Origin: Archaeoglobaceae archaeon
Lineage (GTDB): Archaea > Halobacteriota > Archaeoglobi > Archaeoglobales > Archaeoglobaceae
Assembly: GCA_015520485.1 (NCBI GenBank)
Contig: WAPX01000064.1
Span: 1 to 38,737 of the forward strand
Direction of reading: 5' to 3'
Length of the DNA stretch: 38,737 bases
Shown here: piece after piece, positions 1-38,737 of the stretch
Position numbering within the stretch: position 1 is the first letter of the stretch
Layout: every line of letters starts with the position of its first letter
Made by a program: the position numbers and the translations under genes
Notes under the pieces: model-generated
What the model saw: only the letters and a program-made list of their open reading frames with translations
Database searches by the model: none
Told to the model about the DNA's origin: nothing

Positions 1-179
1 GGCTCTGAAAATATTGGGATTAAAATACAGGCACGTTCGGAGAATGCTGTAGAAAGTTTCTTTTCGAGGTTTAAGGGGCGAAGAGGTTCTGGAACAGGTT
101 TCCTTAAAAGTTCTTTCGAATGCAGAGCTGGTTGGAAAGTTTTATGGCTTTCTATAACTATTGGGGGTGTTTATCTTGA
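1..179 (+). pseudogene. C-terminal remnant of an IS transposase
   Basis: The reading frame open from the window edge contains NAVESFFSRFKGRR, which resembles the region around the catalytic glutamate of IS6-like DDE transposases in archaea. After about residue 45 the frame degenerates. A neighbouring frame reads FMAFYNYWGCLS and stops at 177-179, and FYN is typical of the end of these proteins. At least one frameshift therefore separates the two parts. Only the tail lies in the window, so the family assignment is tentative. Confidence 0.5.
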
Positions 180-475
180 CAGCACCCTCCATATAAAATC
201 AAATCCTCTCGATTTAAATTGAAACAGCCAGATGCTTCGTATATAAAATGTATAGCATTAGTGAAGTATTTACGGTAAAGGATATTTCTGTGATAGTTTT
301 TAATGAACTCGGAAATCCAAGTATTGTGAATTTCAGAAAAAGCACAGACAGCAAACTTTTCTTCAAACTTTGAGATGACTTCCTTGTAGTAGAGGTTTTC
401 GAACGGAAGAATGGGGCCGGGATTTATCCCGAAAACACCCAATTTTGCTTTTTTCCCCTTTAGAAATTTCTCCAC
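158..475 (-). CDS. Hypothetical protein, doubtful
   Basis: A 105-residue open frame with no recognised domain; it has four cysteines, two of them adjacent near the C-terminus (GGCCQ). It overlaps the end of the transposase remnant by 22 bases on the opposite strand. It lies in a stretch where the neighbouring genes are decayed. No clear ribosome binding site was noted. It may be a chance frame or a fragment of a lost gene; no function can be suggested. Confidence 0.22.
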   Translation of the reverse strand: MEKFLKGKKAKLGVFGINPGPILPFENLYYKEVISKFEEKFAVCAFSEIHNTWISEFIKNYHRNILYRKYFTNAIHFIYEASGCFNLNREDLILYGGCCQDKHPQ

Positions 476-664
476 TGAGCGTGCTGAGGATGATAACTCT
501 CGGAATAATTCCCTTTTCCCTCCTGATTAACAACTCCTTCACAGTTTTCGGAGCATCGTATTATTTTTGAACCCAAGTCAAGAAATTCTTTGGAGTTTTC
601 CACAAGAAATTTGGTTTGACAAGATTTAAAAAATTTTTTATTTGGTTTAAAATTCGGTGGTAAA
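476..664. other. Gene-free stretch in decayed DNA
   Basis: No intact gene is seen here. Short open frames exist on the minus strand but none has a convincing start or a recognisable domain. The A/T-rich end around 625-664 could carry the old promoter of the DUF365 pseudogene that follows. Confidence 0.4.
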
Positions 665-985
665 ATGTCCCAAGTAATTGGTGTGACGTATCCAATTCCA
701 AAGCGGTTCGTAGATCGCTTTTAAAAAGGCAAAGATGTATTTATAAAACCAGCCACTGCATGGATGCAGCTAAAGCCAGGTAAGGTTCTTGTTTTATCAG
801 CCTCGCGAAGACACGGGATTTGTTGGAGAGGCTGAGATAAAAAGAATCGTGCTTTCAGAAACCCTACGAAGTTCCACGAAACGTATGGCGACAGAACCTA
901 CCTGAAAATAGAAGAACTCCTACACATCTTCACTGCATTCTTCCCCACCATGAAAACGATAAATATTCCAGACTTCAGGCTTTAA
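665..985 (+). pseudogene. Broken DUF365 family gene
   Basis: Three frames read in succession give a protein like the archaeal DUF365 family. The first part reads MSQVIGVTYPIPKRFVDRF, then an in-frame TAA at 722-724, then KGKDVFIKPATAWMQLKPG in the same frame. A second frame continues with FYQPREDTGFVGEAEIKRI. A third frame continues with NPTKFHETYGDRTYLKIEEL and ends at the stop 983-985. One nonsense codon plus two frameshifts make sequencing error unlikely. The last 20 residues do not resemble the family as I remember it. The function of DUF365 is not known to me. Confidence 0.7.
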
Positions 986-988
986 GCC

Positions 989-2095
989 ATGTTTCGATTC
1001 AGGGTTTCAAGGCTTGTGGCGGGAAAAGGAGTCAGAGTTAAAGTTGGCAGAGAACTCAGCAGGGCAGGAGTGAAAAGAGCACTTCTAATTACCGGCGTAA
1101 ACACGGGAAAAACAGCTTTCTGCAGAGATGTCGTGGAATGCATGGAAAACGAGGGGATAGAGCTTTCGATATGGGACGGTGTGAGAAACGAGCCGGATGA
1201 GGCAACTGTAAACGCAGGCTACAGCTTTGCCCGGGAAAAAGACGTGGACGCAATCGTGGCGTTTGGCGGAGGAAGCGTCATGGACACTGCAAAGCTCGTA
1301 AACCTCTGTCTCGCTCTCAAAGGCCGTCTCGAACAGGTCGTGAACAGCATACCTCCTGCTCTAACTTTAAAACCGATGTTTGCCGTACCGACTACTTTTG
1401 GCACTGGTAGCGAAACGACCTGTGCTGCAGTTGTTAAGATTAACGGAGTGAAGAGGGGAATACTGCACGAATCCCTACTCCCGGATTTTGCTTTCGTTGA
1501 CTGGGAGATAAAGGCGCCAAAAAGCGTTGCTGCATCAGCTGGTATGGACGCTGTCATGCACGCTTTCGAAGCTTACACGTGTATAAGTTCGGATAAAATT
1601 GAAGGAGGAATTTATTCTGGCTCCAGCGAGGTTACAGACACTTTGGCGCTAAAAGCTCTGAAGATGTTGAGACACCTGCCCGAATACGTGAATAACGGAA
1701 GTAAGGCAAGAGAAATTGCGCTGGGAAGTAACATGGCGGGAATGGCTTTCGGGAACGCTGGAGTTCACTTCGGGCATGCTGCCTCCTATGCGATATCTGC
1801 GAAGTGCGACGCTCCTCACGGCGTCTGTGTTGCGTCAGTGGGGCAGGCACTACTGGAATGGCTGAAAAATCTGGACGAGGTAAGAGATAAAGCTGAAGAT
1901 GTGGAAAGTATCGTGAACATAAACGAGCTGAGGAGAGAAGTGGGCTTGCCTTCGCTTTCAGAGCTGGGAATTGGCAGAGAGGACGTGGAGTTTCTCGTCG
2001 AGAAGACGATGGAAGTTAAAAGGCTCATAGCAATGAGGCCGGAAATAGGGAGAAAAGATGCAGGAGAGATATTCACGTCCGCTTTAGAATACTAA
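989..2095 (+). CDS. Iron-containing alcohol dehydrogenase
   Basis: 368 residues, the normal length for group III (iron-dependent) alcohol dehydrogenases, which interconvert alcohols and aldehydes or ketones with NAD(P)H. The nucleotide-binding GGGS is at residues 93-96 and PTTFGTGSE at 134-142. Likely metal ligands are Asp187, His191, His263 and His277, in GMDAVMHAFEAY and FGHAASYAISAKCDAPHG. The substrate cannot be read from the sequence. A TATA-like element (gataaatatt) lies about 25 nt before the ATG, inside the 3' end of the DUF365 pseudogene, so the transcript is probably leaderless. It appears to be transcribed alone. Confidence 0.9.
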   Translation: MFRFRVSRLVAGKGVRVKVGRELSRAGVKRALLITGVNTGKTAFCRDVVECMENEGIELSIWDGVRNEPDEATVNAGYSFAREKDVDAIVAFGGGSVMDTAKLVNLCLALKGRLEQVVNSIPPALTLKPMFAVPTTFGTGSETTCAAVVKINGVKRGILHESLLPDFAFVDWEIKAPKSVAASAGMDAVMHAFEAYTCISSDKIEGGIYSGSSEVTDTLALKALKMLRHLPEYVNNGSKAREIALGSNMAGMAFGNAGVHFGHAASYAISAKCDAPHGVCVASVGQALLEWLKNLDEVRDKAEDVESIVNINELRREVGLPSLSELGIGREDVEFLVEKTMEVKRLIAMRPEIGRKDAGEIFTSALEY

Positions 2096-2139
2096 AACAG
2101 CAAAACCTTATATATTATTTGAACGTATCAGCTACTGTA

Positions 2140-3096
2140 ATGTTCACAGCAATAGTCAGGTCAGTGTTGAAAATATTGAGTAAAGCTGGTTTTGAGGTAA
2201 CTGACCTTATCGAAACCAAACCGAGATGTTTTGACGTCGTGGCGAGAAAGGATGACACAATACTCCTGATAAAGGTACTCTACAATGCCGACTCTTTAAA
2301 ACCGGAAATGGCTTCCGACATGAAGCTTGTAGCAAAACTCCTTAAGGCTTCACCCATAGTTGTGGGCGAGAGATTTAAGGCTGATTACCTCGAAAGGGGT
2401 GTTGTTTACAACAGATATGGCTTACCCGTTGTTAATACAGCTACTTTTTACGATTTCATTTACGAGGGCATACCTCCGGTGATTTACTCTGCTCCGGGAG
2501 GATACTACGTTAGATTGGACAGAGAGAAACTGAAAGAGGCGAGGGAGAAAAAAGGGCTGACTGTCGGAATGCTTGCGAGAAAACTCGGAGTATCGAGGAG
2601 GCTCGTAAAGAAGTACGAGGAAGGGGCAGACGCTTCGCTTGAAAACGCTGCAAAACTCGAAAACTTGCTTGGAGAGTACGTAATAAAAGAGATAGACCTG
2701 CTGAACTTCGCTGAATTGAGTGAAGAGGTGGAGGACAAGGAGTTAAGCGACCTCAACAGAAGTGAAGAGGAAATAGTGGAACAGCTCAGGGAAATAGGGC
2801 TGAACATTTACGCTGTCAAGCACGCACCCTTCGACATAGTCTCCAGAATATCAGAACAGAAATGCGAGGAAGAGTCAATACTGGCCGGTATAAAGCAGGT
2901 AAGGGAGATTGAGAAGAGGGCTGCAATAATTGGAAAGGTTTCCGAAGTCGTTTCCGCCAAAGCAGCGTACATAGTGGAGAAAAAGGTTAAAAAGGACGTA
3001 TCTTCTGTTGTCTTCCTGATGAAGGAAGACCTAACCTGCGTTTCTTCACCTAAGGACCTCGTCAGCCTTATAAGGGAGAGATACGAGGATATGTAA
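2140..3096 (+). CDS. Archaeal HTH (XRE-type) transcriptional regulator with nuclease-like N-terminal domain
   Basis: About 318 residues. The first 120 or so look like a restriction-endonuclease-like fold (FDVVARKDDTILLIKVLYN), as in a conserved archaeal family annotated as putative HTH regulators. An XRE/Cro-type helix-turn-helix follows (GLTVGMLARKLGVSRRLVKK), then an uncharacterised C-terminal domain. The open frame extends upstream to a TTG at 2119. I prefer the ATG at 2140 because a TATA box (ccttatatatt, about 2106-2116) lies some 25 nt before it, which suits a leaderless mRNA. TBP is the next gene, but the 124-nt gap holds a separate TBP promoter. Its DNA target is unknown. Confidence 0.8.
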   Translation: MFTAIVRSVLKILSKAGFEVTDLIETKPRCFDVVARKDDTILLIKVLYNADSLKPEMASDMKLVAKLLKASPIVVGERFKADYLERGVVYNRYGLPVVNTATFYDFIYEGIPPVIYSAPGGYYVRLDREKLKEAREKKGLTVGMLARKLGVSRRLVKKYEEGADASLENAAKLENLLGEYVIKEIDLLNFAELSEEVEDKELSDLNRSEEEIVEQLREIGLNIYAVKHAPFDIVSRISEQKCEEESILAGIKQVREIEKRAAIIGKVSEVVSAKAAYIVEKKVKKDVSSVVFLMKEDLTCVSSPKDLVSLIRERYEDM

Positions 3097-3189
3097 TTTT
3101 TTGAGGCTGTAAAAACAAGTTTTAAAGTGTTGTTAGCGGCAACACGTAACACCTTCAACCTTCCAGCGTTTATGCAAAGGTATTTATAT

Positions 3190-3200
3190 ATTTTATAAAC
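3190..3200 (+). promoter_or_regulatory. TATA-type promoter of tbp
   Basis: The AT-rich run between about 3179 and 3200 contains two overlapping TATA-like boxes (tttatatattttataaac). It is followed by ggggggt, a strong purine-rich ribosome binding site, just before the ATG at 3221. TBP therefore probably has a short leader rather than a leaderless start. Confidence 0.45.
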
Positions 3201-3220
3201 TCCTTAAAAAGGGGGGTAGA

Positions 3221-3775
3221 ATGGAAAAAGACTATAAAATAAAAATCGAGAACGTTGTCGCATCCACTCAGATAGGAGAGGACATAGACCTGAACAAAAT
3301 AGCTAAAGAGGTGCCCGATGCGGAATACAAGCCCAAGCAATTTCCCGGACTTGTTTTGAGGACGAAAGAACCCAAGGCAGCAGCTTTAATTTTTAGGAGT
3401 GGCAAGGTTGTCTGTACTGGCTCCAAATCTGTTGAAGATGCAAACAGGGCAGTCAGACAGGTTGTGAGGACGATAAAGAAGCTCGGCATACCGGTAATAG
3501 ATGAACCGGAAGTTAAAGTTCAGAACATAGTTGCTTCAGCAGACCTCGGTGTGGATTTAAACTTAAACGCCATAGCTATAGGTCTGGGACTCGAAAACAT
3601 TGAATACGAACCTGAACAGTTTCCCGGGCTTGTTTACAGGCTAAACAACCCGAGAGTTGTTGTACTGATATTTGGTTCTGGAAAAATGGTTGTTACCGGT
3701 GGAAAAAATCCGGATGACGCAGTTAGAGCTGTGGAAAAAATAGCTGAAGAACTAACGACTCTTGGATTGATGTAA
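3221..3775 (+). CDS. tbp: TATA-box-binding protein
   Basis: 184 residues, standard for archaeal TBP. It binds the TATA box and recruits TFB and RNA polymerase. The protein is two imperfect repeats: ENVVAST...FPGLVLR...[11 protein letters not shown] in the first half and [10 protein letters not shown]...FPGLVYR...[11 protein letters not shown] in the second. Together they form the saddle, and the phenylalanines of the QFPGLV segments are among those that kink DNA. The short acidic tail found in some archaeal TBPs is absent. The gene stands alone with its own promoter and ribosome binding site. Confidence 0.97.
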
Positions 3776-3881
3776 ACAAAATAGTTTATCTTAATTTAAC
3801 AGTGTATAATCTTTAATGGGCTTTAGCACCCTATTTTTAGTTGCCAAGCGGTTTTGAACGGTATTGTAAAAACCAGTAAAA

Positions 3882-3901
3882 CTTAAATACCGGTAATACC
3901 G
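3882..3901 (+). promoter_or_regulatory. Thioredoxin promoter with AATACCG repeats
   Basis: A TATA-like box (cttaaata, 3882-3889) lies about 25 nt before the ATG at 3912. AATACCG occurs at 3886-3892 and again at 3895-3901, a 9-bp spacing, and the inverted copy CGGTATT is at 3859-3865. These overlap the promoter and could be an operator. The HTH regulator in the same transcript (4226-4594) is an obvious candidate for binding there; that is inference. Confidence 0.4.
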
Positions 3902-3911
3902 CATTGAGAGT

Positions 3912-4229
3912 ATGATGGAGCTTAACGCGAGAACGTTTGAAGATGCCATAAACAGTGATGAACTTGTAGTTGTTGACTTCTACGCAGAGTGGTGTGGGCC
4001 GTGTCACTACCTTTCCCCAGTACTCGAAAAACTCGAGAAGGAATTTAAAGGTAAGGTAAAGTTTTACAAGGTTAACGTTGATCTAAATCCTGAGCTGGCG
4101 AATTACTTTGGAATATCAAGCATTCCCGCAGTCCTGATGTTCAAGAATAAAAAGGTTGTCAACGCCTTTATTGGTGCTTTGCCAGAGTCGACAGTAAGAG
4201 CTGAAATAGAAAGAGCTCTTAGAGCATGA
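3912..4229 (+). CDS. trxA: Thioredoxin
   Basis: 105 residues with the canonical WCGPC active site at residues 27-31 and the cis-proline motif SSIPAV. It is a cytoplasmic dithiol-disulfide reductant. The ATG at 3912 is followed at once by a second ATG, and either may be used. The gene overlaps the following HTH regulator by four bases (ATGA), so the two are translationally coupled. That suggests a regulator tied to redox control, which is inference. Confidence 0.95.
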   Translation: MMELNARTFEDAINSDELVVVDFYAEWCGPCHYLSPVLEKLEKEFKGKVKFYKVNVDLNPELANYFGISSIPAVLMFKNKKVVNAFIGALPESTVRAEIERALRA

Positions 4230-4594
4230 AATCTCTTAGAGAAGTTATTGCAGCATTAAAATGCGACAACGTTCTGGAATGTTTTTTTGGTCTGAACGAG
4301 TTTGATGTGGCAGTGTATAAAACGCTGGTAGGTAAAACGCTAAAAAATCAGGAGCTTGCGAGATTTCTGAACAGAAGTGAAAATGCTGTTTACAAATCTC
4401 TTCAAAAATTAATAATGTGCGGTCTTGTACTAAGAGAGAAGAGGTGCGTGGATGGCGGTGGATATTACTACGTTTACAGGGCTGTAAATCCAAAGCAGGT
4501 TGCGAGGAAAATGGAGAAAGAGGTAGAGGAACTGAGGAACAGGCTGATGAAGTCCATAGGGGAGTTTGAGATTAAGTTTTCGGCTAAGCAATGA
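4226..4594 (+). CDS. TrmB/MarR-like winged-helix regulator
   Basis: 122 residues. The N-terminal half has a winged HTH of the TrmB type (EFDVAVYKTLVGKTLKNQEL, then ENAVYKSLQKLIMCGLVLRE). A basic and acidic helix follows (ARKMEKEVEELRNRLMKSIG) that probably forms a coiled-coil dimerisation element. There is no TrmB sugar-binding domain. Five cysteines sit in or near the DNA-binding part, and with thioredoxin directly upstream a thiol-based signal is possible but unproven. It overlaps trxA by four bases. Confidence 0.75.
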   Translation: MKSLREVIAALKCDNVLECFFGLNEFDVAVYKTLVGKTLKNQELARFLNRSENAVYKSLQKLIMCGLVLREKRCVDGGGYYYVYRAVNPKQVARKMEKEVEELRNRLMKSIGEFEIKFSAKQ

Positions 4595-4666
4595 ACTAAA
4601 ATTGCAGAAATGCCAATTAAAACTAAAATTAAATATTTCAAATATTTAAAGCTAAAAAGTTAGAAA

Positions 4667-5079
4667 TTAATGCATCAAGAAATAATCCTTAACATGTGGT
4701 CTGGTCATGTAGTAGACTATGATTCCATCTATTACTATCCATATGATCCCTCCTACATTCCTCATTACAACATTGCTTATGGCTGCAATTACACCAAGCA
4801 CGGCAAATATAACCGTAAGCCACCAGCTCCAGCCCTTGCCCTTGAGCAGGCCCCATCCGATTGCAATCGATATAACACCCGGCACTATAAATATTAAGCC
4901 CAGTATCCCCAATAGCTGCTACGAAAGCGGGTGGCAGTCTTGCATGCGTTTTTAGCAGAAGTGGTAGTAGTACTGTTGGACCAAGAACTGTAAACACCAG
5001 CCCCTAAAAGAAGCGATAGTGCACCGCCCACAATATCCAAAATCGCTAAAACCGTCACTCCAGTTGGCCTCTTCCCCAT
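4667..5079 (-). pseudogene. Frameshifted four-helix membrane protein
   Basis: Three successive frames make one plausible membrane protein. It begins MGKRPTGVTVLAILDIVGGA, continues FTVLGPTVLLPLLLKTHA in the next frame and finishes GILGLIFIVPGVISIAIGWG with a tail ending YYMTRPHVKDYF. Proteins of this pattern, with about four membrane helices and a charged TRPHV tail, are common in archaea; their role is unknown. The shifts lie near 5020 and near 4910. Each is repaired by removing one G from a short run of G and T. The gene may be dead, or the runs may be sequencing errors. Confidence 0.6.
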
Positions 5080-5208
5080 ACCTTGCAGAGTTTACTTAGA
5101 TTACTTAAATTTTTTTAAATTTTTTAAAGTTTGATAATCTATCAATAACTTCTCTACTATAATAACTAAAAAACAATAAAAAATTTAAACAAAAGACGGA
5201 AAGTGTAT

Positions 5209-5529
5209 TTATCCGAAAAGTGCTCCAAGCCCCTCTATTGCCTCTTCTTCCTTTTCTTCTTCCTCTTCTTCCTTCTCTTCCTCTTTTTCCTCAGCAGCCT
5301 CAGAAGGTGCCGCAGCTGGTGCTGCTGCAGCTGCTACGGGAGCCGAAGGCACGATGGCAGCTTTGGAGATTGCTTCGTCTATGTTCACGTCTTCCAGAGC
5401 GGCTACGAGAGCTTTTACTCTCGCTTCGTTCACCTCAACCCCAGCAGCCTCAAGAACTGCTTTTACGTTCTCCTCGTTTATCTCCTTACCAGCAGCATGC
5501 AGCAGGAGTGCAGCATACACGTACTCCAT
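5209..5529 (-). CDS. rpl12: Ribosomal stalk protein P1 (L12e)
   Basis: 106 residues from the ATG that I choose ([17 protein letters not shown]). GGAGGT stands eight bases before it; the open frame runs three codons further up to a TTG. The N-terminal helical domain forms the stalk dimer. An alanine- and proline-rich hinge follows, then a long glutamate/lysine tail ending IEGLGALFG that recruits the translational GTPases aEF1A and aEF2. It is the last gene of the uL1-uL10-P1 cluster. Its last 79 bases are identical to the end of the uL10 gene. Confidence 0.95.
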
Positions 5530-5628
5530 TTCATTCAACCTCCTCTAACCATTTTCCCTTTTCCACCTTTATTTCTTAATTTTTCATTTCCAACAATACC
5601 GGTGCATAATAAATTAATGACAGCGAAC

Positions 5629-6645
5629 TCATCCGAAAAGTGCTCCAAGCCCCTCTATTGCCTCTTCTTCCTTTTCTTCTTCCTCTTCTTCCTTCTCTTC
5701 CTCTTTTTCTTTTTCCTCGCCTTCTTTCTCTTCTACCTTTTCCTCTGCGGAAACGCTCTGGCTCAGCATAGATTTCAATTCGTCGTCTATTGCGTCTTCA
5801 CTCAGGTGAGAGGCAAGAGCAAGCATTTCGCTGTGTGCTCTCAAAAGAAGGTCTTCGATAACGTCTCTCTCGAATATTACTGCGTTGATTGCCAGGTTTC
5901 TGGCGTCCATTACGGCTTTTGCTATCAGTATTTCTGCAGTCTCCGGCGTAACGTAAGCGGCATTAACTGCGAGGTTAATTGCATTCCTGTAAGCGTTTGC
6001 AAAGTCTTCAGTAATTTTCTCTGTATCTATGGCAAGCATGTCTGGTGTGAAGATCAGTCCGTTTTCGTAAACCATTCTCACGTCTAAACCGACCTTAACC
6101 GGCTTGATTTCAAGCATTTCCAGAGCTCTCGCAACTTCCGGTCTAACGACTTCTCCAGCCTTTACAACTGTTACAGTCTCCTTTATCACTATCTTGCCCT
6201 TTTCAATTGCAGCGGGAATCCCCCCAGCCTGCAGGTCACCGATAACGGGGCCGGGCGGAAAGGAAGTCGGGCCCTTCTCCACAACAACATCAACCGGCGA
6301 AACCTGGCCGGGCTTTAGCGGTGAAGGTACTTTGGTTTCCTCGAGCTTTTTGTAGAGCTTGAACGGATTGAGCTCTGTGGCCACTATTGCCACCTGATCA
6401 CCGAGAAATTCGAGAATTTTCTCGTAATCGCCACCAAGCGATTTTACCGCCTTCTCTATCAGCGTGTTCTTTGTAACTTTCAGAGTGGCAAAATCTCTGA
6501 ATTCCCTTCTTATCTTCTGCATCTGACCTGAAGGGACTCCTCTGAAGCTGACTAAAGCAAACACTGGATGGGTCGTAAAGATTTTTTTAATCTCCTCAAC
6601 AGCCTGAACCTTCCAGGGCTTAGGACTACCCCTTACTGCAGCCAT
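5629..6645 (-). CDS. rplP0: Ribosomal protein uL10 (P0)
   Basis: 338 residues, the length of archaeal P0. The N-terminal domain binds 23S rRNA (KPWKVQAVEEIKKIFTTHPV and the FRGVPSGQMQKIRRE segment), and the C-terminal helices carry P1 dimers. The acidic tail ends in the same IEGLGALFG as P1. It lies 11 bases after uL1 and 99 bases before P1, in the usual archaeal order. It anchors the stalk that activates translation factors. Confidence 0.96.
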   Translation of the reverse strand: MAAVRGSPKPWKVQAVEEIKKIFTTHPVFALVSFRGVPSGQMQKIRREFRDFATLKVTKNTLIEKAVKSLGGDYEKILEFLGDQVAIVATELNPFKLYKKLEETKVPSPLKPGQVSPVDVVVEKGPTSFPPGPVIGDLQAGGIPAAIEKGKIVIKETVTVVKAGEVVRPEVARALEMLEIKPVKVGLDVRMVYENGLIFTPDMLAIDTEKITEDFANAYRNAINLAVNAAYVTPETAEILIAKAVMDARNLAINAVIFERDVIEDLLLRAHSEMLALASHLSEDAIDDELKSMLSQSVSAEEKVEEKEGEEKEKEEEKEEEEEEKEEEAIEGLGALFG

Positions 6646-6656
6646 GAATCTTCACC

Positions 6657-7298
6657 TCATATAACTCTGATTGCAGGACCCATTGTGGTTTTAACGTACA
6701 GCGACTTGATGTTCTGCTGACCTTCGTATTTGTCCTCAACCACTTTAAGCACTTCCAGTGCATTATCTGCTATTTTTTCCGTTTCCATTTCCCTGTTACC
6801 GATCGGTGCATGAAATGTAAGCTTGTCTCTTGTCCTTATTTTAATGGAGTTTTTAAGTCTTTCAATGTGCGGTGTGGGATCCGAGGCAGGTGGTATCGGG
6901 AGTGGCATTTTACCCCTCGGACCGAGTATGGGACCGAGTTTTTTACCGATCTCAGGCATTAAAGGAGCCTCTGCGACAAAGAAGTCGTATTCCTTTGCTA
7001 TCTTCTTTGCCTTTCTCTTGTTTTTCGCGAGCTCATCTATGTCCTCTGGAGGTATGACGAGGGCTCCAGATTCCTTCGCTTTCAAAGCTGTATCACCCTT
7101 TGCAAAAACAGCAATTTTTCTCGGTTTTCCCAGTCCGTGAGGTAGAGTAACAACGGCATCAAGTCTGTTTTCGGGTTTTTTCATGTCAACATTTCTGAGG
7201 TTTACTGCCATTTCCACTGTTTCTACGAATTTTCTCGGTTTCGCTTCTTTGATCGCTTTCTCTATTGAATCTACAAGCTTTTCTTTCTCCACGAGCAT
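6657..7298 (-). CDS. rpl1: Ribosomal protein uL1
   Basis: 213 residues, typical of archaeal uL1. The signature LMPEIGKKLGPILGPRGKMP is clear, along with FHAPIGNREM and TTMGPAIRVI near the end. It binds the L1 stalk of 23S rRNA and in other archaea represses its own mRNA. The ATG at 7298 follows a GGAGGGG ribosome binding site that is partly inside a leader hairpin (7308-7336). uL11, often placed just upstream, is not here. Confidence 0.96.
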   Translation of the reverse strand: MLVEKEKLVDSIEKAIKEAKPRKFVETVEMAVNLRNVDMKKPENRLDAVVTLPHGLGKPRKIAVFAKGDTALKAKESGALVIPPEDIDELAKNKRKAKKIAKEYDFFVAEAPLMPEIGKKLGPILGPRGKMPLPIPPASDPTPHIERLKNSIKIRTRDKLTFHAPIGNREMETEKIADNALEVLKVVEDKYEGQQNIKSLYVKTTMGPAIRVI

Positions 7299-7307
7299 AA
7301 TACCCCT

Positions 7308-7336
7308 CCGTAGTGCACGGCTTGCGCCTCCTACGG
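7308..7336 (-). promoter_or_regulatory. Leader hairpin of uL1, candidate autoregulatory site
   Basis: In mRNA sense the sequence forms an outer stem CCGTAG with CTACGG and an inner stem GGC-GCAA-GCC, separated by an asymmetric internal loop (GA on one side, five bases on the other). The outer 3' arm runs into the GGAGGGG ribosome binding site at 7304-7309. Two helices around an asymmetric loop are what uL1 recognises on rRNA and on its own mRNA in methanogens. A TATA-like box at about 7373-7381 would start the RNA near 7351, so the hairpin would be transcribed. Confidence 0.5.
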
Positions 7337-7504
7337 TTAATTTATGAAACTTTCAGCCCGTAGTGTTCAGAGTATTTTAAGTTAACGGTGTCATACAGTG
7401 ATACGCTTTCACCGGACTGTTACCGGACTGCGCTGCAAGATGTTGTGATTAATGCGTTCGAATATCTGATAAAGTATTTATGTAGAGCGGCAATAATAAA
7501 ATCG

Positions 7505-7828
7505 ATGGAAGAGGATGAGGTCGAAATACTGAAGGACATAAGAGAAACGCTTATCAGAATTGAGAAGAAGCTTGAAAATATCGAAAGCAACCTTCACAGG
7601 AATAATAAAATAAAAGAGATTTCTGATCCTTTTGAGTTGCTGGAGTTGCCGGACAACCTCAGAATGACCGCAATGGCGATGATGAAGATAGGAGAAGGCA
7701 CTGCAGAAGACGTTTCCAAAATAACAGGTAGAAGCAGGCCAATAGAGAGCCACTACCTCAGCTCTCTCGTGAGGCTGGGATTTCTGAAAAAAAGGAGAGT
7801 TGGCAGAAAAGTAGTGTACTACAAGTGA
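7505..7828 (+). CDS. Winged-helix regulator with N-terminal coiled coil
   Basis: 107 residues from the ATG at 7505 (MEEDEVEILKDIRETLIRIE). The open frame reaches back to 7388, but a TATA-like element (aagtatttatgt, about 7470-7482) sits about 25 nt before 7505, so I take the inner start. Residues 1-35 are a heptad-like coiled coil. Residues 50-107 form a winged HTH (AEDVSKITGRSRPIESHYLSSLVRLGFLKKRRVGRKVVYY, in parts). No ligand domain is present. It is divergent from the ribosomal operon and precedes the UbiD/aconitase X pair. Confidence 0.75.
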   Translation: MEEDEVEILKDIRETLIRIEKKLENIESNLHRNNKIKEISDPFELLELPDNLRMTAMAMMKIGEGTAEDVSKITGRSRPIESHYLSSLVRLGFLKKRRVGRKVVYYK

Positions 7829-7988
7829 CCGTTTGCCTGACGGTCTGAGTGCTCAAGTGATTGAACTGTGTTACACGAAAGTTCTGTTCTCGGCAATAGT
7901 TGAATTGATTATGAGATAATAACGTTCATTCTGCCTGTGAGCGGCAGAAACCAGAACCAAGAAATAAGTATAACGAAATGTCAGGTTC

Positions 7989-9224
7989 ATGCTGAGTGAA
8001 GCGATACCTGAAGACGTGGTTGTAATCGATAGAGAGCTGAAACATGACGAGGTCACTCGATTCGTAAAAGAGAACGGTTACGGGAAAACACCTCTAATTC
8101 TGAACGTTGAAGGAAAAAAGGTTGCAAAAAACTTTATTTCCACGAGAGATAGACTTTGCAGGTACCTAAACGTCAGCAGAGAGAACTTAACTCCTTATCT
8201 CGCATCACTAAAGATGGATAAAGATCCGGAAGTGTTCGATTTTGAAGATCTGAAGTTGAAAAAGAGAAATATTACTCTTGAAGACCTGCCAGTTTTGAAG
8301 TACTATCCAAAAGATGGAGGCAAGTACATAACTGCTGGAGTCGTTGTAGCGTCATTTAACGGTAGCTGTAACGCCTGCATCCACAGAATGATGCTTCTCG
8401 ACGGTGAGAGACTCGTGGTCAGACTCGTAAAACCAAGACACACGTATTTGCTGTGGAAACGGGCTATAAAAGAGGGGAAAGAGCTGAAAATTGCGATAGC
8501 CATTGGCGTACATCCTCTCGTTCTCTTTGCCTCTGCAACTCGAGTTCCGGAGGGTATGGAATTCAGGTACGCGAAGTCTCTGCTTGAAGACTTCAGAGTT
8601 TACAGAGCAGAGTACGATGAAAAGCTGTTGGTACCGCCAGCGGAAATCGTACTCTTCGGCAGAATTACTGCGAAGCTTTCGAAGGAGGGGCCTTTTGTAG
8701 ATTTAACGGGAACATACGATATCGTTAGAGAGCAGCCCGTCGTGGAAATAGACGAGATCTGGAGCAAAGACGATCCGCTGTACTACTCCATAACTCCCGC
8801 CAGTTCTGAGCACAGCGTTCTGATGGGAATTCCCTACGAACCCCTGATATACCGGAGCGTATCGAAAGTCTGCAGGGTTAAAAACGTGGTTATGAGTGAG
8901 GGGGGGATGTGCTACTTCCACGCTTTCGTGCAGATAGAAAAGCACAGCGAGGGCGATGGTAAAAACGCAATTCTGGCAGCTTTTACCGCTCACCACAGCC
9001 TGAAACACGTCGTCGTCGTGGACGAGGATATAGACATTTTCAACCCCGCTGACGTTGAATACGCAATTGCAACGAGATTTCAGGGAGATAAAGACCTCGT
9101 AATCGTAAGGGGAGCGAGAGGAAGCTCACTTGACCCGTCGTCTGAAAACGGCATAACGACCAAGGTTGGCTTAGACGCAACAAAGGACATCAGCAGGAAA
9201 GAGGACTTCGAAAGGGTAGTGTAA
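7989..9224 (+). CDS. UbiD family decarboxylase, probable anhydromevalonate phosphate decarboxylase
   Basis: 411 residues, typical of the short archaeal UbiD homologues that use prenylated FMN. Family segments include GKYITAGVVVA, VKPRHTYLLW and IAIGVHPLVLFASATRVP. The next gene is aconitase X. In Aeropyrum the enzymes of this pair turn 5-phosphomevalonate into trans-anhydromevalonate phosphate and then decarboxylate it to isopentenyl phosphate. The adjacency supports this role over ubiquinone or aromatic acid metabolism. A TATA-like box (ataagtata, about 7961-7970) about 25 nt before the ATG suggests a leaderless transcript. Confidence 0.85.
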   Translation: MLSEAIPEDVVVIDRELKHDEVTRFVKENGYGKTPLILNVEGKKVAKNFISTRDRLCRYLNVSRENLTPYLASLKMDKDPEVFDFEDLKLKKRNITLEDLPVLKYYPKDGGKYITAGVVVASFNGSCNACIHRMMLLDGERLVVRLVKPRHTYLLWKRAIKEGKELKIAIAIGVHPLVLFASATRVPEGMEFRYAKSLLEDFRVYRAEYDEKLLVPPAEIVLFGRITAKLSKEGPFVDLTGTYDIVREQPVVEIDEIWSKDDPLYYSITPASSEHSVLMGIPYEPLIYRSVSKVCRVKNVVMSEGGMCYFHAFVQIEKHSEGDGKNAILAAFTAHHSLKHVVVVDEDIDIFNPADVEYAIATRFQGDKDLVIVRGARGSSLDPSSENGITTKVGLDATKDISRKEDFERVV

Positions 9225-9260
9225 CTGGAATCGTCGTTGTTGCCTTTGGAGGGGTTTGAA

Positions 9261-10424
9261 TTGTACCTGACCAAGGAGCAGGAAGAGCTTCTGGATAAAC
9301 CGGGATGCGACGTCTGCATGAAGCTACTGATTTCCATAGGTAAGACCTTTGACGCTGGGAGAATGATAGAAGTCAAGTCTGTCCACATTTCCGGAATATC
9401 CTACCAGAATATTGGAAATGCAGGTCTGGAGTGGCTGGAGGAGCTGAGCAAAACTGCGAGATTCAGAGTTAAGGCGACCGTCAATCCGGCAGGAATGGAT
9501 CTGCAGAGGTGGAGGGAAATGGGCATAAGCGAGGATTTCTATCGAAAACAGCTTAGAATTCTGAAAGCTCTGGAGAGAATGGGTGCCAGACTTGAAATGA
9601 GCTGCATTCCGTACTACTTCGAGAGAATTAAACGCTGTGAATCGCTGGCCTGGGCTGAAAGCAATGCAGTCGTGTACGCAAACTCCATTCTGGGTGCGAG
9701 AACGAACAGGGAAAGCGGAATAACCGCAATTGCCTCTGCAGTTACAGGACTAACTCCTGAATACGGCATGCATTTAAACAGCAATAGAGTTGCTGATCTG
9801 GCTGTAAAGCTGAAAATCCCGGAGGGGTGTGCACCTCTCGCCGGATGCGAAATTGGAAAGCTGGAGTGCAGGGTACCGTACATCGTGTGCGACAGAAAGT
9901 TGAGAGAGGATGAAATGAGAGCAATGGGGGCGGCGATGGCTGCAACTGGTGGAAAAGCCATGTTCCACGTAGAAAATCAGACTCCGGAATGGAACGCTTA
10001 CGAAAAGCCAGAAGATAAAGTTGAGGTGCGTGCAGAGGAGTTAAAAGAAATGAAAGAGGAAAACGCTCCGGTGGAGATGCCGGACCTGATAGCGATTGGC
10101 TGTCCCCATGCGTATACTGAAGAAATTCTGAAAATCGCTGAGTTAACGAGAGACAGGTTTAAAATTCCGGTCTGGATTTTCACATGCCGGAGGGTGCTGA
10201 AAGACGAAAATGCGATGAGGGCTAAGGAAAAAATAGAAAAATTCGGAGGAAAGGTATTCTGCGACACGTGCATGGTGGTTTCTCCTGCAACCGAACGGTT
10301 TGGAAAAGTCATGGTCGATTCGGGAAAGGCATTAACGTACCTACCGAAGTTGAGGAAAGTCGAAGCGTTTTTCGGCACACTCGAAGAGTGCATTGACGTT
10401 GCGCTGGGTAACGTTAAAATTTAG
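9261..10424 (+). CDS. Aconitase X, probable phosphomevalonate dehydratase large subunit
   Basis: 387 residues of the DUF521/aconitase X family, starting MYLTKEQEELL. The start is a TTG preceded by GGAGGGG at 9248-9254 with a six-base spacer; the longer open frame from 9237 lacks this. Cysteines that may bind the 4Fe-4S cluster occur in CGCxxxx-like positions around APLAGCEIG and FCDTCMVVSP. It dehydrates 5-phosphomevalonate together with a small DUF126 subunit. That small subunit is not in this window, so it must be encoded elsewhere. Only 36 bases separate it from the UbiD gene, so they are probably co-transcribed. Confidence 0.85.
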   Translation: MYLTKEQEELLDKPGCDVCMKLLISIGKTFDAGRMIEVKSVHISGISYQNIGNAGLEWLEELSKTARFRVKATVNPAGMDLQRWREMGISEDFYRKQLRILKALERMGARLEMSCIPYYFERIKRCESLAWAESNAVVYANSILGARTNRESGITAIASAVTGLTPEYGMHLNSNRVADLAVKLKIPEGCAPLAGCEIGKLECRVPYIVCDRKLREDEMRAMGAAMAATGGKAMFHVENQTPEWNAYEKPEDKVEVRAEELKEMKEENAPVEMPDLIAIGCPHAYTEEILKIAELTRDRFKIPVWIFTCRRVLKDENAMRAKEKIEKFGGKVFCDTCMVVSPATERFGKVMVDSGKALTYLPKLRKVEAFFGTLEECIDVALGNVKI

Positions 10425-10515
10425 ACCTGACGGAGCCTGAAAGTAAACGAGAGTTGGTGAGTATAGATGAATTTAAAACTGAAAATAAAAATCACAGCCG
10501 CAGCACTGAACTCTA

Positions 10516-10773
10516 TCACACGTTCATCAGAAACGTCCACACCATGTACCACCCACCGAGTGCCACTGCAGAAATCGTCAGCCAGTCTTTTGCCTCTACG
10601 TTTTTCACGCCGAGTCTGGGCAGTATGAACTTGTTCAGGTAAATGAACACGACAAGCACGATTATTCCGAGAGGATCTCTCTTCACGTTCCCAATCGTTA
10701 TTATGTAGGAAACAACTCCAGCTATACACCCCAGCAAAAACGGGACGAAGGCTTTCAGCATGTCTTCATCCAT
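10516..10773 (-). CDS. Small three-helix membrane protein (possibly EMC6-like)
   Basis: 85 residues with three hydrophobic stretches: FVPFLLGCIAGVVSYIITIG, a central GIIVLVVFIYLNKFIL and a final ISAVALGGWYMVWTFLM. The central IYLNKF and the AKDWL before the last helix recall small archaeal proteins annotated as EMC6-like; I am not certain of that link. It begins 12 bases after the stop of thrS, so it is probably in the same transcript. Role unknown. Confidence 0.6.
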   Translation of the reverse strand: MDEDMLKAFVPFLLGCIAGVVSYIITIGNVKRDPLGIIVLVVFIYLNKFILPRLGVKNVEAKDWLTISAVALGGWYMVWTFLMNV

Positions 10774-10785
10774 GTTCTCACCTTC

Positions 10786-12660
10786 TCACCTGAAAGATGG
10801 CCTCTCAGACAGTTTGACGGGCAGAGGTAACGGTTTGAACGGCATACCCTCACACTCCTTCTTTATCCTGTCAATCAGCTCCTCAACGCTCATTTTTACT
10901 CTCTTCTGCTTTTCGAGCTCTGATTCAGCTCTGATTGTGACGGTTAGCTTACCCTCCTCGACTTCTTTCTTACCTATCACCGCCACGTAAGGTATCCACT
11001 CCGTTGAGGCATCTCTTACCTTTTTGTTCAGAGTTTCGTCTCTGTCGTCAACGTCCGCTCTAATTAAACGTTTGTTCAGTTTTTCCGCAACTTCAAGTGC
11101 CGTGTCCAGAAAGTTTTCGGAGATCGGTATAACCCTTACCTGAACCGGTGATAACCATACCGGAAGCATCGGCGGTTTTCCCCTTTCAGCATTCATGTAG
11201 GCCTTTTCAAGCAGTGCATAGATACACCTCTCTATAGCACCGCTTGCTGAACAGTGCAGTATGTAAGGCCTCTTCTTCTCCCCGTCTTTCCCCACGTAGC
11301 TTATGTCGTACCTTTCGGCGTTCTCTACATCTATCTGGACTGTTGACAGCGCAGAAGCCTTGTCCAGAGCATCCACGAAGTTGAACTCGAACTTTAACAC
11401 GAAGTAAAAGAACCTCCTGTCCCACATCTCTATCAGAATCGGCTTTTTCAGTATCTCCGATATCTCTTTCAAGAATTCTTTATTTTCTTCGTAGAAGTCC
11501 TTGGTAACTCTTATCGCTACTTCGTAATCCTCCGGAGTTAGCCCTATAGCTCTCAGAGTCTCAACGCTGAGCCTGTACTGGTTCATGAACTCTTTTTTTG
11601 CCTGTTCCATGTCCTTTACTATCGTGTGCATGTCTGGCATCGTGAAAGCTCTCAACCTTCTCAGCCCTACCAGTTCTCCTCTCTGCTCCTTCCTGAAGGA
11701 GTACCTCGTCAGCTCGTATATTTTGAGGGGCAGGTTCCTGTATGTTATAACAGCGTCGCTGCACATGAGAAACTGCCCAAAACAGGCGGCAAATCTGAGG
11801 AAAAACTCTCTTTTGTCTCCCTTAATGATGTACTGCCTCGCCGGAAACCTCTCAAGGTACCTCCTCAGCGTTGGGTGGTCTCTGCTGTACATTATTGGTG
11901 TTTCAACTTCCATTGCCCCGTACTCTACGCACTTTCTGGTAACGAACTCCTCAAGCAGAGATTTTACCAGCCTTCCCTTGGGGTAGTAGCGCATGTGCCC
12001 GCTGTCACTCGCCTCCTCGTAATCTGCTATCTGCAATCTCTTCATCAGCTCCACGTGTGGCGGAACTCTGTCAACAGCCCTCCTCTTGGAAATCTCGTAA
12101 TCCGCAAACTTTTTTAGCTTTGGATAGTTCGAAAAATCGAATTCTTCCACGCTAACGAGTTTTCCGTCGTGTAAAATGTACCAGTAGCTCTTAGCTTTCT
12201 CTTCATCTCTCAACGCCTGAGTTAACTCCTTTTCGTCCAGTTCTTCCACCTGCTGGCTTCTGAGCTCTCTCGAAAGTTCGCTCAGAGGATGACCCTTGCA
12301 GGAAATCTTAAAAGCCTTGTACCATCCGAAAGGCGCTCTGTAAACTTCAAGGTCTGAAAGCTTTTCCTCCATCATTTTCAAAAGCCTGATCGCAAGCTCC
12401 GGTGAGGATAAATTCGAAGAAAGGTGTGCGTAGGGATAGAGAACAACTCTTTCAGCTCCCACCTTTTTCGCAACCGCTCTGATTTCGCTGACAGCCTTTT
12501 CAGCCACTTTCTCGTCGTCTCCTTTTTCAACTGCAACAAAGGCGACGAGCGGTTCTTCAACCCTCATCGATTTTCTTCCCTCATCCACGTCTTCAGCGAT
12601 TTTTGTTGCTTTTTTAGCCTCGTACTCCATGTAATCAGCGTGAACGAGTAAAAGTTTCAT
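10786..12660 (-). CDS. thrS: Threonyl-tRNA synthetase, archaeal type
   Basis: 624 residues. The N-terminal 140 residues are the archaeal D-aminoacyl-tRNA-deacylase-like editing domain ([26 protein letters not shown]) that removes serine from tRNA-Thr. The class II core follows. Zinc ligands are likely the Cys in FAACFGQF, the His in MPDMH and the His in YILHCSASG. Motif 3 is [14 protein letters not shown]. The C-terminal anticodon-binding domain reads [13 protein letters not shown] to [12 protein letters not shown]. All parts are intact. It is divergent from tatC. Confidence 0.97.
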
Positions 12661-12764
12661 GAAGCTGGTTGGCGAGAGGGGGTTACTTAAATTTTACCTG
12701 ATTTTATCCGATTGAGTCGAAAAGCTGGAAAAGAATTAAGTCTCCTGAAAGCTTAATTTCGCTC

Positions 12765-13541
12765 GTGAGTTTAAGCGATGAAAGGGAACAGGAGAAATTT
12801 GGACCTCCAGAAGATGTGGATATGGAAATAACAGAACACATAGCCGAACTCAGAAAGAGGCTGATGAGAATTGTTTTTGCTCTCGTTGCCGGACTTATTG
12901 CAGTTTTTAATTTTTCAGATAAAATAATATACGCGCTATGGAATTACCTGTTTCACAGCAGGATAGCAATGGTTGCTTTTTCCCCGACGGAGTGGATTAT
13001 GGCAAGGTTAGCGGTATCTCTGGTTGTTGCATTCGCAGTTCTGTATCCTTACATTGCCTACGAGCTGTATCTGTTTGCCAAACCCGGACTTTACGATCAC
13101 GAGAGGAGATTTCTGAAAATTTTTATTCCGTTTTCGTACGTTCTGTTTTTAACGGGAGCAGCTTTAGCCCTCTTTGTCGTTTTGCCCAGACTGTACGGTA
13201 TTTTTGTTAGAGGATACCTTGGAGCGATGCCTTTTCTATCAGTTAAAAGGACACTCTATAGCACCTTTAAGGTTGTGTTAGCCTTCGGGCTGGCATTTCA
13301 GATTCCAGTTCTATCTGCGATAGCTGCGAGACTCGGGCTCGTAAATGCGAAGTGGTTAAAGGAGAAGAGGTTAATCGTATATTTAGCCGTGTTTTTACTC
13401 GCAACCAACGTAACCCTCGATTTTACGGGATTCAGCCAGCTTATCGTGCTTGCAGTGGTCGTCATCATGTACGAGATAAGCATACAGGTAGCTAAACTGA
13501 TGGAGAGGGAGAGAGTGCAGGATGAAATGACAAAACAATAA
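12765..13541 (+). CDS. tatC: Sec-independent protein translocase TatC
   Basis: 258 residues. The cytoplasmic N-terminus has the signal-peptide-binding EITEHIAELRKRL motif. About six membrane helices follow, with FAKPGLYDHERRF in the first cytoplasmic loop, all typical of TatC, the receptor that exports folded proteins with twin-arginine signals. The start is a GTG at 12765; the first ATG in frame is 18 codons later at MEITEH. No tatA gene is visible nearby. Charged residues end the protein (VAKLMERERVQDEMTKQ). Confidence 0.93.
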   Translation: MSLSDEREQEKFGPPEDVDMEITEHIAELRKRLMRIVFALVAGLIAVFNFSDKIIYALWNYLFHSRIAMVAFSPTEWIMARLAVSLVVAFAVLYPYIAYELYLFAKPGLYDHERRFLKIFIPFSYVLFLTGAALALFVVLPRLYGIFVRGYLGAMPFLSVKRTLYSTFKVVLAFGLAFQIPVLSAIAARLGLVNAKWLKEKRLIVYLAVFLLATNVTLDFTGFSQLIVLAVVVIMYEISIQVAKLMERERVQDEMTKQ

Positions 13542-13564
13542 TAGAAAGTTTAAAAAATAAAAAA

Positions 13565-14419
13565 TCAGTGAGTGCAGGGTACCAGCAGTACTGGCAAAAC
13601 TGAATTTCTAATAACAGCTTCCGCTGTACTCCCCATGAGGAGTTCTTTTATCCTGCTTCTGCTCTTTTTTCCAAGAACTATCAGAGTGGAACCTCTCACA
13701 ACGGCCTCTCTTATTATTTCATCTGACGCTATTCCCGCAACGACTTCTACATCGCACTCGAACTTAAACTGCTTTGAGTAACATTTGAGCTGTTCCATCG
13801 CCTTTTCAACGTTCTCCTCAATCTCACTGTGCTTTCCATAATCCACTACGTGGAACAGAGTGGCACTCTTTACGTAATCTTCGAAAAGAGCTTTTACAGT
13901 ATCAACTACGTGCCCGGAGCACGTACCAAGACCGAGAGCAATCAGAGGTCTCTCAAAAACTCTTCTCGCATCCCAGTAACACTTGACGCTTCTTTTCGCC
14001 TTGTCCCACTCGTACTTGACAAGCAGTACTGGCTTCCTCGCAACCCTTGCAACGTTGGAGGCAGTTGTACCTATGACCATGTGCCTGAGCAAGTTCTCAC
14101 CCTTTGCCGGCATGTAAATTATGTCAACGTTTTTCTCGTCTGCCACACGGGCTATTTCTATTGAAGGCGTTCCAATCCTCACAACACAGTCCACAACGTT
14201 TATACCCATCTCCCTGAATTCCCTAGCAACGTTTTCGAGTTTCTCTCTAATCTCTTTTCTGTACTCGTCCATTATGTCCGGAAGAGCAGTAGTATCTATT
14301 ACATGGATCAACACGAGTTCCTCCGCCACGCCGGTACTGAAGAACTTGGGAATGCAGTTCCCCATTGCGTGTTCGCTAACCATCGAAAAATCTACAGGGA
14401 ATAACAACCTCTTGATCAC
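13565..14419 (-). CDS. Tandem universal stress protein (UspA)
   Basis: 284 residues with two UspA domains. The first (1-143) runs from IKRLLFPVDFS to TTASNVARVARKPVLLV, and the second (about 155-284) from PLIALGLGTCSG to GSTAEAVIRNSVLPVLLV. The second domain ends with a complete nucleotide-binding pattern (LMGSTAEAV); the first has VIGTTASNV at the same place. The start is GTG with GGAGGTG six bases before it. A TATA-like box lies near 14460. Such proteins bind ATP in stress responses; the specific signal is unknown. Confidence 0.88.
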   Translation of the reverse strand: MIKRLLFPVDFSMVSEHAMGNCIPKFFSTGVAEELVLIHVIDTTALPDIMDEYRKEIREKLENVAREFREMGINVVDCVVRIGTPSIEIARVADEKNVDIIYMPAKGENLLRHMVIGTTASNVARVARKPVLLVKYEWDKAKRSVKCYWDARRVFERPLIALGLGTCSGHVVDTVKALFEDYVKSATLFHVVDYGKHSEIEENVEKAMEQLKCYSKQFKFECDVEVVAGIASDEIIREAVVRGSTLIVLGKKSRSRIKELLMGSTAEAVIRNSVLPVLLVPCTH

Positions 14420-14541
14420 GATTGCACCTCCAAATTTTTTAGCTAAATAATTATAATGAGAAGTATTTATAGCTTTCTAAATGGAAACGAGGTAGATAAA
14501 GGTAGATAAAAATTTAAAGCTATCTATAATCATTAAATTTA

Positions 14542-15510
14542 TTAACTCATTAAATCCTTCACGCTGTACAGAACCATTATTTCCTCTACATCTGGAAGTT
14601 TTTCGACCTCGTTTTTTACTCTCTCTATGAGCTTTTTCTCGACTGCATGAACCATGAAGTAGATGGGATAGCGCCATGACTCAGGAGTTTTTCTCTCAAC
14701 GAGGTGTGTTATCTCCGGTATTTTTGCGAGCTTTTTTGCGAGTTTTTCGGGTTTATCCGTTTTAATCAGATGCATACCGTTCTCTTTAAAGCCAATCTTT
14801 CTCTCCTTCAAAACCCCGCTGAAATCCCTCACAACACCTTTTTCTATCAGTTCGGAAATCAGACTCACTATTTCCTCCTCCCGGTAACCGTACTTCGCTA
14901 ACCCGAGAAATGGCCTCTTCTCAAATTCGAGTTTTTCGAGCTTGAAGAGAAGATTCTCATCTATTCCGAGTTCCTCCACCTTCGGTACGTCAAACTTCGC
15001 ATTCGAGCTTTCGCTCCACGATATTCCCTTTGTTAGGTCGTACTTAACGTCCATCTTGTAAACCCTTTTCGTCGGAAGCACTATGTAATCCTGCACATTG
15101 CATTTCTCCATTATTTCAGAGGCGAGTTTTTCCACAGCTTCAAAGTTCTCAGCTTTAATCGTGAACCAGATGTTGTACTCGTAGTCTCTCCAGTAGTTGT
15201 GCTTCGGCCTGTACGAGTTTATGATTCTTGCTACCTCTTCAATTCTGCTCTCATCAACCTTTGCTGCAACGAGTGCCGCTCTCTGCTGTCTGGAGAAAGC
15301 CCTGTAGTTCAGATTTGCCCCGTACCTCTTTACCACACCTTTTTTGTGCAGCTCTCTTAACTTTCGAAGGGCGAACTCCTCATTAAGCCCTGTTTTTTCT
15401 GCGAGATCGGAAAGTGGCGTTGTCGTTAGGGGCAGGTCGTACTGTAAGTTCATCAGCAGCTCTACAGTCTGTTCATCAAATTCAGAAGTTGATCCTGATG
15501 AGACTTTCAT
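14542..15510 (-). CDS. ahbAB: Fused AhbA-AhbB siroheme decarboxylase (Lrp-like)
   Basis: 322 residues made of two Lrp/AsnC-like units. The first (1-165) holds an HTH (PLSDLAEKTGLNEEFALRKL) and a ligand domain with HNYWRDYEYNIWFTIKAE. The second (about 170-322) begins FDVPKVEELGIDENLLFKLE and includes a degenerate HTH and ESWRYPIYFMVHAV. AhbA and AhbB normally form a heterodimer that removes two acetate carboxyl groups from siroheme to give 12,18-didecarboxysiroheme in the alternative heme pathway. Here both seem joined. The gene overlaps the upstream precorrin-2 dehydrogenase gene by 29 bases, which fits a siroheme-to-heme operon. It could also act as a regulator. Confidence 0.8.
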   Translation of the reverse strand: MKVSSGSTSEFDEQTVELLMNLQYDLPLTTTPLSDLAEKTGLNEEFALRKLRELHKKGVVKRYGANLNYRAFSRQQRAALVAAKVDESRIEEVARIINSYRPKHNYWRDYEYNIWFTIKAENFEAVEKLASEIMEKCNVQDYIVLPTKRVYKMDVKYDLTKGISWSESSNAKFDVPKVEELGIDENLLFKLEKLEFEKRPFLGLAKYGYREEEIVSLISELIEKGVVRDFSGVLKERKIGFKENGMHLIKTDKPEKLAKKLAKIPEITHLVERKTPESWRYPIYFMVHAVEKKLIERVKNEVEKLPDVEEIMVLYSVKDLMS

Positions 15511-16183
15511 CTATCTTCCTCCTTCCGGAGACGTAATCCTCAACAAGCTTTTCTACGAGCTTCTTTGCTCCTTCCACGTCCTCTTTTTTGACAAGCTCTC
15601 TGAATTTGGGATCAGCTGATATTACAAAGTAAAGCTTCATTCTGAGCTGAACGGGAACTCCTTTCTCCTTCATATACTTTTTCAGGTGGTACATCGCCTC
15701 AAGAAGGTAAATCAGTTCTTCATCTTCTTCTATCATCTTTCTTATTGAGTCTCTAACCTTTCTGGCAACGACTCCGCTCTTACCTTCTGTTGTAACTGCA
15801 AACCTTATTCCGTCAACTTCACCCTCAAACGGCACGACTACCTCTGTTTTTTCTGCATCGTTGGCCAAATTAACGAGCGTCCTGTACTTCTTAGAGATTT
15901 TCACGACCTTATCGTTGAGTTCAAGAGGGGGTATAGCAACGGTAACGAGATTCGCCCACGAAATGTTCTCTTCAAGCAGTTCATCATCAAAAGCGTTACC
16001 CTTAACGAGTTCGATCTTTCCTTTTTTTGCGAGCTCTTTGAGCTCCTCGCTGAAATCAAGGCTGAGCACCCTCACGTTTGCTCCTGCACCGAGAAACTTT
16101 TTCGCTCTCGATGTGCCAACTCCTCCGCCACCAATCACAAGGACGTTTTTCCCTTCGAACTCGATGTAAAGAGGAAGTCTCAT
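15482..16183 (-). CDS. Precorrin-2 dehydrogenase / sirohydrochlorin ferrochelatase
   Basis: 233 residues, like the Met8p/CysG N-terminal family. The NAD-binding GGGGVGTSRAKKFLGAGANV is at residues 18-37. The oxidation product sirohydrochlorin is then metallated to siroheme in the bifunctional enzymes; whether this one also inserts iron is not certain. The middle NTEGKSGVVARKVRDSIR region is the usual family pattern. The ATG at 16183 lies about 25 nt after a TATA-like box (aaagtatttctat, RNA sense) in the 43-base gap after the V4R gene, so it probably has its own promoter. It feeds the AhbA-AhbB fusion downstream. Confidence 0.9.
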   Translation of the reverse strand: MRLPLYIEFEGKNVLVIGGGGVGTSRAKKFLGAGANVRVLSLDFSEELKELAKKGKIELVKGNAFDDELLEENISWANLVTVAIPPLELNDKVVKISKKYRTLVNLANDAEKTEVVVPFEGEVDGIRFAVTTEGKSGVVARKVRDSIRKMIEEDEELIYLLEAMYHLKKYMKEKGVPVQLRMKLYFVISADPKFRELVKKEDVEGAKKLVEKLVEDYVSGRRKIDESLIRINF

Positions 16184-16226
16184 TGCCAGAGGGTTGAAAG
16201 AAGAAATAGAAATACTTTGTTGTTAA

Positions 16227-16802
16227 TCATTCGACAGTTTGAAAAACGAATTCGCACGCATCATCTCCAGTGGCCTGACATTTGATCTCCTCTCCCCTGA
16301 ACTTCTTTGCAAACAATCCTTCAAGTAAACCCCATGTATAACCCAGTAACATCCAGCAAACCGGATGAGATGGCTTCTCTTTGAGTTTGATAAACCCAAT
16401 AGCCTCAAGAGAGTCCTTTACGATTACTCTGAAGCTATCGCCACACTCGCACTTTATTTTTCCCCAGCCAAAGCATTTACCCCATATAGTAATCATGTTC
16501 TTTGCAATCATCCTGGCTTTTTCCTCGTCCATTTTTCCAAACTTCTTTTCGTACCTTCTTCTTATAGCATTTCCGGCAATTTTGCCCCTGTTTTTCGAAG
16601 CGTTGAGTATCAGCCCCTTAGCTGCTCTTCCCACTATTTTCTCCATTTCTATGTAAAGTCCGGCAAGAAAAGTTGCGTATATGCAGCCGAGAGGTATTCT
16701 ACCAAGAAAATTCTTAACTCCATCTTCATGCACGATAAAACTACTATCAAGCTCCTCCTCACTCATTTCGCTTAAATCCTTACTGACCAGTATATCAAAC
16801 AT
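16227..16802 (-). CDS. V4R domain protein
   Basis: 191 residues. The C-terminal 150 residues are a V4R domain, ending with the diagnostic MLLGYTWGLLEGLFAKKF and KCQATGDDACEFVF; other cysteines (KCECGDSF) may help bind a ligand or metal. V4R is a small-molecule-binding domain of bacterial regulators and the likely ancestor of the TRAPP subunit Bet3. There is no HTH here, so it is not a transcription factor by itself. The ATG at 16802 is four bases after the Roadblock stop, with GGTGAT as the binding site; the longer frame to 16847 lies inside the Roadblock gene. Last gene of the ATPase-GTPase-Roadblock operon. Confidence 0.85.
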   Translation of the reverse strand: MFDILVSKDLSEMSEEELDSSFIVHEDGVKNFLGRIPLGCIYATFLAGLYIEMEKIVGRAAKGLILNASKNRGKIAGNAIRRRYEKKFGKMDEEKARMIAKNMITIWGKCFGWGKIKCECGDSFRVIVKDSLEAIGFIKLKEKPSHPVCWMLLGYTWGLLEGLFAKKFRGEEIKCQATGDDACEFVFQTVE

Positions 16803-16806
16803 AAAA

Positions 16807-17172
16807 TCACCCCAGCAACTCCTCAATTTTTTTACTCGCTTTTCCAAGTTGCAGTAAAATTAAGCCTAAGTTTGCTTTGGGAGTTGTCATAACAACAAGC
16901 AAGGCTTTTTCTCCCGCACCCATGGCAACTATTTTGCCACTTGGACTTTCAACCACAACCCTGTCCGGCGTACCTTTTCCAAGTTCGGACATTGCCGTTT
17001 CTGCCGCACCGAGCATTGTGGCACTCATAGCGGCAAAAGCATCTGCATTCACGCTTGAAGATATGTCCGCAGCTATCAGCAAACCATCTCTCGAAACTAT
17101 TGCAGAAGCTTCTACATCTCCTGTTGACTTCATCTCTTTCAAAATATCTTCAAGTTGAGACCTCAGGCTCAT
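16807..17172 (-). CDS. Roadblock/LC7 domain protein
   Basis: 121 residues, a single Roadblock/LC7 domain (LEDILKEMKSTGDVEASAIVSRDG at the start, AMSATMLGAAETAM in the central helix, KALLVVMTTPKANLGLILL near the end). These homodimers bind Ras-like GTPases; MglB, the GTPase-activating protein of MglA, is the known bacterial example. The gene overlaps the end of the GTPase gene by 23 bases and is followed by V4R after four bases. The most direct inference is that it binds and regulates the adjacent GTPase. Confidence 0.92.
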   Translation of the reverse strand: MSLRSQLEDILKEMKSTGDVEASAIVSRDGLLIAADISSSVNADAFAAMSATMLGAAETAMSELGKGTPDRVVVESPSGKIVAMGAGEKALLVVMTTPKANLGLILLQLGKASKKIEELLG

Positions 17173-18331
17173 TTTCTTTCACCCACCAACTACCAGTTAA
17201 CAATTCGAGCAGAGCATCAATAACTTTATAGACTCCGTCCCCTTCTTTCGCAGAAACGGGTATAATCGGAACATCTTCAGGCAAAAACATCTTTTTTCTT
17301 ATCTCCTCTGGAGGTAAAGCATCGGGTAAATCCTGTTTGTTTGCTGCAACAACGTATGGCAATCCGAAATGTGCCACAGCTTCAAGCATCTGCTTTGCCC
17401 TTGGAAAAGTTTCCGGTTTTGTTGAATCGACGACCAGTATAACTCCAAGAGCTTCTCTGCCGAGCATTTTCAGGATTGGATCGAATCTCTCCTGCCCCGG
17501 AGTGCCAAAAAGGTCTATAGAGAAGCCTTTATACTCCAAGTGCCCGTGGTCAAGGGCTACTGTTGTACCGAGTCTGTCAACAGATATCGCCCTCATCGAA
17601 ACTGCATGCACAAAAGTGCTTTTTCCAGCATTGTAAGGTCCGGTAACGAGTATTTTCGGTATGTACGCCCTGACACCACCCGGTTTAACGAGTTTGAAGA
17701 GAATAGCTTTACTCTTTATGTTCTTCCAGTCCACCTTAACAACGCCGTAGTAGTAGCCGAGAATAACACGGTGGTGTACACCGCCAACTCTGATTACAGC
17801 ATTTGAGTTGTTTTTCACGAACTTCTCTATTTCTTCAGGATACGGCCATGATACAAATGTACAGATCAATCTCGACTCTTTTTCCCTTGCAAAATCATAC
17901 CACTCACCGATACACTCTATACTATCTTCTCCACAAACGTCTATTACTGAGGAGACGGGAATTACGACGACATCGAAGTTTTCTATGACTTTTTTCATAA
18001 CTTCGTTTACTTCTTCAATATCAGTTGGGCTGGCGTTGTACTGGCAATTTGAAGGCAACCCTACGTATCCTGAATACAGGTCAACAATGCTGAAGTTTTC
18101 GTAGTTTTCAACATCCCACCCAAACTCGTTGAATTCTCCAATCGCGACTTCCGGAGAATAGGCAATGGTTGTGTAAGCACATTTACAACCCCTCTCGAGG
18201 TTCGTAAACAGTGTTTGCATTGCAAAAACGTTTCCCTCAACCTCTGGATCTATCCAGTATGTCAGAATTTTGCCCTCTGGAATTTCTTCAATAACATCAT
18301 CAAGCACAGGAATGCCCGTAATCACCTTCAT
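17150..18331 (-). CDS. Degenerate KaiC/RecA domain fused to a Ras/Arf-like GTPase
   Basis: 393 residues in two parts. Residues 1-205 look like a KaiC/RecA fold (GIPVLDDVIEEIPEGKILTY, TIAYSPEVAI, NFDVVVIPVSSVI) but the P-loop is gone: WIDPEVEGNVF stands where GxxxxGKT should be. Residues 220-385 are a complete small GTPase: G1 GPYNAGKS 231-238, switch threonines at 256-257, G3 DLFGTPGQ 273-280 with the catalytic Gln, G4 NKQD 331-334 and G5 SAK 360-362. There is no lipidation signal. The stop overlaps the Roadblock start, and its own start overlaps the upstream ATPase by four bases. It may pair with that intact ATPase as an inactive partner; this is inference. Confidence 0.88.
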   Translation of the reverse strand: MKVITGIPVLDDVIEEIPEGKILTYWIDPEVEGNVFAMQTLFTNLERGCKCAYTTIAYSPEVAIGEFNEFGWDVENYENFSIVDLYSGYVGLPSNCQYNASPTDIEEVNEVMKKVIENFDVVVIPVSSVIDVCGEDSIECIGEWYDFAREKESRLICTFVSWPYPEEIEKFVKNNSNAVIRVGGVHHRVILGYYYGVVKVDWKNIKSKAILFKLVKPGGVRAYIPKILVTGPYNAGKSTFVHAVSMRAISVDRLGTTVALDHGHLEYKGFSIDLFGTPGQERFDPILKMLGREALGVILVVDSTKPETFPRAKQMLEAVAHFGLPYVVAANKQDLPDALPPEEIRKKMFLPEDVPIIPVSAKEGDGVYKVIDALLELLTGSWWVKENEPEVST

Positions 18332-18987
18332 ACGACCACCACTACTCTATTTTCTTCAACAACAATTTCCCTCCACTCCGTTTGAGTGAAAGAGCTGACA
18401 AAGCGAATGTACTTTTTTCCGTTCTCTTCTTTAAACTCGATTACGCCGTTAAACAGTTGCTTTAGAGTTGCTATCGTTCTCTCATCGTGCATCCCGTCTT
18501 CAACTATGTAAAATGCAACAGAGCCGGCTACCTTCACTCTACCGGTTAATATGTGTAAAAATCTGAAAACTGTTTGAAGGTTCATGTACATCAGCAGGGT
18601 GGAAAGGGAGTCGAAGATTACAACGATATCCCTTACACCGCTCCTCCAGAAGTCCTCGAAAAACTTGCTTATTTTTGCAGAGATTCCGGTTAAGTCCATT
18701 ACTGTTTCGTACTTTATAGAGTCAGAATCCTTAACATTTCCAACCATCGATTTCGTTACACAGTCTATAATCTTAACGTACTTGTTACTGTAGTCAATAT
18801 CCAGCCATTCCATAAGCGTTTCTGCAGAATCTCTCGTCAAAACGTATATTCCACCGTAACCCTTTCTTATGAACTCCCTGAAAATTGATCTGACGAACAT
18901 GGATTTCCCTGTAAAAGCTGGACCGTACACCATAATGTTTGAGCCTTTTTTTAGCTGGACATCAGGTAAAACCTGACTCATGTTCAT
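18328..18987 (-). CDS. KaiC-like RecA-superfamily ATPase
   Basis: 219 residues from the ATG at 18987 (MNMSQVLPDVQLKKG). Walker A is GPAFTGKS at 22-29 and Walker B is IVVIFDS at 121-127, so ATP binding is likely. It is a single short domain, about half a KaiC, of the type seen in archaeal signalling and the FlaH group. The open frame reaches 19089, but a TATA-like element (gttatatac, about 19010-19018) about 25 nt before 18987 supports the inner, leaderless start. It heads a minus-strand operon with the GTPase fusion, Roadblock and V4R. Confidence 0.85.
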   Translation of the reverse strand: MNMSQVLPDVQLKKGSNIMVYGPAFTGKSMFVRSIFREFIRKGYGGIYVLTRDSAETLMEWLDIDYSNKYVKIIDCVTKSMVGNVKDSDSIKYETVMDLTGISAKISKFFEDFWRSGVRDIVVIFDSLSTLLMYMNLQTVFRFLHILTGRVKVAGSVAFYIVEDGMHDERTIATLKQLFNGVIEFKEENGKKYIRFVSSFTQTEWREIVVEENRVVVVV

Positions 18988-19004
18988 AATTATAATGACA
19001 TACA

Positions 19005-19018
19005 CATCGTATATAACG
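19005..19018 (-). promoter_or_regulatory. Promoter of the ATPase-GTPase-Roadblock-V4R operon
   Basis: On the minus strand aacgttatatac forms a TATA-like box centred near 19012, which places the transcription start close to the ATG at 18987. It is the only convincing promoter ahead of the four overlapping or nearly adjacent genes. Confidence 0.45.
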
Positions 19019-19133
19019 TTTAGGGTGAATGTAAGCTGATGAGTTATGTTGCTTAGATCGTTAGATAGTTCGGGCAAACAGTCTGGCACTCAATAACAAC
19101 AAAAAACAAAAACATGAGACGTGTGGTGGTGCC

Positions 19134-19694
19134 ATGGAATTCTTAAAAAGACAGATTGAGAGAGCAAACAAAATCGGGAAAAAACTGCTCCTGCAAAGGC
19201 TCATAGACGGGGCAAGTGGAAACATGAGTTTCAGATTTGGCAATCACTTCTACATCACGAAAACAGGAGTTATGTTAGACGAGCTCGACGAAACGTCCTT
19301 TGTCAGAATGGATGTGCTGAGCGATAACTTAAACACTATGGCTTCAAGTGACCAGCTGATTCACAGAGAAGTGTACAGAAAGAGCGACCTTAAAGCTGTT
19401 CTGCACTGTCACGGTGTTTACAACGTCGTCCTCTCGTTTAAAAAGAGCAGCATAATCCCCCTCGACTTAGAAGGCAGGTACTTTCTCGGAGAGGTGAAAG
19501 TCGTCAACTGCAGGTATACTTCCAGAAAAATGGCTGAAATTGTTAGCAAAGAGCTAACGAATAACAGAATAACTGTTGTCAGAGGTCACGGCATTTATGC
19601 CGCTGGAGAAAATCTGGATGAGGCTTACAGGCTTGCAAGCTATCTGGAGCATTCCTGTGAAGTGCTGTGCAAACTGCATAACAGTGATGTGTGA
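19134..19694 (+). CDS. Class II aldolase/adducin family protein
   Basis: 186 residues. GASGNMSFRF (about 23-32) is the phosphate-binding loop, and the zinc site is likely HCHG (His82, His84 region) with the His of RGHGIYA near residue 149. This is the family of fuculose-phosphate and rhamnulose-phosphate aldolases. The archaeal substrate is uncertain; sulfolactate or methylthioribulose type reactions are other options. GGTGGTG precedes the ATG. iorA follows after 58 bases with its own promoter. Confidence 0.85.
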   Translation: MEFLKRQIERANKIGKKLLLQRLIDGASGNMSFRFGNHFYITKTGVMLDELDETSFVRMDVLSDNLNTMASSDQLIHREVYRKSDLKAVLHCHGVYNVVLSFKKSSIIPLDLEGRYFLGEVKVVNCRYTSRKMAEIVSKELTNNRITVVRGHGIYAAGENLDEAYRLASYLEHSCEVLCKLHNSDV

Positions 19695-19752
19695 TACCAA
19701 GTAACCAGAAAAAACGCGAAACTGTTTTTAACGACACGTTCCGGGGGATAGC

Positions 19753-21633
19753 ATGCTGAAAGACGTCCTCAAAACTTCGGGAAAAGCGTTTCTTCTGGGT
19801 AACGAGGCAATAGCGAGGGGAGCTCTTGAAGCTAACATCGACCTGTTTTCATGCTATCCCGGAACGCCGTCATCCGAAATAGGTGATACGCTGAAGTTTG
19901 CATGCAAAAAGCTCGGAAATTTTGTCATGGAGTACTCTGCAAACGAGAAAGTGGCAGTAGAAGTGGCTGCTGCAGCAGCTTTTGCCGGCAAGAGGAGCAT
20001 GGCGGCGATGAAACACGTGGGAATTAACGTGGCGAGCGATACGCTCTTCAGCCTCGCATACACCGGTGTTTCAGGAGCGATGGTTGTCGTGACGGCTGAC
20101 GATCCGAGCATGCACAGCAGTCAGAACGAGCAGGACAACAGGTGGTACGGGCTGTCCATGAAACTGCCGGTTATTGAGCCATCGAGCGTTCAGGAGGCAA
20201 AAGAATTTACGAAGTTCTGTTTTGATTTGTCCTCAGAGTACGAAATTCCAGTACTGCTGAGAACGTATACGAGATTGAGCCACATGAGCGGAATAGTTGA
20301 CCTGTCGCCGCTTCCCGAGAGAGAGCCTGAGAAAGTGAGCTGGAAAGATTACAGGAATCCCAAAAAGTACGTTGTTCTTCCAGCCCATGCGAGAAAACTG
20401 AAAATGGAGCTTCTGGAGAAACTCAAAAGAGTGGAAGAATTTTTAGCAAAATGGAACGGAAACCGGGTGGAAAGTGGAGATGGAAAGCTCGGTGTTGTTG
20501 CGTGTGGATTGAGCTACTGTTACGTGAAAGAGGCCGTAAACAGGCTGGGGCTGGACGCCTCTATTCTGAAAATCTCCTCTCCAAATCCACTTCCGGAAAA
20601 ACTCGTGGCTGACTTCCTAACGAACGTGGAAAAGGCACTGGTTGTTGAGGAGGTTGATCCAGTACTGGAATTGCAGGTTAGAGCAATCGCTCAGAAGGAG
20701 AAACTCGGAGTTGAGGTACACGGAAAGGACGTTCTGCCCTCAAGTTACGAGTACTCCGTCAGCGTGGTTGAAAAAGGGATAGCCAAACTCTGCGGTGTTG
20801 AGACAAGTATCGATTACGATTTGGTGGAGAAAAGAGGCGAAGAGCTTTCCAGAATGGCTCCACCGAGACCTCCAGTGTTCTGCCCCGGATGCCCGCACTC
20901 CGCCACGTTTTACGCTCTCAGAAGGGCTGTTGAAGAGTTAAAGGAAGAGGGGGTTATCGAAGACTGTGCGTTTACCGGAGACATAGGCTGCTACACCCTC
21001 GGAATAAACAGGCCGTACTCAGCGGTGGATACATGCGTGTGCATGGGGGCGAGCATTGGAATCGGGTGCGGTCTCAGCTACGTTTTGAAGAACAAGGTCG
21101 TGGCGACGATAGGTGACTCAACGTTCTTTCACGCGGGAATCCCTCCGCTAATAAACGCCGTTCACACAAAAAGAGACATAACCGTTGTCGTGCTGGACAA
21201 CTCCACCACCGGAATGACCGGGCATCAGCCCCATCCTGGAACAGATGAATTTGGTTGTGGAGAGGGGAAAACGATTGACATAGAGGACGTCGTGAGAGGT
21301 GCTGGAGTGGAGTTCGTAGAGGTCGTAAACTCCTACAGCGTGGAAAAGCTGAAAGATTCGATAAAGAGAGCGATTGCTTACAGCGGAGTTGCCGTCGTGA
21401 TTTCAAGACAGAAGTGTGCCATAGTCAGGAGAAGAGAAGCCAAGAGAAAAGGAAAGAAACTGAAACCCTACAGGATAAACGAGAACTGCGACCTCTGCAT
21501 GAAGTGCGTTAAGGAATTCTCCTGCCCGGCCATCTACGTGGAAAATGGAAAACCTGAGATAAACCCGTCTCTCTGCGTTTCGTGTGGCGTCTGCAGGAGG
21601 ATTTGTCCTGCTGGTGCCATAGAGATGTCTTAA
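19753..21633 (+). CDS. iorA: Indolepyruvate ferredoxin oxidoreductase, alpha subunit
   Basis: 626 residues. The pyrimidine-binding half comes first (LGNEAIARGALEANIDLFSCYPGTPSSE). A thiamine-diphosphate domain follows, with CPGCPHSATFYALRRA and the GDIGCYTLG and IGDSTFFHAG segments. The C-terminus carries two ferredoxin-type cluster motifs, CDLCMKCVKEFSCP and CVSCGVCRRICP. With IorB it oxidises aryl-pyruvates from aromatic amino acids to acyl-CoA. No iorB gene is seen near it. The upstream ggggga before the ATG serves as binding site. Confidence 0.95.
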   Translation: MLKDVLKTSGKAFLLGNEAIARGALEANIDLFSCYPGTPSSEIGDTLKFACKKLGNFVMEYSANEKVAVEVAAAAAFAGKRSMAAMKHVGINVASDTLFSLAYTGVSGAMVVVTADDPSMHSSQNEQDNRWYGLSMKLPVIEPSSVQEAKEFTKFCFDLSSEYEIPVLLRTYTRLSHMSGIVDLSPLPEREPEKVSWKDYRNPKKYVVLPAHARKLKMELLEKLKRVEEFLAKWNGNRVESGDGKLGVVACGLSYCYVKEAVNRLGLDASILKISSPNPLPEKLVADFLTNVEKALVVEEVDPVLELQVRAIAQKEKLGVEVHGKDVLPSSYEYSVSVVEKGIAKLCGVETSIDYDLVEKRGEELSRMAPPRPPVFCPGCPHSATFYALRRAVEELKEEGVIEDCAFTGDIGCYTLGINRPYSAVDTCVCMGASIGIGCGLSYVLKNKVVATIGDSTFFHAGIPPLINAVHTKRDITVVVLDNSTTGMTGHQPHPGTDEFGCGEGKTIDIEDVVRGAGVEFVEVVNSYSVEKLKDSIKRAIAYSGVAVVISRQKCAIVRRREAKRKGKKLKPYRINENCDLCMKCVKEFSCPAIYVENGKPEINPSLCVSCGVCRRICPAGAIEMS

Positions 21634-21807
21634 TTTTGTAAAATTTTTTCCACTAGAGGTCGTTTGTACCGAAATTGCTATCGAAATAACTACTTCAACA
21701 ATTTATAAGGAATTTTTAAAAAACTCGTTTCTAAGAAAAGATTGAAGAAGTTTAACAAAACGATGTTCATAGTAAGGGTTACATGCACTCCACTCAGTTC
21801 AGTTTGT

Positions 21808-22662
21808 TTAAAAAACGGCACCAAACACAAAGCCGAGAAGACCGAAAGACAGCGCTACGAGTGTCTCCTTTCTCAGCTTTCTGATAATTTTTCTCGTGTC
21901 CTCAGCTTTAAGGAGTTTTACACACGTGTGAACGAGCATTGCATCTGTTATAGCTACAGGTACTGCGTATGCCGGATTCATGAACCTCCTGTAAACAATG
22001 GGTGGAATGAAGCTCATGGCAACCGCAGTCAGGAACATCAGAACTGAAAAACGTACGGCCGTTTTAATTCCGAAAACTCTCGCGACAGTCCTGACGTTTC
22101 TGAGAGCGTCGCCCTCAACGTCCTCTATTCCTTTCATCACCTCTCTCCCTATTCCCGAGAGAAAAGCTATCAGCGCTAAAAGCATTACTGGACCTGAAAT
22201 AGTGTTTCTTGCCACAACGCTCCCGAACAAAAACGGAACTGCCATTGAAAACGCTATGTAAACGTTACCGGCAAAGCCAAACTCCTTCAGCTTCAGGTCG
22301 TACAGGTAGCCGAGAACTGTAACTACGAGGGCAAACACGAAAGCGTTAAAACCTATCATGTACGCCGAAATCAAACCAAAGGGTAAGAATACGACGCTCA
22401 CGATTAAAGCCGTCCTCCTCGATAGCTCGCCTCTGACGAGGGGTCTGTCGAGCCTTCTGTTTGCCACGTCAACCTCGTAATCAACGTAGTCGTTCAGAGC
22501 GAAGCCGGAGGCCTGTAAAAAAATTGCGGCAAGCATGCCAAGAACAGCATCTCTCAGCGAGAAGTTTAGACCGGATGCGACGACCATTCCGGATATAACT
22601 CCAAAAGCGTACATAAATCCGTGTTCGAGTCTGCACAGCTCCCAGATAGCTTTTGGTTTCAT
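21808..22662 (-). CDS. UbiA-type prenyltransferase, probable DGGGP synthase
   Basis: 284 residues with about eight membrane helices. The prenyl diphosphate motifs are NDYVDYEVD at about residue 57 and KGIEDVEGD in the second half. The gene follows GGGP synthase with an ATGA overlap, which supports digeranylgeranylglyceryl phosphate synthase: it adds the second C20 chain to glycerol-1-phosphate at the membrane. Other UbiA roles, such as quinone prenylation, remain possible. It is convergent with iorA. Confidence 0.88.
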
Positions 22663-23390
22663 GAGTCGGGCACCGTTTCGAGGAACTTCTCCACTCCTTC
22701 CTCGTAGAGAACGTTTCCAACGACTATAACGTCTGCGTACCTCAGCATTGTTTTCGCTCTGTCCCTGCTGTCTATTCCGCCACCGTATATAAGGGGGGCT
22801 CTCGTGAGTCTCTCCTTTACCCTTTTAACGACTTCTGGAGAACCAAAAGTTCCGCTGTACTCTATGTATATCGCATCCATTCCGAAGATCCTCTCTCCAG
22901 CAACGGCGTAAGCAGCAGCGAGGTCTGGAGAGATGTTGCACATCGATTTCGTCACTTTTGCGACGGCAGAATCCGGGTTGAGAACTATATAGCCTTCAAA
23001 AACGACCTCGTCGAGCATCGACAGAAATTCCTCGTTCTCGAAGTTCATTTCTATCCACTTGGCGTGCTTTCCCGTTATCCATTCTCCATCCTTTGCGTTC
23101 AGGACTGACGGAACGAAAAGGTAATCTGCCTCGTAAAAAACAGCTTCTGGAGAGGAGGGTTCGAGTATTGTTGGCAGCCCGTAATCCTTTACTAGCCTGA
23201 AAAGCTTTACTGCTTTCTCAAGCGTCACGTTCTGCGTTCCGGAAATCATAACCGCATCTGTCCCGCTCTCTGCAACAGCCTTAACGACGTCCTCTGGATT
23301 CGGTCTGTCCGGGTCGAGTTTTGTTATGTGTTTCCACTTTTTCAGCTCTTCGAGACCTTTTTTTGAAGCTCTGATTGAATTTACAGACAT
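22659..23390 (-). CDS. Geranylgeranylglyceryl phosphate synthase
   Basis: 243 residues, a PcrB/GGGPS TIM barrel. Characteristic segments are [57 protein letters not shown] and [12 protein letters not shown]. It joins geranylgeranyl diphosphate to sn-glycerol-1-phosphate, the first committed step of archaeal lipids, in the cytoplasm. It shares four bases with the DGGGP synthase gene, so both steps are translated together. The start chosen is ATG at 23390; no strong binding site was seen. Confidence 0.95.
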
Positions 23391-23537
23391 GCTGCTTAGC
23401 TTTCAGGCGGTAAATTGAAAAGGATTTCGGTATCCGGTTTTGATGACATTCTGCTGTAACAGCCAGCAAACAGTCTTTAAAATCCGGATACTTAAAGTTG
23501 AGAAAGGCAGAACTGTGTAATCTGCTGTAATTAAAAA

Positions 23538-24077
23538 CTAAAGCACAAAAACGGCAGCTGCCACAACCGTCGTGTACTTCCCTTTCTTTACGTCAGCCTC
23601 CGCTGTAATGCTTCTGGTCTCAGCCGGTTCAACTCCGAAAGCCGTTCTGAGCATGTACGCAGCGGTCTCCTCCGCATGCTTTCCCGGATCCTTACCATTG
23701 CAAACCCCGTGGTACTCCGTCAGGTATCCGTGAACTGCTGGATCTGACGGAATTGCCACTCCAATGCTCGCAAAAATTCTTTCCCCGGTCTTATTGCTTG
23801 AATGCCTTGCCATGACGCAGAAAACTATCTGACCGGGAAAAAGCTCCTTCAGCCCGTCTTCTCTGCTTATCAGCTCGCATCCCGGCGGGTATATGCTGCT
23901 GACGGGAACGAGGTTGAACCTCTCTATTCCCGCATCTCTCAGAGAGAGTTCGAAGCTCACCAGCTCGTCTTCGTGGTACCCAGCACCGCATGTGAAAAAG
24001 ACTTTCTTTGGAACGAGTTTCAGCTGTGCCACGCTGGATACCGTTTTGCAACACTCCTGAAGTTCCATTTCCTCCAT
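23538..24077 (-). CDS. pdaD: Pyruvoyl-dependent arginine decarboxylase
   Basis: 179 residues. The self-cleavage site is the Ser60-Ser61 pair in VPVSSIYPPGCE; the beta chain ends at the first Ser and the second becomes the pyruvoyl group. CVMARHSSN and HAEETAAYML are the other family segments. It converts arginine to agmatine, the first step of archaeal polyamine synthesis. The first ATG gives 179 residues, slightly longer than some homologues; the second ATG three codons later is equally possible. It points the same way as the GGGPS gene but is 147 bases upstream. Confidence 0.93.
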   Translation of the reverse strand: MEEMELQECCKTVSSVAQLKLVPKKVFFTCGAGYHEDELVSFELSLRDAGIERFNLVPVSSIYPPGCELISREDGLKELFPGQIVFCVMARHSSNKTGERIFASIGVAIPSDPAVHGYLTEYHGVCNGKDPGKHAEETAAYMLRTAFGVEPAETRSITAEADVKKGKYTTVVAAAVFVL

Positions 24078-24190
24078 TGCTCAATCCCTCCCGAACCGTT
24101 TATTAAATTTTATCCCGAACACGTCATCCTCAAACACATATTCTCGCATCTACACTAATCCACCTGTTTCAGGAGGCCAGTTTTATTGAG

Positions 24191-24301
24191 ATGACCGCAG
24201 CAAATGGAATGCTGAAACAGGAAAGCCGGACGGAAAAACCGGAGCAGGAAATGAAAAAGGGAAAGGAAGGAAAAAGAAAAACAATTAAAAGCCCGGAGTA
24301 G
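24191..24301 (+). CDS. Very short basic ORF, doubtful
   Basis: A 36-codon frame rich in lysine and glutamate (ATG at 24191, stop TAG at 24299-24301). An aggagg about 15 bases before the ATG is too far for a normal binding site. It lies directly upstream of the ferredoxin gene. The composition could reflect a small nucleic-acid-binding protein or only purine-rich leader DNA. Confidence 0.15.
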   Translation: MTAANGMLKQESRTEKPEQEMKKGKEGKRKTIKSPE

Positions 24302-24311
24302 GTTTTGTTTT

Positions 24312-24509
24312 ATGCCCTCTAACTGTAAAATCGTCGTTGACAGGTTCAGGTGTGCATACTGCGGAGCCTGCGTTTCAGTTTGTAAGAACGACGCCAACGA
24401 GCTCGTGGAAACTTTTCTTGTGATAGACGAGAGTAAATGCAACTGCTGCAAGCTCTGCGTTAAGGTATGCCCGATGAACGCTCTGAGTGTTGAGAGCTCT
24501 GAGGGGTGA
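24312..24509 (+). CDS. 2[4Fe-4S] ferredoxin, likely partner of geranylgeranyl reductase
   Basis: 65 residues with two cluster motifs, [11 protein letters not shown] and [12 protein letters not shown], and a longer linker between them. It has no other domain. The stop codon falls inside the binding site of the geranylgeranyl reductase gene, and only five bases separate the two. In Methanosarcina the neighbouring ferredoxin is the specific electron donor for this reductase, and the arrangement here suggests the same. A cytoplasmic electron carrier. Confidence 0.92.
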
Positions 24510-24514
24510 TACGA

Positions 24515-25693
24515 ATGCACGATTACGATGTCGTTGTGGTTGGTGCAGGACCGGGAGGAAGCACGGCAGCCAGAAGCTGCGCTGAGGAAGGACTCAGGGT
24601 TTTGATGGTTGAGAAGAGACAGGAAATAGGAGCTCCGGTCAGGTGTGCTGAGGGCGTAAGCAAGTCCGAGCTGAGCTCCCTCGTGGAGGTGAAGAAGAAG
24701 TGGATAGCCAAGGAAGTTCAGGGGGCAAAAATCTATTCTCCTGACAACACTCTGATAACCCTCTCAGCCGAACAGGCGGGAAATGAGGTTGGATACATAC
24801 TCGAGAGAAAGATTTTCGACAGGTGGCTGGCAAAGCAGGCTGCCAGGGCTGGTGCTGACGTACTCGTAAAAACGGCAGCGGTTGGAGTTGAGAAGGAGAA
24901 GGACGGACTCAGAGTAAAGCTGAGGAGGGCCGGGGAGTTTTTTGAAGTTACGGTGAAGATGATCATAGGGGCAGATGGAGTGGAGAGCAGGGTTGGAAAG
25001 TGGATGGGAATAGACACGACGCTGAAGCTGAACGAGATAGAGAGCTGCGTGCAGTACCTGATAACGGGTTTGGAGGACATGTACGATATGGAATACTGCC
25101 ACTTCTGGATTGGACATGCAAGGTCTCCCGGAGGTTACATCTGGCTGTTTCCAAAGGGTAACGGCTCAGCAAACGTTGGTATAGGTGTCATGCCATCGAT
25201 GGCAAAAAAGCCTGCAAAGTACTACCTAGACAAGTTTCTGGAAAGCGAAGGCATCAGCACGTCAAAGATAGTGGAGGTTGTTGCCGGTGGCGTGCCCGTA
25301 AGTCCAATAGACAGGATTTCTGCGGAGAGGTGCCTGCTCGTGGGAGATGCGGCAAGACACGCTGACCCGATAACGGGTGGAGGCATAATAAACGCCATGA
25401 GAGGTGGAAAAATAGCCGGAAAGGTTGCTGCCGAGGCAGTGAAAAGAGACGACTTCTCAGCAAAATTCCTGAGCAGGTACGATGAATTGTGCAGAGAGGA
25501 TTTTGGAAAAACACTTGAAAGAAATAAAGTTTTGCAGAAGAAAATACTGAAGATGAAGGACGAAACACTGAACAGCATAGCCAAGAGCCTTGAAGGCTAC
25601 AGAATGGAAGACTTGAGCGTTACAGGAATTGTGAAGGTGCTGATAAAGAAGAATCCGAAGATATTCTGGGACTTGAAGTCTCTGTTCTTTTAA
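24515..25693 (+). CDS. Geranylgeranyl reductase
   Basis: 392 residues, starting [20 protein letters not shown]. The FAD-binding GAGPGG is at 10-15, and the second FAD segment is [17 protein letters not shown]. YGxWxxP-like features around [10 protein letters not shown] match the archaeal family. It saturates the double bonds of the geranylgeranyl chains of membrane lipids with electrons from ferredoxin. The ATG at 24515 follows GAGGGGTGAT; the frame to 24506 overlaps the ferredoxin gene and is less likely. With GGGPS and DGGGPS two kilobases away, three lipid steps are clustered. Confidence 0.95.
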
Positions 25694-25727
25694 CTTTAAA
25701 ACTTAATTCGACTCCGGAGATGAAGAC

Positions 25728-26549
25728 ATGCTCTCCAGAGAAGAATTCGTTAACACAATCGTGGAACTGCTGAGGAAAGCTGAAACAGAGCTTGAAGAGG
25801 ACGTTCTGGATGCAATAAGAAGTGCTGAGAAAAAGGAGAGCGGTGTAGCAAAGCTGATCCTTCAGTCAATTCTTAGGAACGTCGAGATTGCAAGGGAAAA
25901 GAGAGTGCCTATGTGTCAGGATACGGGCATTCCCGTCATATTTCTCGAAGTGGGTAGGGAGGCGGAACTGAACTTCGACATATACGAAGCGTCAAAAGAG
26001 GCTGTTGCAAAGGCTACGGAGCTTGTACCTCTCAGACCCAATGCCGTTCACCCGCTGACGAGGGAGAACTCGGGAAACAACACGGGAATAAACGTTCCAG
26101 TCGTTCACTGCAGGGTGGTGGAGGGTGACGAGATAAGGGTTGCAGTTATGCCAAAGGGTGCTGGGAGTGAAAACGTTTCAAAGCAGATGATGCTTTTACC
26201 CGGAGATGCCATGAGAATAGAGGACTTTGTAGTGGATGCTGTCAGAGAAGCTAAGGGAAAACCTTGCCCTCCGGTTTTCGTGGGAGTTGGTATTGGCGGT
26301 ACTTTCGACGAGAGTGCCGTTTTGGCTAAAAGAGCGCTGCTTAGAGACGTCAGAAAGATGAACGAATTTGAAAGGAACATACTCGAAAAAGTAAACGAGC
26401 TCGGTATAGGCCCCATGGGTCTTGGAGGAAAGATTACAGCTTTAGCTGTTCTCGTCGAAATCGCTCACTGTCACACCGCCTCCCTTCCCTTAGCGGTAAA
26501 CATACAGTGCTGGGCCAACAGAAGGGCTTTTGCCGTTTTGAAGGCGTGA
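25728..26549 (+). CDS. fumA: Fumarate hydratase class I, alpha subunit
   Basis: 273 residues, the N-terminal half of two-subunit iron-sulfur fumarases. MCQDTGIPVIFLEVG, NAVHPLTRENSGNNTG and GPMGLGGKITAL are family segments; cysteines in MCQDTG and AHCHTA may bind the 4Fe-4S cluster. It interconverts fumarate and malate. The beta subunit follows after 12 bases. The weak TATA-like element (aacttaatt) just upstream fits a leader of about 15 bases. Confidence 0.93.
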   Translation: MLSREEFVNTIVELLRKAETELEEDVLDAIRSAEKKESGVAKLILQSILRNVEIAREKRVPMCQDTGIPVIFLEVGREAELNFDIYEASKEAVAKATELVPLRPNAVHPLTRENSGNNTGINVPVVHCRVVEGDEIRVAVMPKGAGSENVSKQMMLLPGDAMRIEDFVVDAVREAKGKPCPPVFVGVGIGGTFDESAVLAKRALLRDVRKMNEFERNILEKVNELGIGPMGLGGKITALAVLVEIAHCHTASLPLAVNIQCWANRRAFAVLKA

Positions 26550-26561
26550 ACAGGTGATGGC

Positions 26562-27149
26562 ATGAAAACAGGATACGTGAGCGGTGATATAAACGACACA
26601 GCAGATAAAAAGGATGAAGAAATAAAAGCTAGGAGAATAGACGTAAAGGGGAATTGCAGGATTTTTGCAAAGCTGAAAGTTAGAGAGGTCGTTTATCTGA
26701 CCGGTACATTGGTAACGGCAAGAGACAAGGCACATATGAGAGCTGTAAGGCTTTTAAAGGAGGGGAGAAAAGAGGAAATACCGGAGGAGCTGTTTGAATA
26801 CCCGATTTACCACTGCGGACCTCTGCTCAAAGGCGAAAAGATAATTTCTGCCGGTCCAACCACATCTGCGAGGATGAACCCTTACGCTCCAGCACTACTC
26901 AGAGAAACTTCGTGCCCGGTAATAATAGGAAAAGGAGGTATGTGTGAGGAAGTCTTAAAGCTCCTATCGGACAGGGGATGCTACCTGACATTTCCCGGAG
27001 GTGCTGGAGCGCTGGCTGCTGAGAGCATAAAGTGCGTAAAAAGGGTTTACTGGGAAGATCTGGGAATGGCAGAAGCCGTTTACGTTTTGGAGGTCGAGAA
27101 CTTCGGGCCATGTATAGTTACTGCGGACAGCCGAGGAAGGAAGGTGTAA
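26562..27149 (+). CDS. fumB: Fumarate hydratase class I, beta subunit
   Basis: 195 residues, the C-terminal half of class I fumarase. TGTLVTARDKAHMR, YHCGPLLK, AGPTTSARMNPYAP and IGKGGM match the family; they contribute substrate-binding residues to the alpha subunit active site. The ATG at 26562 follows GGTGATGGC. The pair supplies malate or fumarate next to the carboxyltransferase gene for oxaloacetate. Confidence 0.93.
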   Translation: MKTGYVSGDINDTADKKDEEIKARRIDVKGNCRIFAKLKVREVVYLTGTLVTARDKAHMRAVRLLKEGRKEEIPEELFEYPIYHCGPLLKGEKIISAGPTTSARMNPYAPALLRETSCPVIIGKGGMCEEVLKLLSDRGCYLTFPGGAGALAAESIKCVKRVYWEDLGMAEAVYVLEVENFGPCIVTADSRGRKV

Positions 27150-27457
27150 TTTGGTTATTTTTAACCCTTATTATATTTAACAGTAAATAAATTCTGATTG
27201 TATAGTCTTCAGCAGGTATCCAAAACTGTCTTTGCGGATTTTCCTTTGCGGTTCTCTTCGTTCATCCCTTCTAAGATTAGCCACCAAGCTTTAACAGGTG
27301 GGTCGACAATGGCTCGAGGAAGAAATTTTTTGTTTATTCTGTTTCTGACATTACCACAGGACAAAAATAACGAATTAAAAATTCACGATACTGCTTGTTT
27401 CGACACCAGTCGTAAAAAATATTAATTCCCGGACTGCCGAGATAGACTGGTGGTTAG
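27150..27457. other. Gene-free interval before the carboxyltransferase gene
   Basis: No convincing gene is seen in these 308 bases. A 75-codon frame exists on the plus strand but lacks a binding site and a recognisable domain. Near the end, taaaaaatattaatt (about 27414-27427) may be the TATA element for the next gene, and ggtggt at 27448-27453 its binding site. Confidence 0.5.
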
Positions 27458-28894
27458 ATGAAGGTTAAAATAGTTGATCTGACTCTGAGAGATGGACACC
27501 AGTCCCTTCTTGCCACGAGAATGAGAACGAGAGACATGTTACCGATTCTCGAAACTTTTGACTCATCCGGAATATACTGCTTTGAGGTATGGGGCGGTGC
27601 CACCTTTGATTCGTGTCACAGGTTCCTCAACGAGAATCCGTGGGAGAGGTTGAGAGAGATCAGAAAGAGGGTGAAGAACGCCCGGATTTCCATGCTACTC
27701 AGAGGACAGAATCTGGTTGGTTACAAGCACTACCCGGATGATGTGGTTGTGAAGTTCGTTGAAAAGACTGCGGAATACGGGCTTGATATTTTCAGAATAT
27801 TTGACGCCTTAAACGACGTTAGAAATCTTGTAACGTCCATAAAAACGGCAAAGAGGTGTGGAGCTCACGTTCAGGGGACTATATGCTACACGATAAGTCC
27901 AGTGCACACAATCGAAAAGTACGTGGAGATAGCAAACCAGCTCGCCGAACTCGAAGTGGACTCAATCTGCCTGAAGGACATGGCGGGATTGCTCTCTCCA
28001 AAAATGGCTTACGAGCTTGTAAGGACTTTAAAGAAGGAAGTTGGATTGCCTGTAGATGTCCATTCCCACTACACGAGTGGCATGGCTTCAATGGCTCTGC
28101 TAAAAGCGGTTGAAGCCGGAGCTGAAATGATAGACACGTGCATGTCTCCGCTGAGTATGGGAACTTCTCATCCACCAACTGAGAGCATGGTTTATGCACT
28201 CGAGGAGCTTGGCTACGAGACCGGAGTTGACCTCGACGTCCTTCTCGAAGTTAGAGATTACTTCATGAAAATAAGGGAGAAGTACGCCGGTTACCTGAAC
28301 CCGCTGTCAACGATACCAGATGCAAACGTTCTCGTTTACCAGATACCGGGTGGAATGTTCTCTAACCTCATAGCTCAGCTGAAAGAACAGAACGCCCTCG
28401 ACAGGTTACCGGATGTTCTGAATGAAGTTCCGAGAGTTAGGGAGGAGCTCGGCTACGTTCCGCTTGTGACTCCAACAAGCCAGATAGTTGGCGTGCAGGC
28501 AGTGCTGAACGTTCTCACCGGTGGAAGGTACAAGGTCATACCAAAGGAGACGAGAGATCTGGTAAGAGGAATGTACGGCAGGACTCCAGCTCCCGTAAAG
28601 GAGGAAATACTCAGGAAAGTTCTTGGAGACGAAAAGCCAATAGAGTGCAGACCCGCTGATTTGCTTGAACCGGAATTCGAAAAGAGAAAGGCTGAGCTCG
28701 AGAAGATGGGGATTGAGCCGACGGACGAGAACGTTCTGATTTACGCGCTCTTCCCGCAGACGGGCTTGCAGTTTCTCAAAGGAGAGCTGGAAGAAGAGCC
28801 TTTCCCGACTGCTACCAGTTTCGGCGATATAGAAGGAGAGTTCGAAGTGGAGTACGAGGGTTCGGTGTACAGCGTTAAGGTGAAACCAGCTTAA
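27458..28894 (+). CDS. pycB: Pyruvate/oxaloacetate carboxyltransferase subunit without biotin domain
   Basis: 478 residues. The carboxyltransferase TIM barrel opens with DLTLRDGHQSLLATRMRTRDM; the conserved metal and carbamate sites are CLKDMAGLL and DVHSHYTSGMA. The PYC/OADA C-terminal domain follows and the protein ends with FEVEYEGSVYSVKVKPA. Methanogen PycB continues for about 90 residues with a biotinyl domain (AMKM), which is missing here. The biotin carrier must be a separate protein, or the activity is a transcarboxylase type. Acts on pyruvate and oxaloacetate, next to fumarase in the C4 part of carbon metabolism. Confidence 0.88.
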   Translation: MKVKIVDLTLRDGHQSLLATRMRTRDMLPILETFDSSGIYCFEVWGGATFDSCHRFLNENPWERLREIRKRVKNARISMLLRGQNLVGYKHYPDDVVVKFVEKTAEYGLDIFRIFDALNDVRNLVTSIKTAKRCGAHVQGTICYTISPVHTIEKYVEIANQLAELEVDSICLKDMAGLLSPKMAYELVRTLKKEVGLPVDVHSHYTSGMASMALLKAVEAGAEMIDTCMSPLSMGTSHPPTESMVYALEELGYETGVDLDVLLEVRDYFMKIREKYAGYLNPLSTIPDANVLVYQIPGGMFSNLIAQLKEQNALDRLPDVLNEVPRVREELGYVPLVTPTSQIVGVQAVLNVLTGGRYKVIPKETRDLVRGMYGRTPAPVKEEILRKVLGDEKPIECRPADLLEPEFEKRKAELEKMGIEPTDENVLIYALFPQTGLQFLKGELEEEPFPTATSFGDIEGEFEVEYEGSVYSVKVKPA

Positions 28895-29026
28895 TCGTAA
28901 TATTTTTTGATGTTCAGTAACGCGATAAACATGGCAGAGTTATGTGCACAGCTTTATAACCCAGCGTTATCCTGTGTCGAAAAAGAATATATACCGGATT
29001 GCGGTGAAAGTAAAACAGTTCTGCAT

Positions 29027-29099
29027 GGCCCGGATGGGGTAGAGGTTATCCTCTGGGACTGTGGATCCCAGGAGCCGGGTTCGAATCCCGGTCCGGGCC
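29027..29099 (+). tRNA. tRNA-His (GTG)
   Basis: A complete cloverleaf. Acceptor strands are GCCCGGA with TCCGGGC, and the T-arm is CCGGG-TTCGAAT-CCCGG. The anticodon arm is TGGGA-CTGTGGA-TCCCA with GTG at 29061-29063. The extra G(-1) at 29027, facing C73, is the histidine identity mark. No CCA is encoded and no intron is seen. A TATA-like box (atatatacc) lies near 28987-28995, about 38 bases before the tRNA. Confidence 0.95.
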
Positions 29100-29513
29100 C
29101 TTTTAATCTAAGTTGAGCAGAAGAAATACTAATGTGAACGCGACTGGTAAAAAACCAATCCAGACTCGATAGCGGGAAGAGGTTTGGAATTGCTACCGTT
29201 TTACACTGCTTACGGAGACAGAAATTTCTTTGAGGGCAAGTGTGTAGAGGCAGACTTTTACCGTTGAGGACATTTGCAGTTAGTAATTATTGAACGGTGT
29301 TGTTGTATGTATGTTAGTGTCGATGTTTTTCGTTTACCGCCTGGATAAATTGCTAAAAGTGAAAGTGTCAAAATGTTACCTTCGACATAGCAATAAAATA
29401 ATTTTTGTGATGTTTAAAGTGTTAAGCCTGTGCAACCAACTTAGCGCCCTTTATTATAAAACTGTTAAACAGAGTAATAAAATATATAAAAATCGTTACA
29501 AAACTCTCAAAAA
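29100..29513. other. Gene-free interval after tRNA-His
   Basis: No intact gene is seen. A short plus-strand frame near 29181-29267 reads LLPFYTAYGDRNFFEGK, which looks like protein-coding residue from a lost gene, but it has no start. The rest is A/T-rich. ftsZ converges onto this region from the right. Confidence 0.4.
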
Positions 29514-30644
29514 TCAAAGAACGTCGATACCCATCATGCTCATAACTCCAGCTCCCACCTTCGGAGGTTTTACAGCAGGCTTTCTGAAATCGCTTCTCTT
29601 CCTGAATGCATGAACATCGGGGCTGATATCAGTCATTCCAAAATCCGAATCTCTCACTCCCGTCATTATGGCAACGACCTTCACCAGATCCAGACCTTCT
29701 TCAATTCTTGCACCCCAGATGACGTTTGCAGACGGGTCTATTTCAAAGGTCAGGTTTTCCACTATCTCCTCAGCCTCCTTTATGCTCAGGTTTTCTCCGC
29801 CAGTTATGTGTATCAGAGCACCGGTAGCACCTCTGTAGTCGACGTCAAGCAGGGGGTGAGTTAAACAATCCCTCACGACCTCCTGCACCTTGTTCTGGGC
29901 TTTGGACTCGCCAACAAGCATGACCGCCACGCCTCCGTGCTCCATAACGGCTTTGACGTCTGCAAAGTCTATGTTGATTAAAGACGGCTTGGTTATCGTG
30001 TCGGATAGACCTTTTATTGTTTCGGCTATCAGCTGATCCATAACGCTAAACGCTTTCTCTATCGGCAAATTCGGAACGTATTCCAGAAGTTTATTGTTGT
30101 CCAGAACTATTACTGTATCAGCGTGCTTTTTCAGGTCTCTCAGCCCCTCCTCTGCTTTTGACATTCTCGCCCTTTCCACTTTGAAGGGAGTCTGAACCAT
30201 TCCTATGACTATAGCTCCCTGTTTTTTCGCTATCTCCGCTATGACCGGGGCAGAACCCGTTCCCGTTCCGCCACCCATTCCTGCACAAACAAAAACGAGG
30301 TCAGCATCGCTTAAAAGCTCTTCAAAAGTTCCTCTTGCCATTTCGGCAGCTTTTCTTCCCACTTCAGGATATCCACCGGCTCCAAGTCCCTTGGTAAGAC
30401 TCCTGCCTACCAGTATCTTCTTGTCTGCCTTTATCATTTCAAGGTGCTGTCTGTCAGTATTCACAGCTATTGTCAGAACGTCATCAACACCTATGTTTTT
30501 CAGCCTGTTTACAGTGTTGTTTCCGGAGCCTCCACACCCTATAACAACTATTTTCGCAGTTCCAAATTCTTCATCCTTGGAAAGTTTTCTACTCTCTTTT
30601 TCGAGGTCGTAAAATTCTTGAGCCTTGCTAACGTACGATTTCAT
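29514..30644 (-). CDS. ftsZ: Cell division GTPase FtsZ
   Basis: 376 residues. The tubulin signature [10 protein letters not shown] is intact, as are [14 protein letters not shown] near the N-terminus and the T7 synergy loop region [11 protein letters not shown]. The C-terminal tail is short, ending [11 protein letters not shown]. It polymerises into the midcell ring. The upstream small ribbon-helix-helix gene is 14 bases away, matching the conserved archaeal pair cdrS-ftsZ. Confidence 0.96.
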
Positions 30645-30658
30645 TATTCAACACCTCT

Positions 30659-30832
30659 TTACCTGTAGGAGCTCAGATTCCTGCTCCTTTCAATGATTTC
30701 AGCCTTCTCCTGCAGGAGGCGCCTTATGGCATCGCGAATTGCTTCGCTCACCGATGCATATTCACCCTCTATTACAAGCTGTTCGAGCATTTCGTAGTGT
30801 TTTTCCGTCAGCCTGATGGAGATCTTTCTCAT
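30659..30832 (-). CDS. cdrS: CdrS-like ribbon-helix-helix regulator
   Basis: 57 residues from the ATG at 30832 (MRKISIRLTEKHYEMLEQLV). The pattern is a short beta strand, then helix-turn-helix with GEYASVSEAIRDAIRRLL, as in RHH repressors. In Haloferax and Halobacterium the RHH protein CdrS is encoded just before ftsZ2 and controls division genes; the arrangement here is the same. The frame extends upstream to a TTG but the extra part looks unlike the family. It overlaps a 25-codon ORF by the shared TGA/ATG. Confidence 0.85.
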   Translation of the reverse strand: MRKISIRLTEKHYEMLEQLVIEGEYASVSEAIRDAIRRLLQEKAEIIERSRNLSSYR

Positions 30833-30906
30833 ACTATCCCCTGAACGCTCCTGAGCAGGCGCCTCCAAAAGCTGAGGTTGATGCCCTCATCCTTTTCGTC
30901 AGGCAT
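30829..30906 (-). CDS. Small 25-residue ORF overlapping cdrS
   Basis: The ATG at 30906 (a GTG lies just before it) opens 25 codons, starting MPDEKDEGINLSF. The stop TGA overlaps the cdrS ATG in the arrangement ATGA. The second half (FWRRLLRSVQGIV) could form an amphipathic helix with basic residues on one face. Such a start-stop overlap is the mark of translational coupling. It has not been checked in relatives, so it may be a leader peptide or chance. Confidence 0.35.
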   Translation of the reverse strand: MPDEKDEGINLSFWRRLLRSVQGIV

Positions 30907-30972
30907 CACTACTTCCAGAGGATGCCACCGCCGCACGACCGTCCCGCCGCCGTCGCCTTACTGTCCTGCATA

Positions 30973-30991
30973 TGTCCGACAGTGTCGGACA
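30973..30991 (-). promoter_or_regulatory. Palindromic operator candidate before cdrS-ftsZ
   Basis: TGTCCGAC-AGT-GTCGGACA is a perfect 8+8 inverted repeat with a 3-base spacer. A further half-like GTCCGC lies a few bases to the right. The minus-strand TATA box (ccttatattt, about 31008-31017) predicts a start near 30987, inside the palindrome. A bound protein would block initiation. CdrS, an RHH dimer, is the natural candidate. Confidence 0.5.
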
Positions 30992-31442
30992 TCAGTCCGC
31001 ATTAAACAAATATAAGGTTTACTATATGGACACAGTAATAATCAGCAACACTCCGTATAATATTGCTATAACACCATTATTTTGTAGATATAGTACAGTT
31101 TCTTCAAAATCTGTACAAAAATTTCTAATTTGAAGCTAATAACAGCTTGAGCTGGTTGAACGTCTACTCCGCAAGCTCAAATTTCAATAAATGGTAAAAA
31201 TAATCTAACAGTAGCTTGAATTTAGACTATCGAATGAATCTCACCAAATTTGCCGTGTATCAGGTTTACGAGATGTCTGCTTGTCCTAATACATGAAGTT
31301 CTGAATCATAAACTACAATCACTTCTAAAATCTTTTTATCTGTATTTAGTTTAATAAACTTAGTTTATAGGTCCTGATTCAGATTCGTATGTTATTTGTT
31401 ACTTTTTAGCCATAATATAACATATACATAACATCATAAAAC
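30992..31442. other. Long A/T-rich interval without a clear gene
   Basis: The left end holds the cdrS promoter. On the minus strand near 31270-31370 the frame ILEVIVVYDSELHVLGQADIS ends in a stop, which looks like a protein fragment without a start. The rest shows no recognisable structure. At about 30921-30960, just left of this interval, lies a run rich in CCG that could fold, but no specific RNA class is evident. Confidence 0.35.
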
Positions 31443-33527
31443 CTAAAGCGCACCTATTTTTGCTGCCAGCTTTGAGAGTACTTCCTTCCTCTTTGCCGGA
31501 ACGAACTTTATGGAGCCTACGACTAAATGCCCTCCCCCTTCCACACCCCCATCCGGTATCTCCTCCTGCAGTTCTCTGACGAGCCTCGGTATGTCAAGTT
31601 CAACCCCTTCGCTCCTTATTACCGCAAAGTCCGGGCCATAGCCTATCGTGACTACTTTGCTGTAGTCACTCTTCAGCCTGTCATGCACCTCTCCCGTGAG
31701 CTTTCCGGGGGGTGGAAAGGTAAACTTTCTGGTGTAGTTTTCAACATCCAGAGCGGCTAAAGCGACGCCATTCGAAAGTTGCTGGACTTTTAAACCACTC
31801 ATCGCCGTTTTTAGCTGTGCCTCTATCGCCTCCTTGGCGTAACTCGATAGCATTTCTATCAGTTTCTTCTGCCTGTCCTTCCTACCAAATCCGAGAATTT
31901 CGTGTATTATTCCACTCGCAGACCTGAACCTCAGGTAAAATCCCTCAAACTCCAAAGCCAGACTCGCATCGTACAGTTCCTCTTTGCTGTAACCGCTGAG
32001 CTCCACGTACTTCAAAACCTCACCTTCACTCCTGTCTCCAACCACTGAAACACCGGCGAGGAATTCCAGCCCTTCAACGTCAGGATTCACCATTCTTGCT
32101 ATTTCAACACACAGAACCCCTGCTGTGTAGTTGCTGTCTCCTCCAGCCTTGTAGGGATTGACATGGTACAGGAGATAACTGTCAACTTCCTCATCAGGAA
32201 AGTGGTGATCGACAGTTATAACGTCCGCTCCAAAGGTCAGAAACTGTCTTACGGCTGGAATGTCTTCGCAACCCGACCCGTTATCTGCGAGAACGACGAG
32301 AGGTATTTTGTCTCCGTGCTTTTCCATGTCTTCTAAAGCTTCGTCCAGATCTTTAACGACATCTTCAAGTTCGTAAAACGGTGCCCTCGAAACCTTTCTT
32401 TTAACCAAGTAGTACTTGGCTTCGGGATCTGGGTGCACCTTTTCCACTAAATCCACCAAAGCCACTTCCAGTGCTACTCCACTGCAAACACCGTCAGCAT
32501 CCCAGTGGTGCCTTATTATTACGGGTCTCGACTCAAAAACAGCTTTCCTTAACTCTTTTGCAACGTTCATCATCTCTTCTTTCAGCCTTTCGAGCACATC
32601 GCTCTCTATCAGGAAGCCCCGGAAGATTGGTTCGCTTTTTTTCTCAAGCTCTCTTTCTATCGACCTCTGTATTTCGTAAGCCTCTTTTCCTAGAAGTCTT
32701 TCCATCTCCAGCACTTCTAACTGCGGTTTTGCGTCTCTCCTCCTGACGATGCCCACAGCCTTTACCACATCATCAACCTTAATTTCGGGATATGCTCTAT
32801 CCCCTCCTTCAAATGCAACTGCGTTTATGGCTCCGCTCTCGTCAATCACTGTAAAAACCGTAGGGCCTGCAGTTTGCTTTATGTGCGTTACCTTTCCTCT
32901 GATTTCCACCAGCTTTCCCGCGCAATCGCCGGATTCGCTGATTTTTATTAACGGGGCCTCCTTGGAAACCTCGATAACGGCGTAGTCGTTCATCGGCATC
33001 AGTACGAGGTCAATTTCCCCTGTAGGCCTTATGTTGGACACCTTTACGAGCACATCTTCGTTCTCACTCAGCTTTGCGTTTCCAAGGTTTTTTCTGTGAA
33101 TTAATCCCCTGAGCCTCTTGTTCAGGTTTACGAAAACTCCTATGTCGGTAACACCGGAGACTTTTCCCACGTACACTCTGTTTAGCCTTACGTCCTCAAT
33201 TCCGCAGCTGTTCCTGAGCTGGTACGCGTGGGGTTTTCTCCTGCATTTCGGGCATAAATCAGCGTTACCCTTTATTTTTGCGCCACACAGCTTGCAGGTG
33301 TTTACCTTTCCACTGCCCTCGCATTCCGGGCAAATTCTGGTGATTTTCACTTTTCCGCTTCCCCTGCAAACTCCGCAGATGCCTCTGGCAAACATGGATA
33401 TCTGTTCGTCGCTCAGTTCTGCTGTTAGCTTTGGATCGAAACTCTTAGCTTTCCCGCTACCGTTGCAGTTCGGGCACGTTTCTTCGACTTCTATGTAGCC
33501 CCTGCCACCACACCTTTCGCACTTCAT
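31443..33527 (-). CDS. Archaeal RecJ-like DHH exonuclease with DnaJ-type zinc finger (COG1107)
   Basis: 694 residues. The first 95 carry DnaJ-type zinc motifs (CERCGGRG, CPNCNGSG, CGVCRGSG, CPECEGSG) and a CKLCG/CPKC ribbon. An S1-like domain follows (VYVGKVSGVTDIGVFVNLN), then an OB-fold (EIRGKVTHIKQTAGPTVFTV). The DHH phosphoesterase core has HHWDADGVCSG and TVDHHFPDEEV; the DHHA1 domain has GVEGGGHLVVGSIKF. All metal-binding motifs are present, so nuclease activity is likely. Probably acts on single-stranded nucleic acid in repair or RNA turnover; the true substrate is not established to my knowledge. Confidence 0.9.
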   Translation of the reverse strand: MKCERCGGRGYIEVEETCPNCNGSGKAKSFDPKLTAELSDEQISMFARGICGVCRGSGKVKITRICPECEGSGKVNTCKLCGAKIKGNADLCPKCRRKPHAYQLRNSCGIEDVRLNRVYVGKVSGVTDIGVFVNLNKRLRGLIHRKNLGNAKLSENEDVLVKVSNIRPTGEIDLVLMPMNDYAVIEVSKEAPLIKISESGDCAGKLVEIRGKVTHIKQTAGPTVFTVIDESGAINAVAFEGGDRAYPEIKVDDVVKAVGIVRRRDAKPQLEVLEMERLLGKEAYEIQRSIERELEKKSEPIFRGFLIESDVLERLKEEMMNVAKELRKAVFESRPVIIRHHWDADGVCSGVALEVALVDLVEKVHPDPEAKYYLVKRKVSRAPFYELEDVVKDLDEALEDMEKHGDKIPLVVLADNGSGCEDIPAVRQFLTFGADVITVDHHFPDEEVDSYLLYHVNPYKAGGDSNYTAGVLCVEIARMVNPDVEGLEFLAGVSVVGDRSEGEVLKYVELSGYSKEELYDASLALEFEGFYLRFRSASGIIHEILGFGRKDRQKKLIEMLSSYAKEAIEAQLKTAMSGLKVQQLSNGVALAALDVENYTRKFTFPPPGKLTGEVHDRLKSDYSKVVTIGYGPDFAVIRSEGVELDIPRLVRELQEEIPDGGVEGGGHLVVGSIKFVPAKRKEVLSKLAAKIGAL

Positions 33528-33742
33528 TGAACTTCAGCTTTGAGAAGGCAATATAACGGTAGCGGGCACACCAGGAAAAATTGAACAGATTTGCAGAATT
33601 TGCGGTAAACTGAAGAGGTTGTGGTGTGAAACGCCAAGAAATTCGATAAGTCGTTAAAACTCAAAAATGAGAAAACAAAACTGACAACAGCAGCGAAAGA
33701 GATATATACTCTCCAAGGTTTGCCTTTATTCAAGCTCTCAAA

Positions 33743-34100
<358 letters not shown>

Positions 34101-34103
34101 TTC

Positions 34104-34329
34104 TCAATCACCTCTTAAATATTTACAAACACCAGGTAAAACTTCATAAGCCTCTATCTCTTTGAGAACATTTAATAAAGTTCGTTTCAACTCTAAAATT
34201 TCACTTTGAAGCGAGTTTATCTTTGCCTTCAACCAGTCTCTTCTTTTTTATATTATTTCCTTTAGCTTCTAAATATTTTTGTAGAGATTTTATTTTCTCC
34301 TTAATTTGCCTCTTATTGTTACTTTGCAC
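34104..34329 (-). pseudogene. Frameshifted coiled-coil protein
   Basis: A GTG at 34329 opens SNNKRQIKEKIKSLQKYLEA, which continues in another frame as DWLKAKINSLQSEILELK and RTLLNVLKEIEAYEVL to the stop at 34104-34106. The two frames meet at a run of six A. Both parts are charged and helical, like one short coiled-coil protein of about 72 residues. It lies 3 bases before the next gene and overlaps the end of the upstream one. Function unknown. Confidence 0.45.
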
Positions 34330-34653
34330 CTACCCCATACAGGGGGTCATAACCTTCTATGAAGGCTAATTCAGATATCTCACCTTCTCCACTAAGTCTG
34401 ATTTCAGGTTTTACATTTTTAGCAGCGCTTCTCCCTTTATTTTTAATGTAAACACGATATTCGACTATTTTCTGTCCATCGACTATCTCCTGTTCCTTTT
34501 TCTCGTTAATATCTATATTTTCAGAAGGTTCTATGCGAGTAAATACGAGTACCACTCCCAAATCTTTGGAAAGCCAAAAATTGTAAATAGTGCTGCAATT
34601 ATGCTTAACAAAATTAACAAAAAGTTTAACCAATTCAACCAATCCGTACTCAA
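34319..34653 (-). pseudogene. Frameshifted membrane-anchored beta-domain protein
   Basis: A TTG at 34653 with AAGGAGGAGA upstream starts STDWLNWLNFLLILLSIIAA, a membrane helix, which runs into a stop. The neighbouring frame continues LGVVLVFTRIEPSENIDI and KIVEYRVYIKNKGRSAAKNV to 34319. The join is near AAAGATTT around 34555. The order of helix then a CARDB-like beta domain recalls the 37332 gene. The whole frame annotated from a GTG at 34711 would give a basic N-terminus that looks artificial. Confidence 0.5.
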
Positions 34654-34736
34654 CCTCTACTCTCCTCCTTTTTCGTCTTCTCCCTTGATAAAACCGTGCT
34701 CGACGAGCCACGTGATTACGGCCTTTTATTCATTTA

Positions 34737-35129
34737 TTAGCCCTCGTAAACTACCTCAATAGGTGTTTTGCACTCTGGACACTTTCCTTCAGACTGTGTA
34801 GTTATATCCAACGCACATCCGCATACAGGGCATCTTACCGCCCTCTGTCCTCCTCTTGCGATAACTCTCCTTTTGACAGTTTTACTCGTATGCTTTTCAT
34901 GCCCTACAAGACCTGCTGCAACTAAAACGAGTCCTACTAACGCAAGGATTCCTCCGCCAGCTTCCATTAATTGGTACATCTGATACTTTTGCTGGGCTTC
35001 AGAAGAGAGGTAACGACCAATAACGCCCAATGTGGTCTGGTAATCTTGGACATTGTTATATCCAATCATAAACACAAACCACCCTATTATGGGCAGCACC
35101 GCACCTTGGGCAATTAAACCCGCCCTCAT
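34737..35129 (-). CDS. Membrane protein with C-terminal zinc ribbon
   Basis: 130 residues. Two membrane helices (AVLPIIGWFVFMIGY and GGGILALVGLVLVAAGLVG) flank an outside loop of about 35 residues. A basic stretch (KTVKRRVIARGGQR) then leads to a zinc ribbon, CPVCGCALDI and CPECKTPIEV. The start is ATG at 35129, without an obvious binding site. The divergent promoter region towards the nuclease-like gene contains the 16-bp palindrome, so the two may share a regulator. Confidence 0.65.
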   Translation of the reverse strand: MRAGLIAQGAVLPIIGWFVFMIGYNNVQDYQTTLGVIGRYLSSEAQQKYQMYQLMEAGGGILALVGLVLVAAGLVGHEKHTSKTVKRRVIARGGQRAVRCPVCGCALDITTQSEGKCPECKTPIEVVYEG

Positions 35130-35142
35130 AATAACTTATCAC

Positions 35143-35191
35143 GAACTTTTTTTACTTTAAATTTAACTAAGCTCATTTCTCACGTGAGAAA
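35143..35191. repeat. Repeat copy 1 with palindrome
   Basis: About 49 bases starting gaactttttttactttaaa and ending in the palindrome TTTCTCACGTGAGAAA at 35176-35191, here extended to 18 bp with the flanking A and T. The second copy is at 37267-37314 and differs only by one T in a run. It lies between two divergent genes and holds an A/T-rich element suitable as a minus-strand TATA box. Confidence 0.85.
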
Positions 35192-35237
35192 TAGAAAGAT
35201 ATTTTTTTATTGAGGCCTTGTTCTTGTTCAGTGCTTT

Positions 35238-36371
35238 ATGGGTGGAAATATGGGTGGTGAAAAATACCTGTATCTTAAACTTGGAAATAGCAATTGTTTG
35301 GCTGAGTACTGGTTGAGTGGGAGCAATGTACTCAGAGAACGGGCAGTTGCAGTTTATTTCTGGCAAACGAAGGCTGAAACAATTAAAGACGTTGTTGGCA
35401 AAGTTGATAGGGGTGAAATAACCGAAAGAAAGGCTATAGAGAACTTAGAAAAGGAAATAGAACCTTACAAAAATAAAAAAGAAGAAAAACTAATTAAACC
35501 CTCTCACTTTAGCCAGCTTAGAGAATTTTTCAATGCAAAGAAAGACAATGCAAAGTTCATCATTTTTGGAGACAAAAACATTTACATTTGCGAGCCTAAA
35601 GGCGAAATTGAGGATTTGTCGGAGGACAAGTGTAAAAAATACGACGAAGAAATACGTGAATTCTTGAAAAATAGATTTCCAAAGAGGTGGAACGAATTTT
35701 ATAAAGCCATGAAAATATACGAGAATGAGATACCGCAGCACATACCTAAAGTTGTGGAGGTTGAAAAAATAGAGACGAAAGGAGTAAGGGAGACACCACA
35801 CATTCTGGCGACACTAAGGTGCAACCAATATTATAACAGGAGTACATGCAGGGAAATTACAGACTTTGGAGCGGTTCAGGCCATCAAATACTGTCTTAAA
35901 GGGAAAATAGAGGAACCAAAAAATGCTAAAGACCTGCTGAACTTTTTAAGTCCTTACGAGCTCGAAACTCTCCTTTTTCTGGTACTTAAGAACAGGGGGC
36001 TCTTCGTTCCCGCATGGCGTGGGGGTACGCTTAAGGACATTGACATAATCGGGTACAACCTGGGAGAGGGTACTATCGAGATGCCACCAGTCACCTTTGA
36101 ACAGGAGCCAAAAACCTTTCAGGTCAAGAAAGAGGCTGACGAAGCGAGCAAAAACGCTGACTGGACAGTCGCTATAAACTTTAAAGGAAAAAACGACGCC
36201 GAGAGGGTGCTCACAGCAGAGTGGTTGCTTGACCAGATCTGGGACTCGAAGAGGGGAGCGGTGAAGCAAGGGCAGGAAGAAACGGTAGAGTGGCTCGGGC
36301 ACTCACTCTGGTGGGTTCAGAAGGCACTGGGTCGGAACATTGAAGACTTAATCTCCTGTGTCCTGTCGTAA
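35238..36371 (+). CDS. Putative PD-(D/E)XK nuclease-like protein
   Basis: 377 residues. I recognise no family from the N-terminal 220 residues, which include FIIFGDKNIYICEPKGEI and may be a nucleic-acid or base-recognition domain. The C-terminal part has the order expected of a restriction-endonuclease fold: YELETLLFLVL (Glu241/243), a glycine-rich turn, KDIDIIGYN (Asp267/269) and FQVKK (Gln295, Lys297). This suggests a DNA nuclease, perhaps a defence or element-maintenance protein. The ATG at 35250, with GGTGG just upstream, may be the true start. It faces the palindromic repeat. It stands alone with no methyltransferase in view. Confidence 0.6.
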   Translation: MGGNMGGEKYLYLKLGNSNCLAEYWLSGSNVLRERAVAVYFWQTKAETIKDVVGKVDRGEITERKAIENLEKEIEPYKNKKEEKLIKPSHFSQLREFFNAKKDNAKFIIFGDKNIYICEPKGEIEDLSEDKCKKYDEEIREFLKNRFPKRWNEFYKAMKIYENEIPQHIPKVVEVEKIETKGVRETPHILATLRCNQYYNRSTCREITDFGAVQAIKYCLKGKIEEPKNAKDLLNFLSPYELETLLFLVLKNRGLFVPAWRGGTLKDIDIIGYNLGEGTIEMPPVTFEQEPKTFQVKKEADEASKNADWTVAINFKGKNDAERVLTAEWLLDQIWDSKRGAVKQGQEETVEWLGHSLWWVQKALGRNIEDLISCVLS

Positions 36372-36553
36372 GAGCTTCAGTGAGTTGCTTTCGTTTTCTT
36401 TTCTCACGCTTCGAGTGAGTTTATTCGGGAAAATTACACCAGACGGTATGTGTTAACAAGCACATAACTTTTCGAATGTTTGGGGTGCAGAAAATGAAAA
36501 GGATAGTAATCAAGATCAATTCCCTTATATAGCTCGAAGTCGAGGTGAAATTT
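36372..36553. other. Interval with an inverted-repeat element
   Basis: TTTCTCAC at 36400-36407 and GTGAG at 36415-36419 form an inverted repeat with a 7-base spacer; the arms match those of the palindromic repeat. It may be a second site for the same factor or a terminator after the nuclease-like gene. The end holds ccttatata at about 36524-36532, a TATA box for the next gene. Confidence 0.35.
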
Positions 36554-36918
36554 ATGGCATGCCCATGCGGAACCACATTTGTCGGTAATGGCGCGATAGT
36601 AAATCCTGGAGGGGGTGGGATTAAAGGATGGGGGATTAAGCTCCCTCTCGGGCTGCTTGGGAATATGAGATTTAATATGCAGCAGGGTAGGACAACACTG
36701 CAAGAGCACTACCAGATAAAATAAATCGGTTCTGTGGATCTAAAGCTATCCATGTTTCCAATCCAGTTAAGAGTTACACAGGATACAAAGTCAGGAGGAA
36801 TGGCTGGATCAGGATAGCAAACGGAATAACAAACACTTTAGGATTGGGAAAGCAGACGCAGGTTAAAATCTGTGCCGGAGGAAATGCAATTGTCCTGCTA
36901 ATAGACGGGGACTGTTAA
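36554..36918 (+). pseudogene. Split glycine-rich hypothetical gene
   Basis: A 56-codon frame starts MACPCGTTFVGNGAIVNP at 36554, with a gaggtgaa binding site and TATA box upstream, and ends at 36722-36724. An overlapping frame without any start codon continues INRFCGSKAIHVSNPVKSY to LLIDGDC, stop 36916-36918. The two read together like one small protein of about 120 residues with several cysteines and many glycines. It may be one frameshifted gene, or the first part may stand alone. No family is recognised. Confidence 0.45.
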
Positions 36919-36920
36919 AA

Positions 36921-37283
36921 TTGAAAAAGTTTAAGACACGAAAACCCAACAATTTAACAAATGAGAGAGACAGTAAAAGGGCTGTGTTATGGATTGCAAT
37001 ATCTGCGGTGATTTATCTGTTCGATCTGGCATTTTACACGATATATTTCGCTCCATTGATGATTACTGGTATACTGTTGGGTGCTCGTCCAGAGTTGTTT
37101 GCATTTGCGCTGATAGGTTTCTCTGCAGAAACTCTCCGGACATTCATGAAACTGACAAAGACCGGGAAAGCATCAGAATTGGACAGGATAGTTAAATCGG
37201 TTTGGGTAAGTGCGACCAGCGCTAAAACTGCTATGATGACAGGTTTTAGGTGCATAGTTCCTCACAGAACTTTTTTACTTTAA
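36921..37283 (+). CDS. Small membrane protein with tail reaching the repeat
   Basis: 120 residues from a TTG. The N-terminus is basic (KKFKTRKPNNLTNERDSKRA). Two membrane helices follow (AVLWIAISAVIYLFDLAFYT and ITGILLGARPELFAFALIGF), then a cytoplasmic part. The last residues (HRTFLL) are encoded in the second copy of the repeat, so the natural end may have been replaced when the repeat arrived. Role unknown. Confidence 0.45.
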   Translation: MKKFKTRKPNNLTNERDSKRAVLWIAISAVIYLFDLAFYTIYFAPLMITGILLGARPELFAFALIGFSAETLRTFMKLTKTGKASELDRIVKSVWVSATSAKTAMMTGFRCIVPHRTFLL

Positions 37284-37314
37284 ATTTAACTAAGCTCATT
37301 TCTCACGTGAGAAA
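37267..37314. repeat. Repeat copy 2 with palindrome
   Basis: 48 bases identical to copy 1 at 35143-35191 except for one missing T in the run. The palindrome TTTCTCACGTGAGAAA is at 37299-37314. It lies just before the gene starting at 37332. The two copies are 2.1 kb apart in the same orientation and could recombine. Confidence 0.85.
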
Positions 37315-37331
37315 CGAAAAACAAAAGATTT

Positions 37332-37613
37332 ATGATTCAATTGAATAAAATGGCGAAAAAATGGGAAATAATATCGAAAATATTGAAAATAATAGTCGCT
37401 ATATGCGCAATTATAGGTGTCTTTGGCGGATACCCCGGCATCAAGCATCTACTCTCGCCACACCCCAGTTTAGGGATTGTGGCACTTCCTGAAGAGCAGG
37501 CTGGTTTTTGCAAAGTAACTATCATAAATTATGGCGATGCTGCAACTGATATCAAGATAACAGCTTTTTTGATGATGAATGGAGAAGTAGAGCAGGCAAT
37601 AACTGAACATTAA
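37332..37613 (+). CDS. Membrane-anchored beta-domain protein, perhaps truncated
   Basis: 93 residues. A membrane helix (IISKILKIIVAICAIIGVFG) is followed by a beta-rich part (VALPEEQAGFCKVTIINYGD, then TDIKITAFLMM). It resembles in layout the shifted gene at 34319-34653. The beta part is short, and the 3' end meets a fragment of another gene on the minus strand, so a deletion probably cut it. The ATG at 37350 (MAKKWEII) is another start. Confidence 0.4.
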   Translation: MIQLNKMAKKWEIISKILKIIVAICAIIGVFGGYPGIKHLLSPHPSLGIVALPEEQAGFCKVTIINYGDAATDIKITAFLMMNGEVEQAITEH

Positions 37614-37615
37614 AG

Positions 37616-37674
37616 TCCTTTGCGATCTTTTCCTTTAATCTATTCTTACTGATTTTAGGTAGATACATCTTCAT
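37616..37674 (-). pseudogene. Fragment of an unknown gene
   Basis: After a GAGAGGGGTG binding site an ATG at 37674 starts MKMYLPKISKNRLKEKIAKD, after which the frame runs into the neighbouring gene and loses sense. The good start signal and natural composition suggest the head of a real gene cut off at about 37615. Confidence 0.3.
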
Positions 37675-37834
37675 TTTTACACCCCTCTCTTAAGCATGTA
37701 GCTTAACGTTCTGCGGGTATCTTTTTATTGCCAGCCTATCTTTTTCTAACTTGAACATTTTGCCTTGTCGAACAAAACCAGCATAGAATAATACACAATA
37801 AAAATTAAATTCCAATAAAACCTTCAACAAACCC

Positions 37835-38694
37835 ATGCCAAAAATAAACTGGAAAGAATACAACGAGAAATTGGTAAAGAGAGGAGAAATTTTATTTAGA
37901 GTTTATAGAGAAATGGAAGAGAGAACTCGATTCAATGAACGAAAGGAAGAGAGGTCATCCATACGAATATCCTTCATCTTACATGCAGTTTTTAATCTCC
38001 ATCCGCTACTACTGCCACCTCGACTATAGAACGCTTGAAGGCTTTTGCAGGAATCTATCTAAAATCCTTGGAATACCAGCTCCAGACTATTCAACCATCC
38101 ACAAGAGATTCCTGAAAATGGATTTCAATCCTCCAGCCTTAAACTCAGAAGAGATAGTTACAGCAGCCGACTCTACAGGAATTAAGGTACATAACAGTGG
38201 AGAATGGATGAGGGAGAAATACAGGAGGAGAAGAGGGTGGATAAAGATTCACTTCGCTGTTGATGTTGAAACAAAGCAGATAACAGCTTACGAAGTTACT
38301 GATGAACAAGTCCATGACAACAAGGAATTCAAGGATCTCGTAGAAAAATCTGAAGAGAAAGCTAAAGTAAAGAGGGTTCTTGCTGACAAAGCCTATGACA
38401 GCTATGCAAACTTCGAATTCCTTCAGTCGAAGAACATAGATCCTGCTATTCCAGTGAGGAGGGGAGACTAGACATCCTGAAGCATCCAAGGAGTGAAGAG
38501 GCGAGGAAGCAGAAAGATTTTGAGAAATGGAAGGAGGAGAAGGAATACGGGTTGAGGTGGATGGTTGAAACAGCCTATTCTGTCTTCAAAAGGATATTCT
38601 GTGAGTTCGTTTCCGCAAAGAAGTGGATTACATGGTTAAAGAGGTCGCAGCAAAGGTCTGGATATACAATTCGCTGAGGGCTGTTCTCTGCTGA
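37835..38694 (+). pseudogene. IS5-like transposase with frameshifts
   Basis: Successive frames read MPKINWKEYNEKLVKRGEIL, then LDSMNERKRGHPYEYPSSYM to IPVRRGD, then LDILKHPRSEEARKQKDF to FVSAKKW, and finally MVKEVAAKVWIYNSL. The DDE residues can be traced: AADSTGIKV, LADKAYDS and VETAYSVFKR. At least three frameshifts or stops (near 37925, 38469 and 38630) inactivate it. The terminal inverted repeats were not identified, and the right end may lie near or past the window edge. Confidence 0.75.
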
Positions 38695-38737
38695 AGAAGT
38701 TTGATTCGAAGAGAAGAGGGAAGCTTAAGAATTAGTC

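Follow-up and report, generated by a model that had tools for sequence, protein, structure and literature searches.

An archaeal operon encoding a KaiC-like ATPase, a KaiC-like::MglA-type GTPase fusion, a Roadblock protein and a V4R protein looks like a G-protein signalling relay

The window, by which we mean the whole 38,737-nucleotide stretch of Archaeoglobaceae DNA that was analysed, carries four minus-strand genes at 16227–18987 in the order ATPase, GTPase, Roadblock, V4R. They overlap or abut. The ATPase and GTPase frames share 4 bp (ATGA), the GTPase and Roadblock frames share 23 bp, and a gap of 4 bp lies between Roadblock and V4R. An earlier note on this DNA had claimed four overlapping or closely spaced genes of these kinds, and the coordinates, together with an above-cut-off Pfam score for each identity, confirm that. 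The features discussed below are as follows.

19011–19016, minus strand: TATA-like box TTATAT, predicted, 29 nt 5' of the ATPase ATG
18328–18987, minus strand: KaiC/RecA-like ATPase of 219 aa (ATG at 18987), which opens the operon; Pfam DUF7504
17150–18331, minus strand: KaiC-like::GTPase fusion, 393 aa; Pfam KaiC at aa 4–129 and Arf/Ras/MMR_HSR1 at aa 226–376; family alignments A1 and A2
17696–18331, minus strand: N-terminal KaiC-fold domain of the fusion, aa 1–212, from the AF2 model and PDB match; lacks a catalytic Walker A
18221–18253, minus strand: degenerate Walker A position IDPEVEGNVFA, aa 27–37, from the alignment of 79 homologues
17192–17665, minus strand: G domain of the fusion, aa 223–380; G1, G2, G3 and G4 intact
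17492–17506, minus strand: G3 motif GTPGQ, aa 276–280; Gly in place of the DxxG Asp, an MglA-family hallmark
16807–17172, minus strand: Roadblock/LC7 protein, 121 aa; Pfam Robl_LC7, 63 bits, above cut-off
16227–16802, minus strand: V4R sensor-type protein, 191 aa from the ATG; Pfam V4R, 46.4 bits against a cut-off of 31
16254–16358, minus strand: V4R zinc-site region with C149, E172, C175 and C183, invariant or at least 90% conserved in alignments A3/A4
15482–16183, minus strand: flanking precorrin-2 dehydrogenase gene (CysG N-terminal type), 43 bp downstream of the operon

The ATPase matches DUF7504 at 91.2 bits against a cut-off of 27, and its Walker A motif, GPAFTGKS, is intact. No mention of DUF7504 was found in the literature searched. 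The gene adjoins the fusion gene in all 15 Archaeoglobales carriers. Among 72 partner ATPases, a count that leaves out a Methanomicrobiales-like group (L244–L256), 28 do not match the strict Walker A pattern, and the Methanomicrobiales-like copy that was inspected (L248) has a degenerate one.

The second gene product had been taken for a Ras/Arf-like GTPase. The G domain is indeed present, and the protein scores above cut-off against Arf (53 bits), Ras (42) and KaiC (42); what had been overlooked is a second, N-terminal KaiC-like domain. Pfam, the AF2 model and PDB comparison agree on a KaiC/RecA fold in the N-terminal domain. The pLDDT is mostly 74–97 across aa 1–180, the top PDB match is the KaiC-like PH0284, and the FlaH fold is also close. 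The Walker A needed for ATP hydrolysis is absent: none of the displayed variants among the 79 homologues has the lysine motif at the position of aa 27–37, where a P[GE][VI] remnant persists. The G3 context reads FGTPGQ, not the DTAGQ of Rab or the Arf motif, and GTPGQ or a close variant occurs in most of the 79 homologues. This G3 aligns with the PGQ of MglA, and a G3 without the conserved Asp is the rule in the MglA family (PMC4316618). MglA is also the top PDB match for the G-domain part, which is of low confidence in the first AF2 model of the fusion, built from only 15 close sequences. By its sequence signatures, then, the fusion is an MglA-type G domain joined to a KaiC-like domain without a functional Walker A.

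In the homologues, G1, G2, the G3 Gln, G4 and the switch I Thr are near-invariant, a pattern that would be expected for a functioning GTPase. It speaks against a reading in which the two KaiC-like proteins build a scaffold or timer-like ring together with the G domain, Roadblock being structural and nucleotide switching secondary. Such a ring would fit the strict retention of the dead KaiC-like domain among homologues and the frequency of altered Walker A motifs in the partner ATPases, but with the G motifs so well kept we think it improbable. The pairing of an MglA-type G domain with Roadblock, and the nearness of the FlaH fold, might also suggest that the module, in the manner of MglA/MglB and of archaeal KaiC/FlaH proteins, governs type IV pili or archaella as surface motility machines. 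Near archaeal T4P loci, both KaiC-like ATPases and Roadblock proteins (arCOG02603) have been reported (PMC4858521). However, neither the window nor the relatives that were inspected showed recognisable pilus or archaellum genes next to the operon, although most neighbours there carry no annotation, and the sensors and flanks vary between lineages. We consider control of motility doubtful.

The Roadblock gene is the sole Pfam Roadblock of its genome, and so is the V4R gene the sole Pfam V4R. The Roadblock protein matches the NCBIfam model of MglB weakly (E 0.038). Its nearest solved relatives include CvnB5, as well as 7yh1 and 7f8m, which we take to be of Asgard origin.

The AF2 model of the V4R protein has a pLDDT of 94, and its best fold matches are the phenol-sensor domains of PoxR, MopR and DmpR. 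The TM score is about 0.70 to PoxR/MopR, against 0.41–0.55 to TRAPPC3/Bet3, including Thor-TRAPPC3. A profile search matched MopR (3.6e-15), PoxR, MJ1460 and CapR, and up to E = 10 it picked up no TRAPP chain. The motif CWMLLGY is common to V4R and PoxR/MopR/DmpR, and the Cys spacing matches that of the DmpR zinc-site cysteines, Cys151/177/185 (PMC7264223). The suggestion that V4R senses a ligand is therefore supported by the modelled structure, with its sensor-type fold. The His/Trp anchors for phenol are not kept, the aligned positions being aliphatic in the archaeal V4R profile, which makes phenol an unlikely ligand.

This sensor-type fold also bears on whether V4R belongs with the GTPase at all. 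Both cysG-type and ahb-type genes lie 3' of V4R in the window, and the V4R family takes its name from BchJ, so V4R might be a passenger of tetrapyrrole/heme metabolism, sharing a transcript with the downstream genes for precorrin-2 dehydrogenase and Ahb but having no connection with the GTPase triad. A cysG-type gene adjoins the operon in 9 of the 15 Archaeoglobales carriers, but V4R is kept in the other 6, where none was detected adjacent, and V4R–Roadblock pairs recur in distant lineages. With its limited retention, the cysG-type flank is probably outside the module. The heme-gene link is rejected on that count, and a passenger role for V4R seems unlikely.

The gene order is the same in all 15 Archaeoglobales genomes that have the fusion. 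They span four genus groups, and the identity of the GTPase goes down to 61%; therefore, the arrangement is not chance. One carrier (G022) has a different V4R, with a protoglobin gene before it. A separate GTPase match in another genome (G016) resembles a contaminating bacterial contig, by a taxonomic guess. The fusion was found in Halobacteriota, Thermoplasmatota, Bathyarchaeia-related lineages, Methanobacteriota, Altiarchaeota and DPANN, and a record labelled Proteobacteria (L107) groups with a Thermoplasmatota-like sample and so is probably a mislabelled archaeon. The core triad of ATPase, fusion and Roadblock is kept across many archaeal lineages, in one gene order or the other. Of 82 scored fusions, 71 have a same-strand Roadblock gene no more than 1.5 kb away (56 of 67 outside Archaeoglobales), and where a genome has one listed Roadblock, it is the fusion's neighbour in 45 of 48 cases. 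In one genome, KaiC, GTPase and Roadblock form a natural single polypeptide (L239). The check on gene-neighbourhood conservation that the earlier note called for is thus passed among the Archaeoglobales carriers, and the GTPase–Roadblock link is tight and reaches distant archaea. The Methanomicrobiales-like copies have no adjacent Roadblock, which, with the degenerate Walker A of the inspected partner ATPase, indicates that not every lineage requires the complete triad.

The Roadblock–V4R link that the earlier note drew also recurs in archaea. We counted 25 neighbouring pairs where about 0.2 would be expected by chance, 5 of them away from any fusion, and one locus has Roadblock and V4R in a single reading frame (L098). 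Beside the fusion, V4R is a different matter. It accompanies 4 of the 67 scored fusions outside Archaeoglobales, plus a few further loci, and on a quick tree with some long branches its presence needs six label changes. On these counts it is rejected as a constant core component; V4R is an accessory, found in all Archaeoglobales carriers and a few others. Elsewhere, the genes near the core encode protoglobin (L057, L105), PAS (L241, L237) or FIST (L091) sensors, and we therefore read the core as a hub whose inputs are exchangeable.

The earlier note had tentatively seen in the operon a minimal TRAPP–Rab-like module. On a membrane-module version of that reading, V4R, as an ancestor of Bet3, and Roadblock would together serve a Rab-type GTPase as its exchange factor. 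In its favour, the folds of V4R and Bet3 are homologous (PMC2253512), Roadblock is related to longin, V4R–Roadblock linkage recurs, and a Methanomassiliicoccales operon (L113) has Roadblock, a true Ras-family GTPase and V4R in addition to the hub. However, comparison of sequence and structure found in our operon no Bet3-type subunit, no longin gene and no Rab-family GTPase: the V4R is of the PoxR/MopR subtype, the third protein is Robl_LC7, and G3 is of MglA type. Most fusions have no V4R beside them, and their constant partners are the KaiC-like domain and the KaiC-like ATPase, which TRAPP lacks. Membership of a TRAPP–Rab system is rejected, and we regard the membrane-module reading as very unlikely. 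The likeness to TRAPP–Rab and to the Asgard TRAPPC3, Roadblock and Rab proteins amounts to distant fold kinship; in Asgard MK-D1, the genes for those proteins generally lie outside operons (PMC10933270).

The operon is one copy of a widespread archaeal signalling module, which has the look of a G-protein signalling relay and not of a TRAPP–Rab forerunner. The general idea of a ligand-coupled GTPase switch survives the loss of the TRAPP–Rab framing. We give a probability of roughly 60% to the operon being a cytoplasmic relay made up of the KaiC-like ATPase, the KaiC-like::MglA-type GTPase, Roadblock, and V4R as the local sensor. Sequence and structure establish the parts, their active-site status and linkage; the steps between them would run as follows. 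A hydrophobic or small ligand would bind a V4R dimer, which would contact Roadblock. By analogy with MglB on MglA, a Roadblock dimer may bind the G domain and shift its GTP/GDP state. Docking of the G domain to the DUF7504 ATPase would fall to the dead KaiC-like domain, and the state of the G domain would then control the ATPase, or its assembly, and through it a downstream target. No output target was found, and the flanking genes vary among lineages. More tentatively, and with the odds somewhat against it, we suggest an undescribed archaeal G-protein signalling system in which the dead KaiC domain tethers an MglA-type GTPase permanently to an active KaiC-like ATPase, Roadblock gates it, and the sensors (V4R, protoglobin, PAS, FIST) are interchangeable. 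Literature that names KaiC together with Roadblock or with small GTPases contained, in the titles and passages seen, no description of the module.

Archaeal signalling has, to our knowledge, been little explored outside two-component systems. A widespread GTPase–Roadblock–KaiC module with exchangeable sensors offers concrete thermostable proteins for tests of such a pathway, and the hub, if real, would give archaea a separate signal-transduction route. The Methanomassiliicoccales operon could then hint at how Ras-type GTPases first became associated with Roadblock and V4R. The TRAPP idea is recast as well: the repeated linkage of V4R, Roadblock and small GTPases as archaeal signalling parts is consistent with an origin in signalling before any role in membrane traffic.

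Among known systems, the archaeal KaiC-like signalling hubs reportedly (Makarova, Galperin and Koonin, in 2017) combine active with inactivated KaiC domains and connect them to a variety of sensor domains. The module likewise ties active and inactivated KaiC-like proteins to varied sensors, but the inactivated domain here bears an MglA-type GTPase and has Roadblock as its partner. MglA/MglB of Myxococcus and Thermus and the archaeal Group 4 MglA proteins share with it a G3 without Asp (xPGQ) and a GTPase gene adjoining a Roadblock gene; however, the MglA/MglB GTPase is single-domain, whereas ours is one part of a 393-aa fusion, and the module has a third constant partner, a KaiC-like ATPase. 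The trees of Wuichet and Sogaard-Andersen (2014) were made from GTPases of less than 240 aa, with KaiC not mentioned and Group 4 MglA described as without conserved neighbours (PMC4316618). The actinobacterial conservons (CvnA–D) also wire a Roadblock protein (CvnB) and an MglA-family GTPase (CvnD) to a sensor, but that sensor is a histidine kinase and there is no KaiC-like ATPase. Finally, the V4R domains of PoxR, MopR and DmpR resemble ours in fold, motif and zinc-site residues; theirs act on a sigma-54 AAA+ domain, whereas the V4R of the operon stands alone, and its proposed output is Roadblock and the GTPase.

The four genes of the operon, in order of transcription, and a nearby promoter-like element are as follows.

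18328-18987, minus strand: KaiC/RecA-like ATPase (Pfam DUF7504), first gene
17150-18331, minus strand: GTPase protein of 393 aa, second gene
16807-17172, minus strand: Roadblock/LC7 protein, third gene
16227-16802, minus strand: V4R protein, fourth gene
29 nt upstream of the first ATG (ATPase): TATA-like element, recognised from sequence only

The close packing described in the earlier note is borne out: overlaps join the ATPase, GTPase and Roadblock genes, and the V4R ATG falls 4 bp past the Roadblock stop. The upstream neighbour is a divergent class II aldolase type gene (19134). A precorrin-2 dehydrogenase gene and then a siroheme-decarboxylase-type gene (window 14542-16183) follow 43 bp downstream on the same strand.

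The second gene had been described as a Ras/Arf-like GTPase. It does encode a G domain, but an N-terminal KaiC domain had been overlooked; the Pfam hits are KaiC for the N-terminal half and Arf/Ras/MMR_HSR1 for the C-terminal one. Over residues 1-180 the predicted structure is a confident KaiC fold, and the top solved-structure matches of this half are the KaiC-like ATPase PH0284, KaiC and FlaH. At the Walker A position the sequence is IDPEVEGNVFA. None of the displayed variants of this position, among 79 homologues of many archaeal lineages, has the lysine motif of Walker A, while a P[GE][VI] remnant is retained together with the Phe after it. The homologue alignments show an intact G domain, in which the GPxNAGKS/T, FGTPGQ and NKxD motifs and the switch I Thr-Thr are near invariant. 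Since G3 reads GTPGQ, replacing the Asp of DxxG, and MglA is the best PDB match for the part after switch I, we call the GTPase MglA-type on this motif. Loss of that Asp is the hallmark of the MglA family in the 2014 GTPase survey (PMC4316618). Arf-like proteins slightly outscore MglA over the whole G domain, a resemblance we regard as general.

The full fusion occurs in 15 of 57 Archaeoglobales genomes, and the gene neighbourhood is conserved, as the earlier note had suggested checking. All 15 carriers have the ATPase before the fusion, Roadblock after it and V4R beyond, and in each the operon copy is the genome's only Pfam Roadblock. The cysG-type (precorrin-2 dehydrogenase) gene is next to the operon in nine of them. 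One carrier (G022; loci L016/L057) has only a distant relative of this V4R, with a protoglobin gene in front. There (L057:1846-2955), protoglobin and then V4R occupy the slot after Roadblock, and the two frames may derive from a single protein. Separately, a contig in an Archaeoglobales MAG (L045, G016:C99) again links a GTPase with V4R, encoding a DUF4388-like protein, an MglA-type GTPase, a hydrolase and a V4R-like protein; it looks like bacterial contamination, perhaps from Chloroflexi.

One contig scan turned up 326 relatives, of which 80 were kept. These come from Archaeoglobales, ANME-2 and other Methanosarcinales, Methanoperedenaceae, Alkanophagales, Hydrothermarchaeota, Undinarchaeota, Bathyarchaeota, Hecatellales, Altiarchaeota, Methanobacteriaceae, Thermoplasmata and DPANN records. 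Among sampled genomes, mostly metagenome assemblies, a near full-length fusion is found in at least 37 of 394 from the window's phylum, 35 of 293 around the phylum of locus L113 and 8 of 349 around that of locus L098. In the window's phylum, about 30 more genomes have frames of 390-440 aa that match over the G domain. Two gene orders, ATPase-fusion-Roadblock and Roadblock-fusion-ATPase, appear in the neighbourhood maps, and Walker A varies among the partner ATPases. A same-strand Roadblock lies within 1.5 kb of the fusion in 71 of 82 cases scored by Pfam (56 of 67 outside Archaeoglobales), counting listed Roadblocks; low-scoring hits were cut from the lists, which leaves some weak Roadblocks out of the count. 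Where a genome has a single listed Roadblock, it is beside the fusion in 45 of 48. A group within the window's phylum, probably Methanomicrobiales, has divergent fusions (L244-L256) that no Roadblock adjoins; in L248, Walker A is degenerate in the partner KaiC as well. Read by eye, a conserved run of other genes adjoins this group, including diphthine-synthase-like and flippase-like membrane proteins.

The earlier note had likened the operon to a minimal TRAPP-Rab module. The 18 best PDB matches of the V4R model (AF2, mean pLDDT 94) are sensory domains of PoxR, MopR and DmpR (TM 0.64-0.72), and Bet3/TRAPPC3 chains, Thorarchaeal TRAPPC3 included, rank behind (0.41-0.55). The family profile matches MopR, PoxR, MJ1460 and CapR, with no TRAPP subunit among the matches of that search. 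The fold is thus closest to those sensory domains, and Cys149, Cys175 and Cys183 are spaced like the DmpR zinc ligands Cys151, Cys177 and Cys185; Glu172 is conserved too. However, the phenol-binding His and Trp of DmpR/MopR are not kept: aliphatic residues align with them across the family, and the ligand is therefore likely to be something other than phenol.

V4R is near the fusion in 15 of 15 Archaeoglobales versus 4 of 67 others in the scored set. It also accompanies the fusion at the Methanosarcinales loci L122, L123 and L125 and at Nanoarchaeota L101, seen in the neighbourhood maps. Labelling the fusion tree by V4R pairing requires six changes, so the pairing has probably been gained or lost several times. 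V4R lies within 1 kb of a Roadblock in 25 cases versus about 0.2 expected, many being related Archaeoglobales copies, and five of these pairs have no fusion nearby. V4R is accessory to the module yet not randomly placed.

At L239:4755-6392 (minus strand), a KaiC-like domain, GTPase and Roadblock share one reading frame; the succession of G domain and Roadblock recalls eukaryotic Rag GTPases. At L098:7253-8214, a Roadblock frame continues into the start of an XylR_N/V4R-type protein whose C-terminal half lies in a different frame. This is possibly a Roadblock-V4R fusion, and the break may reflect either a genuine frameshift or misassembly. These frames lend support to a direct functional pairing, both between GTPase and Roadblock and between Roadblock and V4R. 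Other genes adjoin the core elsewhere: protoglobin (L057, L105), PAS proteins (L241, L237), FIST domains (L091) and, between Roadblock and V4R, a Ras-family GTPase (L113). Mainly for this reason, we read the core as a hub whose sensors can be exchanged. The L113 operon (4471-8672, Methanomassiliicoccales), with Roadblock, a true Ras-family GTPase (Pfam Ras 9e-40), V4R, fusion, KaiC-like ATPase and another KaiC-like gene, is nearer to the TRAPP-Rab parts list than the window operon.

Beyond the parts, motif status, linkage and natural fusions, which are observed directly, we propose that V4R would sense a ligand and act via Roadblock, that Roadblock would act on the G domain in the way that MglB regulates MglA, and that the dead KaiC domain would link the DUF7504 ATPase to the G domain. 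Makarova et al. (2017; cited in PMC5847659) reportedly proposed that KaiC-like proteins, with both active and inactivated domains, serve as archaeal signalling hubs, and may already list the KaiC-GTPase fusion, which limits any claim of novelty. Motility is a possible target of the module, given Roadblock and KaiC genes reported near archaeal pili (PMC4858521), although no pilus-type genes were recognised beside the window operon. The 2014 GTPase survey of Wuichet and Sogaard-Andersen does not mention KaiC and describes its archaeal MglA group, Group 4, as having no conserved neighbours (PMC4316618).
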